Source of the DNA: Flavobacteriaceae bacterium | GTDB taxonomy: Bacteria; Bacteroidota; Bacteroidia; Flavobacteriales; Flavobacteriaceae | Reading direction: 5' to 3' | Assembly (NCBI GenBank): GCA_009886625.1 | Contig: QXZA01000023.1 | Span: 20,627-84,626 of the forward strand | DNA length: 64,000 bases | Part shown: in pieces, positions 1 through 64,000 of the stretch | Layout of the letters: each line of letters opens with the position of its first letter | Position numbering within the stretch: position 1 is the stretch's first letter | The notes under the pieces: model-generated | Database searches by the model: none | Told to the model about the DNA's origin: nothing | Seen by the model: only the letters and a program-made list of their open reading frames with translations | Translations under genes and position numbers: made by a program

Positions 1-113
1 CTTTTGAGTTCTCTCAATTCTTTTTTGGTAAGTTCTTTTGCTTCAATTTGGGATTGACCAAAGCAATTTAAGCTAAACAGAGCGAAAAATAGTATAAGGA
101 TATTTTTTTTCAT
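1..113 (-). CDS. Secreted protein, N-terminal fragment
   Basis: The reading frame begins with ATG at 113 on the minus strand and runs off the left edge after about 37 codons. The visible part has a lysine start (MKKN), a hydrophobic stretch rich in Leu, Ile and Phe, and then NCFGQSQ, where a signal peptidase I could cut after Gly or where Cys might be lipidated. After that comes a Lys/Glu-rich stretch. This shows export only; the function cannot be told from the fragment. Confidence 0.6.
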   Translation of the reverse strand, partial: MKKNILILFFALFSLNCFGQSQIEAKELTKKELRELK

Positions 114-215
114 AAAAATAAGAAGTTGTTTTTAATATTGTTTATGACAAAAGTAAGTAGTTATTTCTTAAAAATACATTTAACGAGACATTTAGAAAAG
201 ATTATATTCCAAAAA

Positions 216-251
216 GTATAAACAAATACTATGTAAATTGGTTGTTTATAC
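216..251. repeat. Inverted repeat, 10-bp perfect arms
   Basis: The arm GTATAAACAA at 216-225 is exactly reverse-complementary to TTGTTTATAC at 242-251, with 16 nt between them. A-rich sequence precedes the left arm and T-rich sequence follows the right arm, so the structure could be a two-way weak terminator for the gene ending left of it, or an operator for the lipoprotein gene that starts at 284. Confidence 0.5.
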
Positions 252-283
252 ATTTTTTTATTTATTTTGGACAAAAATATATC

Positions 284-763
284 ATGGCAATGCACTGGAA
301 AACAAAACCTATTTTATTTCTATTATCATTGGTGATTGTCATAAGTTGTGGCAAAGAAGAAGTACTCCCGCCAGATAACCTTATTGGCGAATGGAATGTT
401 TATTCAATTTCAAACAATACAGATCCAGTCATTATATGGGATGAACTTAAAGCGAGCGCAGTTGATTTAATTCCTGCTTATTCTTGTATGGAATTTACTA
501 CAAGTGCAACAGAACAGATTGTTACAACACGCTATGTTTTTATTGATGAAAATTCTGCAGGATGCAGAAACCCTGTTATTTCTGCCTACACTTGGAATAA
601 TGATCCAGAGACTGGATTCTATAATTTTATACAAGGAAATAATATAGTTGAGTATGCTATTACATTTACAAATAATGACAACCGTATGACTTGGATTGAC
701 CAAACTAGTGGAGATATTACTGTTTGGGATCGCCAAGTATCAGCTGCTACAGTTGCGGAATAG
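284..763 (+). CDS. Small lipoprotein, lipocalin-like
   Basis: This is a predicted lipoprotein of about 159 residues. The start is placed at ATG 284 (a second ATG lies at 290) because the upstream extension breaks the signal-peptide pattern. A basic N-terminus and hydrophobic core are followed by the lipobox ISCG, then a spacer, then LIGEWNVYSI, a pattern common in lipocalin-like domains of Bacteroidota lipoproteins. The rest is Asn/Thr-rich with several aromatic residues, as expected for a small beta-barrel. The substrate is unknown. It is followed 38 nt later by another small lipoprotein in the same direction, so the two may be co-transcribed. The lipocalin-like call is an inference from pattern; lipoprotein export is well supported. 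Confidence 0.65.
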   Translation: MAMHWKTKPILFLLSLVIVISCGKEEVLPPDNLIGEWNVYSISNNTDPVIIWDELKASAVDLIPAYSCMEFTTSATEQIVTTRYVFIDENSAGCRNPVISAYTWNNDPETGFYNFIQGNNIVEYAITFTNNDNRMTWIDQTSGDITVWDRQVSAATVAE

Positions 764-801
764 CCAAAAACATTATATTTAATTATACTAAAATAATAAA
801 A

Positions 802-1179
802 ATGAAAAAAACACTCACCACATTATTACTCCTGTTTTTAATTGCATCTTGCGGGGCACTTAAAAACACAGCCAAAGATCCTTATGTTGGCTCGTTTGAT
901 TTTACCATTTTTGAAGTTGATAATTTTGGAGATATTCCAATTAAAATGACACTTACCAAAGAAGGAGAGGAATATATCTCTCAAATGGATTTTGCCGGTG
1001 ATGGTCAAGCTGCAGGAGAAATTGAGATTACTAGCACTAGCCTTCAAGATGACGTTTTAACCATAGAAGCGTACACATCTGGATATGATATTTATTTTGA
1101 ATTATCTGTTGAAGGAGATGCGATTTCAGGTTCAATGATGGGCATGTTTGACATTGAGGGAGTACGAATAAAAGATTAA
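802..1179 (+). CDS. Small lipoprotein of unknown function
   Basis: The predicted protein has 125 residues. The start at 802 gives a textbook lipoprotein signal: MKKTL, a Leu-rich core, then the lipobox IASC with Cys at about residue 17. The mature part begins DPYVGSFDFTIF and is acidic with alternating hydrophobic residues, suggesting a compact beta-sheet domain that resembles the proteins where a measured energy or ligand term is replaced by short strands; no family is recognised with confidence. It lies just downstream of another small lipoprotein gene. A weak hairpin with a T-run follows at 1204-1228. Confidence 0.65.
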   Translation: MKKTLTTLLLLFLIASCGALKNTAKDPYVGSFDFTIFEVDNFGDIPIKMTLTKEGEEYISQMDFAGDGQAAGEIEITSTSLQDDVLTIEAYTSGYDIYFELSVEGDAISGSMMGMFDIEGVRIKD

Positions 1180-1203
1180 ATTTCCATTAAATACACACAA
1201 ACG

Positions 1204-1228
1204 CCTTATACTAATAAGGTATTTTTTT
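1204..1228 (+). terminator. Weak intrinsic terminator
   Basis: A 6-bp stem (CCTTAT at 1204-1209, ATAAGG at 1214-1219) with a 4-nt loop is followed by a run of seven T. It would end transcription from the two small lipoprotein genes before the convergent mannitol dehydrogenase gene. Confidence 0.5.
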
Positions 1229-1270
1229 AAGATCCACTTACGATTATTGGGACTTCATCAAATAAAAGAA

Positions 1271-2773
1271 TTAAAAATTATCCTGATGAATGGCGGTTAG
1301 CTGTTTATGAATATTGGGTTCATTATAGAGGGTTTTAATATAGGTTGTGTACAATGAAATAAACCGTTTGTTTTCTAAAAGGTCTCCAAAAACAGAAGTT
1401 AATCTTAAAAAAGAAAGAGGATCTTGCTGTGTTTGATTTGCACTTTGATGGAGTTCTTCTTTTCGATAATCAATGATTTCAAGGCGAGAATTATTTAAAT
1501 CGACACCTTTGTCACTATAATAACACCAAGCTGCCAAAACAAAACTTGCATATTTGATACTACCTCCACGTTGTAAATTTTCAAGTAAAGTAGGAAGTAA
1601 AAATTTAGGCAATTTTGCTGAACTTTCCGAACAGATTCTGCTCACTCCGTCTTTGATGTTTGGGTTAGCAAACCGTTCTTCTAAACTATTTTTGTATGCT
1701 GTTAGATCAATCCCGTCAACCTTATCAAGTAAAGGACTCACTTCTTTATCCATGAATGCTCTCATAAAAGAGGCAAATAGTGGATCTTCCATACATGCGT
1801 TAATGGTTTGATATCCATGAAGAGCTCCAGGAATTCCCAAAACAGAATGGCCTGAATTTAATAAGCGGATTTTCATCTTTTCATAAGGGGTAACATCTGC
1901 TACAAAGTGTACGCCCAGTTTTTCAAGAGGGGGTCTTCCATTCGAAAAATCATCTTCAATTACCCATTGAATAAAAGGTTCACATACAATTGGCCAATCG
2001 TCCTTTAAGTGGTATTCTTTTTTCAAAAAATCAATAGAAGCGTCTGGTGTAACGGGTGTTATTCTATCCACCATTGAGTTTGGGAAGCACACTTCTTTTT
2101 CGATCCACTTACAAAGCGATGGATCTTGTTCTTGAACAAAAGAGAGTAGCATTTTTCTGGTAACTTCACCGTTGTGTTGAATATTGTCACAAGAGAGAAT
2201 GGTGAAAGGAGCCAAGCCATTATCTCTTCTTTTTCTGAGGGCAGTTGTCAAAAAACCAAAAACAGTTTTTGGGGTATTGGGGTGTTGAAGATCATGTTCA
2301 ATGTCTGGGGTGTCAAAATTAAAATTTCCAGTATTCGTATCGAAATTATACCCTCCTTCAGTAATGGTTAAAGAAACAATTTTTGTGTCTGAATGTGCCA
2401 TTTTATCTATGGCTAAGACTGGAGATTCATAGGCAAAAATAAAATCAGTGATAGATCCAATAATTTCAGAGGTTTCTTTTCCATCAGGATGTTGAGTGAT
2501 CAGGGTGTAGAGTCCATCTTGTTGCTTTAAAACAGATGCAATCTTTTGATCTCCTTCCCTCAATCCAATCCCACAGATTCCCCAATTTGCATTTTGTGGA
2601 TCCTCCAATAACTGGTGCATATAGTAAGCTTGATGAGAGCGATGAAACCCTCCCACCCCTATGTGAACGACACCTGTTTTGATTGAACTCCTCTCGTAGT
2701 TTGGGCATGAAATATGCGTTGCAAGTGAGCTTAAGTTTTCTTGATTTAGTTGAATTAACTCCATTAATTTCAT
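1271..2773 (-). CDS. Mannitol 2-dehydrogenase
   Basis: This is a 500-residue NAD(P)-dependent polyol dehydrogenase of the long-chain mannitol dehydrogenase family, which oxidises D-mannitol to D-fructose in the cytoplasm. The N-terminal Rossmann part carries HIGVGGFHRSHQAYY (about residues 37-51) and VSLTITEGGY. The catalytic part carries SCDNIQHNG, WPIVCEPFIQWV and KMKIRLLNSGH, which matches the Lys-x4-Asn-x2-His active-site spacing of Pseudomonas mannitol 2-dehydrogenase. The length also fits that enzyme, and the motifs resemble it more than fructuronate reductase, the main alternative. The start ATG overlaps the stop of the upstream permease gene by 4 nt, so the two are translationally coupled. 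Mannitol is abundant in brown algae, which fits a marine flavobacterium. No fructokinase gene lies in the window. Confidence 0.88.
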   Translation of the reverse strand: MKLMELIQLNQENLSSLATHISCPNYERSSIKTGVVHIGVGGFHRSHQAYYMHQLLEDPQNANWGICGIGLREGDQKIASVLKQQDGLYTLITQHPDGKETSEIIGSITDFIFAYESPVLAIDKMAHSDTKIVSLTITEGGYNFDTNTGNFNFDTPDIEHDLQHPNTPKTVFGFLTTALRKRRDNGLAPFTILSCDNIQHNGEVTRKMLLSFVQEQDPSLCKWIEKEVCFPNSMVDRITPVTPDASIDFLKKEYHLKDDWPIVCEPFIQWVIEDDFSNGRPPLEKLGVHFVADVTPYEKMKIRLLNSGHSVLGIPGALHGYQTINACMEDPLFASFMRAFMDKEVSPLLDKVDGIDLTAYKNSLEERFANPNIKDGVSRICSESSAKLPKFLLPTLLENLQRGGSIKYASFVLAAWCYYSDKGVDLNNSRLEIIDYRKEELHQSANQTQQDPLSFLRLTSVFGDLLENKRFISLYTTYIKTLYNEPNIHKQLTAIHQDNF

Positions 2774-4488
2774 TTATTGTTTAATGCCTTTCTTCGGAGC
2801 ATTGCCCAATAGGCCGTTACAAAATAGAGGAGCGTACAAGCAAAACCAATTTGATAAAAAAGTTCTCGATTGGAAATATAGGCTGCCTCAGTTGGACTTT
2901 CAATTAATGTTTTTAATGCTAGAAACAAACTCAATCCAAGGGCAGCATAGGCGGTAATTTTTAAGGAAAGTGAAAAGAAGCTCGTATCCTGTTTAGTTTC
3001 AGGCTCTTCCTCTTCCAATTTTTTGTGGTATTGTGCTACCGCTTTGTTGTAGGCTTCTTCTTTCTTCTCTCCTTCAGGATAGGCTTTATTTGCGCCCGAC
3101 CTTCCTGCCAAAAAGGTATAAACCAATAGTGTAAAAAACCATGTAGGAATGAACAAATAATAGAATGACATTACATCAAGTGCATTGAGACCAAAGCCAA
3201 AAACAAGACCAAGTATCCAAGATAAGACTGCTGGCGAACTGTTTTTATATTCTTGGAATTTTGACCAATAACGAGTGTAGCCAATTTTAGGGAATAGTTG
3301 GTGTTCTGCAAAGACGATTGCACCTACGGGTACCACCAACAAACCGGCATAAGTCAATAAGGGTAATATTTGTGAAAATACAAAAGGAAAACAAGCTACA
3401 ACTACCATGGCAATCCCTACTATAGTTGTTGTTGTTCTCCTGGATTGAGAAGAATAAACCGCTTGTGCTGCTAAACCGGCTCTATACAGATTGGTGATAG
3501 CGGTAGTCCATCCCGCAACAATAACGATTACAAAACCAGACCAACCTAAGGCATAAAAAGCAACATCTCCTGGATCCAATTCTACTATGGATTTTCCAAT
3601 GATCACTGCAGTTCCCGCTCCCATTATTCCAGCGGCAATCCAAGCAATATAATGCCCAAACAGCATTCCTGTACTTGTTGCCAAACCATATGATTTTTTC
3701 TTGGCAAAACGTAATAACGCCATATCAATCAAACCAAAATGAGTGATAGTATTTGCAGCCCATCCAAATCCAATAACTTCTACCAATCCGATTCCAGGAC
3801 TACCTTCACTATTGACTCCTGTCCAAATGGATTGATTCCCAATTTCCACAAAATCCGACCAAGCGCTGGGAAGAGTCACTCCCAAAACATCCAACGAAAG
3901 TGCGGGAAGTAGGACAATAGCGCCACAAGAAAACATCGTAAACAACCAAGGCGCACAAATTCCTGAAAAATCTGAAACTGCTTTAAAGCCGTATATAGCA
4001 ACAAATACGACAAACACGCCCACCAATATAACAATCAAAACAAACCATAAGTTGGTAGGATACCAATCCAGTTGTGCAGGAATACCAAAAGCAAATCGAA
4101 CTGCAGTGGAAGATACCGTTACCATTGCTGCTGAAATAACGGTGAAGATCAAAATGTTTGCCCAATTATATAATTTAGACATAGAATCCCCAGCAATTTT
4201 ATTGAGGTAGGTATATAGACTTAGACGGGTCTCTACTGCAATTGGTGAAGTGATTAAGCTCCAACTGAGAACTGCTAAGATATTTCCAATGAGCAGACCC
4301 AAAATAATATCCATCGTTTTTGCTCCCAAGGCAACAAAGGTTGCACCAATGACAAACTCAGTAGCAGCTACATGTTCGGCAGCATATAAGCCTGCAAAAT
4401 GAGTCCAACCGTGTAATTTATGTTTTGGAACAGCCAACTGTTCTTCATCTAGCTTTTCAAATTGTTGGAAATCAGTTGTTTTGTTCAT
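2770..4488 (-). CDS. NCS1-type permease, possibly for a polyol
   Basis: The protein has 572 residues and about 12 hydrophobic segments, resembling the purine-cytosine permease group of the NCS1 family. The N-terminus (HGWTHFAGLYAAEHVAATEF) precedes the first membrane segment, and the C-terminal part has a charged cytoplasmic stretch (about residues 485-515, rich in Glu and Lys) followed by two more membrane segments. Known NCS1 substrates are nucleobases, hydantoins and some vitamins. The gene overlaps mannitol 2-dehydrogenase by 4 nt and is the only transporter in that unit, so it may instead carry mannitol or a related polyol; this is an inference from context. The charged C-terminal extension makes it longer than most family members. 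Confidence 0.75.
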   Translation of the reverse strand: MNKTTDFQQFEKLDEEQLAVPKHKLHGWTHFAGLYAAEHVAATEFVIGATFVALGAKTMDIILGLLIGNILAVLSWSLITSPIAVETRLSLYTYLNKIAGDSMSKLYNWANILIFTVISAAMVTVSSTAVRFAFGIPAQLDWYPTNLWFVLIVILVGVFVVFVAIYGFKAVSDFSGICAPWLFTMFSCGAIVLLPALSLDVLGVTLPSAWSDFVEIGNQSIWTGVNSEGSPGIGLVEVIGFGWAANTITHFGLIDMALLRFAKKKSYGLATSTGMLFGHYIAWIAAGIMGAGTAVIIGKSIVELDPGDVAFYALGWSGFVIVIVAGWTTAITNLYRAGLAAQAVYSSQSRRTTTTIVGIAMVVVACFPFVFSQILPLLTYAGLLVVPVGAIVFAEHQLFPKIGYTRYWSKFQEYKNSSPAVLSWILGLVFGFGLNALDVMSFYYLFIPTWFFTLLVYTFLAGRSGANKAYPEGEKKEEAYNKAVAQYHKKLEEEEPETKQDTSFFSLSLKITAYAALGLSLFLALKTLIESPTEAAYISNRELFYQIGFACTLLYFVTAYWAMLRRKALNNK

Positions 4489-4814
4489 TCTGGTTTTTTA
4501 AATGTCAAAAAAAGTTGAGTTAAAATGTTTTGAATTACAAAATAGTGATATAATCATCAATATAAAATTTGAGCAACTTTTTTATTTATAAAACCAAGGA
4601 ATTGCAGTCTATTGTATTTTGTTCTATGAGAAATAAGAACGATACCAAATCTACATTCCAATAGTCTTAAACAGTATAATATTGAATCTTAGAATTTTAT
4701 AAGAGGGAAGTTTTTTTTCGACTTTTTAGAAATAAAAAAGCCAAAGAACAAGTGCTACTTTTTTTAGTATTCCAAAAGTAAGTAGGTAGTAAAATGTTTT
4801 CTTAGAAGGGGTTT
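4489..4814. other. AT-rich intergenic stretch
   Basis: The 326 bases upstream of the permease gene are very AT-rich. I see no ORF with a credible start and no strong terminator or perfect promoter. Partial -7-like sequences occur on the minus strand near 4535-4545 that could drive the permease, but none matches TAnnTTTG fully. Confidence 0.5.
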
Positions 4815-4919
4815 TCATTTTTGATCTTTATTTTTCATTCCTTTAATGCCAGCATAGAGCATCCATAGCACCAGAGCTATGATTCCATATACCAAAAGAT
4901 TACGAATAAAATATCCCAT
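4815..4919 (-). CDS. Membrane microprotein, 34 residues
   Basis: A complete small ORF reads from ATG at 4919 to TGA at 4815. It begins MGYFIRNLLVYG, continues as a single hydrophobic span of about 18 residues, and ends with a strongly basic tail (GIKGMKNKDQK). That is the layout of a one-pass inner-membrane microprotein with a cytoplasmic basic C-terminus. It lies 9 nt after a second microprotein ORF on the same strand. I do not recognise a family. Single-span peptides of this size often serve as accessory subunits of transporters or oxidases, but no partner is proven here. No Shine-Dalgarno site is visible, as is normal for this phylum. Confidence 0.55.
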   Translation of the reverse strand: MGYFIRNLLVYGIIALVLWMLYAGIKGMKNKDQK

Positions 4920-4928
4920 TTAGGCTGA

Positions 4929-5012
4929 TTAAATTCGTTCCTGAATTTCGATAATGAATCCAAAAACGAGACACACTGCTAAGCTTGCTAAAACGATTCC
5001 ACCTACACCCAT
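4929..5012 (-). CDS. Membrane microprotein, 27 residues
   Basis: This complete ORF reads from ATG at 5012 to TAA at 4929. It is a glycine-rich start (MGVGGIVLASLAV), one continuous hydrophobic span, and a short charged end (EIQERI). The stop lies 9 nt before the start of a second microprotein of the same type, so the two would be made from one mRNA. No known family is recognised. The two are upstream of and on the same strand as the permease gene, separated from it by 326 nt, so an accessory role for that permease is possible but unproven. Confidence 0.5.
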   Translation of the reverse strand: MGVGGIVLASLAVCLVFGFIIEIQERI

Positions 5013-5134
5013 AATTTTTTATTTTAAAGATATTACTTTTTTGAAAGTATCCTAGTAAAGTTTTTATCAGAAGTTCTCAAATATTTTTTTACTTTTAAAA
5101 GGAATTACCCAAATTTATTCATTAAAAAATACCC

Positions 5135-6529
5135 ATGACAAAAATAGACAGAAGAAATTTTTTAAAGAAAACCTCTCTTTCGGCGGCTTCTTTATACACG
5201 GCAAGTAATGTAGCTTGCGCAACAGAAAAAGAAAATCAAGCCTCTGGAGGAAGCTATATGGGCGATTTTGCAGCTCCTAAATTAGACATCATTCGTATTG
5301 CACTTATTGGAGTGGGTGCTAGAGGGAGTGGTCACGCAAAACAACTGGCTAGTATTGAAGGCACAGAAATTGTTGCTATTGCTGATGTTTATGAAGATTT
5401 GGTGGACCGTTCTGTGAACAATTGTATCTCTGTTGGCAAAGGGAGACATCAAAATATTGTACGTTATTTTGGCGCTGAAGTAGAATGGAGAAAAATGTTG
5501 GCCGAGGTAAAACCCGATGCGGTTTTTATCGCAACCAACTGGAATAACCATGCGCCAATGGCAATAGAAACTATGAAACAAGGAGCGCATGCCTTTGTTG
5601 AAGTTCCCATTGCTGTTACCCTACAAGAAATGTGGGATATTGTAGATACCTCAGAGCAAACTAAGAAGCATTGTATGATGATGGAAAACGTCAACTATGG
5701 CAGGGAAGAGTTACTCTATTTAAACTTATGTCGTCAGGGAAAAATTGGAGAAATTTTACATGCCGAGGCAGCCTATATTCATGAATTGCGTTTTCAGATG
5801 GAAGAGCAAGAAAGGGGGACAGGTTCTTGGAGAACACCACATTATGCAAAAAGAAATGGGAATTTATACCCAACCCACGGTTTAGGCCCAGTAGCTCAAT
5901 ATATGAATTTGGGACGTGGTGATGACCAGTTCAACACCCTAGTTTCTTTTTCAACTCCTGCAAGGGGTCGACAGGCTTATGCTGAAAAGAATTATGCCCC
6001 TGATCATAAATGGAATGCATTAGATTATAAGGGAGGTGACTTAAACACCTCTATTGTTAAAACACAGTTAGGGTGCACCATAATGATTCAATGGGATGAA
6101 ACCAGTCCAAGGCCATACTCACGACACAATTTAGTTCAGGGAACCAAAGGAACCTTGGCAGGTTTTCCTACTCGGGTCACTTTTGAAGGCGGTGTAGAAG
6201 GCGCCACAGATAGCCACCACCGTTGGGCACAAGGAGATCAATTAGAAGCACTTTACGAGCAATATGAACACCCTATGTACAGGCGATTAGGTGCTTTGGC
6301 AACTAAAATGGGAGGACATGGAGGAATGGATTTTATGATGTTATATCGTGCAGTAGAGTGTTTACGAACTGGAACACCCTTAGACCAAAATGTTTATGAA
6401 GGGTGTTTGTGGAGTTCCGTAGCCCCCCTCAGTGAAGCATCTGTTGCTCAAGGGGGAATGCCTCAAAAGTTTCCTGATTTCACCAGAAAACAATGGCAAA
6501 AAACTAAGCCTTTGGCGATTGTATCTTAA
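5135..6529 (+). CDS. GH109 glycosidase, alpha-N-acetylgalactosaminidase-like
   Basis: The 464-residue protein has a twin-arginine export signal (DRRNFLKKTSLSAAS) at the N-terminus, ending near NVACA, which may be lipidated. It continues with an NAD-binding Gfo/Idh/MocA-type Rossmann domain (IALIGVGARGSG near residue 56) and a C-terminal alpha/beta domain. The combination of Tat signal, MMMENVNYGREEL and NLYPTHGLGPVAQY is that of glycoside hydrolase family 109, whose characterised member cleaves terminal alpha-GalNAc through an NAD-dependent redox mechanism; the His of the last motif is the conserved one. The protein is predicted to act in the periplasm or on the cell surface. The next gene starts 24 nt downstream, and that kinase and a nucleotidyltransferase form a compact cluster with it, supporting use of the released sugar. 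Specificity beyond the family is inferred. Confidence 0.85.
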   Translation: MTKIDRRNFLKKTSLSAASLYTASNVACATEKENQASGGSYMGDFAAPKLDIIRIALIGVGARGSGHAKQLASIEGTEIVAIADVYEDLVDRSVNNCISVGKGRHQNIVRYFGAEVEWRKMLAEVKPDAVFIATNWNNHAPMAIETMKQGAHAFVEVPIAVTLQEMWDIVDTSEQTKKHCMMMENVNYGREELLYLNLCRQGKIGEILHAEAAYIHELRFQMEEQERGTGSWRTPHYAKRNGNLYPTHGLGPVAQYMNLGRGDDQFNTLVSFSTPARGRQAYAEKNYAPDHKWNALDYKGGDLNTSIVKTQLGCTIMIQWDETSPRPYSRHNLVQGTKGTLAGFPTRVTFEGGVEGATDSHHRWAQGDQLEALYEQYEHPMYRRLGALATKMGGHGGMDFMMLYRAVECLRTGTPLDQNVYEGCLWSSVAPLSEASVAQGGMPQKFPDFTRKQWQKTKPLAIVS

Positions 6530-6553
6530 CACTAATGGCTTAATTTCTTTAAA

Positions 6554-7612
6554 GTGATTAAATCTGAAGCTTTTGCACGAATTTGTTTCTTTGGTGACCA
6601 TCAAGATTACTTGAATCTTCCTGTAATCTCTGGGACTATTGATCGGAAAATCACACTTACTGCGACGCCAAATAGTGAAGACAAATATATTTTGCAATTG
6701 CTTGATTTAGATAGTGTTATTGTAATTAATATAAATGAAAATTTTAATAATATTGAAGTAGAAGATTACTTTCGTTCTTCTCTCTCTATTTTACAACAAG
6801 CGGGCCTTGTTTTTGAACAAGGATATACCGTCGAAATCACTGGAAATATCCCCGTAAATGCCGGTGTTTCGAGTTCTTCCGCCTTGGTGGTTGCTTGGAT
6901 ACGTTTTTTAGTTCAAGCTCAAAAAACTCCAGTTCCTGTGAGTTCCACTCAAATTGGGCAATGGGCATACGCAGCTGAGGTAGGGTTTTTTAATCATCCA
7001 GGAGGTCTGATGGATCAATATACTATCGCTCAAGAGGGACTATTGTATATTGACACTCAAACAGGGTCAACTTCTCGAATGAAATCCCATCTAGGACAAT
7101 TAGTCGTGGCAGAATCTGGGATTGCTAAAGAAACCCTGACCGTTTTACACAATGCACGGGAATATGGTCAAAAAGCGATAGAGGCTGTTCAGCAAGTGAA
7201 TCCAAACTTTGAGCTTCACACAGCCGAACCCAAAGATTATGCTCTTTATCTTGATAAAGTTCCAAAAGTGTATCAAAGACATTGGTATGCTGCTATACAC
7301 AATTACGATTTAACTTTAAAAGCAATGAACGCTTTACGGTCTGCTTCCACCGATTTATTCCAAATCGGAAAATGGATGAATGAACATCAGCATATTTTAC
7401 AAGACTACATTCAAAACACACCCAAATCCATGGCTTTACAAATGGAAGCGACAAGAAATGCAGGCGCTTTGGGAGCCAAAATTATTGGTTCAGGAGGAGG
7501 AGGTTGTATGCTTGCTATGGTAACTGAAAAGACAAAACAGAAAGTAATTGATGCCTTTTTATCCAATGGAGCTGTTGCTGCTTATGAAATTCAATTAACC
7601 AGTCCACTATGA
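6554..7612 (+). CDS. GHMP-family sugar-1-kinase
   Basis: The 352-residue protein begins with GTG at 6554. Three GHMP kinase motifs are visible: the N-terminal ARICFFGDHQDYLNLP, corresponding to the galactokinase GEHTDY region; the phosphate-binding loop NIPVNAGVSSSSAL near residue 98; and IIGSGGGGCMLAM near the C-terminus. The HPGGLMDQY segment contains the likely catalytic Asp. These fit an anomeric sugar kinase that makes a sugar-1-phosphate, as galactokinase, eukaryotic GalNAc kinase and glucuronokinase do. The stop overlaps the start of the nucleotidyltransferase gene by 4 nt, so a 1-phosphate product passing to a nucleotidyltransferase is likely. The sugar is not proven; GalNAc is suggested by the upstream GH109 gene. 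Confidence 0.8.
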   Translation: MIKSEAFARICFFGDHQDYLNLPVISGTIDRKITLTATPNSEDKYILQLLDLDSVIVININENFNNIEVEDYFRSSLSILQQAGLVFEQGYTVEITGNIPVNAGVSSSSALVVAWIRFLVQAQKTPVPVSSTQIGQWAYAAEVGFFNHPGGLMDQYTIAQEGLLYIDTQTGSTSRMKSHLGQLVVAESGIAKETLTVLHNAREYGQKAIEAVQQVNPNFELHTAEPKDYALYLDKVPKVYQRHWYAAIHNYDLTLKAMNALRSASTDLFQIGKWMNEHQHILQDYIQNTPKSMALQMEATRNAGALGAKIIGSGGGGCMLAMVTEKTKQKVIDAFLSNGAVAAYEIQLTSPL

Positions 7613-8460
7613 AACCCATCACAAATTTATTGATTATGGCGGGTGGGGCTTCTTCACGGATGAAACATTCTTTGGAAGATGCGCAACTGTCCGAAGCAAC
7701 AAAAACCATTGCACGTTCTGTACATAAAAGTTTAATCCCTCTAGGTAAAAGTCAAAAACCTTTATTGTATTATTTGGTTCAAAATGCAGTGGAAGCGGGT
7801 TATACGGACATTTACTTAATTACGAGTTCTGAAAATGAAGCTTTTCAAGACTGGGTAGGAACAAAAAAGAGCCACAATACTTTTGCTGGAGCAGCAGTGC
7901 ATTTTGTTATACAAAATACTCCAACGGGGAGAGAAAAACCTCTAGGGACTGCCGATGCTGTCCAGCAAGCCATGGAACAATACCCTGATTTACAAACAGA
8001 ATATTTAAGTGTTTGTAATGGTGATAATTTTTATTCGGTGAAAGCTTTACGCCTCTTACATCAAACGCGAGACACTCCACATGCCTTGATCAGTTATGCG
8101 AGATCGGGATTGCATTTTGACAATGAACGTATTGCTAAATTTGCTGTTATGGATATTGATACGCAAGATTTTTTAAAGAATATTATTGAAAAGCCAGATC
8201 CTGAACTAGTAGAAAAGTACCGTGATGAAAGTGGGGAAATACGGGTGAGTATGAATGTCTTTAGTTTTAAAGGCGACTTGTTGTATCCTTATTTGAAAAA
8301 TTGCCCAATCCATCCTGAACGAAATGAAAAAGAATTGCCTGAGGCAGTTCGCAGCATGACTTCGGCCAAAGACCACCCCATTCGATGTTTCCCTTTAAAG
8401 GAAAATTTGCTCGATTTAACCTCTGCGGATGACATCTTTTCTTTTTCAACTTTGGAATAA
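7609..8460 (+). CDS. Sugar-1-phosphate nucleotidyltransferase
   Basis: The 283-residue protein has the nucleotidyltransferase signature LLIMAGGASSRMK at the N-terminus, the HKSLIPLGKS lysine motif, LGTADAVQQAM and a metal-binding SVCNGDNFYS. A stretch of about 25 residues separates the glycine-rich loop from the lysine motif, longer than in glucose-1-phosphate thymidylyl- or uridylyltransferases. It should join a nucleoside triphosphate to a sugar-1-phosphate with release of pyrophosphate. The ATG overlaps the kinase stop by 4 nt, so the kinase product is the likely substrate. Which nucleotide it uses cannot be told from sequence alone. Confidence 0.78.
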   Translation: MKPITNLLIMAGGASSRMKHSLEDAQLSEATKTIARSVHKSLIPLGKSQKPLLYYLVQNAVEAGYTDIYLITSSENEAFQDWVGTKKSHNTFAGAAVHFVIQNTPTGREKPLGTADAVQQAMEQYPDLQTEYLSVCNGDNFYSVKALRLLHQTRDTPHALISYARSGLHFDNERIAKFAVMDIDTQDFLKNIIEKPDPELVEKYRDESGEIRVSMNVFSFKGDLLYPYLKNCPIHPERNEKELPEAVRSMTSAKDHPIRCFPLKENLLDLTSADDIFSFSTLE

Positions 8461-8531
8461 AAGAGATTTTATTTCTTTGTCAAATGAGTATGAATTTTTA
8501 AAAATTAAAGCATAAGACTAATAGTTACGAC

Positions 8532-9722
8532 ATGAAAAAAAAAACTTTCCTTCTTTATATTAGTTTAATTTTCTTGACTTGTGACACAAACCTTAATCGT
8601 ATTGAGAACGTCTTAAAGAATACAAATCCTAAAATTCAGTACCTAACGAAAAACGCAGCAGCGCATGAGATTCAGATTTTGCTTACCGAGATAAAGCGCG
8701 ATACTCTGGGTCAGCCGTGTTTTATTGAAACGGCATATCAAGTAGATGAGGAACAATATTTTTATCCTGCAAGCACTGCCAAGCTCCCCATTGCTGCACT
8801 TGCATTACAGAAAATTAAGGAGTTAAATGCCAATGGTATTTCTATTACAGCCAATACACCTTTCCAAATAAATACACCACATGGAGAAAGCTTAGTGCTT
8901 CAAGATTCAACTGAATTTGAGGGCAAACTCACCCTCGCCCATTTGATTAAAAAAATCTTTTTAGTAAGTGATAATGAAGCTTACAGCTATCTTTTTGATT
9001 TTTTAGGAAGAGATTATATCAACGCTGCCTTGAAAGAAAAAGGCTTAACACATACTCAAATTCAACATAAATTTTTACTTAATGCAGACAATGAAAATAC
9101 GTGGGAATATTTCTTTTTTGATAAAAATGGAGACACGCTTTATCACCAAAATTCCATCAAGTCCAGTGAGCTACTAAATAATTCAAATTTAAAAGGAATT
9201 CATAAAGGGAAAGGCTATCTAAAAGAGGGCGAATTAATCAATGAGCCTATGGATTTTAGCCTTAAAAATAGAATTTCAATTCGAGACTTAAATGGGATAC
9301 TCAAGCGCTTGATTTTTCCTGAAGTTTTTTTAAAAGAACAACAGTTTAACTTAACAGAAAGTGACTATAAGTTTTTAAGATATTGGATGAGTCGGACTAC
9401 GACAGAGAGTAAAATAGATGCTTACAACACAGGCGAATATTGGGATAGTTATGGAAAATTTTTGATTTATGGAGATCAAAAAGGGGCAATGCACAATAGA
9501 ATTCGTATTTATAATAAAGTAGGATACGCATACGGGACACTCACGGATGTTGCTTACATACACGATTTAGAAAATGAGCTTGAATTTTTTTTGACAGCAA
9601 CTATTTTAGTGAATTCAAACCAAATTTTTAATGACGATACTTATGAGTTTGAGCAGGTGGGAATTCCATTTTTAGCTGCTCTTGGACAAGAGATACTTAC
9701 GGACCTTCAAACGAATAAGTAA
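8532..9722 (+). CDS. Serine hydrolase lipoprotein, class A beta-lactamase fold
   Basis: The 396-residue protein has a lipoprotein signal (IFLTC, Cys at about 17). The motif STAK (residues 81-84) provides the nucleophile Ser and general-base Lys of the class A beta-lactamase and PBP fold, and SDN (146-148) is the second conserved motif. In the place of KTG there is KVGYAYG near residue 334. The protein is longer than class A beta-lactamases, and an extra stretch of about 100 residues lies between the SDN and KVG motifs. It may be a periplasmic or surface hydrolase of beta-lactams, esters or peptides; antibiotic resistance is not implied. It starts 71 nt after the nucleotidyltransferase gene, in the same direction, but a shared function is not evident. 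Confidence 0.72.
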   Translation: MKKKTFLLYISLIFLTCDTNLNRIENVLKNTNPKIQYLTKNAAAHEIQILLTEIKRDTLGQPCFIETAYQVDEEQYFYPASTAKLPIAALALQKIKELNANGISITANTPFQINTPHGESLVLQDSTEFEGKLTLAHLIKKIFLVSDNEAYSYLFDFLGRDYINAALKEKGLTHTQIQHKFLLNADNENTWEYFFFDKNGDTLYHQNSIKSSELLNNSNLKGIHKGKGYLKEGELINEPMDFSLKNRISIRDLNGILKRLIFPEVFLKEQQFNLTESDYKFLRYWMSRTTTESKIDAYNTGEYWDSYGKFLIYGDQKGAMHNRIRIYNKVGYAYGTLTDVAYIHDLENELEFFLTATILVNSNQIFNDDTYEFEQVGIPFLAALGQEILTDLQTNK

Positions 9723-9728
9723 ACGGAA

Positions 9729-10673
9729 TTACAGCAGTCCTAAGGCAACTAAGCGTTGGCGAAGAAACGCTCCAGCAGTGATGTCCTCGTATTTTTTAGG
9801 ATGAACATCATTGATCATTTGTGGTAAACAATCCAAAGGCATTTGCGGAATAGGATGCATGAAGAAGGGAAGAGAGTAGCGCGCATTTCCCCACTCTTCT
9901 TTTGGAGGATTTACAACGCGGTGAATGGTCGAGGGTAGGTGATTGTTAGTAAGGCGTGAAAGCATATCACCAATATTAATCATCAATTCATCAGGTGCGG
10001 CAACAGCGTCAATCCACTCTTCTTTTCGGTTGAGAACTTGCAAGCCTCCTCCCTGTGAGCCCATAAGAAGCGTGATTAAATTGATGTCCCCATGAGCAGC
10101 AGCGCGCTCGGCATCTTGAGGCGCTTGAGAAATGGGTGGGTAGTGAATCGCCCGTAGAATAGAGTTTCCCTCCCGGATAAAATGATCAAAATAAAACTCA
10201 TCTAACCCTAAATACAATGCAATGGCTTGAAGTAAAACTTCAGCTGTTTTTTCTAGCTTTTTATAAACCAGATTTCCCACCTTATTGAAGTTTTCCAGCT
10301 CTTTGACTTGGATATTTTCCGGGTATATTTCCTTGAGATCAGGATGAGCTTCGAGATCTTGACCAAAATGCCAAAACTCTTTCAGATCCCCAGTAGTTCG
10401 TCCTGCTGCGTGTTCTTTTCCAAAACCCGTATAGCCTCTTTGTCCTCCACCTCCATGGGTTTCATATCCTTCTTTAGTGGATTTAGGCAGGGCGAAAAAG
10501 CCCTTAATTTCATGGTATAATGTTTCTTGAAGTTCTTTCTCCAAAAAGTGTCCTTTAAGCGCAAGAAATCCAATTTCTTGAAACGAAGCACCAATGTGTT
10601 TTACAAAAGCGGCTTTGCGTTTGGGATCATTGGAAAGAAAGTCATTTAAATCAGCTTGTGGGATGTGTTGCAT
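9729..10673 (-). CDS. 2-oxoglutarate/Fe(II) oxygenase, isopenicillin N synthase family
   Basis: The protein has about 314 residues with a start chosen at ATG 10673 (MQHIPQADL); a longer ORF would include the terminator hairpin at 10691-10714 as coding sequence and is unlikely. It is a non-haem iron oxygenase of the isopenicillin N synthase-like type. The double-stranded beta-helix shows the metal triad HGD and, near residue 236, TIHRVVNP, and the 2-oxoglutarate-binding RYSLPFF. The N-terminal DIOX_N-like part runs to about residue 115. The oxidised substrate cannot be inferred: these enzymes act in hydroxylation, cyclisation and desaturation reactions. A short leader-like ORF and an intrinsic terminator lie just upstream on the same strand, so attenuation is possible. 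Confidence 0.85.
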   Translation of the reverse strand: MQHIPQADLNDFLSNDPKRKAAFVKHIGASFQEIGFLALKGHFLEKELQETLYHEIKGFFALPKSTKEGYETHGGGGQRGYTGFGKEHAAGRTTGDLKEFWHFGQDLEAHPDLKEIYPENIQVKELENFNKVGNLVYKKLEKTAEVLLQAIALYLGLDEFYFDHFIREGNSILRAIHYPPISQAPQDAERAAAHGDINLITLLMGSQGGGLQVLNRKEEWIDAVAAPDELMINIGDMLSRLTNNHLPSTIHRVVNPPKEEWGNARYSLPFFMHPIPQMPLDCLPQMINDVHPKKYEDITAGAFLRQRLVALGLL

Positions 10674-10682
10674 TAAAAAAAG

Positions 10683-10714
10683 AAATAAAAAAAGCGGACC
10701 CATCGGTCCGCTTT
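10683..10714 (-). terminator. Strong intrinsic terminator
   Basis: On the minus strand a perfect 10-bp stem (arms 10705-10714 and 10691-10700, containing AAAGCGGACC) with a 4-nt loop is followed by a T-rich run. It lies after the 21-codon ORF at 10731-10796 and before the oxygenase start at 10673, so it either ends a tiny transcript or acts as an attenuator for the oxygenase gene. Confidence 0.85.
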
Positions 10715-10730
10715 GTATAGATAAGGAAAA

Positions 10731-10796
10731 TTACAGTGGCGCTACTTGCGTAGGCGCCTGCTGTTCACGATTCCTCAAATGATTTTCATAAAACAT
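10731..10796 (-). CDS. 21-residue microgene with extended Shine-Dalgarno
   Basis: The ORF reads from ATG 10796 to TAA 10731 and encodes a hydrophilic 21-residue peptide (MFYENHLRNREQQAP, then TQVAPL). Upstream is a 13-nt stretch (TAGAAAGGAGGTG, 10813-10801) complementary to the 3' end of Bacteroidota 16S rRNA, with 6 nt between the GGAGG core and ATG. Such extended pairing is exceptional in a phylum in which most genes lack any Shine-Dalgarno site. A second mini-ORF (MFNLM, 10828-10811) ends inside it. Downstream comes the strong terminator, upstream the promoter box at 10859-10866. The peptide has no recognised relatives. It may be a regulatory leader, a small gene in its own right, or mainly an RNA. 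Confidence that it is translated is moderate. Confidence 0.5.
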   Translation of the reverse strand: MFYENHLRNREQQAPTQVAPL

Positions 10797-10800
10797 AAGA

Positions 10801-10813
10801 CACCTCCTTTCTA
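10801..10813 (-). promoter_or_regulatory. Extended Shine-Dalgarno sequence
   Basis: On the minus strand the 13 nt TAGAAAGGAGGTG are complementary to the 16S rRNA 3' tail. They lie 4 nt before the start codon of the 21-codon ORF, at ideal core spacing. The genes in this window otherwise show few such sites, the yceD start (GGAGG before 14935) being another exception. Confidence 0.65.
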
Positions 10814-10858
10814 CATTAAATTAAACATAGCTGTTGTCACAGCATTAACTTCTCGTCT

Positions 10859-10866
10859 CAAATATA
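10859..10866 (-). promoter_or_regulatory. Promoter -7 box for microgene
   Basis: TATATTTG on the minus strand is a full match to the Bacteroidota -7 consensus TAnnTTTG. A matching -33 TTG is not seen at the usual 19-20 nt distance. Transcription would start near 10852, giving a unit of about 160 nt that ends at the terminator near 10690. Confidence 0.5.
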
Positions 10867-10891
10867 ATAATAGGAAGCTTTGGTGCGACAC

Positions 10892-12160
10892 TTATTTCAC
10901 AATTTTTTTCAACGTCAATCCTTGAACTAATATAGTAAATAAAACTACAGCATAGGTTAGTATCAAAATGAGTTCCTTTCCGTCTCCAATTGTGTCTGGA
11001 AGGTTAAGTGCTAGGGCGATACTGAGCCCTCCTCTTAATCCACCCCAAGTAATTATTAGGGCAGTATTCTTTTCGAATGTCATTCTATAAGAAAGAATTT
11101 TGATAGGAATAAACACTCCAATCCCTCTAGAAACGACCACCAATAAAATGACCAAAAGGATAATAACTAAATAAGAAGTATCAAAGTTTTGAAGAATTGG
11201 AATAATTTCTAGACCGATTAAAATAAACAGGATGGCGTTTAGCGTTTCGTCAAGTAGATGCCAAAACTTATAGACGTAGTCTCCCATGGCTTTTTGAACA
11301 CCGTCTTGTTTTTTGTCTGTATCAATATTTTGATTTAAAAAGAGTCCCATAACGACCACTCCTAGAACAGCTGAAAAATGAAATAAATGTGAGATGATTG
11401 GGACCAGAAGAACAAGTGAAAGTGTAATTAATACCTCTAATTCCACATGAGTGTTTTCAATATATTTAACCAGTTTTAGACCTAAAAAGCCTAATACAGC
11501 ACCCATGACCACACCTCCTATAACTTCTTGTGCAAAGAGAGAGCCTACACTTTGAAGCGTTACATTATCAATTCCCTCAATTTTAATACTTAGTAGCGTT
11601 AAAAAGACAACAACTCCAATTCCATCATTAAATAATGATTCTCCTGCAATTCTTGTTTCGGTTATTTTAGAAAGGTTCATTTTTTTAACCATGGCCAAAA
11701 CAGCAATGGGGTCGGTTGGAGCAATCAATGATCCGAACAATAAACAGTCAACGTAGGTAAGACCCAATGAACTCAGCCCTAAAAAAGGTTGCTGAACTAA
11801 CCAAAAAACACCTGTACCTACTGCAAATGTTGAAAAGAGAACCCCGAAAGTGGCTAAAAATAATACTGTCAGTCGGTCTTTTAAAAGTTCGTGAACATCC
11901 ACACTAATGGCTCCTGCAAATAAGAGGAAAGGGAGCATAACGTCAATTAATAAGACACTAAAATCAAACTCTTTAGTGAGTTGGGTCATATAATTTAAAA
12001 ACTCGGGAGAAATCAAACCAGCAATCATAATGATAAGCGATAATACAATTGCTAAAACCATTAGACCTATGGTTTGAGGAAGCTTCAAAACACGAAGGTT
12101 GATGATTGAAAAAATGGATGCTAAAGAGAGTAATAAGGTAGAGAGTTCTAGTAAATTCAT
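10892..12160 (-). CDS. Na+/H+ antiporter, CPA1 family
   Basis: The 422-residue protein is a multi-pass inner-membrane cation/proton antiporter of the NhaP/CPA1 type that exchanges Na+ or K+ for H+. Hydrophobic segments run the whole length (about 12). The conserved ion-binding region is visible as PTDP (Asp about 150), followed by GESLFNDG (residues 173-180), which supplies the second conserved Asp of the family. It is shorter than the NhaP proteins with a C-terminal cytoplasmic regulatory domain. It lies 28 nt after ribE (start at 12160, ribE stop at 12189), on the same strand, so the two may share a transcript although their functions are unrelated. Confidence 0.87.
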   Translation of the reverse strand: MNLLELSTLLLSLASIFSIINLRVLKLPQTIGLMVLAIVLSLIIMIAGLISPEFLNYMTQLTKEFDFSVLLIDVMLPFLLFAGAISVDVHELLKDRLTVLFLATFGVLFSTFAVGTGVFWLVQQPFLGLSSLGLTYVDCLLFGSLIAPTDPIAVLAMVKKMNLSKITETRIAGESLFNDGIGVVVFLTLLSIKIEGIDNVTLQSVGSLFAQEVIGGVVMGAVLGFLGLKLVKYIENTHVELEVLITLSLVLLVPIISHLFHFSAVLGVVVMGLFLNQNIDTDKKQDGVQKAMGDYVYKFWHLLDETLNAILFILIGLEIIPILQNFDTSYLVIILLVILLVVVSRGIGVFIPIKILSYRMTFEKNTALIITWGGLRGGLSIALALNLPDTIGDGKELILILTYAVVLFTILVQGLTLKKIVK

Positions 12161-12188
12161 AATGATTATTTTTGTTTAAAATAAGAAA

Positions 12189-12776
12189 TTATTTTTTTAG
12201 GTAGAGTTTTGAAAGGTATTTGCCAATCAAGTCAAACTCTAAGTTCACTATTTTGCCAGGGGCTAATTTGTGAAAGTTTGTATGCTCATAGGTATAGGGA
12301 ATGATAGCCACAGAAAAGCGATCTTCTAATGAGTCTACCACAGTAAGACTTACGCCATTTACGGTGATTGACCCTTTTTCAATGGTAATATTACCTTTGC
12401 TTGGATCATAGACAAAAGTATAGGTCCAACTGCCATCCTGATTAGAAGAACTTATACATTCTGCAGTTTGGTCTACATGGCCTTGAACCATATGTCCATC
12501 CAATCGATCTCCTAATTTCATCGCCCGCTCGAGATTGAGCAAGTCACCTGTTTGAAGGGTTCCCAGATTTGTTTTATTTAGAGTTTCATCTATGGCAGTT
12601 ACCGTGTAGGAATTGCTGTCACAAGCTACCACAGTTAGACACACTCCATTGTGAGCCACACTTTGATCAATTTTTAAGCTCGAAGCTAATTCACTTTCAA
12701 GGGTGATATGTAAATTCGTATCTTCTTTTTTTAGCTCGGTTATCTTTCCGAACGCTTCGATAATTCCTGTAAACAT
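12189..12776 (-). CDS. ribE: Riboflavin synthase, alpha subunit
   Basis: The 195-residue cytoplasmic enzyme converts two 6,7-dimethyl-8-ribityllumazine molecules to riboflavin and a pyrimidine, the last step of riboflavin synthesis. The start at ATG 12776 gives the canonical MFTGIIEAFGKI; the longer upstream ORF would add an unlikely leader. The protein has the two homologous lumazine-binding repeats: the first with NGVCLTVV and the second with NGVSLTVV, plus GHMVQGHVDQTA in between. Length fits the family. The gene is divergent from pdxA, with 50 nt between the starts, so one short region holds both promoters. Confidence 0.95.
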   Translation of the reverse strand: MFTGIIEAFGKITELKKEDTNLHITLESELASSLKIDQSVAHNGVCLTVVACDSNSYTVTAIDETLNKTNLGTLQTGDLLNLERAMKLGDRLDGHMVQGHVDQTAECISSSNQDGSWTYTFVYDPSKGNITIEKGSITVNGVSLTVVDSLEDRFSVAIIPYTYEHTNFHKLAPGKIVNLEFDLIGKYLSKLYLKK

Positions 12777-12826
12777 GCGTTTTAAATTAGTTACATTTGC
12801 CTCAAAAATAAGTATAAAAACCAGTA

Positions 12827-13834
12827 ATGAGTGAAATCCCAAAAATTAGAGTCGGAATTTCTGTTGGAGACCCCAACGGTATAGGATTTGAAATTATTTT
12901 AAAAACTTTTTCAGACAAGCGTATTTTTGATTTTTTTACCCCTGTGGTATTTGCTCATCATAAAAATTTTATTGAAGAACGAAAAAAATTAGGAATAACT
13001 GTCAGTGTGTTTTCTTTGAGTAATATCAAAAATCCGAACAAAGGACAGTTAAATGTTGTGAATGTTTGGGACGCTCCTTTTCCAATTGTCTATGGAAAGG
13101 AACAAGCAGAAGCAGGATTACGAGCAATTACCTCATTGGAAGCAGCCACTCTTGCTTTAAAAAATAGAGACGTTGATGTTTTAGTTACAGCACCCATTCA
13201 CAAAAAAAGCATTCAGTCTGAGGCCTTCAAATTTCCAGGTCATACCGATTATTTGAATGCGCAACTTGAGGGGCAAAGTTTAATGTTTATGGTAACAGAC
13301 CAGCTCAAGGTGGCTTTGATGAGTGATCATATTCCTTTGAAAGATGTCGTTGGTTATTTGAATGAAGATAAAATCAACACCAAAATTGCATTATTAGAAA
13401 AAAGTTTAATTCAAGATTTTGGAATTCAACGGCCTAAAATTGCTGTCTTGGGAATCAATCCACACACTGGTGATAATGGTGTAATTGGAGAGGAAGACGA
13501 TACGCTTTTAACTCCTGTTATTAAGAAATGGAATGAAAAAGGGAGCCTCGTTTTTGGACCTTATCCTGCCGATGGGTTTTTTGGAAATCAAAGCTATTCC
13601 AAGTTTGATGCCGTATTAGCTATCTATCACGATCAGGGGTTGATTCCATTTAAAACCTTATCCTTTGGTCAAGGCGTCAATTTTACTGCAGGCTTGAGTC
13701 ATGTCCGTACTTCGCCAGATCATGGTACTGCTTTTGATTTAGCCGGCAAGGGAGTTGCAGATCCAAGTTCATTTTCTGAAGCGGTGTATCGGGCACGTGA
13801 GATCTTTAATAAAAGAAACGAGGAGTTCTCTTGA
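12827..13834 (+). CDS. pdxA: 4-hydroxythreonine-4-phosphate dehydrogenase
   Basis: The 335-residue enzyme oxidises 4-phosphohydroxy-L-threonine and acts in the deoxyxylulose-5-phosphate-dependent route to pyridoxal phosphate. Visible features are GDPNGIGFEI near the N-terminus, FPGHTDYL (metal and substrate binding), and YHDQGLIPFKTL in the C-terminal half. Length is normal. The start at 12827 leaves 50 nt to the divergent ribE start. It is followed after 8 nt by the convergent BASS transporter gene, so no operon partner lies downstream. Confidence 0.96.
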   Translation: MSEIPKIRVGISVGDPNGIGFEIILKTFSDKRIFDFFTPVVFAHHKNFIEERKKLGITVSVFSLSNIKNPNKGQLNVVNVWDAPFPIVYGKEQAEAGLRAITSLEAATLALKNRDVDVLVTAPIHKKSIQSEAFKFPGHTDYLNAQLEGQSLMFMVTDQLKVALMSDHIPLKDVVGYLNEDKINTKIALLEKSLIQDFGIQRPKIAVLGINPHTGDNGVIGEEDDTLLTPVIKKWNEKGSLVFGPYPADGFFGNQSYSKFDAVLAIYHDQGLIPFKTLSFGQGVNFTAGLSHVRTSPDHGTAFDLAGKGVADPSSFSEAVYRAREIFNKRNEEFS

Positions 13835-13842
13835 AACCCTTC

Positions 13843-14763
13843 TTAGTTTTTATTTTTAAAAAGACTCACAAAAAGGCTTCCCAATAAAGAGTGAATCAAA
13901 CTTGATATTGCGGCTGGGATAGCCACAATTGGATTTGAAAAATTTTCTCGAGCCAGAACAACACCCAATCCTGAATTTTGCATCCCCACTTCTATTGAAA
14001 TGGTTTTGGCAACGCTCCAGCTTTTAAATAAACTCAAGCTGATTAAAAATCCAAACAGAAAACCAATGGAGTGAAGACAAAGAAGAGCCAAAATCAACTG
14101 AATCCCTGAATTCAAAATAATTTCTTTTCCTTGTCCGATAATACTAGCCACGATTAACGTAATGAGGAGCACTGCAACGGGAGGGGCAAACGGAAGAATT
14201 TTTGAGGTAGACTTTGGGAGGTACCGATTGAGAATAACTCCCAAAAGAATTGGAAGTAAAACCACTTTCAATGTTGAATAAAAAAGACCTGCTGCGTCTA
14301 CATTAACGTAACTTCCAGAAAGTTGGCTTGTTAAATAGGGAGTGAGAAGAATTGCCGCCAAAGTTGAAACAGTGGTCATACAAACGGAAAGGGCAACATT
14401 AGCCTTTGCTAGATAAGCAATGACATTTGATGCAGTCCCTCCCGGACAACAAGAAACCAAAATGAGTCCAACAGCAAAGAAAGTAGGTAAATCAAAAACT
14501 TTTCCTAGACCCCAACCCAAACTGGGCATTAGAATAAATTGCAATCCAATTCCAACAAGCACCCATTTGGGTTGTTTTAAAATTTGTTTAAAATCTGAAG
14601 CTTGTAACGTTAGTCCCATACCCAACATTATTCCTCCTAGACCCAGTGTTATAAGGGTGCCTTGAAACCAAGTGAAAAGCGGGGGATACATTAGTGCACC
14701 GCAAGAAAACAGGGCGACTATCAAAGGAAATGCAGCTGTTATTTTTTGAGTGTAGTGGTTCAA
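13843..14763 (-). CDS. Bile acid:sodium symporter family transporter (BASS)
   Basis: The 306-residue protein has about nine or ten hydrophobic segments and the family patterns GIMLGMGLTL near residue 45 and VSCCPGGTASNVIAYLAKA near residue 105, a stretch involved in sodium binding in known BASS structures. BASS members move organic anions such as bile acids, pyruvate, 2-keto acids or pantoate with Na+. The substrate here cannot be told from the sequence. The gene stands alone on the minus strand between convergent pdxA and divergent yceD. Confidence 0.85.
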   Translation of the reverse strand: MNHYTQKITAAFPLIVALFSCGALMYPPLFTWFQGTLITLGLGGIMLGMGLTLQASDFKQILKQPKWVLVGIGLQFILMPSLGWGLGKVFDLPTFFAVGLILVSCCPGGTASNVIAYLAKANVALSVCMTTVSTLAAILLTPYLTSQLSGSYVNVDAAGLFYSTLKVVLLPILLGVILNRYLPKSTSKILPFAPPVAVLLITLIVASIIGQGKEIILNSGIQLILALLCLHSIGFLFGFLISLSLFKSWSVAKTISIEVGMQNSGLGVVLARENFSNPIVAIPAAISSLIHSLLGSLFVSLFKNKN

Positions 14764-14883
14764 TTTTATAATTTCAAATCAAGATATCTCTTTTTTTTAT
14801 CTCGTGCACATTAGACTTGTGGCTTTCTATATTTTACTTGAATCTTTTTTTCGATATCGATTAAATGATAATCCATGCAATTT

Positions 14884-14898
14884 TAACGTATTACGTTA
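14884..14898. promoter_or_regulatory. Palindrome upstream of promoter box, possible operator
   Basis: TAACGTA at 14884-14890 and TACGTTA at 14892-14898 form 7-bp perfect arms around one T. The sequence lies just upstream of the -7 box at 14909-14916, so a bound dimeric regulator would cover the -33 to -17 region and could block transcription of yceD-rpmF and the fatty-acid genes. No regulator is identified. Confidence 0.45.
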
Positions 14899-14908
14899 TT
14901 TTTTTTTA

Positions 14909-14916
14909 TAAATTTG
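14909..14916 (+). promoter_or_regulatory. Promoter -7 box for yceD
   Basis: TAAATTTG is a full match to the Bacteroidota -7 consensus TAnnTTTG. The likely start of transcription is near 14922, giving a leader of only about 13 nt before ATG 14935. A GGAGG sequence precedes that ATG. Confidence 0.6.
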
Positions 14917-14934
14917 CCGCTCAATTGGAGGACA

Positions 14935-15456
14935 ATGGAAGTGTTAAAAGAATTTACTATCCCATTTGTGGGGTTAAAGGACGGTAAACACAGCTATTCT
15001 TTTCCAATAGACAATACGTTCTTTACGCATTTTGAGTATACCGATTTTGATCTCGTTGAGCTTGAAGCTAAACTAGTGTTAGATAAAAAGCCAACCTTTT
15101 TAGAATTAAGTTTTGATGTTCAAGGAAAAGTAAAACTTCCTTGTGACGTTTCTACAGAGTTATTTGATCTTCCTATCGATTCTAAATTTGACCTTTTAGT
15201 CAAATTTGGATCGAATACAGAAAGCAACTCAGATGAGATAATAATCTTTCCTGAGGGAACTTTTCAAATCAATGTGGCACAATATATTTATGAACTAATT
15301 ATTTTGGCCATTCCATTGAAACGCGTGCATCCAGGAATCGAAGACGGTACTTTACAAAGCGAGATTGTAAATAAACTTAAAGCGCTAGAACCTAAAGAAG
15401 AAAATTTAAATGGAGGTGAAGACCCCCGTTGGAATAAACTAAAAGATCTCTTGTAA
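14935..15456 (+). CDS. yceD: YceD/DUF177 family protein
   Basis: The 173-residue protein belongs to the YceD (DUF177) family, whose genes are very often placed just before rpmF, as here. The start at ATG 14935 has a GGAGG site 5 nt upstream and gives MEVLKEFTIPF; a start further upstream is not needed. The C-terminal half shows the conserved RVHPG segment, and the end is EDPRWNKLKDLL, a usual ending in Bacteroidota members. In plants and bacteria the family has been linked to 23S rRNA maturation, but its exact role is uncertain. It is 24 nt before rpmF. Confidence 0.88.
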   Translation: MEVLKEFTIPFVGLKDGKHSYSFPIDNTFFTHFEYTDFDLVELEAKLVLDKKPTFLELSFDVQGKVKLPCDVSTELFDLPIDSKFDLLVKFGSNTESNSDEIIIFPEGTFQINVAQYIYELIILAIPLKRVHPGIEDGTLQSEIVNKLKALEPKEENLNGGEDPRWNKLKDLL

Positions 15457-15480
15457 AAGCGATCACGTAAAACAATTATT

Positions 15481-15678
15481 ATGGCACATCCTAAACGGAA
15501 AATTTCCAAAACAAGAAGAGACAAAAGACGTACGCATTACAAAGCGGCTGATCAACAAATCGCAACTTGTACTACAACAGGTGAAGCACATCTATACCAC
15601 CGTGCTCATTGGCATGAAGGGAAATTGTATTACCGTGGAAAAGTTCTTGTTGACGCTGCAGCTACTGCTGAAGCTTAA
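15481..15678 (+). CDS. rpmF: 50S ribosomal protein L32
   Basis: The 65-residue protein begins [19 protein letters not shown], the strongly basic start typical of L32. The later part [13 protein letters not shown] and YRGKVL is normal for the family. It is part of the large ribosomal subunit. A hairpin and T-run follow at 15698-15726, so rpmF is likely to end one transcript with yceD, while fabH has its own promoter. Confidence 0.97.
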
Positions 15679-15697
15679 GCAATAAAATTAAACGTAT

Positions 15698-15726
15698 AGC
15701 TCTCCGTTTAGGAGGGCTTTTTTTTT
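15698..15726 (+). terminator. Intrinsic terminator after rpmF
   Basis: An 8-bp stem (15698-15705 with 15711-15718, one G-T pair) with a 5-nt loop is followed by about nine T. It separates yceD-rpmF from fabH and may allow partial read-through. Confidence 0.75.
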
Positions 15727-15732
15727 CAATTG

Positions 15733-15763
15733 TTTTGATTGCGTCAAAAAACTACTATCTTCA
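15733..15763 (+). promoter_or_regulatory. Likely promoter for fabH
   Basis: TTTTG at 15733-15737 and TATCTTCA at 15756-15763 resemble the -33 and -7 boxes of Bacteroidota, with 18 nt between them. The -7 box is imperfect (two mismatches with TAnnTTTG). It lies just past the rpmF terminator and before the fabH start. Confidence 0.4.
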
Positions 15764-15820
15764 CTTCGTAATAATGTATTTTTCTACTGAAAATTTATAA
15801 TGAATCAAGCGAGTAATATA

Positions 15821-16804
15821 ATGCTGAAAGCAGCAATTACTGCAGTTGGAGGATACGTTCCCGATACAGTTTTATCTAACCAAGATTTAGAGAAAACGGT
15901 CGACACGAATGATGAATGGATTCGCTCTCGAACAGGAATAAAAGAACGTCGGATTCTTAAAGATCCAAAAAAAGCAACTTCATTCCTCGCCATTCAAGCT
16001 GCAAACGATTTAATTTCCAAAAAGGACCTTGATCCCACCACAATAGATTTAGTTTTAGTTGCCACCATAACTCCAGACATGCACGTTGCTGCAACTGCCG
16101 CCTATGTTGCTTCCTCTATAGGGGCGACAAATGCCTTTGCATATGATTTAAATGCGGCTTGTTCCGGATTTCTTTATGGAATGAGTGCCGCAGCTGCCTA
16201 TATCAGTTCAGGAAGATATAAAAAAGTACTACTTATCGGAGCCGATAAAATGTCTTCTATAGTAGATTATACAGACCGAACCACTTGTATCATTTTTGGT
16301 GATGGTGGAGGAGCAGTATTGTTTGAACCTAGTGTCAATCAATTTGGTTGGGAAGACGAGTATTTTAGAAGCGATGGAAGTGAGCGAATGTCGTTACGCA
16401 TTCTCTCTGGAGGATCTTTGCACCCTACGACTCAAGAAACCTTAGACCAAGGGTCACACAACATTCACCAAGAAGGGAAGGTGGTTTTTAAATATGCTGT
16501 TTCTGAAATGGCCAATGTAGCCGAACAAATCATGAATAGGAATGATTTAGGAAATGGAAAAATAGATTATCTTTTACCCCATCAAGCAAATAAGAGAATA
16601 ATCGATGCTACCGCAAGTCGTCTCAATTTATCTGACGATAAGGTACTCATGAATATTGACCGTTATGGCAATACTACTGCGGCTACTTTGCCACTTTTAC
16701 TATATGACTACGAATCAAAACTCAAAAAAGGAGATAAGCTCGTATTTACCGCTTTTGGTGGTGGATTTACCTGGGGGGCAGCACACCTCACATGGGCCTA
16801 TTAA
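15821..16804 (+). CDS. fabH: 3-oxoacyl-ACP synthase III
   Basis: The enzyme condenses acetyl-CoA with malonyl-ACP, the first elongation step of type II fatty acid synthesis. The catalytic triad is visible: Cys in DLNAACSGFLYGM, His in LLPHQANKRI and Asn in DRYGNTTAAT. The start is set at ATG 15821 (MLKAAITAVGGYVP) because that matches the family N-terminus; ATG 15800 would add seven residues and is also possible. About 327 residues, normal length. It is followed 22 nt later by accB and then accC, so substrate supply and initiation are encoded together. Confidence 0.95.
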   Translation: MLKAAITAVGGYVPDTVLSNQDLEKTVDTNDEWIRSRTGIKERRILKDPKKATSFLAIQAANDLISKKDLDPTTIDLVLVATITPDMHVAATAAYVASSIGATNAFAYDLNAACSGFLYGMSAAAAYISSGRYKKVLLIGADKMSSIVDYTDRTTCIIFGDGGGAVLFEPSVNQFGWEDEYFRSDGSERMSLRILSGGSLHPTTQETLDQGSHNIHQEGKVVFKYAVSEMANVAEQIMNRNDLGNGKIDYLLPHQANKRIIDATASRLNLSDDKVLMNIDRYGNTTAATLPLLLYDYESKLKKGDKLVFTAFGGGFTWGAAHLTWAY

Positions 16805-16826
16805 AAAAACTAATTGAAAACTAGAT

Positions 16827-17312
16827 ATGGACATTAAAGACATTCAAAATTTAATCAAATTTGTTGCTAAATCAGGAGCACAGGAGGTGAAACTGGAAAT
16901 GGAAGATATTAAGATCACTATCAAAACCGGTTCAGACCAACCTCAGATTGAAACTACGGGAATAGTTCAACAATTACAAGCAGTTCCTGCACCTGTTCAA
17001 TTACAAGCACCACCAGTTGCACCAGCAGCACCGGTATCTGAAGCGCCTGTAGTAAGTAGTGAGGAAGATCATTATATTACTATTAAATCCCCAATTATTG
17101 GAACTTTTTATCGTAAAGCAGCTCCAGACAAGCCTAATTTTATTGAGGTGGGGAATACCATTGCCGAAGGAGATGTCCTATGTGTAATTGAAGCCATGAA
17201 ACTCTTTAATGAAATTGAATCCGAAGTAAGTGGAACCATTGTTAAAATTTTAGTGGATGATGCTTCTCCAGTAGAATTTGACCAACCTTTATTCGTGATT
17301 AATCCTTCTTAA
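16827..17312 (+). CDS. accB: Biotin carboxyl carrier protein of acetyl-CoA carboxylase
   Basis: The 161-residue protein has an N-terminal part (MDIKDIQNLIKFVAKSG), a flexible Pro/Ala/Gln-rich linker (residues about 48-75), and the C-terminal biotinyl domain with CVIEAMKLF, where Lys about 125 is biotinylated. It carries the carboxyl group between biotin carboxylase and carboxyltransferase in malonyl-CoA formation. It lies 22 nt after fabH and 9 nt before accC, the usual partner. Confidence 0.96.
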   Translation: MDIKDIQNLIKFVAKSGAQEVKLEMEDIKITIKTGSDQPQIETTGIVQQLQAVPAPVQLQAPPVAPAAPVSEAPVVSSEEDHYITIKSPIIGTFYRKAAPDKPNFIEVGNTIAEGDVLCVIEAMKLFNEIESEVSGTIVKILVDDASPVEFDQPLFVINPS

Positions 17313-17321
17313 ACTACCCTT

Positions 17322-18659
17322 ATGTTTAATAAAATTTTAATTGCCAATCGTGGTGAGATTGCGATGCGAATTATTCGCACCTGCAAAGAAATGGGAGTTA
17401 AAACCGTAGCTGTTTATTCCAAAGCGGACGCTGATAGTTTGCATGTTCGTTTTGCAGATGAAGCGGTATGTATAGGGCCTGCTCCAAGTAGTGAATCTTA
17501 TTTAAAGATACCCAATATCATCGCTGCAGCAGAAATTACTAATGCAGATGCCATCCATCCGGGCTACGGATTCTTGTCTGAAAATGCTAAATTTTCAAAA
17601 ATTTGTGAAGAACATGAGATCAAATTTATTGGGGCTTCTGCTACCATGATTGATCAGATGGGAGATAAAGCTTCAGCCAAGGCAACAATGAAAGCGGCAG
17701 GAGTTCCAACCATTCCTGGTTCCGAAGGACTTTTAGACTCTTTAAAAGAAGCGGCTGCTATCGCCAAAGAATTTGGTTATCCCGTTATGTTAAAAGCTAC
17801 CGCTGGTGGAGGTGGAAAAGGAATGCGTGCCGTCTGGAAAGAAGATGAGCTTCAAAAAGCATGGGAAAGTGCCCGCCAAGAAGCCAAAGCAGCTTTTGGT
17901 AATGATGGTATGTACATGGAAAAATTGATTGAAGAACCACGCCATATTGAAATTCAAATTGTTGGAGATTCTTTGGGCAAAGCTTGTCATCTATCAGAGC
18001 GAGATTGCTCCATTCAAAGACGTCATCAAAAATTAACGGAAGAGACACCGTCTCCTTTTATGACTCCTGCACTAAGAAATAAAATGGGAGAGGCCGCAGT
18101 AAAAGCAGCTGAATTTATCAAATACGAGGGTGCAGGGACTATTGAATTTTTGGTTGACAAACACCGAAATTTCTATTTCATGGAAATGAATACGCGTATC
18201 CAGGTAGAGCATCCCATCACCGAACAAGTGATTGATTTTGATCTGATCCGTGAGCAAATTAAAGTAGCAGCTGGACTTAAAATCTCAGGTAAACATTATT
18301 TACCCAAGTTGCATTCCATCGAGTGCCGTATCAATGCAGAAGACCCAGAAAATGGTTTCAGACCTAGTCCTGGACTGATTTCCAACCTCCATCTTCCTGG
18401 TGGACACGGCGTGCGTATTGATACACATGTATATAGTGGATACGTAATACCTCCACACTATGATTCAATGATAGCTAAATTAATTACTACGGCTCAAACT
18501 AGAGAGGAAGCAATCAGTAAAATGAAAAGAGCCCTACAAGAGTTTATAGTAGAAGGCATAAAAACTACCATTCCTTTTCATCTTAAACTTATGAGTGATC
18601 CTGACTATGTTAAAGGTGTTTATACAACCAAATTTATGGAAGACTTTTCTATGGATTAA
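17322..18659 (+). CDS. accC: Biotin carboxylase subunit of acetyl-CoA carboxylase
   Basis: The 445-residue enzyme carboxylates biotin on AccB using ATP and bicarbonate. The N-terminal domain begins [17 protein letters not shown], the ATP-grasp domain has [13 protein letters not shown], and [15 protein letters not shown] holds the metal-binding and active-site region. Length is standard. It is the last gene of the fabH-accB-accC run. An AT-rich inverted repeat at 18662-18680 (8-bp arms, 3-nt loop) follows and may help end the transcript. Confidence 0.97.
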
Positions 18660-18851
18660 TTTAAATTTTCCTAAAATTTAGATTTTAAAATGTTAATCAA
18701 CTTTAATACTTATCATTCAAACACCCAATAATTCCATAGTATCAGTGCTGTAACCATAATTAAATCTTTTATTGGTTTTAGGGGTGGTTTGTTTGCTAAG
18801 TAAGACAATCTATTAAATTTACATTCTTTACAAGGGCATTAAAAACTAAAT

Positions 18852-20990
18852 TTATCCTTTAGGCTTATTAGTAATAGTTTCAGGTAAAACTCTAAAACCC
18901 ATATTGTATAGAGTAAAGCCAAAAATATCAGCATATTGTTCAATGGTTTTAGATACAGGTGTTCCTGCACCATGACCCGCATTGGTTTCAACACGAATAA
19001 GCACGGGATTATCTCCTTGTTGTTTGTCTTGTAATTCTGCAGCAAACTTAAATGAATGTGCAGGAACCACCCGATCGTCATGATCTCCTGTTGTAATCAG
19101 CGTGGCTGGATACCGTGTATTTGCATTGACGTTGTGCACGGGAGAATACCCTTTTAAATAAGTAAACATTTCTGCAGAATCTTCAGAGGTTCCATAATCA
19201 TAAGACCAGCCTGCGCCTGAGGTAAATTTATGATAACGTAGCATATCCAAAACTCCAACAGCAGGAAGGGCAACTTTTACTAATTCTGGACGTTGGGTTA
19301 TTACAGCACCTACTAAAAGACCTCCATTTGACCCTCCTCGAACAGCCAAAAATTCAGGGCTAGTAATGTTTTCTGCTATAAGGTATTCTGCAGCAGCGAT
19401 AAAATCATCAAAAACGTTCTGCTTTTTTTGCTGAATCCCGGCTTGATGCCATTCTTTTCCATATTCACCTCCTCCTCTAATATTTGGGACGGCATAGACT
19501 CCACCTTGTTCCATCCATACGGCATTAGTGATGCTAAAGCTAGGACGAAGGCTGACATTAAATCCGCCATAACCATAGAGGATGGTTGGGTTTTTCCCAT
19601 TGTAATCTACTCCCTTTTTGTGTGTGATGATCATGGGTACTTTTGTGCCATCGTTAGAAGTATAAAACACTTGGTTTGAGATATAATTGTCTGGGTTAAA
19701 ATCAATTTCGGGAGACCAATATTTCTTTGAAGTTTGTGTTTTGGGTTCGTAAGAATAAATCACTCCAGGAGAATGGTAATTGGTAAAACTAAAATATAAA
19801 AGGTCCACTTCTTTTTTACCGCTAAATCCTCCTGCGGTTCCAATACCAGGAAGCTTCACTTCTCCCATATTATTTCCTTTACTGTTATATTGATAAACTT
19901 TTGTAATTGCGTCTACCATATATTTTGCAAAAAAGTAACCACTCCCACTACTGGGAGATAAAACATGCTCTGTTTCTGGAATAAAGTCTTTCCAATATTT
20001 CTCATGTGGGCGATTTGCAGAAACTTGGATCACTTTTTGGTTAGGAGCATTTTTATTGGTGACAATATAGAATTGACTGCCTTCTGCATCCAACAGATAA
20101 CTGTCTGTACTATAATTTTCATCCATAGGGATTAAGGGATTGTTGGGCAGCCTCAAGTCTTTTAAGAAGGAAATATTTCCAGAGGTAGTCTTTGATGCGG
20201 AGATTACTAGATACCGACCATCTTCTGTTACCGAAGCTCCAACATAGCGATGTTTTTGTTCTGGAGTTCCACCATAAACAAGTTCATCTTCAGCTTGTGA
20301 AGTCCCCAATTTATGGTAATATAATTTATGCTGATCAGTCATGTCTGAAAGTTCACTACCCTCAGGTTTATCGTAACTGGAATAGAAAAAGCCCTCATCT
20401 AGTCTCCATTCAATTCCACTAAATTTTATATCCACTAGGGTGTCCTCTAGTATTGTTTTTTGAATCGCATCCATTACGATAATTTTTCGCCAGTCACTTC
20501 CCCCCTCACTAATTGAATAGGCTGCTAGATTTCCTGATTTGGAAAAACGCAAACCAGCCAAAGAGGTGGTTCCGTCTGCTGCAAAAGTATTGGGGTCTAT
20601 AAAAACCTCAGTTTCTTCTCCCTCTTTTTGACGGTACACTACATATTGGTTTTGAAGACCATCGTTTTTATAGAAATAGGTGTATTCTCCTTCTTGAAAA
20701 GGAGCGGAAAGTTTTTCATAATTCCAGATTTGTTCTAGACGGTTTTTAAGTTGACTTCGAAAAGGAATTTGGTCTAAAAAAGAGAAGGTAACTTGGTTTT
20801 GTTTCCCCACCCATTCTTCTGTTTCTTGGCTTTTATCATCTTCTAACCATCGGTAGTTGTCAACAACTTCTGTATCAAAATAAGAGTCAGTTACTGGGAT
20901 TTTTTCTGTGGAAGGATAATTCACTTTTTGTGTGTTTTGTTGACAAGAAAGCAATGTCAGAATAAGTGTGAGAATTAAGAAACGTTTCAT
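18852..20990 (-). CDS. Prolyl oligopeptidase, S9A family, lipoprotein
   Basis: The 712-residue protein has a lipoprotein signal (TLLSC, Cys about 16), so it is probably anchored in a membrane facing the periplasm or cell surface. It has a beta-propeller region (about residues 90-430) and a C-terminal alpha/beta-hydrolase domain with the nucleophile in RGGSNGGLLVGA (Ser about 554), Asp in GDHDDRVVP (about 638) and His in NAGHGAG (about 673). It cleaves short peptides after Pro. It lies 18 nt after the GH20 gene on the same strand and 3' of the sialate esterase gene, so peptide cutting may accompany removal of sugars from glycoproteins. Confidence 0.94.
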   Translation of the reverse strand: MKRFLILTLILTLLSCQQNTQKVNYPSTEKIPVTDSYFDTEVVDNYRWLEDDKSQETEEWVGKQNQVTFSFLDQIPFRSQLKNRLEQIWNYEKLSAPFQEGEYTYFYKNDGLQNQYVVYRQKEGEETEVFIDPNTFAADGTTSLAGLRFSKSGNLAAYSISEGGSDWRKIIVMDAIQKTILEDTLVDIKFSGIEWRLDEGFFYSSYDKPEGSELSDMTDQHKLYYHKLGTSQAEDELVYGGTPEQKHRYVGASVTEDGRYLVISASKTTSGNISFLKDLRLPNNPLIPMDENYSTDSYLLDAEGSQFYIVTNKNAPNQKVIQVSANRPHEKYWKDFIPETEHVLSPSSGSGYFFAKYMVDAITKVYQYNSKGNNMGEVKLPGIGTAGGFSGKKEVDLLYFSFTNYHSPGVIYSYEPKTQTSKKYWSPEIDFNPDNYISNQVFYTSNDGTKVPMIITHKKGVDYNGKNPTILYGYGGFNVSLRPSFSITNAVWMEQGGVYAVPNIRGGGEYGKEWHQAGIQQKKQNVFDDFIAAAEYLIAENITSPEFLAVRGGSNGGLLVGAVITQRPELVKVALPAVGVLDMLRYHKFTSGAGWSYDYGTSEDSAEMFTYLKGYSPVHNVNANTRYPATLITTGDHDDRVVPAHSFKFAAELQDKQQGDNPVLIRVETNAGHGAGTPVSKTIEQYADIFGFTLYNMGFRVLPETITNKPKG

Positions 20991-21008
20991 AAAAGTTTGT
21001 TTTTCTAT

Positions 21009-23102
21009 TTAGTTAATTACAGGACTTGTTCCTTCCTGCCAAACGGTTTTAGCTTTAAAATGGTCATTGACTTTTTCTAAAAAAAGTAATTCCGCCATAA
21101 ATTGCCAATCAAAACTAAGTGTTTGATTTGCTGGATGTCGATGATGATCTTGATCAAGGATATACGCTTCGGGTTTATTGAGAATTCTTGTTTCACCATA
21201 TACTTCCTCAAATTCTTGCCTCAAAGTAAAGAATTTTTGTGTTAGTTTTTGAAGCTCTAATAGAATTTTAGTTTCTTCATCAACTGTTGGAGCAAGATCA
21301 AAGGCTTCTATCTTTTTTAATGCTTGAAAGTTGTACACTACTAAAGCGGCTACTTGCTCGTAAATTGAGAGCATATATTTATTTGTAGGTTTTTCTGATT
21401 TAATTTTTCCTAGAGTAGATCGGACTTTTTTTAGCAATTCACTTTGCTTGGAAATTCGCTCCAAACGGGGAGCATATTTTTTAGCCCATTCCCCTTTATT
21501 ATTAAAATCGGGTAAATCTATCACAAGATTTTCAATAGCATTTTCTCGATGAACTAATGAATTACGGTGAATCCCATCTTCTAATAAAATATTGGTCCAA
21601 AGGGCTACGGGATCATCCAAGGCGTCAATAAAGGCATATTCTTTAGATTGGAAAGAGGCACCAAAAGTACGCTGTCTAAAACTCCTTTTAAATTCTTCTT
21701 TTGTGCGTTTCATGCCTGCCCAGCTGTACTCTGCAAAAGCGGCAATTCCTCTTTTATAAAGCTCAAAATGTGGGGAGTCATCATCCCAAAGAGTCAACAA
21801 TAAACCATTGTAATTTCGGCCAATTGATTGTTGGGCAAAGGTTTTTATTTGATCAATATTCCCTTCTCTTTGAGGCATTAAAGTCCAGCGGGTTTGGCCT
21901 GCTGTTGCACCCATTACATTAAAACCATTGGAAGAAAACCAGTCCATGGCTTTACCATTACCATAAGATTCTGCGCTGTGATAGTTCCATCGCATATACA
22001 CACAATTTTTAGGGAACTGTTGGATGAATTTATTGAGTTTGGATTCGTTTTTAGCCCAGATAGAATCTACACTTTGTTCACTCATTCGGGTATCATAAAT
22101 GGGAGACATAAGTCCTGCTTCCTTCAAGGGCATATCGTCCCAAAATATTGGAATTCTATTATGTTTGGCTGCAAAGGCACAGACTTTATTGAGCCATATC
22201 AAATTTAATTCCAAGGCTGATTTTCCACTGTTGCGTCCTGTAGTTTTTACTTCATCACCGCCAACGTGTAGGTATTTGCCATGGGGTGTGGCTTCCATTG
22301 CATCTAAATACAAATCAAATTGCAGTGCATAGGTTTCTGGATCTAAGGGATTAAAAGCCCAATCGCTTTTGGGATCATCGCGAAGTGAAAAATTCTTTTC
22401 GTGTTTTAAAATAAAGGAGGCATGCCCCATGCCTTGAACTAAAGGACTGATATTGATATTTCTCTCTTGCGCATAGCGGCTTATGGCTTTCCATTCTTCT
22501 ATGGTCATTGCATCTTGGCTTCCTACTTCAGGTCGACGCTTGTATTTCAGTTTATCTTCAATCTCTAGAATGATGCCATTGATTTTTAATTGCGCCAAAT
22601 GATCCATTAATTCATAGTAATAGGATTTTTTTTCTCTATGGTGTTTGATGTCAATTTGGATGGGACGAAAAGCAATTTTTGGAGCATCATAGATTTCCAA
22701 AAGGGGGAGCGCTTGTCCTTGGGAATCTTCTATTATTTGCGAAAGACTTACAAAAGCATAAAATATACCAGCTTTATCTTGAGCTTCTATTGTGATTTTA
22801 TCTTTTTCAATTTTTAGGGAATAACTTTCTGCTGATTGGCCTTTCTTGGTGTTAAGACCGAAATGGATTTGTGCCTTTTCAGAGGTCTCGGTTTGTTTTA
22901 GTTTTTTTAAACTTCCATATCGGATAGGAAGTTCTTCTTTTTCGGAATTGAATGCCCATTGTAAATCAGTAGGATAAAGACTAGAGGGAGCTGTTTTGAG
23001 TGAAATTTCTTGGGTAGAAGGGAGAAGTTCAATTGAATTTGGTTTTTCCTTGCTACAAGAAAAAATTACAATAAAAGTAAATAAGGGGACTAATTTTTTC
23101 AT
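21009..23102 (-). CDS. GH20 beta-N-acetylhexosaminidase lipoprotein
   Basis: About 697 residues with the start at ATG 23102; the longer ORF would run into the neighbouring gene. The signal peptide ends at VIFSC, so this is a lipoprotein. An N-terminal GH20b-like domain occupies roughly residues 23-140, followed by the catalytic barrel starting FRPIQIDIKHH. The Asp-Glu catalytic pair lies in LHVGGDEV (residues about 283-284). It should remove terminal beta-linked GlcNAc or GalNAc by substrate-assisted catalysis. The barrel is somewhat divergent (IKHHREKK instead of the more usual DVSRHF start), and about 200 residues follow it that form an alpha-helical region. It is 10 nt after the sialate O-acetylesterase gene, in one operon. 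Confidence 0.9.
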   Translation of the reverse strand: MKKLVPLFTFIVIFSCSKEKPNSIELLPSTQEISLKTAPSSLYPTDLQWAFNSEKEELPIRYGSLKKLKQTETSEKAQIHFGLNTKKGQSAESYSLKIEKDKITIEAQDKAGIFYAFVSLSQIIEDSQGQALPLLEIYDAPKIAFRPIQIDIKHHREKKSYYYELMDHLAQLKINGIILEIEDKLKYKRRPEVGSQDAMTIEEWKAISRYAQERNINISPLVQGMGHASFILKHEKNFSLRDDPKSDWAFNPLDPETYALQFDLYLDAMEATPHGKYLHVGGDEVKTTGRNSGKSALELNLIWLNKVCAFAAKHNRIPIFWDDMPLKEAGLMSPIYDTRMSEQSVDSIWAKNESKLNKFIQQFPKNCVYMRWNYHSAESYGNGKAMDWFSSNGFNVMGATAGQTRWTLMPQREGNIDQIKTFAQQSIGRNYNGLLLTLWDDDSPHFELYKRGIAAFAEYSWAGMKRTKEEFKRSFRQRTFGASFQSKEYAFIDALDDPVALWTNILLEDGIHRNSLVHRENAIENLVIDLPDFNNKGEWAKKYAPRLERISKQSELLKKVRSTLGKIKSEKPTNKYMLSIYEQVAALVVYNFQALKKIEAFDLAPTVDEETKILLELQKLTQKFFTLRQEFEEVYGETRILNKPEAYILDQDHHRHPANQTLSFDWQFMAELLFLEKVNDHFKAKTVWQEGTSPVIN

Positions 23103-23112
23103 GAGAGTAGGT

Positions 23113-25188
23113 TCAATTTGTTTGAAAGGAAGAAGCGGGGAGTCCTTCTTTATTGAAAAGAGTAGCTTCGAAATAATTTTTCCATCCATACCGAACACGT
23201 TTAGGATTTTTAACTTTCCTTGAACTAACTCGAATGGTATTGTTGATGATCTTTGCGTTGGCAGAAAAAAAATTACCATTAACTCCTGCAATTTCAAATC
23301 CGGTCAACTTATTTTTTGCCATTAACCCACTCCCTACATTGTCAAATTCTAGTTCAATATAATTGGAAAAAAGACGCTGTTTTTTATATAAAGGACCCGA
23401 GGGGACCCGTTTTTTTTGGTCGTAATCATTATGTAGGGCCAGGTTTGCGAAACGGAGTCCCACATCTTGTTTGTTTGCTGGATGAATATCAAATTCTTCT
23501 CCTATATCAAGGGTAACAACCATTCCGGTTTTGGGAGTAACAAGACTTTTTCGTTGTGCATCTCGTAGTGCCTGTGATTTTGAATTTGCATCGTAAATAT
23601 AAGGGGCAATTTGGGCAAAGTAAAAAGGAAATTCATAACCCCAACGTTCACGCCAATCCTCTATCATTCCGGTGAATAATTCTTGGTATTCTTCATAATT
23701 ACCCACATTAGATTCTCCTTGGTACCACAATGCACCTCTGATTCCAAAAGGTAATATAGGGAGGATCATTTTTTGGAATAAAATACTGTAGTCATTTGGA
23801 TTGTTTAAAATACTTCCCTGTTTAAGATTGGCTTGAAGCTTGGCCTCATTTGCAACTAATTCTGAAGTGCTAAAATTATGGAGGTGAAACTTTGGATATA
23901 AATAAAAGGCATGGTGTTTTTGTTTCCATTCCCCTTGGTCTAAGCGTTGTTTTTCAATTTCACTTTCCAAAACAATACTACCTCTAAATCCTCCTTCACC
24001 TTGCAAATCAATGACTCTTATGGCCAAAACATTTCCTTTTTCTTTTAAAATTCCAGCGGGAATTTTATAGATCTTATCAGCACAACACATTAGAGAGTTT
24101 CCTACCAGAACACCATTTATATAAGTGTAATCAATGTCGTCAATTCCTTTATTGAATCTTAGGGTATACTCTTGTTTTGAATCTGCTACATCAAAAGATT
24201 TTCGATACCACACCACACCGTTTTCTGCAGTGCTCTCACTACTGTAAAATTGCTCAAAAGTAATAGGAGATTTGACATCCTCTGAAGTTTGAAGTTCAAC
24301 ATCAAAAGAATCCCAATTGGAATCATCATGGTTTGAAGCCGCAAAGGCGATATCGTCTAATTCAAGAGCTGACCATATTTTCTCAAGATCATCTCCCTCA
24401 GGATAGGGATAACTTTTTGTTTTTAGAAAGGCTGTATTTGAGTTTGAAATTGTAAGGTTGTCACGCGTGATTTTTTCTTTAATCTCCTGAAGTCCCCCTG
24501 CATCTATGATTTTTTTGGTGGCAGCTTGAGTAGGATTTAAAACGGCTAGTTTTTCTAAACTGGTCCAAGCCTCTACTCGGGTTCCTCCCCATGAGGAATT
24601 TACAATTCCTATTGGAATATTTAATTTTTCATTGAGTTCTCTTGCAAAGAAATAAGCGACGGCACTAAATTGTTTTACATTTTCTGGTGTAGTGACCATC
24701 CATGAAGCATTTTGCATGCCTTCATTATTCAAATTTCTGGGAACAGAAAACATTCGAATATTAGGATACTGGGCATTGGCAATTTCGTTTGCTTGATTTT
24801 TAATGAGGTATTGTAATTGCCATTCCATATTAGACTGGCCTGAGGCAAGCCAAACCTCTCCTATCATCACATCTTCAAAAACAAGTGTTTGTTTTTTGGA
24901 TTCAATTTTAATTTGATAGGGACCTCCGTAAGAAGGAGTCTGTAAAAGGGCACTCCATTTACCCTCTTTATTCGTTGTGGTGACTGCAGAAGCTCCCCAG
25001 CTTGCTTTAATTTCTATTGAAGTATCTGGATTCGCACTTCCCCAAATGGGTACCTCCATTTGTTGTTGCAAAACCATATGATTAGAAAAAACAGGCGCCA
25101 TCTGTATAGCATTGATTTCTATGTGGCAACTAAAAAAGGGAGTAAAAACTATTAAGTACCATAGTCTTTTAAAAAAAGAGAGATTCAT
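23113..25188 (-). CDS. Sialate O-acetylesterase lipoprotein
   Basis: The protein has about 691 residues from ATG 25188 (ATG 25200 adds four). The signal peptide ends at PFFSC, suggesting a lipoprotein. It is an SGNH-fold esterase: the nucleophile is in GEVWLASGQSNMEW, the oxyanion-region block is GALWYQGESNVG, and the Asp-x-x-His pair is in EFDIHPANK. A galactose-binding-like inserted domain lies between the first and the third block. Members of this family remove 9-O-acetyl groups from sialic acids, though some act on other acetylated sugars. It is the first gene of a unit with GH20 hexosaminidase and prolyl oligopeptidase. A 7-bp inverted repeat (25188-25194 and 25204-25210) brackets the alternative start. 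Confidence 0.9.
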   Translation of the reverse strand: MNLSFFKRLWYLIVFTPFFSCHIEINAIQMAPVFSNHMVLQQQMEVPIWGSANPDTSIEIKASWGASAVTTTNKEGKWSALLQTPSYGGPYQIKIESKKQTLVFEDVMIGEVWLASGQSNMEWQLQYLIKNQANEIANAQYPNIRMFSVPRNLNNEGMQNASWMVTTPENVKQFSAVAYFFARELNEKLNIPIGIVNSSWGGTRVEAWTSLEKLAVLNPTQAATKKIIDAGGLQEIKEKITRDNLTISNSNTAFLKTKSYPYPEGDDLEKIWSALELDDIAFAASNHDDSNWDSFDVELQTSEDVKSPITFEQFYSSESTAENGVVWYRKSFDVADSKQEYTLRFNKGIDDIDYTYINGVLVGNSLMCCADKIYKIPAGILKEKGNVLAIRVIDLQGEGGFRGSIVLESEIEKQRLDQGEWKQKHHAFYLYPKFHLHNFSTSELVANEAKLQANLKQGSILNNPNDYSILFQKMILPILPFGIRGALWYQGESNVGNYEEYQELFTGMIEDWRERWGYEFPFYFAQIAPYIYDANSKSQALRDAQRKSLVTPKTGMVVTLDIGEEFDIHPANKQDVGLRFANLALHNDYDQKKRVPSGPLYKKQRLFSNYIELEFDNVGSGLMAKNKLTGFEIAGVNGNFFSANAKIINNTIRVSSRKVKNPKRVRYGWKNYFEATLFNKEGLPASSFQTN

Positions 25189-25250
25189 GAGAGAAAGCAT
25201 TTATCTCTCAAATTACGATAATAATTTAAATTAGGATCTAGATTAAAAAA

Positions 25251-26237
25251 TCAGAGCTCATTTGTAATTAAGTACTCTGCAATTTGAACTGTATTTGTAG
25301 CGGCACCTTTCCGAAGATTATCGGCTACAATCCACATATTTACTGCATTACTATGAGAGGTGTCACGTCTTATACGTCCCACAAAGACCTCGTCTTTTCC
25401 TTCTGCATAAATAGGCATAGGATAGGTGTTTGATTCAGGATCATCTTGAACCATTACTCCTGGAGTTTGATCCAAGAGAGAACGTATTTCTTCTATTTTA
25501 AAGGGTTTTTCAAATTCAATATTTACACATTCGCTATGTCCACCTTCAACAGGGATGCGGATCGCGGTTGCAGTAATTCCAAGAGTATCATCTCCTAAAA
25601 TTTTGTGAGTTTCATGAACGAGTTTCATTTCTTCTTTAGTGTAGTCATTTTCTAAAAAGACATCACAATGGGGCAGTGCGTTTTTGTGAATAGGATGGGG
25701 GTAGACCATTTCACCTGAGTTTCCTTCCGATTCATTTTTCAATTGTGCTACAGCTTTTACACCAGTTCCTGTAATAGATTGGTAGGTGGAAATAATTAAT
25801 CTTTTGATTGTAAAGGCTTTGTGCAATGGTGCAAGTGCCATTACCATTTGAATAGTAGAACAGTTTGGATTGGCAATGATTTTATCTTCTGAAGTCAATT
25901 GATCTCCGTTAATTTCGGGGACTATTAATTTTTTAGAGGGATCCATTCTCCAGGCTGAAGAATTATCAATTACAGTTGTTCCGTTAACTGCAAACTTTGG
26001 AGCCCATTCTAATGAAGTTTCCCCTCCAGCAGAAAATAATGCAATATCGGGTTGTGCAGCAATGGCAGTTTCTAATCCAATAATGCTATAGGTTTTTCCA
26101 TCAAATTCCATTTCTTTTCCTACAGAACGTTCCGAGGCAACCAATAACAATTCTGTGATAGGGAGCTTGCGTTCCGCCAATACTTTTAACATGACATGAC
26201 CCACCATTCCAGTGGCTCCAACAACTGCTACTTTCAT
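25251..26237 (-). CDS. asd: Aspartate-semialdehyde dehydrogenase
   Basis: The 328-residue enzyme reduces aspartyl phosphate to aspartate semialdehyde, the branch point to lysine, diaminopimelate, threonine and methionine. It starts MKVAVVGATGMVG, an NADP-binding loop, and carries the catalytic Cys in NPNCSTIQM (Cys about 126) and the substrate-binding RIPVEGGHS region. Length is normal. It stands alone on the minus strand, followed by the sialate esterase gene at 62 nt. Confidence 0.96.
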   Translation of the reverse strand: MKVAVVGATGMVGHVMLKVLAERKLPITELLLVASERSVGKEMEFDGKTYSIIGLETAIAAQPDIALFSAGGETSLEWAPKFAVNGTTVIDNSSAWRMDPSKKLIVPEINGDQLTSEDKIIANPNCSTIQMVMALAPLHKAFTIKRLIISTYQSITGTGVKAVAQLKNESEGNSGEMVYPHPIHKNALPHCDVFLENDYTKEEMKLVHETHKILGDDTLGITATAIRIPVEGGHSECVNIEFEKPFKIEEIRSLLDQTPGVMVQDDPESNTYPMPIYAEGKDEVFVGRIRRDTSHSNAVNMWIVADNLRKGAATNTVQIAEYLITNEL

Positions 26238-26343
26238 TATTTTTAATTTTTGCCAAAAATAAAACTAAAAACAAGAGTATCCATACTTTACAATAGATTT
26301 AAGAAAAAACAACAATTTGTTTTATTTATAACAAATCATAACA

Positions 26344-27432
26344 TTAGTCTTTAAAGACCCTTTTGATTCGGGGACCTAAACTGCTGAGTAATTCATAGCT
26401 GATTGAATTTCCATCCTGTGCAAAAGCAGAAGCTTTTTTAGTATGACCAAAAAATTCTACAGTTTCACCCTCTTTACAATCAACAGTTGTAACGTCCACC
26501 ATAAGAAGATCCATACAGACATTTCCTACTATAGGGGCTTGTTTGCCATGAATCAACACACTGCCCTTGTGATGTCCATAATGCCTTCCAATTCCATCTG
26601 CATGGCCTATGGGTAGCGTTGCAATTTTAGTGTCATTTGGGGCTTTCCAGCCATGATCGTATCCTATAAATCCACCTTTTTTAACCTGATGTATTTGTGA
26701 AATAGTACTTTGCAATACACCAAGGGGTTTAAGTTCTGCCTCCCAATGGGGGTGATTGGCAAACCCATGTAAGGCAATACCACAACGTACCATATCAAAT
26801 TGATATTCCGGATAATTAAAAACCCCCGAACTGTTTAACAAATGGAATTTTGGAGGTTGATCTGACAGCTTTTCGTGTTTAGTTTTTAAGGCTTTAAAGA
26901 GTTCAATCTGACGCTCACAAAGGGAAGAAGGTCGTTTTGCTTCAGAGGCTGCTAAATGGGAATAGATGCTTTCCACTTTGAAACAGTTATTTTTTATCTG
27001 TTCTATCACCCAATCACACTGATCAGGACTAAACCCTAATCGATTTAAGCCTGTATTGTATTTGATGTGAATGGGGTATTGTTTGATTTTCTTTTTGAGG
27101 AGGATTGATTTAAAATTTTCCATCAGGGCCTGACTATAAAGACAGGGTTCGAGACAAGAGGTTAAAAGTGATTCTAGATTATTGATCTGAGGATAAAACA
27201 CCATAATAGGAATCTTGATTCCTTCATTTCGTAGTTGCTCTCCCTCTTCTACATAAGCTACGGCAAGATAGGATACACCTAGTTTTACTAAACGTTTTGC
27301 TATGGCTATTGAAGAACTCCCATATGCAGCAGCTTTAACAACTCCTACAAGCTGTGTTTTGGGTAGTATTTTTGATCGTAAATAAGTATAGTTATGATCT
27401 AGATGCGAAAGATGGAGCGTGAGTGTGTTCAA
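26344..27432 (-). CDS. alr: Alanine racemase
   Basis: The 362-residue PLP enzyme converts L-alanine to D-alanine for peptidoglycan. The PLP Lys is about residue 33 in VVKAAAYG, where most family members have VKANAYGHG; the second Ala is a common replacement in Bacteroidota. The fold-III barrel and the C-terminal domain with SYELLSSLGPR are present. The gene starts 17 nt after tdk, on the same strand, an arrangement seen in many Flavobacteriia. Confidence 0.94.
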   Translation of the reverse strand: MNTLTLHLSHLDHNYTYLRSKILPKTQLVGVVKAAAYGSSSIAIAKRLVKLGVSYLAVAYVEEGEQLRNEGIKIPIMVFYPQINNLESLLTSCLEPCLYSQALMENFKSILLKKKIKQYPIHIKYNTGLNRLGFSPDQCDWVIEQIKNNCFKVESIYSHLAASEAKRPSSLCERQIELFKALKTKHEKLSDQPPKFHLLNSSGVFNYPEYQFDMVRCGIALHGFANHPHWEAELKPLGVLQSTISQIHQVKKGGFIGYDHGWKAPNDTKIATLPIGHADGIGRHYGHHKGSVLIHGKQAPIVGNVCMDLLMVDVTTVDCKEGETVEFFGHTKKASAFAQDGNSISYELLSSLGPRIKRVFKD

Positions 27433-27449
27433 GTGTATCGTTTTCCAGA

Positions 27450-28046
27450 CTATTTGGAGTCCTTTTTTTTCTGAATGTTCGCTTTAAAGAAGGCAGCTCT
27501 AGAGAGGGGCTCGTAGCTTTCTTTTTCTCCCAAAAGGACTATGGAATTATTTTCACTCGTTCTAAAACTGTGATTTGCAAGTCCTCCTGTTCGTGTACAG
27601 ATAGCATGAACTTTAGTAATATATTCTGCAGTAGCCATTAATGCAGGCATAGGACCAAAAGGATTTCCTTGAAAATCCATATCCAAACCAGCAACGATAA
27701 CACGGACTCCGTTATTAGCCAAGTCGTTACATACTTTTACGATCTCATCATCAAAAAATTGTGCTTCATCAATACCTACTACATCGCAGCCATCGGCTAA
27801 GATGGGAATGTTAGCGGCAGCGGGTACAGGTGTTGAGGGAATTTGATTTTGATCATGAGAAGTAACCAATTCATCGTCATAGCGAAGGTCAATCGCAGGT
27901 TTGAAAATCTCGATTTTTTGTTTGGCAAATTGGGCTCTTTTGAGACGTCTGATGAGTTCTTCTGTTTTTCCAGAAAACATGGAGCCACAGATGACCTCTA
28001 TCCATCCAAATTGTTCGTTTGACTTTAAGGTATTTTCTAAAAACAT
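27450..28046 (-). CDS. tdk: Thymidine kinase
   Basis: A 198-residue enzyme that phosphorylates thymidine to dTMP in the salvage pathway. The start is ATG 28046 ([14 protein letters not shown]); the longer upstream ORF overlaps the divergent gene and is not expected. The P-loop is GSMFSGKT and the base-binding region is DEAQFF. The C-terminal lasso domain that usually binds zinc through four Cys or His has only one, in AICTRTGG; the following pair is replaced by SRAAFF. Loss of zinc ligands is also known in other Bacteroidota sequences as far as I recall. Confidence 0.95.
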
Positions 28047-28131
28047 TTTGTAATTTTCAACTTGAAAACAGATTTTTTTGACCCTTAAAAACAAAGGTAT
28101 TAAAATCTCGCGGGTTGATGTACCAAAAATC

Positions 28132-28815
28132 ATGATAGAACAAATAAAAAGTGCTTTAACGAAATGGGCGGAAAAAGTTCTCAAAAACGAAAGTAATTGG
28201 GAAACAGAGCAAACACACGCTGCAATTCAGCGACTTTACGAAATTTCAGTTTATTATAAACTTCTTCAAGAAGAAGAAGTCCAAAACGCTAAAAAATGGG
28301 GACGTTATCAAAATGAACTTAAAACTGTTCTCGATGCGCTAAACCCATCAGAAATAGAGGAAAAAAGTGAGCCAGAGGAAGAAGATTTGGAAGTTCCCCC
28401 ATTGATGGATACCATAAAAAACATGGTCACTGAAATGCCAGAGATAGAGTCCTATGCGACTCTTTTTGAAAATGTTAAAGATACTCCTACATTTATAACG
28501 AAAGAAGAAGCATCTTCTTCTGAAATAATTTTAGAGCCCAAAGTAGGAGAAGAAGAAAGAAAAAACATCAATGATATTTTTGCTAAAACGGTGAGTATTG
28601 ATTTGAATGACCGTCTCTCTTTTATCAAACATTTGTTTGAGGAAGATGTGAGTGCTTATGAACGGGTTCTTTCTCAGATAGTGACTTTTGAGCGATGGGA
28701 AGAAGTTGAACTATTTATAAAGCAAATGGTAAAACCGGAGTATAAAAATTGGAGTGACAAAACAGCGATTGAAGAACGGTTTTTAACTATTTTACAGAAA
28801 AATTTTAGTGTTTAA
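28132..28815 (+). CDS. Conserved hypothetical protein, acidic
   Basis: The 227-residue protein is cytoplasmic by absence of a signal. The start is taken at ATG 28132 ([12 protein letters not shown]) because upstream sequence is in the region between the divergent tdk gene and this one. The first 85 residues are helical and rich in Gln and Lys, a Glu-rich low-complexity stretch (residues about 95-110) follows, and the C-terminal part ends in a helical segment. I do not recognise a named domain. It is followed 41 nt downstream by rsmI, so a link to ribosome or envelope maintenance is possible but unsupported. Confidence 0.6.
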
Positions 28816-28856
28816 AGTCATTTTTTAATCACCACTAATCCTTAAAATAAAAAGAA

Positions 28857-29528
28857 GTGATCTATTTGATCCCCACACCCGTAGGTAATTTAGAGGACAT
28901 GACCTTTCGGGCAGTTCGCTTACTGAAGGAAGTAGATTTGATTTTGGCAGAGGATACTCGGGTTAGCTTAAAGCTCTTAAAACATTTTGAAATTGACACC
29001 CCCTATCAGAGTTTTCATATGCACAATGAGCATCATAAAGTTCAGCAGGTGATCAATCAACTCAAAAACGGTAAAACCATAGGCTTGATTTCGGACGCAG
29101 GAACACCCGGAATTTCTGACCCTGGATTTTTAATGGTTCGTGAAGCCTTAAAAGAAGAAATAAAAGTGCAATGTCTGCCAGGACCTACCGCATTAATTCC
29201 AGCTTTAGTTCAAAGTGGAATTCCTTGTGATCGTTTTATTTTCGAGGGATTTTTACCTCCCAAAAAAGGGAGACAAACCCGACTTCAACAGATGGCTGAA
29301 GAGCCAAGAACGCAGGTGTTTTATGAGTCTCCTCACAAGCTTGTAAAAACTTTAGAACAGTTGGTACAGTATTTTGGAGCGGGTCGAATAATAGCTGTAG
29401 TCCGAGAAATTTCAAAACTGTATGAAAGTACTTTTAGAGGAACTACATCAGAAGGCCTTCAATTCTTTCAAAGTCATCCCCCAAAAGGCGAATTTGTCAT
29501 TGTGATTGAAGGCAAGAAAACCCCGTAA
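28857..29528 (+). CDS. rsmI: 16S rRNA 2'-O-ribose (C1402) methyltransferase
   Basis: The 223-residue protein begins with GTG at 28857. It has the SAM-dependent tetrapyrrole methylase-fold signature: LIPTPVGNLEDMTFRAVR, then AEDTRVSLKLL and the SDAGTPGISDPG motif that is typical of RsmI. It methylates the ribose of cytidine 1402 of 16S rRNA. Length (about 220) fits the shorter Bacteroidota forms. Its stop at 29528 is 2 nt before recJ, so the two are co-transcribed. Confidence 0.95.
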   Translation: MIYLIPTPVGNLEDMTFRAVRLLKEVDLILAEDTRVSLKLLKHFEIDTPYQSFHMHNEHHKVQQVINQLKNGKTIGLISDAGTPGISDPGFLMVREALKEEIKVQCLPGPTALIPALVQSGIPCDRFIFEGFLPPKKGRQTRLQQMAEEPRTQVFYESPHKLVKTLEQLVQYFGAGRIIAVVREISKLYESTFRGTTSEGLQFFQSHPPKGEFVIVIEGKKTP

Positions 29529-29530
29529 TC

Positions 29531-31222
29531 ATGAAATGGATTGCCCAACCTCTTGCTTCAGAAAGAACAGCAGAACATTTGTCAGAAGTGTTGGGAGTAT
29601 CTCCTGTAATCTCTCAATTACTAGCACAAAGGGGAATTGATTCTTATGATCAAGCTAAAGCTTTTTTTAGGCCTACATGGGAACAGCTGCATGATCCCTT
29701 TTTGATGCAAGATATGACGGTTGCAGTGGATCGTATTGTCACTGCAATAGAACGGCAAGAAAAGGTGATGGTTTTTGGGGATTATGATGTTGATGGAACA
29801 AGCGCTGTAGCATTAGTGTATTCTTATTTAAAAGATGAAATTGAACATTTAACCCCTTATATTCCCGATCGTTATAAGGAGGGATATGGGATTTCTATTG
29901 CAGGTATTGATACTGCAAAAGCGGAGGGTGTAAGTTTAATTATTACTTTAGATTGTGGAATTAAAGCCATTAATCAAGTGACTTATGCAAAAAATTTAGG
30001 TATAGACTTTGTGATCTGTGATCATCATTTACCTGGAGATCAATTACCAGAGGCTACAGCCGTTTTAGATCCAAAACGTTCTGATTGTGCTTACCCTTTC
30101 AAAGAGTTATGCGGTTGCGGAATTGGGTTTAAGTTAATCCAGGCGTTACAACAACAGAAGCAACTCCCTGAGGAAGCTTTATTTCCCTATCTTGATCTCG
30201 TAGCGACAGCCATTGCTGCGGATATTGTTCCCATTATTGGTGAGAATAGAATTTTAACATTTTTGGGAATCGAACAGCTAAATCGACAGCCAAGAAATGG
30301 ATTTCAATTTTTCTTAAAAGCCTTAAAGAAGCCGGTTCGTGTAACCGATTTAGTTTTTGTGATTGCTCCACGGATTAACGCCGCAGGAAGAATGGATCAT
30401 GGACTCAATGCGGTTCAACTACTTATCGCTAAGGATCCAGAAGAAGCGCTTCCTATAGCGAGATCAATTGAATTTTATAATTCTGAACGTCGTGCAACAG
30501 ATGAGCGCATTAAGCAAGAAGCCTTACAACAGATCTTATTAAATGAACAACAAGAAACTTTTTCTACAGTTGTATTTCATTCTTCTTGGCATAAAGGAGT
30601 CATTGGAATTGTGGCTTCACGTCTAATTGAAACTTATTATCGCCCCACCGTTGTATTAACAGAATCAGAGGGGATATTGTCTGGCTCTGTTCGCTCTGTA
30701 AGAGGGTTTGATGTGCATAAAGCTTTGGAAGCTTGTAAAAGGCATATGATTCAATTTGGAGGACATAAATATGCCGCAGGATTAACATTAAAGCCAGAAC
30801 AACTTGAGGGATTTGTGGAAACCTTTGAAGCCTATGTAAAAGAGTATATTTTGCCAGAACAACGCCTCCCTAGTTTGACTTATGATCTTGTTTTGAGTTT
30901 TGATGTACTCACTCATAAGCTATTGAGAATTTTAAATCAAATGGGTCCTTTTGGACCAAAAAATATGCGTCCTGTATTTGTAACACATCATTGTAAAGAT
31001 ACTGGAAACACCCGCCTTGTAGGTAAAAAAGAAGAACACCTTAAACTTGAGATTACAGATCAATCAGGTGTCAAAATTCAAGGAATTGCTTTTGGAATGG
31101 GTGAACATTTGATTTCGATAAAGAATCAAATTCCTTTTTCAATTTTATACACGCTTGAAGAAAACGAGTATAATGGAATTGTTAGCCTTCAACTCAAGGT
31201 TAAAGACCTCAAGTTTGAGTAA
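29531..31222 (+). CDS. recJ: Single-stranded-DNA-specific exonuclease
   Basis: The 563-residue nuclease degrades single-stranded DNA 5' to 3' in recombination and mismatch repair. It shows the DHH-family motifs: VFGDYDVDGTSAVA, then VICDHHLPGD, and near the middle APRINAAGRMDHG and the C-terminal GGHKYAAGLTL of the DHHA1 domain. An OB-type C-terminal domain follows. Length is as expected. It lies 2 nt after rsmI and ends 15 nt before convergent pgi. Confidence 0.96.
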   Translation: MKWIAQPLASERTAEHLSEVLGVSPVISQLLAQRGIDSYDQAKAFFRPTWEQLHDPFLMQDMTVAVDRIVTAIERQEKVMVFGDYDVDGTSAVALVYSYLKDEIEHLTPYIPDRYKEGYGISIAGIDTAKAEGVSLIITLDCGIKAINQVTYAKNLGIDFVICDHHLPGDQLPEATAVLDPKRSDCAYPFKELCGCGIGFKLIQALQQQKQLPEEALFPYLDLVATAIAADIVPIIGENRILTFLGIEQLNRQPRNGFQFFLKALKKPVRVTDLVFVIAPRINAAGRMDHGLNAVQLLIAKDPEEALPIARSIEFYNSERRATDERIKQEALQQILLNEQQETFSTVVFHSSWHKGVIGIVASRLIETYYRPTVVLTESEGILSGSVRSVRGFDVHKALEACKRHMIQFGGHKYAAGLTLKPEQLEGFVETFEAYVKEYILPEQRLPSLTYDLVLSFDVLTHKLLRILNQMGPFGPKNMRPVFVTHHCKDTGNTRLVGKKEEHLKLEITDQSGVKIQGIAFGMGEHLISIKNQIPFSILYTLEENEYNGIVSLQLKVKDLKFE

Positions 31223-31237
31223 TAAACTCCGTTTTAT

Positions 31238-32881
31238 TTAATCAGCAATATGCTTTAAGAGTGCCGATGTAGATTTGTCGTGTGCATGCTGTCCTTTGCC
31301 TTTAATGTCTTCCAGAACAACATTGGCTAGTTGTTTTCCTAATTCTACTCCCCATTGATCGTAACTATAGATGTTCCATAAAATTCCTTGCACAAAAATC
31401 TTATGCTCGTATAGTGCAATCAAAGCTCCCAATGAAGCTGGAGTTAAGGAATCGATTAATAAGGTATTGGTGGGTTTATTTCCTTCAAAAACTTTAAACG
31501 GAGCGATCTTTTCCTGGGTTTCTGGAGAGAGTCCACTTGCTTCTAGCTCTTTGTTTACTTGGTCACGGGTCTTTCCATTCATCAAGGCTTCGGTTTGTGC
31601 AACAAAATTGGCCAATAATTTATCTTGGTGGTCTTTGTTTCCGTATAGTGATTTTTTGAATCCTATGAAATCTGCAGGAATTAACTTGGTTCCCTGATGA
31701 ATCAGTTGGAAGAAGGCATGTTGTGCATTAGTTCCTGAAGCGCCCCATATAATAGTTCCTGTTTGATAATTCACTCTATGGCCATCACGGCCTATACTTT
31801 TTCCATTACTTTCCATTATTCCTTGTTGTAAATAGGCAGGAAGGTTTCTAAGGTATTGAGTATAAGGAATAATTGCTTCGCTTTCAGCATTCCAAAAGTT
31901 GTTGTACCAGATACTAATTAGAGCAAGAACCACAGGAATGTTTTGGTCAAAAGATGCGTCTTGAAAATGGGCATCCATCTTTCCAGCCCCTTTCAAAAGT
32001 TGCTCAAAGTTTTTTGGTCCAACGGCTAAACAGATACTCAGACCTACAGTACTCCATAACGAAAATCGACCTCCCACCCAATCATTCATTGGGAAGGTGT
32101 TTTCTGACGAGATTCCAAAAGCAGCTGTTTTTTCTGTATTGGTAGATACCGCAACAAAATGTTTAGTAATTGCTTCTTTTGGAGCTTGACTTAAAAACCA
32201 AGTCCTAATACTATTTGCATTACTAATCGTTTCTTGGGTTGTAAAGGTTTTTGAAACGATAACAAAAAGGGTTGTTTCAGGATCGAGATCTTTCATGATT
32301 TCTTGATGATGGTCTCCCTCTACATTCGAAACAAAGCGAACCTCTAAGTGGTTTTTGTAGTGTTCCAAGGCCTCAACGACCATGGCAGGTCCTAAGTCTG
32401 AACCACCAATTCCAATATTGACAATATGGGTAATGGGTTTTCCTGTGTATCCCTTCCATTTTCCAGAAATTACTTGATCACAGAACGCATTCATTTTCTT
32501 TAATGTGGCTTCAAGATTAGGTAGCACATTTTCTCCTTCAACAAGAACAGGGTCATTTTTTAGCGTTCTTGAAGCGGAATGTAAAACGGCTCGATCTTCC
32601 GTAACATTAATTTTTTCTCCAGAAAACTGCGCTTCTATGGCCTGTTTTAAGTTTCCTTCTTGGGCCAGTTGGAGTAACAAATCGAACCCTTTTTTATCCA
32701 ACCTATTCTTTGAAAAATCTACGTAAAAGTCTTCCCATTGTATTACAGTATAGTCCAAACGCTTTGGTTCGTTTTCAAAGTGAGTTTTAAGCGAAATTTG
32801 ATTAATATTTTCGAAATGCCTTTTGAGGGATTCCCAAACATTTAATTGAGTTGGATTGGTATCAGGAAGGATCTTTTGCAT
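31238..32881 (-). CDS. pgi: Glucose-6-phosphate isomerase
   Basis: The 547-residue glycolytic enzyme interconverts glucose-6-phosphate and fructose-6-phosphate. Start at ATG 32881 (MQKILPDTNPTQLNVW) agrees with the family; a longer reading would extend into the upstream peptidase gene. Conserved parts are GIGGSDLGPAMVVEAL, the sugar-phosphate loop SKTFTTQET, GGRFSLWS, the catalytic Glu in QGIMESNGKS, and KHIAD near the end. The start overlaps the stop of the M23 peptidase gene by 20 nt. Its position on the minus strand downstream of that gene suggests shared transcription. Confidence 0.96.
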   Translation of the reverse strand: MQKILPDTNPTQLNVWESLKRHFENINQISLKTHFENEPKRLDYTVIQWEDFYVDFSKNRLDKKGFDLLLQLAQEGNLKQAIEAQFSGEKINVTEDRAVLHSASRTLKNDPVLVEGENVLPNLEATLKKMNAFCDQVISGKWKGYTGKPITHIVNIGIGGSDLGPAMVVEALEHYKNHLEVRFVSNVEGDHHQEIMKDLDPETTLFVIVSKTFTTQETISNANSIRTWFLSQAPKEAITKHFVAVSTNTEKTAAFGISSENTFPMNDWVGGRFSLWSTVGLSICLAVGPKNFEQLLKGAGKMDAHFQDASFDQNIPVVLALISIWYNNFWNAESEAIIPYTQYLRNLPAYLQQGIMESNGKSIGRDGHRVNYQTGTIIWGASGTNAQHAFFQLIHQGTKLIPADFIGFKKSLYGNKDHQDKLLANFVAQTEALMNGKTRDQVNKELEASGLSPETQEKIAPFKVFEGNKPTNTLLIDSLTPASLGALIALYEHKIFVQGILWNIYSYDQWGVELGKQLANVVLEDIKGKGQHAHDKSTSALLKHIAD

Positions 32882-34151
32882 TTGGTGTTTTGTTGTTATA
32901 TACTGTAATTCCTTCTTGAGGAGCATCTTCAAAAGGAATACAGTCGAGTTTTGTTTTATAAGGGATAATATATTCGGCAAATTTAGATTTTAAGTCTGAA
33001 GAAATAGGTTTGGCATCAGGAAGTTTTTGTTTAAAGGGATCCACTTGTTTTCCATTTTTCCAAAACCGATAACAAACATGAGGGCCAGAGGTGTTTCCAG
33101 TCATTCCCACCCAGCCGATGACATCTCCTTGTTCTACAAATTGCCCTGCCTTAACCTTTCTCTTTTTCATGTGCAAATATTGTGTAGAGTAGGTGCCGTT
33201 GTGTTTAATGGTTACATAATTACCATTTCCCTTTGTATAACTAGCTTTAACAACAGTTCCATTGGCAGTAGCTAATATGGGAGTGCCTACTGAAGCTGCA
33301 AAATCAGTTCCTTTGTGAGGTCGAATTCGGTTTCCATAATAGGCGATTCGTCTTCTTAAGTTATATCGTGAAGAAACGCGATTGAATTTTAAGGGTCCTT
33401 GTAAAAAAGCCCGCCTTAAGCTTTTGGCATTATCGTCAAAGTAATCTACGATTCCTTTTTCTGGATCTCCAATAAACTCAAAGGCATAAAGTGGTTTTCC
33501 TTTGTGTTCAAAATAGGCCGCTTTGATTCGTTCAATACCAACAGAGATGGAGTCATCAACAAATTTTTCTGTATAGATTACTTTAAAGCGATCTCCTTTT
33601 TGTAATCTGAAAAAATCGACTGTCCATGCATATACATCAGAGAGATAATAGGTTAAACTCTCATTGATTCCACTATTCTGCATCGTCTCGTAAAGAGAGC
33701 TTTCTATGATTCCGGAGGCTTCTAATTCTACAGTTCGAGTAGGCTTTATTACTTCTTTTCCATACAAACTGTCGCGCAAATGAATGACAGAAAAGGCTGA
33801 AACGCCAGGGTGATATACAAAGTATTCTGGAGTGGCGAGGCTGTCTTTACTATAAAATAGACTGTAAGGTTTTCCTACATTAAGCTTTCGAACATTTACT
33901 TTTCCTTTTATAGCCTGAAGAATACTATATACTTCAGGATAATCTATTCCATTTTCTTCTAGAATTTTTCCAAAGGTATCTCCACGTCTAATCTTTTTTT
34001 CTTGAAGTTCGAAATGGTTGAGGTCAATTCCATAATGGAGATCGGGTTGAGTTTCTATTACTGGAGTTGCGTTTTCTTTTGTGGTGTTTTCTCCTCCATT
34101 ATTGCATGAAATTAGTAAGAAAAAGAAGAGAAGTGTTACCGCCCGAATCAT
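32862..34151 (-). CDS. M23-family metallopeptidase lipoprotein
   Basis: The 429-residue protein has a lipoprotein signal (LLISC, Cys about 16), an OapA/LysM-like region with RRGDTFGKILEE, and a C-terminal LytM/M23 domain that would cut peptidoglycan crosslinks. Zinc-binding parts are HKGTDFAAS and YLHMKKR. The usual second motif HxH is HVC (GPHVCYRFW), so Cys stands where a His ligand or the catalytic His normally lies. In Bacteroidota cell-wall peptidases such a change can still be active, but that is unproven. It overlaps pgi by 20 nt. Confidence 0.88.
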   Translation of the reverse strand: MIRAVTLLFFFLLISCNNGGENTTKENATPVIETQPDLHYGIDLNHFELQEKKIRRGDTFGKILEENGIDYPEVYSILQAIKGKVNVRKLNVGKPYSLFYSKDSLATPEYFVYHPGVSAFSVIHLRDSLYGKEVIKPTRTVELEASGIIESSLYETMQNSGINESLTYYLSDVYAWTVDFFRLQKGDRFKVIYTEKFVDDSISVGIERIKAAYFEHKGKPLYAFEFIGDPEKGIVDYFDDNAKSLRRAFLQGPLKFNRVSSRYNLRRRIAYYGNRIRPHKGTDFAASVGTPILATANGTVVKASYTKGNGNYVTIKHNGTYSTQYLHMKKRKVKAGQFVEQGDVIGWVGMTGNTSGPHVCYRFWKNGKQVDPFKQKLPDAKPISSDLKSKFAEYIIPYKTKLDCIPFEDAPQEGITVYNNKTPNAKDPS

Positions 34152-34233
34152 AAAGTTGTTTTGTGCAAATTTCTAAACTTAAAATGAAAAATGAAAAAAG
34201 GAATGAAAAAGTTATCCTCTTTTTCTATACAGT

Positions 34234-35031
34234 TTAGTTTACGCTGATTTTAAAAGGATATTTCAAGTTTTTAAAATTCTCAATATCCGCTTTTATAGAA
34301 CCCACTAGGATGTCTGCTTGAAGTCGAATAGGAAGTTTATTTTGATCGTCAGAAACCCACAGAGTGACGCTCTCTTGCTCTTTAAAAACCCTTCCTGACT
34401 GCACTACTGGCCGAAATTTTAGGCAGCTTACATCTCCAAATTTACTGTTGACGACTTCTTTTCCAAGATATTTGAGTTTGAAAACATAGTTTTCCTGATC
34501 GAAAAACATATTTATGTCAAAGCTTTCATTTACCTTAATTTCTTTTTCAGGGTAAAAATTTCTTAAAAAGTAAAAACAAGAAATTAGATCCTGAACATTG
34601 TGCTCAATATCAAATTCTTCAATTGTTTTTTTCTTTTTATTGTTGACTGAGGCTTTATTGAGAGTATGGTCAAAGTTGATTTCCACATTTTTAGTATATC
34701 CTCCTTCGTTAATGTCTCGAATAAATTTATAAGGTTGGATGGAACTTGCGTCAAAATAACTTTCATAATAATCCTCTACTTTGAAAAACCAATTAGCAAT
34801 TCCTGTGGTTTCTCCAAAGGCCTTAGCATGAAAAACGGGTTTCCCATTGAGTGTATCTCTTTCAAGAGACAAGGTAGCATAACTTGCATTTAAGAATCCA
34901 TAATGAATACGTAGTTGAAACCATTCGCCGTCTTGGAAAGGGACGGAAGGTTCATTTGTATTTGCTGGGATTGGTTGCGAATAACTTGCAAAGATTCCCA
35001 GAAACAGTAGTACAAATACGTTTTTAATCAT
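34234..35031 (-). CDS. DUF3108 domain-containing secreted protein
   Basis: The 265-residue protein starts with a signal peptide (MIKNVFVLLFLGIFASYSQ) cut after SYS. The mature part shows the DUF3108 arrangement: an N-terminal beta-rich part with GEWFQLRIHYG, a mid part with FFDQENYVFKLKYLGKEVV, and the C-terminal FRPVVQSG. It is predicted to be periplasmic, and family members form a lipocalin-like barrel. Its function is not known. It lies 65 nt after uvrC (minus strand) and 82 nt before the M23 peptidase. Confidence 0.85.
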   Translation of the reverse strand: MIKNVFVLLFLGIFASYSQPIPANTNEPSVPFQDGEWFQLRIHYGFLNASYATLSLERDTLNGKPVFHAKAFGETTGIANWFFKVEDYYESYFDASSIQPYKFIRDINEGGYTKNVEINFDHTLNKASVNNKKKKTIEEFDIEHNVQDLISCFYFLRNFYPEKEIKVNESFDINMFFDQENYVFKLKYLGKEVVNSKFGDVSCLKFRPVVQSGRVFKEQESVTLWVSDDQNKLPIRLQADILVGSIKADIENFKNLKYPFKISVN

Positions 35032-35096
35032 GCCTTAAAGGTAACAATTCCATGAGTGTTTTTTGAAACGTTCACGTTGATAAAATGTTAAATAAT

Positions 35097-36890
35097 CTAG
35101 TTTGAATGCAAAGCAGCATATATTTTTGATCCCTTCTGTTTTCCCAATACAATCTCAAACGCCTCTTTTGAGGCCTCTTTAATTCGCTTTAATGATTTGA
35201 AATGTGCAAGGAGTTTATCACGAGTTGCAGGGCCAATACCTTCAATTTGATCTAGTTTAGAATTCAGACTTCCCTTACTTCGTTTTTGTCTGTGAAAAGT
35301 AATTCCAAAACGGTGCGCTTCATCACGTGCACGTTGTAAGATTTTTAAGCTTTCTGACCTTTTATCTAAATAAAGCGGGATGGAATCTCCTGGAAAATAA
35401 ATTTCTTCTAGGCGTTTTGCGATGCCTACAATTGAAATTTCACCTCTTAATCCCAGTAAATCTAAACTTTTTACAGCTGAGGAGAGTTGTCCTTTTCCAC
35501 CGTCAATCACGATGAGTTGAGGTAATGAGGCTTCTTCTTCGAGCAATCGTTTATACCTTCTGTAAACTACTTCTTCCATGGATGCAAAATCGTCAGGGCC
35601 CTCTACGGTTTTTATATTGTAGTGTCTGTATTCTTTCTTATTTGGTTTCCCATTTTTAAAAACGACACATGCAGCAACTGGATTGGAGCCTTGGATATTA
35701 GAATTGTCAAAACATTCAATATGATAGGGTTCTTTGGGTAGTCTTAGGTCAGTTTTCATTTGACTCATTATTCGAGACGTATGCCGTTCAGGATCTACAA
35801 TTTTCATTTGTTTAAAGCGCTCCATCCTAAAAAATTTGGCATTTCGAATGGAAAGATCTACAAGTTTTCTTTTATCCCCTTGAAGGGGTACACTCACTTT
35901 AAGCTTTTCTCCCAATGCCACAGCCTCTGACAAAAAGATTTCTTTAGCAGAGCTAAAAAATAATTGCCTGATTTCCACGATTCCCAATTGTAGTAAAGTG
36001 GCATCTGTTTCATTCAATTTCTTCTTTATTTCTAGTGTATGGGAGCGTATGATTGCGCCATGAGAAACCTGAATATAGTTGATGTATCCATAGCTTTCGT
36101 CTGAGACAATACTAAACACATCAACATTATTGATTTTGGAATTTACAATAGTTGATTTTGCTTGATAGTTGGTTAGAGATTCTATTTTTTCTTTAACGGT
36201 TTGCGCTTTTTCAAATTCCATTGCTGCAGCATAAGAATCCATTTGTTTCTTAAACCCCTGAATGGATTCCTTAAAGTTTCCTTTAATAATTTCTCTTATG
36301 GCTTTAATATTGTTTTCATATGCTTCTGCTTCAATTTGTTTTGTACAGGGGGCCAAACAATTCCCCATATGATATTCCAAACAGACTTTATACTTTCCCG
36401 CATTGACCTTGTCTTCACTTAAATCAAACTTACAGCTTCTCAGGGGGTAAAGGGACCTTACCAACCCCAATAGCGTCATTACTGTTTTCATGTTGGTGTA
36501 AGGGCCGAAGTATTCTGAACCATCCTTGATGACTCTTCTAGTATAAAAAACACGAGGAAAAGGTTCTTTTTTGATACAAATCCAAGGATAGGTTTTATCA
36601 TCTTTAAGCAAGACATTGAATCGGGGTTGGTACTTTTTGATCATATTGTTTTCCAAAAGGAGGGCATCCATTTCGGTTTCTACAACTATATGTTCTATAC
36701 GAACAATATTTTTGACCAACACCGTAGTTTTTTTATTGTCATGAACTTTATTGAAGTAGGAGCTGACTCTTTTTTTTAAGTTTTTAGCTTTCCCTACATA
36801 GATCACACGGTCTGATTTGTCAAAATATTGATAGACTCCCGCAACTTGCGGAAGGCTTTTTAATTGAATTTCAATGAGATCAGATTTCAC
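35097..36890 (-). CDS. uvrC: Excinuclease ABC subunit C
   Basis: The 597-residue nuclease makes both incisions in nucleotide excision repair. It begins with GTG at 36890. In order it has the GIY-YIG domain (LPQVAGVYQYFDKSDRVIYVGKAK), a UvrB-binding helix pair with EAYENN and QGFKKQMDSYAAAMEFEKA (UVR motif, about residues 190-240), the RNase-H-like endonuclease domain with FDNSNIQGSNPVAA and IDGGKGQL, and a C-terminal helix-hairpin-helix (IEGIGPATRDKLLAHF). Length and order are normal. Confidence 0.97.
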   Translation of the reverse strand: MKSDLIEIQLKSLPQVAGVYQYFDKSDRVIYVGKAKNLKKRVSSYFNKVHDNKKTTVLVKNIVRIEHIVVETEMDALLLENNMIKKYQPRFNVLLKDDKTYPWICIKKEPFPRVFYTRRVIKDGSEYFGPYTNMKTVMTLLGLVRSLYPLRSCKFDLSEDKVNAGKYKVCLEYHMGNCLAPCTKQIEAEAYENNIKAIREIIKGNFKESIQGFKKQMDSYAAAMEFEKAQTVKEKIESLTNYQAKSTIVNSKINNVDVFSIVSDESYGYINYIQVSHGAIIRSHTLEIKKKLNETDATLLQLGIVEIRQLFFSSAKEIFLSEAVALGEKLKVSVPLQGDKRKLVDLSIRNAKFFRMERFKQMKIVDPERHTSRIMSQMKTDLRLPKEPYHIECFDNSNIQGSNPVAACVVFKNGKPNKKEYRHYNIKTVEGPDDFASMEEVVYRRYKRLLEEEASLPQLIVIDGGKGQLSSAVKSLDLLGLRGEISIVGIAKRLEEIYFPGDSIPLYLDKRSESLKILQRARDEAHRFGITFHRQKRSKGSLNSKLDQIEGIGPATRDKLLAHFKSLKRIKEASKEAFEIVLGKQKGSKIYAALHSN

Positions 36891-36997
36891 AAAACGAAAA
36901 TATTGATTTTCTTTGGGTAAAGGAACTGTTCTTGTCGTGAATTAGTCGTTTATTTAAAATCACCATTCTTATAAAATAAACCAAATCTACCTTCGAC

Positions 36998-37119
36998 ATG
37001 AAAGATATAATTTACCTCATTGCTTTTTAGTTTTTTCAATGGGTCAAGCACAACAACTTGAAACGAGTGATTCTATTCATTTTTTTAGGCATTTAAAATG
37101 CCTGATGAAATCTTTTTAG
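36998..37119 (+). pseudogene. Frameshifted secreted-peptide remnant
   Basis: ATG 36998 starts MKDIIYLIAF and meets TAG. If one T is added to a T-run near 37023-37028, the reading becomes a signal peptide (LVFSMGQAQ, cut after AQA) followed by LETSDSIHFFRHL and a stop at 37117-37119. So a one-base deletion in a homopolymer has broken a short secreted protein, or the sequence has an assembly error. After the shift only 20 mature residues remain, so the gene may also be truncated. An 8-bp palindrome (37087-37103) lies at its end. Confidence 0.4.
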
Positions 37120-37157
37120 CTAATTTTCAATGATTTTAAAAATTATTGAAAACCCTG

Positions 37158-37724
37158 ATGGATCATTCAAAAGAAGCTTTACGAGTCTATTTTTCAAAAA
37201 AAAGAGGCGCACTTTCACCGGAAATACAGGATTCATACAGTTTGGACATTGCCAATTTGTGTTTAAAACTACCTATTTGGGAGTTAGAATATTTTCATCT
37301 GTTTTTACCTATATCCTCAAAAAGTGAGGTAGATACCACGTTAATGTTGACTTTACTTCAAGGCAGAGATAAACAGATAATATTGCCTAAAGTAGCTGGG
37401 GATAATGTTTTGGAACACATATTGCTGACCGATGGTACCAAGATCACGAATAATTCTTGGGGTATTCCAGAACCACAAGAGGGAATAAAAATAGATCCAC
37501 TTCAGCTAGATGTTGTCTTTATTCCCTTGTTGGCCTTTGATAAAAGTGGAAATCGTGTGGGTTATGGAAAAGGATTTTACGATGCTTTTTTGAGAAAATG
37601 TAAAAAAGAAGTGATTAAAATTGGGCTTACTTTTTTTGATCCAGTCGAGCAAATTGAAGGAACAAGAGTTGAAGATATTCCTCTAGACTATTGTGTTAGT
37701 CCTCGAGAGATTCATTCTTTTTAG
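37158..37724 (+). CDS. 5-formyltetrahydrofolate cyclo-ligase
   Basis: The protein has about 188 residues from ATG 37158 (MDHSKEALRVYFSKKR); a TTG 12 nt upstream is an alternative. It converts 5-formyl-THF to 5,10-methenyl-THF with ATP. Visible parts are the N-terminal basic helix, VFIPLLAFDKSGNRVGYGKGFYDAFL, which is the family signature near the C-terminus, and VEDIPLDYCVSPREI. The last 29 nt overlap the convergent lspA gene. Confidence 0.9.
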   Translation: MDHSKEALRVYFSKKRGALSPEIQDSYSLDIANLCLKLPIWELEYFHLFLPISSKSEVDTTLMLTLLQGRDKQIILPKVAGDNVLEHILLTDGTKITNNSWGIPEPQEGIKIDPLQLDVVFIPLLAFDKSGNRVGYGKGFYDAFLRKCKKEVIKIGLTFFDPVEQIEGTRVEDIPLDYCVSPREIHSF

Positions 37725-38424
37725 ATTCCTCTTTATTGAAGATTTTTTTATTAAAAACAATTAAAATACCAACACCTGCACTGATGGCTGTATCTGCAAT
37801 ATTAAAAATATATTGAAAAAATAAAAAGGTATCTCCACCCGCAAAGGGTACCCAGTTTGGCCATGTCCATTCCACCAGGGGAAATTGTAGCATATCAACT
37901 ACATGACCATAAAATAAGGGGGCGTATCCCCCTCCTTCAGGAAAAAGTATTGCAACTGTATTGTAACTATTTGAAAAAATGTATCCATAGAAAACCGAGT
38001 CAATAATATTACCTAATGCACCCGCAAAGATCAAAGCAATTGCCCAGTTTAGCAAAACAGGGCTGTGTTTTTTTATGGAATCCCACAACCAGTATCCTAA
38101 ACCTACGATTGCTACTAAGCGGAAAAGTGTTAAAAATAGCTTTGCTGAATCTTCCTTGATAAAAGGAATAATATCATTGAATTTTGTTCCCATGGCCATT
38201 CCTTTGTTTTCAACAAAAAGAAGTTTAAAAAAGCCCCAATCAACTATAGGGGGAACACCATAGCCTGAGAGGGGAAAATTAAGCTTAATGTAAAATTTGC
38301 TGCATTGATCGATTAGAAGGACTCCAATGATAATAACTAATGCCCATTTTAGGGTAAAATATGTTTTTTGCTTCTCCAGAACAAGGGGGTATAGATGCTT
38401 ATTTTTGCATGTTTTTTGCTTCAA
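37696..38424 (-). CDS. lspA: Lipoprotein signal peptidase II
   Basis: The 242-residue inner-membrane aspartic protease cleaves the signal peptide of lipoproteins, consistent with the many lipoproteins in this window. Four hydrophobic segments are visible. The N-terminal region has LLIDQCSKFYIK, the first catalytic Asp is in ALGNIIDSVFYG and the second in IFNIADTAISAG. A long loop (PFAGGDTFLFF) separates segments 3 and 4. The start at ATG 38424 overlaps the dksA-like gene by 26 nt; later starts in that overlap cannot be excluded. It overlaps the cyclo-ligase gene by 29 nt at the other end. Confidence 0.94.
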   Translation of the reverse strand: MKQKTCKNKHLYPLVLEKQKTYFTLKWALVIIIGVLLIDQCSKFYIKLNFPLSGYGVPPIVDWGFFKLLFVENKGMAMGTKFNDIIPFIKEDSAKLFLTLFRLVAIVGLGYWLWDSIKKHSPVLLNWAIALIFAGALGNIIDSVFYGYIFSNSYNTVAILFPEGGGYAPLFYGHVVDMLQFPLVEWTWPNWVPFAGGDTFLFFQYIFNIADTAISAGVGILIVFNKKIFNKEESKKNESLED

Positions 38425-38776
38425 TACTCAAGGTAGCATGAGGGACCAGAAACAATCTTTTTTTATTGATTAGTTTTCCTGTAACACGACAAACACCATA
38501 AGTTTTATTTTCAATTCTTATCATGGCATTTTTTAGGTCACGTATAAATTTTTCTTGACGAATTGCTAATTGGGTATTTGCTTCCTTTGACATTGTCTCT
38601 GATCCTTCTTCAAAGGCTTTAAAAGTGGGTGCCGTATCCTCTGTTCCATTATTACCATTGTTCATATAGGAGCTTTTTAATAAATCAAGATCTAATTGTG
38701 CTTTCTGAATTTTTTCCTCTATTAAAGTTCTGAATTCTTGAAGTTCTGCGTCGCTGTATTTTGTTTTTGTGCTCAT
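38399..38776 (-). CDS. DksA/TraR-family protein without zinc-binding Cys
   Basis: The 125-residue protein has a coiled-coil N-terminal region (residues about 8-75) and a C-terminal region that aligns with the DksA zinc finger, ending in YGVCRVTGKLINKKRLFLVPHATLSIEAKN. The four metal Cys positions hold Cys, Thr, Ser and Ala, so the finger is probably metal-free. Similar Bacteroidota proteins have the same pattern. DksA proteins bind RNA polymerase and shape rRNA and stress responses. The start overlaps ileS by 1 nt (TGATG), and lspA starts within it. Confidence 0.87.
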   Translation of the reverse strand: MSTKTKYSDAELQEFRTLIEEKIQKAQLDLDLLKSSYMNNGNNGTEDTAPTFKAFEEGSETMSKEANTQLAIRQEKFIRDLKNAMIRIENKTYGVCRVTGKLINKKRLFLVPHATLSIEAKNMQK

Positions 38777-41700
38777 CAGGATATTTTTTTTATTCGTAGT
38801 ATGGTTTTTATTTTTTCAAATTCAAGGGTCAAACCGTCTGTTAGCTCTGGTTCAAAATTTAAATTTTCAGCAAGAGTTTCAGATAATATGTAGCTTTTAT
38901 TTTCTATAACTGCTTCCTCTAATTGGGGTTCGTTTTTTAAAAAAATAACAATTTTGTCTGTAACCTCTAGTCCACTTTCTTTTCTGAAATTCTGAATCCG
39001 GTTGACTAATTCTCTAGCAATCCCTTCTTGAATTAATTCGGGTGTCATTGTCATGTCAAGAGCTACAGTCATTCCACTTCCTTGAGCTACTTGCCAGCCT
39101 TCAATGTCTTTGAAGGAAACTTCAACATCCGAGCTTTCTAAAGTAATGTTTTTTTCGTTTAGTTGTATTTCTAGGGTTCCTTTTCCTTCTAGTTCATTTA
39201 TTTGATCCTCATCCAAATCTTTTATGCATTGGACAACAGACTTTACATCTTTACCAAAACGAGGCCCTAGCGCTTTAAAATTAGGTTTAATTTCTTTCAC
39301 TAAAAGTGAGTTTGCGTCATCAAGGAGCTCTACGGTTTTGATATTTATTTCACTCTTAAGTTGTGCTATAATTTTTTCAATGCGATTTCGTTCTGTTTGA
39401 TCTTTCACTGGAATGATCATTTTTTGAAGCGGTTGTCGAACACGGATTTGTTCTTTTTTTCTAAGGGATAAGGCCAATGATGTTAATGTCCGTGCTGTGT
39501 TTATTTGATCTTCTAAATTGGCATTTATAAGTGTGGAATTTGCTATTGGGAAATCCGTCAAATGAATTGAGTTCTTTTCTTGAGTCAAATCTTGATACAG
39601 ATGATCCGTGTAAAAAGGCGCCACTGGAGCAGCAATTTTTGAAACGGTAATTAGACATTCATATAGCGTTTGGTAGGCAGCAATTTTGTCTGTTCCATAT
39701 TCTCCTTTCCAGAAACGTCTGCGACAAAGGCGTACATACCAGTTGCTTAATTTTTCTTGTACAAAATCTGAAATTGCACGACTTGCTTTTGTTGGTTCAT
39801 AGTCTTCATAGGCAGTATCTACCGCTTGAATTAGACTGTGAAGTTCAGATAAGATCCAACGATCTAGCTCAGTTCTTTGATCTAATGGTATTGTTTTCTC
39901 TTTTTTAGGATCAAAGGCATCGATATTGGCATATAAACTAAAAAAAGAGTAGGTGTTGTAGAGTGTTCCAAAAAACTTACGTTGTGCTTCTGCAATCCCT
40001 TCTGCATCAAATTTTAAATTATCCCAAGGGTTGGCATTGGAAATCATATACCAACGGGTGGCATCGGCTCCAAATTGATCTAATGTTTTAAATGGATCTA
40101 CAGCATTGCCCAATCGTTTGGACATTTTTTGCCCTGATTTGTCTAAAACCAATCCATTGGAAACAACATTTTTATATGCTTTTTTACCAAAGACAAGTGT
40201 GCTTATAGCATGCAAAGTATAGAACCAACCTCTTGTTTGATCTACACCTTCAGCAATATAATCGGCTGGAAAACGCTCTCCGGTGTCAATTTTTTCTTTA
40301 TTTTCAAAAGGGTAGTGCCATTGTGCGTATGGCATTGCACCTGAATCAAACCAGACATCAATTAAATCAGATTCGCGCTGCATTGATTGTCCACTAGGAC
40401 TACATAAGACTATTTGATCTACAACATTTTTATGTAAATCGATGGTGTCGTAATTGGCTTCTGAAAAATCCCCTTCTTTAAAGTCCTTGAGAGGGTTTTC
40501 TTGCATCATTCCATTTGTTATGGCATGATCTATTGCCTGTTTCAGTTCAGTAATGGAACCCATTACTTGGGTTTCCTTGCCATCTTCTGTTCGCCAAACG
40601 GGCAATGGAATTCCCCAAAAACGCGACCTAGAAAGATTCCAGTCATTTGCGTTAGACAACCAATTTCCAAAACGTCCTTCTCCTGTAGCTTTGGGTTTCC
40701 AATTAATTTCTTCGTTAAGACGCACCATTTGATCTCTTACTTCTGTGACCTTAATGAACCATGAGTCTAAAGGATAATATAAAATAGGCTTGTCTGTTCT
40801 CCAGCAATTTGGATAAGAGTGAAGGTATTTTTCTACTTTAAACGCACGATTCTCTTCTTTCAGTTGGATGGCAATTTCAACATCGGTTGAGCGCTCTGGA
40901 GCTTCCCCTTCAGGATAATATTCGTTTTTGACAAAACGTCCTCCCAAGGGTCCCACTTCTGTTCTAAAACGTCCCTGTAAATCAACTAAAGGAACTGTAT
41001 TGCCATTTTCATCAAGAACTAACAATGGCGGTACCTTGGGTTGTGCTTCTTTGGCCACTTTGGCATCGTCTGCTCCAAAAGTAGGCGCTGTATGTACAAT
41101 ACCCGTTCCATCATCTGTGGTCACAAAATCACCTGCAATCACTCGAAAAGCATTTTCTGGATGACTTAATGGCAATGGTGCATTGGTCCAAAGTTGTTCA
41201 TACCTAATCTCTAATAGATCACTTCCTTTTACCTCATTTTCAAAGCAATATGGAATACTTTTATCCCCAGCTTTATAGTCTTTTAGGTTCTCTTGGAGGA
41301 TGAATTTTTTCCCGAGCTGTTTTGAAAGTAGTGCTTTTGCAAGAATCACACGAATGGGTTCAAAAGTATATTGGTTAAAAGTCTGAATAACAACATAGTC
41401 AATATTCTTTCCTACGGTTAAGGCTGTATTGGATGGAAGCGTCCAAGGAGTGGTGGTCCACGCCAACAAATAAAGTGGAATTTCTCCTTTGAGTGCATCG
41501 GGCAAACTTTCTTGTTTGACTTTAAATTGGGCAGTTATTGTTGTATCAGTTACGTTTTGATAAGTTCCTGGCTGATTAAGTTCATGAGAGCTTAATCCCG
41601 TTCCCGCCATAGGTGAATATGGTTGAATGGTGTAGCCTTTGTATAAAAGTCCTTTTTCGTGAATTTGCTTGAGCAACCACCATACGGATTCCATATATTT

Positions 41701-42159
41701 AGAAGTGTAGGTGACATAAGGATCATCCATATCGACCCAATACCCGATTCGTTGTGTCAATTCATTCCAGACATCGGTATAGCGCATAACAGCTTTTTTA
41801 CAAGCTTCATTATAGGCTTCTACGGTAATTGTTTTTCCTATGGCGTCTTTTGAGATTCCCAATTCTTTCTCGACTCCAAGTTCTATGGGCAGGCCATGAG
41901 TATCCCATCCCGCTTTACGCTGTACTTGAAATCCTTTTTGTGTTTTATAGCGACAAAAAACATCTTTAATGGCACGAGCCATAATGTGGTGAATACCTGG
42001 CATCCCATTGGCCGAAGGAGGCCCTTCATAAAAAACAAAAGAAGGCTTTCCCTCACGAAGACCAATACTTTTAGAAAAGGTGTTGTCTTCCTTCCATGAG
42101 GCAAGGATCTCATCGGCTATTTGAGGTAAGTTCAACCCTTTATATTCATTGAATTTCAT
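38776..42159 (-). CDS. ileS: Isoleucyl-tRNA synthetase
   Basis: The 1127-residue class I synthetase charges tRNA-Ile. The HIGH-like motif is PGIHHIMARAIKD, the KMSKS loop is KMSKRLGN with Arg in place of Ser, and the N-terminal PSANGMPG and the editing domain (TTPWTLPSNTAL) are present. The length and the C-terminal extension are those of the eukaryote-like long form used by Bacteroidota, which is often insensitive to mupirocin. It is the first gene in an ileS-dksA-lspA unit. Confidence 0.97.
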   Translation of the reverse strand: MKFNEYKGLNLPQIADEILASWKEDNTFSKSIGLREGKPSFVFYEGPPSANGMPGIHHIMARAIKDVFCRYKTQKGFQVQRKAGWDTHGLPIELGVEKELGISKDAIGKTITVEAYNEACKKAVMRYTDVWNELTQRIGYWVDMDDPYVTYTSKYMESVWWLLKQIHEKGLLYKGYTIQPYSPMAGTGLSSHELNQPGTYQNVTDTTITAQFKVKQESLPDALKGEIPLYLLAWTTTPWTLPSNTALTVGKNIDYVVIQTFNQYTFEPIRVILAKALLSKQLGKKFILQENLKDYKAGDKSIPYCFENEVKGSDLLEIRYEQLWTNAPLPLSHPENAFRVIAGDFVTTDDGTGIVHTAPTFGADDAKVAKEAQPKVPPLLVLDENGNTVPLVDLQGRFRTEVGPLGGRFVKNEYYPEGEAPERSTDVEIAIQLKEENRAFKVEKYLHSYPNCWRTDKPILYYPLDSWFIKVTEVRDQMVRLNEEINWKPKATGEGRFGNWLSNANDWNLSRSRFWGIPLPVWRTEDGKETQVMGSITELKQAIDHAITNGMMQENPLKDFKEGDFSEANYDTIDLHKNVVDQIVLCSPSGQSMQRESDLIDVWFDSGAMPYAQWHYPFENKEKIDTGERFPADYIAEGVDQTRGWFYTLHAISTLVFGKKAYKNVVSNGLVLDKSGQKMSKRLGNAVDPFKTLDQFGADATRWYMISNANPWDNLKFDAEGIAEAQRKFFGTLYNTYSFFSLYANIDAFDPKKEKTIPLDQRTELDRWILSELHSLIQAVDTAYEDYEPTKASRAISDFVQEKLSNWYVRLCRRRFWKGEYGTDKIAAYQTLYECLITVSKIAAPVAPFYTDHLYQDLTQEKNSIHLTDFPIANSTLINANLEDQINTARTLTSLALSLRKKEQIRVRQPLQKMIIPVKDQTERNRIEKIIAQLKSEINIKTVELLDDANSLLVKEIKPNFKALGPRFGKDVKSVVQCIKDLDEDQINELEGKGTLEIQLNEKNITLESSDVEVSFKDIEGWQVAQGSGMTVALDMTMTPELIQEGIARELVNRIQNFRKESGLEVTDKIVIFLKNEPQLEEAVIENKSYILSETLAENLNFEPELTDGLTLEFEKIKTILRIKKIS

Positions 42160-42315
42160 GTCGATTTTTTCTTTTGTAAATCTGTTTCTTACGCTATTTT
42201 TTAGAAAACCTTAATGGTAATTAAAAAGAACTATTTTTTGCATTCAAATGCGAAAGTAATTAATTTAGAGAAAACAGCGTGTTTTTTGATGCACTTGGCT
42301 TCTAAAATTAAGGTT

Positions 42316-44793
42316 TTAAAAAGCGATATTAGCCCCTATTTTTAAGTTTCTACCGGGGGCAGAAATACCAGATGCAAAGGTTCTGTAATGAATGTCAAAA
42401 ATATTATCAATACCCACTATAAAGCGGATGTTTTCCTTCCATTCATATTGTGTCAAGAGAGATAAATCATTCCATGCTGGAGTTCCAGCATAAAGGCCTG
42501 ATAATTCTGAAATCAAGGGAGTTTCTTCTAAACCATCTTCACCTCCAATACTGTAGGTGTTTGGGTTTTTACTTCCACTAAATTGGAAACGTAAGCTTGT
42601 TAACCAATTTTCTTTGTTATATTTCAACAGCAGGTTACCAAAAATAGGAGAAATGGAGGGAAGGGGTCCGTATTTTTTATTTTTCCCAGCTTTTATAAAC
42701 GAAATATTTCCTTGAATCGAAAAAGTATCTACAAAGGAATAATAACCATCTATAGATCCTCCTACTAAATATCGATCTCCAGAATTGACATTGGCAAAAG
42801 TTTCAACTTCTTCTCCTTGATACAATATGGTATTCATATTTGGGGTCGTTTTATCAGCAAAGATGATATAATTGTCACGACCAATATGTCTAGAGATGAG
42901 CGTGGTAAAACCTCTAACGGAGATGAAGTTTTTCGGTAAATTTAAATAATTTGTGAAACCGAGTTCAAAATTGTACGCGTACTCTGGAAAAAGTGAAGGG
43001 TTGGGTACAACAAGAGTGCCTTTATTTTCTCTGATTTTTCCAACATCATCAATATTGGGGTTTCTAAAGCCATTGGATAGAATCATATTCCACTGCTTTT
43101 TAGCCGAAGGGCGATAAGTGAGTGCTAAAGTCTCTGTGAGCGCTTCAGATCTAAGATCTACAGAAGACAATAATGCATTGATGTTATAAAATTCTTTCCA
43201 CCTTGCATCTAGTCGTGTGGATGTGATTCGTGCTCCCGCGTTCAAGGTCAATTTATCATTGAAATCCCACACCCAATTGACAAACATAGCCAGACTTCCA
43301 TACGAACTTCCTGCACTTGGATAACGTGTGGGGATAGGAAGGATGGGTGCTCTTCCTTCTATTTTGTCTTGATTGATTATTAAGTCATATTTATAGGCAA
43401 GTGAGCGAACCTTATTGTAGGCCCCCTCAAAGCCGTAGGAAAACGAATGTTTTTCATTTAAATCAACTTCAAAATCTCCATTCAAGCTAAAAACTTTTAC
43501 TTTTTCTCTTTGGTATTCTCTTGTTAGACTGCCAAAATTTCGATTGTTTCTGGATTCTTCTATATGTTGATAACCAAAGGTGATTCGTCCAGAATCTAGA
43601 AATTTTTTATCTGTAAAAAATTTATATTGAGGCGAGAGCAATAGTCTTTTTTGAGGGCCATAATACCATTCGGCAAAACGAAGACTTCCCTCTCGAGTTT
43701 CTACTAATTTATCGTAACGCGAAATATCAGAAGAATTAGAATATTGGGTATTGATAATAAATTGGCTTTTTTCGCTAAGTTGAAGTAAGAATTTTTGAAA
43801 TAAATCCAATTGATCATATCCTGTATTTCGTTGAATTAGTGGGTTGTCATTTGCTGAGGGAGCAGGACTAAAAAACGTCCTCGTATTTGCAGAATAAAAA
43901 GGAGTAAGTCCCCATTCCTCATATCCATGCTGTCTGTTTTTACCCATTCGAATTTCGCCAAATGAAGAATGACTTACACTGGTTAAACTTGCCCATTTTT
44001 TAAAACTCACTTCAGTAGAAAAAGAATTTATTGATGCATTATCAGCAGAGGAAAAATCACTAGAAAATTGAGTAGAAATCTTTTTTTCGCTATTAATTAG
44101 TGGGGTTCTAGTGTAGTAGTGGATCACTCCTCCTAAGGCGTCAGAACCGTATCCTACAGATGAAGATCCAAAAATAACCTCGACACGCTCAATATTATTG
44201 GGATTAATTGTAATGGCATTTTGCAAATGCCCACTTCTATAAATGGCGTTATTCATACGAACACCATCCATAACTAAAAGTAAACGATTGGCTTCAAATC
44301 CTCTAATAACAGGACTTCCACCACCTCCTTGGCTTTTTTGGATTCGAACTCCAGGGGTGAGACCGACAAGATCTGCACCATTTGCTGGACGCTGAAGTTT
44401 GATTTGATCAGCGCTTACCACATTTACTTTTTCAGCAATTTGTTTTCTATTAGAGGCTTTTCTGGCTACAGATAAAATAACTTCATTCAAGGTTTGTTCA
44501 TCTGCTTTCATACGTAAAGTAATTCCTTGTTGAATTTGCTGATTGCTCAGTTGTAAAGTCAAGGTTTCATAACCATAATATTGAATATAAAAAAGTTCAT
44601 TTTCTGAAAACAGAAGAAGGGAGGCTTTTCCGTAGTCATCAGTTAGAATCGATTTTGTTTTATTTTTGTTAAATAGTGCAGCACCTTGAATGGGCTCACT
44701 AGAAACAGCATCAATCACAAGAATACTCTGTGCAGCTAACCAAAAAGGCGTAATAAGCAGAAGGAAAAGGTTAAGTTTACTTAAAAATTTCAT
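42316..44793 (-). CDS. TonB-dependent receptor with carboxypeptidase-like domain
   Basis: The 825-residue outer-membrane receptor has a signal peptide (to about residue 21, AAQS), a carboxypeptidase-regulatory-like beta-sandwich (about 25-100), a plug with RPANGADLVGLTPGVRIQKSQ and GVRMNNAIYRSGHLQNA, and a barrel ending in GRNLKIGANIAF. The plug is of the vitamin B12/siderophore type, not SusC. TonB energy drives import of an iron complex, cobalamin or a similar ligand, which cannot be specified. It overlaps recO by 17 nt. No SusD partner is adjacent. Confidence 0.92.
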   Translation of the reverse strand: MKFLSKLNLFLLLITPFWLAAQSILVIDAVSSEPIQGAALFNKNKTKSILTDDYGKASLLLFSENELFYIQYYGYETLTLQLSNQQIQQGITLRMKADEQTLNEVILSVARKASNRKQIAEKVNVVSADQIKLQRPANGADLVGLTPGVRIQKSQGGGGSPVIRGFEANRLLLVMDGVRMNNAIYRSGHLQNAITINPNNIERVEVIFGSSSVGYGSDALGGVIHYYTRTPLINSEKKISTQFSSDFSSADNASINSFSTEVSFKKWASLTSVSHSSFGEIRMGKNRQHGYEEWGLTPFYSANTRTFFSPAPSANDNPLIQRNTGYDQLDLFQKFLLQLSEKSQFIINTQYSNSSDISRYDKLVETREGSLRFAEWYYGPQKRLLLSPQYKFFTDKKFLDSGRITFGYQHIEESRNNRNFGSLTREYQREKVKVFSLNGDFEVDLNEKHSFSYGFEGAYNKVRSLAYKYDLIINQDKIEGRAPILPIPTRYPSAGSSYGSLAMFVNWVWDFNDKLTLNAGARITSTRLDARWKEFYNINALLSSVDLRSEALTETLALTYRPSAKKQWNMILSNGFRNPNIDDVGKIRENKGTLVVPNPSLFPEYAYNFELGFTNYLNLPKNFISVRGFTTLISRHIGRDNYIIFADKTTPNMNTILYQGEEVETFANVNSGDRYLVGGSIDGYYSFVDTFSIQGNISFIKAGKNKKYGPLPSISPIFGNLLLKYNKENWLTSLRFQFSGSKNPNTYSIGGEDGLEETPLISELSGLYAGTPAWNDLSLLTQYEWKENIRFIVGIDNIFDIHYRTFASGISAPGRNLKIGANIAF

Positions 44794-45502
44794 TCAATAT
44801 TTTAGTTGATCTTGGTGATTTGAATTGTTGTAAATGTAGTTTGAAATACATTATTGCAGCATCTAATACTTCAGATTTTTCTACTCTAGAAAGTTTTATT
44901 CCTACAACATTATCAAATTTCATGCCTAAGAGTTGAATCCAAACGGTTTTAATAGAACCTTCTAAAAAGGCCCCTCTTGGTTTTGATTGACTCATACACC
45001 CTGTTTCAAGATCAAAGTAGGCTGCTGTTTTATCTGTGATATTAGGGTAAAATCCAATGAATTCTGAGATGTCCAACATCAACTTAATGTGAAACAAACC
45101 GATTTGATCCTCTGAATCCAACCAAAGCATCCTTTTTTTTAAAAAAGAGTACAATTCAACATTTGCTTCTTGTTCTTCTTTTACCACTTGGTGAATGACT
45201 TCGGCCAAGAAAAACAAAAGTGTTTTTTTTATCAAGTTAAAGGGAATGGATTGATAGGGGTAATGAAGTTTGGCTTCTTTAATAAAACCAAGTCGTTCTG
45301 TAGGGTTTTTTGGTGCTTCCAATTCCAAAAGGCTGAGGGGCTCAAAAAGAGATTTAGTGATTTTTTTATTGGTTCGGGAGTTTAATATTCCCTTGAGCAT
45401 GTAGGATTGTAATCCATACTCTTTTGTATAACAGGCAACAATTAAACTGGAGTCACCATATTTCACCGTGGTAAGGGCCAAGGCCTCAGTTGAAGTATGC
45501 AC
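44777..45502 (-). CDS. recO: DNA repair protein RecO
   Basis: The 241-residue protein starts with GTG at 45502. The N-terminal OB-fold has TEALALTTVKYGDSSLIVACYTKEYG, and the C-terminal half is helical with LFHIKLMLDISEFIGFYPNI. RecO loads RecA on SSB-coated DNA in gap repair. The zinc-finger Cys seen in many RecO proteins are absent in the usual positions; the single GCMSQ and the preceding FDLE occur where the finger would lie. It starts 13 nt after gdhA and overlaps the TonB receptor gene by 17 nt, both on the minus strand. Confidence 0.92.
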   Translation of the reverse strand: MHTSTEALALTTVKYGDSSLIVACYTKEYGLQSYMLKGILNSRTNKKITKSLFEPLSLLELEAPKNPTERLGFIKEAKLHYPYQSIPFNLIKKTLLFFLAEVIHQVVKEEQEANVELYSFLKKRMLWLDSEDQIGLFHIKLMLDISEFIGFYPNITDKTAAYFDLETGCMSQSKPRGAFLEGSIKTVWIQLLGMKFDNVVGIKLSRVEKSEVLDAAIMYFKLHLQQFKSPRSTKILNEIFK

Positions 45503-45515
45503 TCGAACTCAAAAA

Positions 45516-46910
<1,395 letters not shown>

Positions 46911-48263
46911 TTAAAAAAGAAATTCAACCAAATTTTCAACTTTAGAAAAGGCTTGAATTTTAATTGATTTAGAGGCCGAACCTAGTTTAGAAAATTTTGA
47001 GATTGCAATGTTTTCATAACCAAGTTTTTCTGCCTCTTGGATTCTGATTTCTGCTTTGGCAACAGGACGAATTTCGCCTGAAAGACCAATTTCAGCAGCA
47101 AAGCAAGTATTTTGTGGAAGCGGAATGTCGTGATAACTGGAAAGCAATGCGGCAATGACTGCGAGATCCAAAGCAGGGTCTTCTATGTTCATTCCTCCTG
47201 TAATATTGATAAAAACATCTTTACTGCCCAAGGCAAATCCCGCTCTTTTTTCAAGAACTGCTAAAAGCATGTTAAGACGTTTGGCATTAAATCCTGTGCT
47301 ACTTCGCTGAGGTGTTCCATAAACTGCAGTACTAACCAATGCTTGTACTTCGATCATTAAAGGGCGAATGCCCTCTACTGTGGCAGCAATTGCATGACCA
47401 CTTAGGCTCTCTTCTTTTTCAGAAATAAGGACTTCACTTGGATTGGTAACTTGACGTAAGCCTTGAGTTAGCATTTCATATATTCCAATTTCGGAGGTAG
47501 CGCCAAAACGATTTTTTTGTGCTCTAAGGATTCGATAGATATGGTTTCTGTCCCCTTCAAACTGAAGTACGGTATCGACCATGTGTTCTAAGATTTTTGG
47601 CCCAGCAATATTTCCGTCTTTGGTGATATGTCCTACGAGGATAACAGGAGTATTCGTACTCTTTGCAAATTGAATTAGTTCTCCTGCAGTAGCTCTTATT
47701 TGAGAAACACTTCCCGCTCCACTTTCAATATTATTACTGTGAAGAGTTTGTATAGAATCCACTATGAGAAGATCGGGCTTTATTTTTTGAATTTGTTGGA
47801 AAATTTTTTGAGTTTCTGTTTGACTTAAAACAAAGCAGTTTTTTCCAGTCAGACCCATACGGTCTGCTCTAAGTTTTATTTGTTGTTGGCTTTCTTCTCC
47901 AGAAACATATAAAACATTTGTAGTTAGGCTTAAAGATACTTGAAGTAGTAGAGTAGATTTCCCGATTCCGGGTTCTCCTCCTAAAAGGATTACTGATCCA
48001 GGAACAAGTCCTCCGCCTAATACTCTATTTAATTCTTCATCTTTTGTTTTAATTCGAGGGACTTGGGCTATTTCTATAGCATCCATTCGAATGGGGCTTG
48101 TTATTTCTTTGGAGGAAGCTGTTTCCCATTCTTTTGTGGACTCCTTTTCTATAATTTCTTCAACTAAAGTATTCCATTCTTTGCAGGCATTACATTGACC
48201 TTGCCATTGGGCTTGTTGTGCTCCACAATTTTGACAGAAAAAAGCTTTTTTAACTTTGGCCAT
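46911..48263 (-). CDS. radA: DNA repair protein RadA
   Basis: The 450-residue ATPase assists branch migration in recombination. The N-terminal zinc finger is FFCQNCGAQQAQWQGQCNAC, followed by Walker A in LLGGEPGIGKSTLLLQ, the KNRFG motif (KNRFGATSEIG), and a C-terminal Lon-like domain (KDVFINITGGMNIEDP). All parts are present and length is normal. It follows the UPF0104 gene, panD and panC in one direction. Confidence 0.97.
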   Translation of the reverse strand: MAKVKKAFFCQNCGAQQAQWQGQCNACKEWNTLVEEIIEKESTKEWETASSKEITSPIRMDAIEIAQVPRIKTKDEELNRVLGGGLVPGSVILLGGEPGIGKSTLLLQVSLSLTTNVLYVSGEESQQQIKLRADRMGLTGKNCFVLSQTETQKIFQQIQKIKPDLLIVDSIQTLHSNNIESGAGSVSQIRATAGELIQFAKSTNTPVILVGHITKDGNIAGPKILEHMVDTVLQFEGDRNHIYRILRAQKNRFGATSEIGIYEMLTQGLRQVTNPSEVLISEKEESLSGHAIAATVEGIRPLMIEVQALVSTAVYGTPQRSSTGFNAKRLNMLLAVLEKRAGFALGSKDVFINITGGMNIEDPALDLAVIAALLSSYHDIPLPQNTCFAAEIGLSGEIRPVAKAEIRIQEAEKLGYENIAISKFSKLGSASKSIKIQAFSKVENLVEFLF

Positions 48264-48284
48264 AGGATATAAAATAGTCTTTTA

Positions 48285-49241
48285 TTAACGGTTGACTAAA
48301 GGTAATACAAAAAAGGAAAGGCTACCAAAGACGATGATCATCAAAGTTTGTGAGGTCCACATGATCCATCCAAACGCTAATCCAGATTCGTTTGAAATTC
48401 CAAAAGCAACTAGCATCAAGGCCACTGAAAAAGGATAGATTCCTATCCCTCCATTGGTTGCAGAGATCGCTAAACCTCCAATGACAAAAGCAGGGAGTAA
48501 AGCATTTAGCCCTAGTGTTGCTGTTTCAGGGACTGTCCATTTTACCACATAAAACATAGCCAAATACATAAACCAGATAAACAGAGTGTGGGCAATAAAG
48601 GCCTTTTTGTTTGGCATGGTTTTTAGACTTAATATACCTTCTAAAAGTCCTTTTAAAAAGGTTTTTATTTTTATAATCAAAGAGTATTTTTCTTGTTTGA
48701 ATAGGAACCTAATAAGAAAAAAGAATAGAAGAAACAAAGCCCCACCAAGGAGTAATGAACTACTGGAAATTTGTTTCTCTTTCAGCATTCCCCAGATGAG
48801 TTCAAACTGCAAACTCAAAGCTAAAAGGATGAATCCGAGTAAAATAATAAGATCGACCAAACGTTCTGCGATTATTGTTCCAAAGGTTTTTTCAAATGGA
48901 ATTTTCTCATAGGAACTTAAAGTTGTGGCTCTCAATATTTCTCCAGAGCGAGGGATTCCAAGGTTAGCGATGTATGCAATTAGTACGGCTAAAGTTGAGT
49001 TAATAAATCTGGGTTTATAACCTAAAGGAGCAAGAAGATATTTCCAGCGATAAGCACGTGAAAGATGGCTCAAAATCCCAAAACAAACAGAGAGTAATAA
49101 AAATCGATAGTCTGCATTTTTAATATAACTGTAGATTAGCTCTCGTTCCTCAGCTGTTGTTGCACTTACCGTTAAGTAAATAAAGAATATGCCAACCCCC
49201 AAGGGTAGGACGACTTTTAGAATAGATTTTAAAGAATTCAA
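48285..49241 (-). CDS. UPF0104/YbhN-family membrane protein
   Basis: The 318-residue protein starts with TTG at 49241, 3 nt after the panD stop. It has about eight hydrophobic segments, with SRAYRWKYLLAPLG, GIPRSGEILRATTL and AERLVDLIILL as visible family motifs. The family is related to the flippase domain of lysylphosphatidylglycerol synthase and is thought to move lipids or related molecules. The substrate is not known. It is placed between panD and radA, an order I have seen in other Flavobacteriia. Confidence 0.83.
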   Translation of the reverse strand: MNSLKSILKVVLPLGVGIFFIYLTVSATTAEERELIYSYIKNADYRFLLLSVCFGILSHLSRAYRWKYLLAPLGYKPRFINSTLAVLIAYIANLGIPRSGEILRATTLSSYEKIPFEKTFGTIIAERLVDLIILLGFILLALSLQFELIWGMLKEKQISSSSLLLGGALFLLFFFLIRFLFKQEKYSLIIKIKTFLKGLLEGILSLKTMPNKKAFIAHTLFIWFMYLAMFYVVKWTVPETATLGLNALLPAFVIGGLAISATNGGIGIYPFSVALMLVAFGISNESGLAFGWIMWTSQTLMIIVFGSLSFFVLPLVNR

Positions 49242-49244
49242 ACC

Positions 49245-49595
49245 TTAATTGAGTTGATTGGTTGACTCGTTAGGAAAAATAAGAGTAGGCTTAAATTGTT
49301 TTGCTTTTTCCACTTCCATTTGAGCATAGCAAATGATAATGATGACATCCCCTTTTTGTACTTTACGTGCTGCTGGACCATTTAGGGTAACATCTCCTGA
49401 ACCTGCAGTTCCTTCAATTACATAGGTTTCCAAGCGTTCTCCATTGTTCACATTGACTATCTGAACTTTTTCGCCAACAATTAAGTTAGCCGCTTCAATT
49501 AGGTTTTTATCAAGTGTAATACTTCCAATGTAATTTAGATCAGCATTGGTTACCGTTACACGGTGTATTTTCGATTTAAGTACTTCAATTAGCAT
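49245..49595 (-). CDS. panD: Aspartate 1-decarboxylase
   Basis: The 116-residue pyruvoyl enzyme makes beta-alanine for pantothenate. It begins [19 protein letters not shown], and the self-cleavage site Gly-Ser is in [10 protein letters not shown], which yields the pyruvoyl group from Ser. Length is right. It follows panC by 12 nt; the two supply both parts of pantothenate synthesis except the ketopantoate branch. Confidence 0.95.
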
Positions 49596-49607
49596 GGCCC
49601 AAAGGTA

Positions 49608-50453
49608 TTACATTATGCCCAATTCTACGGTATCAATTAACCTTGTTTTTCTTGTATAGACAGCTACAAAAATTCTATAGGATATCCCTCTCTCCAGAGA
49701 TTGGACAGGAATCAAATCGGTAGTATTAGCAATAAAAAAATAGTCCACTGTCATTTCAGATTTTTCTTCAACTTTGGTTTTAAAGTAATGTGACATTTTG
49801 GACGCATCCCATGCTGTTTGATTTGATTGAATTACTTGAAGAGCTTTGTAGATTTCTGAAGCAGCTTTGCGCTCCTTTGGACTTAACAGGGCATTCCTAG
49901 AACTCATGGCTAAGCCATCGTCTTCCCTGATAATGGGACAACTTACCACCTCTATTTTCAGATCTAATTGTACAACTAGCGCCTTAATGATTTGTAATTG
50001 TTGAAAATCTTTTTCCCCAAAATAAGCACGGTTTGGGCTTAGCTTTTCAAACAAGGACTGGACAACAGTGGCTACTCCATCAAAATGCCCCGGTCTGTAA
50101 GCTCCTTCCATATGTTTTTCTAAACCGTCAAAACGGTAGCTTTTAGAGGCCAATTTTTCAGGATATAGATCTGTGTATTCAGGAACATAAAGAAGCAGTT
50201 TTTCTTTGAGAGGAGCCAATTTTTGTTGATCTTTTGTAAGGGTTTTAGGGTACTCAGCTAAATCTTCTTGATTATTAAATTGCGTTGGATTTATAAAAAT
50301 ACTAACGATGACCCATTCGTTTTCAAGGGTAGCTTTTTCGACTAAAGAGGCATGTCCCTGGTGTAAAGCGCCCATGGTTGGCACCAATCCAACGGATCCC
50401 TTTTTGTCTTTTAAAAAGGAGTGTATCTCCCTGTGTGTAGTATACACAAACAT
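49608..50453 (-). CDS. panC: Pantothenate synthetase
   Basis: The 281-residue ATP-dependent enzyme joins pantoate and beta-alanine. It has the nucleotidyltransferase HxGH-type motif in PTMGALHQGHASLV, the pantoate region YFGEKDFQQLQ, and the KMSKS-like loop in REDDGLAMSSRNALLS. Length is typical. It is first in the panC-panD-UPF0104-radA row and diverges from the glycogen-synthase-like gene by about 95 nt. Confidence 0.96.
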   Translation of the reverse strand: MFVYTTHREIHSFLKDKKGSVGLVPTMGALHQGHASLVEKATLENEWVIVSIFINPTQFNNQEDLAEYPKTLTKDQQKLAPLKEKLLLYVPEYTDLYPEKLASKSYRFDGLEKHMEGAYRPGHFDGVATVVQSLFEKLSPNRAYFGEKDFQQLQIIKALVVQLDLKIEVVSCPIIREDDGLAMSSRNALLSPKERKAASEIYKALQVIQSNQTAWDASKMSHYFKTKVEEKSEMTVDYFFIANTTDLIPVQSLERGISYRIFVAVYTRKTRLIDTVELGIM

Positions 50454-50548
50454 TTAGGATATGTTTAACGGTGCTAAAGTAGGTAGTTTTTGAGTATATG
50501 TGTATTAATTTTGTACTTTTACAGAACTTTCCTTACGGAATAATTCAT

Positions 50549-51349
50549 ATGAAAGATAAGAGAATTTTAATCATTTCTTCAGAGGTAGTACCTTATCTAC
50601 CCCAAACTGAACAAGCAATCAATTCATTTCAAATTCCAAAGGCTATCAACGAACAAGGTGGCCAGACACGAATTTTTATGCCACGGTATGGCTTAATCAA
50701 TGAAAGGAGACATCAATTACATGAAGTTATCAGATTGTCTGGGATGAATCTAGTGATCAATGACATGGATATGCCGTTGATTATCAAAGTGGCTTCTATT
50801 CCTAAAGAGCGAATGCAGGTCTATTTCATTGATAATGACGAGTATTTCAAACGTCGTGGGATTTTACATGATAGTGAAGGAGATTGTTATAAAGACAATG
50901 ACGAGCGCATGATCTTTTTTACTAAAGGAGTAGTAGAAACCGTAAAAAAATTGAACTGGTCCCCAGATATTATTCATCTTCATGGCTGGTTTACTGCTTT
51001 GTTTCCCTTGTATTTACAAACTTATTACAAGGATGAGCCTTTATTTGCTGATAGTAAAATTATAAGCTCCATTTATGGTCCTGATTTTGAAACTCCTTTT
51101 GCCAAAAACTTTTTTGAAAAAGTAGCTTTCGATAAGATTGATTCTACGCACATTGAAGGTTTGAAAAAAGCCAATTACGAAGCATTGATTTCTTTGGCAA
51201 TCAAAAATTCGGATGGTTTAATTTTGGCAGCAGAAGATATCCCTTCTTCTTTAGTTGAAGAGGTTCAGAACAGTAAAAAACCTCATTTAGACTTTAGTGC
51301 TTCAAAAGATGAAGAAACATACATTGATTTTTATAGTAATAAATTTTAA
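50549..51349 (+). CDS. Glycogen/starch synthase-like protein, N-terminal domain only
   Basis: The 266-residue protein aligns with the N-terminal (acceptor) domain of GT5 glycogen synthases: it begins MKDKRILIISSEVVPYLPQ, and shows FMPRYGLINERRHQLHEV and DIIHLHGWFTALFPL. The C-terminal nucleotide-sugar-binding domain of GT5 enzymes is missing, so glycogen synthesis by this protein alone is unlikely. Homologous short proteins seem to be common in Flavobacteriia. The gene is 14 nt before the DUF4270 lipoprotein gene and diverges from panC. Confidence 0.82.
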   Translation: MKDKRILIISSEVVPYLPQTEQAINSFQIPKAINEQGGQTRIFMPRYGLINERRHQLHEVIRLSGMNLVINDMDMPLIIKVASIPKERMQVYFIDNDEYFKRRGILHDSEGDCYKDNDERMIFFTKGVVETVKKLNWSPDIIHLHGWFTALFPLYLQTYYKDEPLFADSKIISSIYGPDFETPFAKNFFEKVAFDKIDSTHIEGLKKANYEALISLAIKNSDGLILAAEDIPSSLVEEVQNSKKPHLDFSASKDEETYIDFYSNKF

Positions 51350-51363
51350 TAGAAAACCCATCA

Positions 51364-53190
51364 ATGCGCTTTATCATTAAACTTCTTGCAAGTGTCATTC
51401 TAGTTTTGCTTATCAGCTCATGTAATCAAGATTATCATCCTGTAGGAGAATCTTTATTTGAAGATCAAACTCTTGAAACAATGACCCAAAGCTTTCCCAC
51501 CTTCACTTATCAGAAAAAAATAAAAAAAGTTCAAACCAATGGATTGCCTCTTATGCAATTGGGAAGGATAACACATCCTGTTTTTGGATTAGCTGAAGCA
51601 AGCTTTACTGGTCAGTTAGCCATAGCTAACAGCCCTTTCTTTGGAAATCACAGGCAGCAATTTGAAGATGAGCCTGTTGATTCTGATCCAAATTTGATTC
51701 CTGAAAATGAAACAGTAACAGCTGTTTATCTTGACATCCCTTTTTTCACGAATCAAAATGATACGGACAACGATGGAGTTATTGATTCGTTGGATGCAGA
51801 TCCAAATGATCCACAAAGTAATTCTGATGGAGATGAATTAACAGATTTAATTGAATTTCAATTGCAATTAAACCCATTGAGTTCTGATAGTGATGGAGAT
51901 GGCATTTTGGATCATGATGATGAGGATAATGAATCCTATCAAAGTGAGAATAGAGAATATGAAATTGATTCACTCTATGGGAATCACGAGGCTACATTCA
52001 ATTTGAAAGTATATGAATTAGGGGCCTTTTTAAATAATTTAGATCCTTTAAATAATTTTGAAACCACACAGGCATTCTATTCTTCTCAAGATTATTATGA
52101 GGATGGATTTTCTAGAGCCACACTTTTTGATGATACGGTATCTTTAAATTTTGAAGAGATACGAATCAATTTTAAAGAGGACGATCTCGAGACACTAGAC
52201 GTTGATGAAACGACACAAGTTGAAACGAGACTCTCTCCTAGATTACGCGTTCCTTTGGACATTAGTTTTTTTCAAGAAAACATAATTGACAAGGAAGGTT
52301 CTTCTGATTTAGAAACCAATGTTGATTTTCAAAAAGCGTTAAGAGGCTTGATTATTCGAGCTGAAGATTTTTCAGATGATTTATATATGTTATTGGACAT
52401 CCAAAATGCCAACATCAACATAGTTTATGAATACGATGATTATCAAACACAAGGAACTCTTGGAGATACAACGGATGACACGATAGAAAAAGCAGAAAAG
52501 GAATTTTCATTGACCTTTAATGGGATTCGAATCAATACACTCAAGAATAGTCTTTTTGATGCAGCAGTTCAAGAGCAGCTTACCATTTCTATTAATGACA
52601 ACCCCTCAAATAGACTTTATGTTCAAAGTGGAACTTTTTTAGGAAAAATTCGCCTTTTTGGAGATGAAGAACAAGATGAGAATGAGTTGATCGAAGATTT
52701 GAGAGGAGAGTCATGGTTGGTCAATGAAGCCAATCTCATTTTTTATATTGATCCTGCTTTAGCCAATACAAAAGAATTACTTGCACAACGGTTGTATCTT
52801 TTTAATTACGATACTGGTTTTCCGCTTTCGGATTATATAAGCGATGGTTCTGTTTCAAATTTTGGAGCCAACAGCGACAAAAGTATTTTTGGTGGATTAT
52901 TGGAATATGATGACAACAATACGCCTTACCGTTACAAGTTTAACATTACTGATCATATTTCTAATATTATTAGAAATGACTCCATCAATTTTGATTTAGG
53001 GTTAGTGGTGAACGCAGACATTGATAATTTAGGTTTTCTTAATGCCGTAACTGAATCAGAAGAGGAGTTGTTGTATCCTCTATCGGCAACATTAAATCCT
53101 CTTGGAGCAGTGTTAATAGGATCTCATCCTGAAGCAACTTTAGAAGATAAGAAAGTCAAATTAGAGCTTGTTTATTCTTCTTACCAATAA
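51364..53190 (+). CDS. DUF4270 lipoprotein with calcium-binding-type repeats
   Basis: The 608-residue protein has a lipoprotein signal with LISSC (Cys about 20). The DUF4270 features include VQTNGLPLMQLGRITHPVFG and the C-terminal NPLGAVLIGSHPE. A stretch of about 60 residues (132-190, nt 51757-51933) holds repeated Asp-x-Asp-x-Asp-Gly units typical of thrombospondin-type-3 or dockerin-like calcium repeats, placed inside the beta-rich domain. The function of the family is unknown; it is predicted to be on the outer side of the membrane. It is paired with the short glycogen-synthase-like gene. Confidence 0.85.
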   Translation: MRFIIKLLASVILVLLISSCNQDYHPVGESLFEDQTLETMTQSFPTFTYQKKIKKVQTNGLPLMQLGRITHPVFGLAEASFTGQLAIANSPFFGNHRQQFEDEPVDSDPNLIPENETVTAVYLDIPFFTNQNDTDNDGVIDSLDADPNDPQSNSDGDELTDLIEFQLQLNPLSSDSDGDGILDHDDEDNESYQSENREYEIDSLYGNHEATFNLKVYELGAFLNNLDPLNNFETTQAFYSSQDYYEDGFSRATLFDDTVSLNFEEIRINFKEDDLETLDVDETTQVETRLSPRLRVPLDISFFQENIIDKEGSSDLETNVDFQKALRGLIIRAEDFSDDLYMLLDIQNANINIVYEYDDYQTQGTLGDTTDDTIEKAEKEFSLTFNGIRINTLKNSLFDAAVQEQLTISINDNPSNRLYVQSGTFLGKIRLFGDEEQDENELIEDLRGESWLVNEANLIFYIDPALANTKELLAQRLYLFNYDTGFPLSDYISDGSVSNFGANSDKSIFGGLLEYDDNNTPYRYKFNITDHISNIIRNDSINFDLGLVVNADIDNLGFLNAVTESEEELLYPLSATLNPLGAVLIGSHPEATLEDKKVKLELVYSSYQ

Positions 53191-53191
53191 G

Positions 53192-54520
53192 CTAGAGTAA
53201 ATTCCAAATTGTATATCCAGTAAAGACTACAACCAATCCCACTGCTCCTTGAAGTAGGGTTCCGAATGTATGTGTCTTATAGGCTGTTTTTACATCCAGT
53301 CCACTCATTTGTGATACGATCCAAAAATAAGAATCATTGGCATGGGATACAGTCATGGAGCCTACGCCTAGTGCCATAATTGCCCATACTTTTCCCATTT
53401 CACTATCTAATCCCAAAATGGGAAGTAGAGGGAAAATAATGGATGAGGTGGTAATGATGGCAACCGTTGAAGACCCTTGAGCGGTTTTAAGTAAAGCAGC
53501 AATAATAAAGGGAATTAAAATTCCTAAACCTGAAAGTGTAGAGATTTCTTTTGCATAATCCTGTAAAGGTATAGTTTGAATGATAGTGCCTACTGCACCT
53601 CCCATACCTGTGATAATTAGAATTGGTGCAGCTTGTTCGATTCCTTTCTTCAATGTAGTATTCACGAATTCCTTTCCTTTGATCAACTGAAAAGCAAAAA
53701 GCATCCCAACTCCCAAGGCCATGGTAGGTTCGGTAAGCCATAATAAATATTCTTTCCCATAAAATTCTGGGAATAGTTTTATCATGGTTCCTAGACACAT
53801 CATCATGATGGGAACAAGAATGGGAAGTAAAGCCGATCTAAAACTGGGAAGGATCAGACTTTCGGTTGTGGATTTTCCCTCATTCTCTTTAAGTGCTACT
53901 TCTTCATATTTATTTTTTTTGATAAGGAAGTTCCCATACCATCCTCCAACAAGGATAAGAATGAATGCAATACTTCCTCCAATAATAATAAGTAAGAGTA
54001 AGTTTTCTAAATTTAAATTTGCTGCTGCTGCTAAAGGACCAGGTGTAGGCGGAACCAAAACATGAGGAGCAAATAAACCAGTAGATAGCGCTACAGTAAG
54101 CCCTACAAGAGGTGTTTTTGTTTGTCTTGAAAGAGTTTTATTAAGTTGGGATAAAATAACAAATGCAGCATCACAAAAAACAGGAATAGAAACCAAGTAA
54201 CCAATACAGCTCACTGCATAGGGTAGTGGAAGTTTATTGAGATATTTTAGAATTCCATTGGCTAAAGCAATGGTTCCATTTGATTTTTCTAAGGCAACCC
54301 CAATTACGGTTCCAAATAGAATTAATAGGCCGATGTTTTGTACTATTTTTCCAAAGCCTTTTTGAATAAAACTTAGGGCTTCTAATGGGGCAATTCCAAG
54401 AAGGAAAGCCAAGAAAAAAGCAGCAGTTAATAAAACAAGAAAAGGATGTAGTTTAGTGAAGGAAGTGCCTAATACGATCCATAAAATCACCAAAAAAATA
54501 CTAAAGAGAGAGAATGTCAT
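53192..54520 (-). CDS. GntP-family permease, likely for glycerate
   Basis: The 442-residue protein has about 12 hydrophobic segments and the GntP family features: LFAPHVLVPPTPGPLAAAANL near residue 150, GSSTVAIITTSSIIFPLLP and SHANDSYFWIVSQMSG near the C-terminus. The known substrates of the family are gluconate and related sugar acids, taken up with H+. The gene starts 2 nt after a glycerate kinase gene and shares its strand, so D-glycerate is the more likely substrate. Confidence 0.88.
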   Translation of the reverse strand: MTFSLFSIFLVILWIVLGTSFTKLHPFLVLLTAAFFLAFLLGIAPLEALSFIQKGFGKIVQNIGLLILFGTVIGVALEKSNGTIALANGILKYLNKLPLPYAVSCIGYLVSIPVFCDAAFVILSQLNKTLSRQTKTPLVGLTVALSTGLFAPHVLVPPTPGPLAAAANLNLENLLLLIIIGGSIAFILILVGGWYGNFLIKKNKYEEVALKENEGKSTTESLILPSFRSALLPILVPIMMMCLGTMIKLFPEFYGKEYLLWLTEPTMALGVGMLFAFQLIKGKEFVNTTLKKGIEQAAPILIITGMGGAVGTIIQTIPLQDYAKEISTLSGLGILIPFIIAALLKTAQGSSTVAIITTSSIIFPLLPILGLDSEMGKVWAIMALGVGSMTVSHANDSYFWIVSQMSGLDVKTAYKTHTFGTLLQGAVGLVVVFTGYTIWNLL

Positions 54521-54522
54521 TG

Positions 54523-55653
54523 TTAAGGATTTGATTTTTTAAGTAATTGTAAGACTTCTATAAGCTTCGAATTTATATTTTTTGCAGCATTTTTCATTGC
54601 TTCATTAAGATTCATAGCTACTGGAGTTGTTTGATGAATGACTAAATGTGGAAAAGAAGGTAGATGGGAAAGGGAGGTTTTTCCTGCAAAGAGCAGGGTT
54701 TTTATTTTAAGTGGATGAGTAAGTTGAACAACTTGCATAGGTAATTTACCATAAGTACTCTGTTGGTCAAAATGGCCTTCTCCGGTGAGTACTAAATCCA
54801 TTTCTTTTATTTTATCATAAACTTTTGTTTGCACTGCCAATAATTCAAATCCCTGTTTTAAAATGGCGTTAAAGACTCCTGATAAGCCAGCACTAACTCC
54901 ACCAGCAGCTCCACCTCCAGCAAGATCAAGTATGTTTTTTCCAAATTGTTTCTGAATGACTTTTGCAAACTGTATACTTCCTTTTTCAAGCTGATTGATA
55001 ATAGTAGGTGAAGCTCCTTTTTGTTGGGCATAAGTATGTGCAGCTCCAAATGGTCCAATCAAAGGATTTTCAACGTCACAAGCGACTATCCATTTTATAT
55101 CATTTATCCCATAAACTATTGCGTCCAAGTCAATGCGATCAATTTTCTCTAGATTTTCACCATTCGGCACTAAGAGATTATTTTTTTCGTCATAAAATGT
55201 AACACCTAAAGCACTCATTATTCCAAAGCCCATATCATGGGTAACACTTCCACCAATACCTAGATATATTGTTTTACATCCTTGTGCAATTGCATGTTTG
55301 ATCATGATTCCTGTACCCCAAGTAGAGGTTTTTAAGGGATTCCTTTCGTTTTCTTTGAGTTGAACCAAACCCGAAGTTTGCGACAACTCAATCCAAGCGC
55401 TTTCAGTATTTTTAAACAAGAAATAAGGAGCAGTGATTGGACGCTTTAAACTGTCTGTTGTATGGCAATCGATAACTTTTCCTTCAGCGTGATCTTCAAG
55501 TACTTTGATAGCGCCTTCTCCACCATCGGAAAAGGGAAGTAAGGTGCATTCAGCTTTTGGGAAAACAGCTGTTACAGCTTTTTTCATTTCCTTAGCAACC
55601 TCGGTTGCAGTAAGACTTCCTTTAAACGAATCAGGAATAATAAGTACTTTCAA
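54523..55653 (-). CDS. Glycerate kinase, GlxK type
   Basis: The 376-residue protein starts with TTG at 55653. The family N-terminus is MKVLIIPDSFKGSLTATEVA, with the conserved FSDGGEGAI, and further on GIGGSVTHDMGFG and DLVLTGEGHFDQQS. It phosphorylates D-glycerate to 2-phosphoglycerate. Together with the GntP permease 2 nt downstream it forms a two-gene unit for uptake and use of glycerate. Confidence 0.92.
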   Translation of the reverse strand: MKVLIIPDSFKGSLTATEVAKEMKKAVTAVFPKAECTLLPFSDGGEGAIKVLEDHAEGKVIDCHTTDSLKRPITAPYFLFKNTESAWIELSQTSGLVQLKENERNPLKTSTWGTGIMIKHAIAQGCKTIYLGIGGSVTHDMGFGIMSALGVTFYDEKNNLLVPNGENLEKIDRIDLDAIVYGINDIKWIVACDVENPLIGPFGAAHTYAQQKGASPTIINQLEKGSIQFAKVIQKQFGKNILDLAGGGAAGGVSAGLSGVFNAILKQGFELLAVQTKVYDKIKEMDLVLTGEGHFDQQSTYGKLPMQVVQLTHPLKIKTLLFAGKTSLSHLPSFPHLVIHQTTPVAMNLNEAMKNAAKNINSKLIEVLQLLKKSNP

Positions 55654-55702
55654 TGGGTCAACTTTTGATTTCTAAGGTACTAAAACGAACCTTTTTAAAA
55701 AA

Positions 55703-56662
55703 TTAAGTTTTTGCTATTGCTTCCATAATATGAACAGCATGCTCTCTAGAATTCTCGATAAACCATTTGTTGGTTTTGTATCCACCGCAAACTACTCCAG
55801 CTAAATAGACTCCTTTTGCATTTGATTCCATAGTGCTAGCATCATAAATGGGAGTTTTGAATTCATCCTTATGAAAATCAATATCAAGGGCTTCAAGCAT
55901 TTCAAAATTAGGTTCATATCCAGTCATTGCTAAAACGAAATCATTTTGAATTTCATGAATTCCATTTTGATCTTTAAGCTGGACACTGTCATGCTTGATC
56001 TCAGTTATTTCTGCATTAAAAAAAGCTTTAATACTCCCTTCTTCAATACGGTTGATGATGTCTGGGCGCGCCCAATATTTCACATTTGCTCCTACCGTAT
56101 CCTCTCTGATAATCATTGTGACACTTTTGGCACCTTTGCGATAGGTTTCTAATGCAGCATCTACCGCAGAATTTGCACCTCCCACTACCACAATGTCCAT
56201 CCCAAAATAGGGATGAGGTTCGGTATAGTAATGTTTTACTTTCGGAAGGTTTTCCCCTGGAACATTAAGTAAAAAGGGCCGATCATAAAATCCTGTAGCG
56301 ATCACTATATTTTTTGCTTGATAGGATTTTTTTTTGGTCGCTACCGTAAATTGGTTTTGAAAATTATGGATACGTTCAATTTCTTCGTACAAATTCAAAT
56401 TAAGTTTCCAATGTTCAGTTACTCTTCTGTAGTATTCCAATGCTTCTGAACGAGTAGGTTTTGGATTATGAGAAATAAAGGGAATATTTCCAATTTCTAA
56501 TTTATCAGAGGTGGAGAAAAAGGTCATATTCAGTGGATAATTATACAGTGAATTAACCAAAGTTCCTTTGTCAAAAAGGCGGTATGTTAAGTTCCTTTTT
56601 TTAGCTTCTATTCCACAGGCTATACCTATGGGTCCTGCGCCAATTATAATAACATCATTCAT
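55703..56662 (-). CDS. YpdA-family FAD-dependent disulfide reductase
   Basis: The 319-residue flavoprotein begins MNDVIIIGAGPIGIACG, an FAD Rossmann motif, and carries NADPH-binding VVGGANSAVDAALE near the middle. It lacks the CxxC pair seen in thioredoxin reductases, as does YpdA, a bacillithiol disulfide reductase candidate. Patterns such as YPLNMTFFSTSDKLEIGN are typical of this group. If this organism makes bacillithiol the role would be to reduce its disulfide. The start is placed at ATG 56662, because the upstream residues MSSWYLYLCS do not fit the family. Confidence 0.87.
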   Translation of the reverse strand: MNDVIIIGAGPIGIACGIEAKKRNLTYRLFDKGTLVNSLYNYPLNMTFFSTSDKLEIGNIPFISHNPKPTRSEALEYYRRVTEHWKLNLNLYEEIERIHNFQNQFTVATKKKSYQAKNIVIATGFYDRPFLLNVPGENLPKVKHYYTEPHPYFGMDIVVVGGANSAVDAALETYRKGAKSVTMIIREDTVGANVKYWARPDIINRIEEGSIKAFFNAEITEIKHDSVQLKDQNGIHEIQNDFVLAMTGYEPNFEMLEALDIDFHKDEFKTPIYDASTMESNAKGVYLAGVVCGGYKTNKWFIENSREHAVHIMEAIAKT

Positions 56663-56818
56663 ACTACAAAGGTACAAATACCAAGAGGACAATTAGTTTT
56701 ATAATAAAAAACTATTTCAAATTTATATTAAATAATTATTTCTTATAATTAAACTTTAATTAAGTGAATAAAAACACAATAAACGCTTGTCTATAAGTAA
56801 AATCAATTAAATTGTATT

Positions 56819-57853
56819 TTATAATAATAAAATACGTTGTCTTAAGAATATTGAAAGAATGCAGACTTGTAGATAGACCACCATTGTTTGGTTTCCAAAG
56901 CCATAAGCAATAAGAATAGAACTCACTAACCACCATATAGGAAAGAAGAAAACGCCTAGAGCGAATTTCATGGAACTTACAAAGACAATATCCTTGAACT
57001 GAGCAATAATTTTTCTACTGATTATTAACGGGATGATGTTGGGTAAGCTCAAAAGAAAAGCAAGAAATCGCATTTGTTTTGATGGAGCTTTAGCAACAGG
57101 AAGACTTTGATATGAATTTTTTAAAGCTGTCTTTAATTCATGAAACCCAATTTGAGTAGTTAAACGATTTATTCTTTTTTTCCGTTCTGGATAGTCTTCT
57201 GTTTTTTCTGCTAGCCAAAGACAATCTTTCATTCGAATTTGAAGTTCTTCTTTGAGTTTATTGATGTTTTCTGCTTCGGTTAATTGGGAGGAAACAAAAG
57301 AATTGACTTCTATTGGTTTTCCGTAAACTAAGTGTAAAGTACATCTGGGTTGTTGATGATGTCCATAATTTATGCCCATGGGCTGGAGGTATATTTTTTT
57401 GTTTGGATTTTCCTTGAATGCTTGATAAGCAAGGCGGCTACTTCCTTTGGACAAATTTTGTAAATAGTATTCGTTGTGATGTCCACCTTCAGAAAACATT
57501 AATAGAAATTTCCCTTCTCCCAATATCTTGTAGCATTTAGCAAAGGTTAGGTCATTTTTCTTAAGGTTGCTGTACCCATTACGAATGCGATAAACGGGTA
57601 ACATTTGAAAGGCATCTAAAACCCATTGCAAAGGCCCTCCAAAAACATCACTTCTGGTAAGCGAAGTCATCCTATTAGGGGTCATAGAACCAATTAATAG
57701 TGGATCTAAAAAAGCACCCTGGTGATTAGGGGAAAATAAAACTCCTCCATCTTTGGGAAGATTCTCTTCGCCATACAAATAAATGGACCTAAAATAGATC
57801 CAGTTGAAATAACGAATGATGTGTTTTACGATAAAATAGAAAATTGGCTTCAA
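56819..57853 (-). CDS. PlsC-like acyltransferase
   Basis: The 344-residue protein starts with TTG at 57853. The acyltransferase motif is SPNHQGAFLDPLLIG (NHxxxxD, residues about 42-55), followed by FSEGGHHNEYYLQ, the second motif with Glu. The C-terminal third has two or three hydrophobic segments. It should transfer acyl chains to a glycerol phosphate or a similar acceptor; the identity of the acceptor, for example an ornithine lipid, is open. No other lipid gene lies beside it. Confidence 0.84.
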   Translation of the reverse strand: MKPIFYFIVKHIIRYFNWIYFRSIYLYGEENLPKDGGVLFSPNHQGAFLDPLLIGSMTPNRMTSLTRSDVFGGPLQWVLDAFQMLPVYRIRNGYSNLKKNDLTFAKCYKILGEGKFLLMFSEGGHHNEYYLQNLSKGSSRLAYQAFKENPNKKIYLQPMGINYGHHQQPRCTLHLVYGKPIEVNSFVSSQLTEAENINKLKEELQIRMKDCLWLAEKTEDYPERKKRINRLTTQIGFHELKTALKNSYQSLPVAKAPSKQMRFLAFLLSLPNIIPLIISRKIIAQFKDIVFVSSMKFALGVFFFPIWWLVSSILIAYGFGNQTMVVYLQVCILSIFLRQRILLL

Positions 57854-58160
57854 AAGGAACGCATTGCTATAGCTTTCGAAAATACACTATCTTCTAGAGC
57901 AATCCTAAATTTTTTTTCAACTAAAACAAACCCTCCATTCAAGTAAATGATTCAATTTAAATGAAGACAATTTCCTTTATTTATTGTGAATTTTAAATTG
58001 AAAGCTAAAATAATTGCGAACTTTTTAAAAAATACATTAACTTTCTACCTAAATTCTAAAACTAGTTTTAAAAATATTGAAGAGCAAAATGTATTGATCA
58101 AAACAGTTTAGGCTCAATTTTAATACACAATCCGCTATTCAATTTAATAACAAATCAAAA
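57854..58160. other. Intergenic region before TonB receptor
   Basis: The 307-nt AT-rich gap between the divergent acyltransferase and TonB receptor genes must hold both promoters. I see no perfect TAnnTTTG box; an imperfect pair occurs near 58012-58041 (TTG and TACATTAA). No ORF or RNA gene is apparent. Confidence 0.5.
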
Positions 58161-61100
58161 ATGAAAACAAAAAAAAGTATTAAAAAAGCACTGTTTACTT
58201 TGATGCTGTTTGCTTCAACGGTAATGTTTGCGCAAACCACGATCTCTGGTTCCGTGGTAGATTCAGAAACTCAAGAATCTATTCCTGGGGCCAACATTAT
58301 TGTTGTGGGCTCAAACACAGGAACTATTGCAGATTTTGATGGGAATTTCACTTTGAATACATCAGCTGATTTACCACTTACAATTGAGGTGAGTTATATT
58401 GGTTTTGGATCACAAACAGTCGAGGTAACTTCTACTGATCAAATTATATCTGTTTCTCTGTCGTATGGACAAAACTTAAACGAGGTCATTATTTCAGCTT
58501 CAAGACGTTCAGAAAAGCTATTGGATGCACCCGCATCTGTATCCATCATCACATCTCAGGATATAGAAAACTCAGCAAATGTTAATGATCCAATTAGAAA
58601 CCTCCTTAACATTCCTGGAGTTCAATTTCAACAACAATCTGCTAACTCAGTAAACTTTGAAATGAGAGCTGGTTCGGGTGTTTTTGGAACTAGAACATTC
58701 CCTATATTAGATTATCGTTTTTTACAATCTCCTGCATCAGGATCATTTTTTGCATTTCAATCAGGATTATCAAATCTTGATATAGAAAGAGTTGAGGTTG
58801 TTAGAGGAGCTGCATCAGCATTATATGGTCCAGGCGTAGAGTCTGGGGTAGTTCACTTTTTCTCAAAGAAAGCTATAGATAGACCTGGCACTTCAATTGA
58901 GCTAATAGGAGGAAATCTTAGTACAATTTCTGGTGCTGTTAGGCATGCGTATGCTAACAAGAAAAAAACTTTTGGTTTTAAGATTAATGCACAATACAAA
59001 AAGGGAGATGAATTTGGTTTAGATCCTGTTGAAAATGCTGATTTTCTTGCTCAAATTAATGGAGCAACTGCAAATGGAATTTTTCAACCAACGGTCAGAA
59101 ACAATAGAATAGATCCCTCTGCTGCCCTAACACCAGTTCTCACAAGATCCGAAATTGATCCGGATGGGGATGGGAATTCCTACATGAATGAGTATGAAAG
59201 CTTTATGGCTAATGCTCATTTGGAATTCAGACCAAACGACAACACTGATGCTGTAATCTCAGGAGGTATAAATTCAGGAAATGGCTTAATTAACCAAGCA
59301 CAAGGACCAGGATATGCAGCTGGTAATGACTATTGGGGACAAGCTAGAATTAAATCAGGAGGCTTCTTTGGTCAAATCTCTTATAATGCAAACGATGGTG
59401 GTAGCGAGAACTCTCCTTTTTATCTTTATTTAACAGCTCAGAGGATTATCACCAAAAGGTCAGCTTTAGATGTTCAAGCACAGTACAATTTTGATGCGGT
59501 TAATTTTTTGGATTCTAATTTTACCTTTGGTGTAGACTATCGTGACATTGGATCTGATTCAGAAAACACACTTTTTGGTCAATATGATGGACAAAACGAT
59601 TATGTCAATTACGGTTTTTACGGACAAGGAACCTCTCGTTTTAGTGAAAAGTTAGATTTGACTTACGCATTGAGATATGATAAACTAAGCTTTGTTGATA
59701 AAGGACAAATTGCTCCTAGAATAGCATTAGTTTTTAAGCCCAATAGTAAAAATAGTTTTAGGCTAACCTATAATCAAGCTGTTTTCGGGCCAAGTGCTTT
59801 AGAAACATATGTAGATTTCCCTGTTCAAATTCAAGCACCTGGAGTACTAGATGTTTGGTTATCAGGTCAGACAACTGCTCAAAACTTTGACGCAAATGCA
59901 CCTATTGAAATAGTAGGAGGTGGCGGAGCGACATTACCAGCAGACACAACTAATTGGCCATTGGCTGTTCCTTATGGAGCTGTTGCAGGACAGGTATTAC
60001 CTGCTCTATACCAAGGAGTTTCTGCGAGTCCATCTTACGCACCACTTTTACCTTTAATTCAAAACTTTTTCGGTTCATACGTTCCTGGTGGAGCTTCTGG
60101 AACAATAGAGGGATACAATGCATTTAATGGAAGTCCAATGCCAACAGCAATTGGAACTCCCTCTGCACTTTTAGGGACAACTACTTCCTGGGAGGTAGGG
60201 TACAAAGGTCTTTTAGGTGACAAATTTGCTATTGGGATAGACGTATACACCTATGCCAGAACAGGATCTACACAATTTACGGCTATAGGGCCTACCTTTA
60301 GATTAAATGGTTCAGCGGGTATTCCATCCGATCTTGGAGCACAAGTCGCAGCAGACTTTTCATCAGACCCAGTCATAAGCGCCGCTATTACTCAAGCTGT
60401 TACAGCGGGAGTTAACGCTCAAGTTCAAGCTGGTGTAGAGGCGCAATACACAGCAAATGGAATACCAGAGTCTATTTGGGCTACTGGAGCACCTGCGGAT
60501 GCATTATTCCCTGGATCTCCAGCTATTGCTGCTGTTTCTGTTGCAGTTGCTGCTACAGCAGCACCACTAATTGCACCTGCAATTTCCGCTGCGAATCAAC
60601 AGGTTGCAGGGCTTGTAGGTGGTGCCTTTACACAAGGAGGTCAAGCATATGTTGAGGCAATTGAACCAGCTGCAGTTGGTGCAATTGAATCACAGAGAGT
60701 CCCACAAGGTGATGGAATAACTCACATATCTGCTGGATACAGAATATTTGATGATGTAACCCGTTCTCACGTTGGGAGTGATATATCAATGGAATACTTT
60801 GCGACGGAGAAACTTACTTTTTGGGGTAATGCGTCTTGGTTAAGTCAGAATGAATGGAATCCAGGAGAGGATAATGATGATGATCTTCCGTTTCAAGACT
60901 TTTTGAATGCACCAAAATTTAAATTCCGCTTAGGAATGGACTATACCGTTAGTGATGGAATTCAGGCATCTTTAGCTTTTCAACATGATGATGAATTTAA
61001 TTCTAATCAAGGATTTTATTCAGGGGTTGTTCAAGCAAAAAATCTTGTTGATGCTAGTATCGGATATAAACTTTCAAATGGGGTTAAATTAGACGTTTCA

Positions 61101-61193
61101 GGGACTAACTTATTCAATCAGCAATACCGTGCATTTCCTAATATGCCTGTTATTGGAAGAAGAGTTAATTTAAGAGCTACTCTTAATCTTTAA
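58161..61193 (+). CDS. TonB-dependent receptor with Ala-rich insert
   Basis: The 1010-residue outer-membrane receptor has a signal peptide (to about residue 25, VMFAQT), a carboxypeptidase-like domain (about 28-115, with GANIIVVGSNTGTIADFDGNF), a plug (about 120-240, with NIPGVQFQQQS and ALYGPGVESGVVHF) and a barrel. A segment of about 130 residues (nt 60318-60711, residues about 720-850) is made of Ala, Val, Gln, Pro and Gly and is unlike the rest; it would form a long outer loop or a helical cap. A second Gly/Pro/Ala-rich stretch occurs at about residues 565-670. There is no SusD gene beside it. The ligand is unknown. A terminator follows at 61211-61235. Confidence 0.9.
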   Translation: MKTKKSIKKALFTLMLFASTVMFAQTTISGSVVDSETQESIPGANIIVVGSNTGTIADFDGNFTLNTSADLPLTIEVSYIGFGSQTVEVTSTDQIISVSLSYGQNLNEVIISASRRSEKLLDAPASVSIITSQDIENSANVNDPIRNLLNIPGVQFQQQSANSVNFEMRAGSGVFGTRTFPILDYRFLQSPASGSFFAFQSGLSNLDIERVEVVRGAASALYGPGVESGVVHFFSKKAIDRPGTSIELIGGNLSTISGAVRHAYANKKKTFGFKINAQYKKGDEFGLDPVENADFLAQINGATANGIFQPTVRNNRIDPSAALTPVLTRSEIDPDGDGNSYMNEYESFMANAHLEFRPNDNTDAVISGGINSGNGLINQAQGPGYAAGNDYWGQARIKSGGFFGQISYNANDGGSENSPFYLYLTAQRIITKRSALDVQAQYNFDAVNFLDSNFTFGVDYRDIGSDSENTLFGQYDGQNDYVNYGFYGQGTSRFSEKLDLTYALRYDKLSFVDKGQIAPRIALVFKPNSKNSFRLTYNQAVFGPSALETYVDFPVQIQAPGVLDVWLSGQTTAQNFDANAPIEIVGGGGATLPADTTNWPLAVPYGAVAGQVLPALYQGVSASPSYAPLLPLIQNFFGSYVPGGASGTIEGYNAFNGSPMPTAIGTPSALLGTTTSWEVGYKGLLGDKFAIGIDVYTYARTGSTQFTAIGPTFRLNGSAGIPSDLGAQVAADFSSDPVISAAITQAVTAGVNAQVQAGVEAQYTANGIPESIWATGAPADALFPGSPAIAAVSVAVAATAAPLIAPAISAANQQVAGLVGGAFTQGGQAYVEAIEPAAVGAIESQRVPQGDGITHISAGYRIFDDVTRSHVGSDISMEYFATEKLTFWGNASWLSQNEWNPGEDNDDDLPFQDFLNAPKFKFRLGMDYTVSDGIQASLAFQHDDEFNSNQGFYSGVVQAKNLVDASIGYKLSNGVKLDVSGTNLFNQQYRAFPNMPVIGRRVNLRATLNL

Positions 61194-61210
61194 TTGTTAA
61201 GATTAACTTT

Positions 61211-61235
61211 AAAGGGGCCATTGTGCCCCTTTTTT
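61211..61235 (+). terminator. Intrinsic terminator after TonB receptor
   Basis: An 8-bp perfect stem (61211-61218 with 61225-61232) and 6-nt loop are followed by T-rich sequence. It separates the receptor gene from the fabG-like gene that starts at 61264. Confidence 0.8.
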
Positions 61236-61263
61236 GTTTTATATTATAATTTAACTACTTAAT

Positions 61264-62007
61264 ATGATAAATCTTAAAGGTCAATTAGCCATTGTAACCG
61301 GAGGTGCAAAAGGAATTGGTGAGGGTATTTGTGATATATTTTGTAAAGCAGGAGCAATAGTTGCATTATGGGATGTCTCAGATTCAGGTTTGGCCACAGC
61401 AGAAAGAATTTCAAAAGGAAGTAGTTCCATCTTTTATCAAAAAGTAGATGTAACATCCAAAGAGAATGTTCAAAAAGCAGTAAACGAAATAATGGACAAA
61501 TATGGAAAAATTGACATTTTGATCAATAATGCAGGGATCATTCGAGATAGATCATTTATGAAAATGGAACCTTCCGAGTGGGATGCAGTAATCAATGTAA
61601 ATTTAAATTCACTTTATACAACTACCAAAGCTGTTTTGCCTCATATGAAAGGAGCTGGCTATGGACGTATAATTTCTGCTTCTTCTATTAATGGATTTTC
61701 AGGTGCTTTTGGTCAAGTCAATTATGCAGCTACTAAAGCAGCAGTAGCTGGCTTTACACGTGCTTTATGCAAAGAAACAGGACGTTTTGGAGTAACCGTA
61801 AACGCAGTTGCTCCTGGATTTATTAAATCAGACATGACAGACTCTATGCCCGAAGAAGTGATTAAGGATGGGATTGCGCAGATTCCTGTTGGACGAATTG
61901 GAACCACAGAAGACATGGCATTTGTGTATCTTTTTCTCGCTTCTAAAGAAGCAGGTTTCATTTCCGGAATCACCTTACATGCCAATGGTGGAGCCATGCC
62001 CATGTAG
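61264..62007 (+). CDS. Short-chain reductase, FabG-like 3-oxoacyl reductase
   Basis: The 247-residue NAD(P)-dependent SDR has the cofactor motif TGGAKGIGEGI near the N-terminus, NNAGI, and the catalytic Tyr-x3-Lys in NYAATKAA, with Ser in SASSINGFSG. Length and the end GITLHANGGAMPM fit FabG, which reduces 3-oxoacyl-ACP or -CoA. It is followed 25 nt downstream by a MaoC-type hydratase gene, so the two may work in sequence on a beta-hydroxyacyl thioester; a dedicated role outside main fatty-acid synthesis is possible. Confidence 0.88.
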   Translation: MINLKGQLAIVTGGAKGIGEGICDIFCKAGAIVALWDVSDSGLATAERISKGSSSIFYQKVDVTSKENVQKAVNEIMDKYGKIDILINNAGIIRDRSFMKMEPSEWDAVINVNLNSLYTTTKAVLPHMKGAGYGRIISASSINGFSGAFGQVNYAATKAAVAGFTRALCKETGRFGVTVNAVAPGFIKSDMTDSMPEEVIKDGIAQIPVGRIGTTEDMAFVYLFLASKEAGFISGITLHANGGAMPM

Positions 62008-62032
62008 CAAAATCAAAAGATTAAAACGCAAC

Positions 62033-62515
62033 ATGGAACAACAAAGCGCTTACAAAACAACATTTAATTCCACAGAGGAATTGGGAAGATATATTGGAAA
62101 AGAACTAGGTATAACCCCTTGGCTCACGATTGATCAAAAACGCATTACTGCATTTGCAAATGTTACAGAGGATCATCAATGGATTCATTTGGATGAAGAA
62201 AAATGTGCCAAAGAATCTCCGTTTAAAAGCACCATCGCCCATGGATTTTTAACGGTCTCGTTGTGTGCTAAATTTATGTTTGAAGCCTATGAAGTAAAAG
62301 ATTCACCGATGGTCCTTAATTATGGAATAGATAGAGTTAGATTTCCATCTGCGATATCAGTAGATTCAAAATGCAGAGGTCGAGTATCCTTAAAAGAATT
62401 TAATATTACTCCTCAAGGAGTCAAATACAAACTCAAAGTTGTAGTGGAAGTAGAGGGAGCTGAAAAACCCGCTTGTATTGCAGAGTTTTTGGCTTTAATG
62501 TTTGTTGATTCTTAA
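62033..62515 (+). CDS. MaoC-family dehydratase/hydratase
   Basis: The 160-residue hot-dog-fold protein starts at ATG 62033. The conserved Asp and His are in FANVTEDHQWIHLDEE and GHGFLT-type IAHGFLTVSL, the pattern of (R)-specific enoyl-CoA hydratase. It should hydrate trans-2-enoyl thioesters to (R)-3-hydroxyacyl thioesters or run in reverse. It follows the FabG-like reductase gene by 25 nt. Confidence 0.85.
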   Translation: MEQQSAYKTTFNSTEELGRYIGKELGITPWLTIDQKRITAFANVTEDHQWIHLDEEKCAKESPFKSTIAHGFLTVSLCAKFMFEAYEVKDSPMVLNYGIDRVRFPSAISVDSKCRGRVSLKEFNITPQGVKYKLKVVVEVEGAEKPACIAEFLALMFVDS

Positions 62516-62651
62516 AGATATCAAATAAATACACATTAAAGATTACCTTAAAAACAAGAGCGGAATTTTAACCTCAAACGAAGTTTTATTAATAAAAACC
62601 TAAGGGTATTAGAAAAAATCAAAAACAGGGCGTTTTTTTGAATTGAACCCC

Positions 62652-62659
62652 TATATTTG
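62652..62659 (+). promoter_or_regulatory. Promoter -7 box for atpD
   Basis: TATATTTG is a full match to TAnnTTTG, placed about 45 nt upstream of the atpD start. A T-rich run ending in TTG lies about 11 nt upstream, closer than the usual -33 distance. Confidence 0.6.
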
Positions 62660-62685
62660 CAGCTTGAAATATAGATTAAAAATAA

Positions 62686-64000
<1,315 letters not shown>

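Follow-up and report, generated by a model that had tools for sequence, protein, structure and literature searches.

The window, by which we mean the whole 64,000-nt stretch of flavobacterial DNA that was analysed, carries on its minus strand a compact unit (10866–10687) that lies between a Na+/H+ antiporter gene and an oxygenase gene (Table 1). In the 5'→3' direction the unit comprises the TATATTTG box, the GCTGT-GACA-ACAGC hairpin, TAGAAAGGAGGTGTCTT, a 21-codon ORF, TTTTCCTTATCTA and an intrinsic terminator. The transcription start is expected near 10855–10850 (approximately 10853), and we infer an RNA gene of about 165 nt that begins at this predicted start and ends with the terminator at 10687. 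Compared with shuffled sequences, it folds more stably (z-score −3.7).

Table 1. Features of the element and its flanks, in window coordinates
Feature	Position	Strand	Remarks
Antiporter stop codon	10892	minus	Na+/H+ antiporter, PF00999; upstream neighbour
−7 promoter box TATATTTG, Bacteroidota TAnnTTTG type	10859..10866	minus	TAnnTTTG in 40/45 distinct sequences
5' hairpin GCTGT-GACA-ACAGC	10830..10843	minus	compensatory changes in 4/6 pairs
Mini-ORF ATGTTTAATTTAATGTAG	10828–10811	minus	kept in 17/45 sequences
Extended Shine-Dalgarno (SD) TAGAAAGGAGGTGT	10800..10813	minus	14 contiguous nt complementary to the 16S 3' tail
21-codon ORF MFYENHLRNREQQAPTQVAPL, stop TAA	10731..10796	minus	open in 45/45 sequences
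Helix P3	10722..10777	minus	RNAalifold within the genus and between-genus compensatory changes
Helix P4, hairpin in the 3' half of the ORF (ACAG...CTGT)	10733..10764	minus	compensatory changes
Post-stop segment TCCTTATCTA	10718..10727	minus	exact in 40/45 sequences
Intrinsic terminator, 10-bp stem, GATG loop, T run	10687..10714	minus	stem covaries; 10 perfect pairs at 10714–10691, T run reaching 10687
Oxygenase ATG	10673	minus	isopenicillin-N-synthase-type 2OG-Fe(II) oxygenase, PF14226 + PF03171

A sequence-only reading of this DNA had already listed the promoter box, the 21-codon ORF and the perfect 10-bp terminator, all of which are present, together with 13 nt complementary to the 16S 3' end, which in fact extend to 14. 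The second mini-ORF that it had noticed is also there, but it is conserved in a minority of the homologues only. Conservation in relatives, on which that reading depended, was borne out by a DNA search for the interval in 60 relatives, 37 of them congeners (marine Flavobacteriaceae of the MS024-2A group). The interval was found in 33 of the 37, with identity starting at the −7 box and stopping at the terminator; the spacer upstream is unconserved, and the TAnnTTTG box sits within it without other conservation. The four congeners lacking a match are incomplete genomes, and in one of these (G021) the contig breaks off within the antiporter gene.

A covariance model (R1), run against 397 genomes, retrieved the element from eight further genera of the family (E-values of 1e-9 to 1e-28), whose element-bearing genomes are small (1.3–2.2 Mb). 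A second model (R2), applied to 396 genomes of the order, gave only weak matches outside this clade (best E-value 2.7e-4), none of them with the SD. Several relatives are devoid of the element, which must therefore be dispensable. No score above the gathering cut-off was obtained in Rfam release 15 for the window and for the loci of six relatives, the sub-threshold matches being due to chance. A phage-borne copy was considered and rejected: GAAAGGAGGTGTCTTATG matches three IMG/VR contigs, but the surroundings are unrelated and do not match the RNA model, and a hairpin-plus-SD pattern found no match in IMG/VR. One metagenome-assembled genome (G788, UBA11891) contains two different versions of the element (L163 and L165), one of the MS024-2A type, probably due to contamination of the bin.

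The 5' hairpin, P3, P4 and the terminator were all recovered by RNAalifold from a plain MAFFT alignment of 29 congeners. Among 36 distinct sequences from nine genera, 94% of the cells pair, double changes occur in 15 of the 29 pairs, and the covariation score is 0.322, as compared to 0.181 for shuffled alignments and 0.04–0.085 when the partners are slid; as the model had been used to fit this alignment, the score and the pair counts lean towards it. Covariation is seen both in the hairpins within the ORF and in that of the terminator. In P3, codons 7–9 of the ORF (TGAGGAA, 10777–10771) pair with TTCCTTA (10728–10722), located 3' of the stop codon, and compensatory changes between genera (e.g., in L069, L070, L072 and L077) can be recognized by inspection, as in AAGGATTGATTC/GAATCAAATCCTT (L070), AAGAAT/ATTCTT (L069) and GGAATG/CATTCC (L077). 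The loops are also strongly constrained, the GACA loop of the 5' hairpin being near-invariant and the terminator loop conforming to [C/T]GATGG in 44 of 45 sequences.

The TCCTTATCTA segment constitutes the 3' strand of P3, but it also resembles the 16S tail and is able to pair with the ORF's own SD. When this pairing was forced in the 35 sequences computed, many gave structures near or at the minimum energy. Nevertheless, a pure switch between the SD and an anti-SD mimic (TAGAAAGGA with TCCTTATCTA) was discarded. TATCTA persists even in sequences whose SD no longer contains TAGA, and L069 lacks the pairing; P3 thus has better support as the partner of TCCTTATCTA. By eye, the end of the ORF (GGTCCGCT) is partly complementary to the 5' arm of the terminator in some sequences, the window's own not being among them.

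The ORF was compared across 45 distinct sequences. Its length is 19–21 codons in 44 of them; in the remaining one (L034) the usual stop is lost and reading continues to 25 codons. No internal stop was found in the 31 ORFs of 20 codons, whereas 8.4 would be expected upon column shuffling and none of 2000 shuffles reached zero; since the test ignores shared ancestry, we take this as an indication rather than a probability. Of the two alternative frames, one is closed in 44 of 45 sequences and the other in all 45.

The encoded peptide, in contrast, appears free to vary, with ten different residues at codon 4 and an unconserved C-terminus. Among 24 unique single-base codon variants at codons 2–9, 4 are synonymous and 20 non-synonymous, against 5.2 synonymous changes expected under neutrality, so there is no sign of purifying selection on the peptide. 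Y3, L7, R8 and N9 are fairly constant, but codons 7–9 lie in P3. Hence translation seems to be conserved, whereas the peptide product does not.

These data bear directly on the idea that the element is simply the mRNA of a functional micropeptide (M[SF]YxNHLRNxRQQxP...) produced under bS21 shortage. Such an idea would account for an ORF that is always open, with a conserved start, interchangeable stop codons (TAA, TAG and TGA) and frequent Y3, H6, L7, R8 and N9 at the N-terminus. However, the lack of a synonymous excess, the variability at codon 4 and at the C-terminus, and the location of the constant codons within a base-paired helix all speak against it, as does the absence of any Pfam or NCBIfam match; we consider a functional micropeptide improbable.

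Dual-function small RNAs such as RNAIII/hld and SgrS/SgrT are terminator-ended RNAs with one short ORF preceded by an SD. Our element is likewise small, ends in a terminator and has one short ORF with an SD; the TAnnTTTG box (in 40 of 45 sequences) and the covarying terminator stem further suggest that it has a promoter and a terminator of its own. It differs in that the peptide is unconserved and the ORF itself folds into a conserved hairpin. The element might also be viewed as a trans-acting RNA that pairs with mRNAs through its exposed GACA and GATG loops and TCCTTATCTA, with the ORF and SD serving just to load ribosomes or to stabilize the RNA. The near-invariance of the loops, unusual for a terminator loop, and the presence of a dedicated promoter box and terminator are in line with this proposal, which alone does not explain why the ORF is kept open up to a fixed stop. 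We rate it as unlikely, on a par with the micropeptide; both are still live competitors of the preferred reading.

As to the downstream neighbour, the oxygenase gene adjoins the element in the window's genus and in some other genera. The distance from the T run to the oxygenase ATG is 13 nt in the window (10687–10673) and about 6–20 nt across the genus, too short to accommodate a further promoter; expression of the oxygenase in the window's genus therefore probably relies on read-through of the terminator. This proximity could suggest that the element is an attenuation leader for the oxygenase, as had been proposed from the sequence. Leader-peptide attenuators of the trp or his type indeed resemble the element in that a short ORF, itself containing hairpins, precedes an intrinsic terminator. 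The element, however, lacks a run of regulatory codons and a conserved downstream gene. At L034, L051, L062, L069–L072, L074 and L077–L079, which represent about ten lineages, the next gene is not the oxygenase but an unrelated one, in several cases on the opposite strand, yet box, SD, ORF and terminator are all retained. Furthermore, inspection of the alignment by eye disclosed no consistent antiterminator pairing, and L067 shows a TATCTTTG box between the terminator and the oxygenase. Attenuation of the oxygenase is thus rejected as the general role, and we regard an attenuation leader as very improbable overall.

The upstream neighbour is more constant, as the antiporter gene precedes the element almost everywhere. 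The element starts about 20–30 nt after the antiporter stop codon and its terminator, the first one open to the antiporter, probably serves that gene too. Despite this arrangement, it is hardly credible that the element is a 3'-UTR device governing stability or localization of the antiporter mRNA, because its own −7 box is conserved, one genome (G013) carries it with box, SD, ORF and terminator intact between riboflavin synthase and oxygenase genes while the antiporter stands on another contig with no element behind it, and three others (G063, G158 and G241) have the antiporter but no element. On the basis of these four genomes, a dependence on the antiporter was rejected.

The antiporter tree is best read as one old association followed by several losses, a reading that needs five changes on a tree in which many forks are weak. 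On this tree G330 groups with G158, from which the element was lost. The copy in G330 (L079, G330:C2:36784-36957) is degenerate, with the SD cut to GAAAGGAAGTG, TCCTTATCTA lost and an imperfect terminator; judged by its sequence, it is a natural decay intermediate. From its genomic contexts, the element is thus a gene of its own, neither the leader of one neighbour nor the tail of the other. The sequence-only reading had also suggested a new micro-operon, which holds in the sense of an autonomous single small-RNA gene, but not with regard to the unconserved second mini-ORF.

The most distinctive feature of the element is its SD. A search with the 16S-tail pattern GGATCACC gave no match, the flavobacterial tail being GGAACACC; because the 16S genes of relatives end in GGAACACCTCCTTTCTAGAG, the complementarity extends over 14 contiguous bases. 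The duplex with the tail ACACCTCCTTTCTA has a predicted energy of −22.5 kcal/mol, well beyond what is used to define an extended SD (a contiguous helix of 9–13 bp, below −13 kcal/mol, 5' of AUG), while the window's 49 ORFs of 150 aa or more reach −11.5 kcal/mol at best. Complementarity covers at least 12 contiguous nt in 37 of 45 homologues and at least 10 in 42 of 45; L071, for instance, has the same TAGAAAGGAGGTGTCTTATG. Only 0.05 chance occurrences of the 13-mer AGAAAGGAGGTGT are expected per 1.9-Mb genome.

In Flavobacteriales, rpsU, which codes for bS21, has been described as typically the sole gene with a strong SD (PMC9976891). In the genome to which the window belongs, rpsU is found apart from the element, on a different contig (G000:C19); it has a TATATTTG box of its own and an SD of −19.9 kcal/mol, weaker than that of the micro-ORF; the element's ORF does not encode bS21. 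AAAGGAGG occurs 3–10 nt from an ATG at 18 sites of this genome (G000), and among these only rpsU and the micro-ORF combine the full AAAGGAGGTG with a credible start context. In two marine genera with small genomes, g101 (G140, and a second copy in G348; loci L118 and L130) and g85 (G124; locus L129), rpsU has lost the extended SD that is reported as typical of Flavobacteriales. The corresponding duplex amounts to about −2 kcal/mol in G140 and G124, and the leader in G348 looks the same, but the micro-ORF SD retains −22.7 and −17.0 kcal/mol in g101 and g85, respectively. Thus, the element does not simply mirror rpsU, and its connection with the bS21 circuit is not necessarily the same in all genomes.

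Bacteroidia ribosomes sequester the 16S tail in a pocket formed by bS21, bS18 and bS6 and, in Flavobacterium johnsoniae, ribosomes lacking bS21 select mRNA with an extended SD and translate rpsU, which is thereby autoregulated (PMC9976891). The SD of the element's sole conserved ORF (19–21 codons) would pair with essentially the whole 16S 3' tail; because that tail is normally held in the pocket, translation of the micro-ORF is expected to fall chiefly to 30S subunits whose tail is free, such as those without bS21. Binding and passage of these ribosomes would melt P3 and P4, freeing or covering TCCTTATCTA. Given that selection keeps the open ORF and the hairpins rather than the peptide, ribosome binding or passage is most likely the output, and any regulatory consequence would arise because the RNA senses 30S subunits with an exposed tail or serves as a decoy for them.

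We put at about even chances the reading that the element, as an autonomous small RNA gene, relies for its translation on bS21-poor 30S subunits with an exposed tail and serves as such a sensor or decoy. We advance more tentatively, at somewhat less than even chances, the fuller proposal of a new RNA family that senses or titrates free-tail 30S subunits by translating an unimportant peptide, and that would be a stand-alone second member of the extended-SD regulon, of which rpsU has been regarded as the sole member. Among the three roles suggested by the sequence-only reading (attenuation leader, micro-operon or sensor of the free 16S tail), the sensor appears to fit best, because the SD is the strongest found in the genome and the ORF is kept open in the absence of peptide conservation.

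In several respects the element resembles the rpsU mRNA of F. johnsoniae (PMC9976891), whose SD also pairs with nearly the whole 16S tail and which has a TAnnTTTG box; by analogy, selective use by free-tail ribosomes is expected for the element as well. Unlike that mRNA, the element does not encode a ribosomal protein but an ORF of about 20 codons without peptide conservation, is a structured RNA with its own terminator and a stronger SD, and is maintained in genomes whose rpsU has lost the SD.

Another precedent is SprF1 of S. aureus, a ribosome-binding antitoxin RNA that is proposed to act by contacting ribosomes. The element is similarly a small RNA proposed to act via ribosome contact, but it has no toxin partner, belongs to a host of a different phylum and would make its contact through a textbook SD that precedes an ORF.

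A literature search yielded no description of such an RNA element. Extended SDs of the rpsU type and small RNAs that carry an ORF are both known kinds; within the literature searched, their combination in an autonomous family that is absent from Rfam appears to be new. According to published work, SD-dependent control in Flavobacteriales is confined to rpsU, but an ORF that is not annotated would have escaped the genome-wide screen of gene starts used there (PMC9976891). Since the element has an SD stronger than that of rpsU and is kept even where rpsU has lost its own, the pool of free-tail ribosomes may have a second dedicated customer, and the question of what bS21-poor ribosomes are for becomes directly testable with one 165-nt gene.

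A different extended SD, GAAAGGAGGTGTAAAATATG, was observed around position 1500 (minus strand) at two loci, L142 (G201) and L162 (G380), of larger-genome Flavobacteriaceae. It precedes a gene for a 41-aa basic protein (MAKDSEGRKYNRIPGYTK..), with the same neighbouring genes in both genomes; this gene is a further candidate for a strong-SD gene other than rpsU, possibly located on a mobile island.
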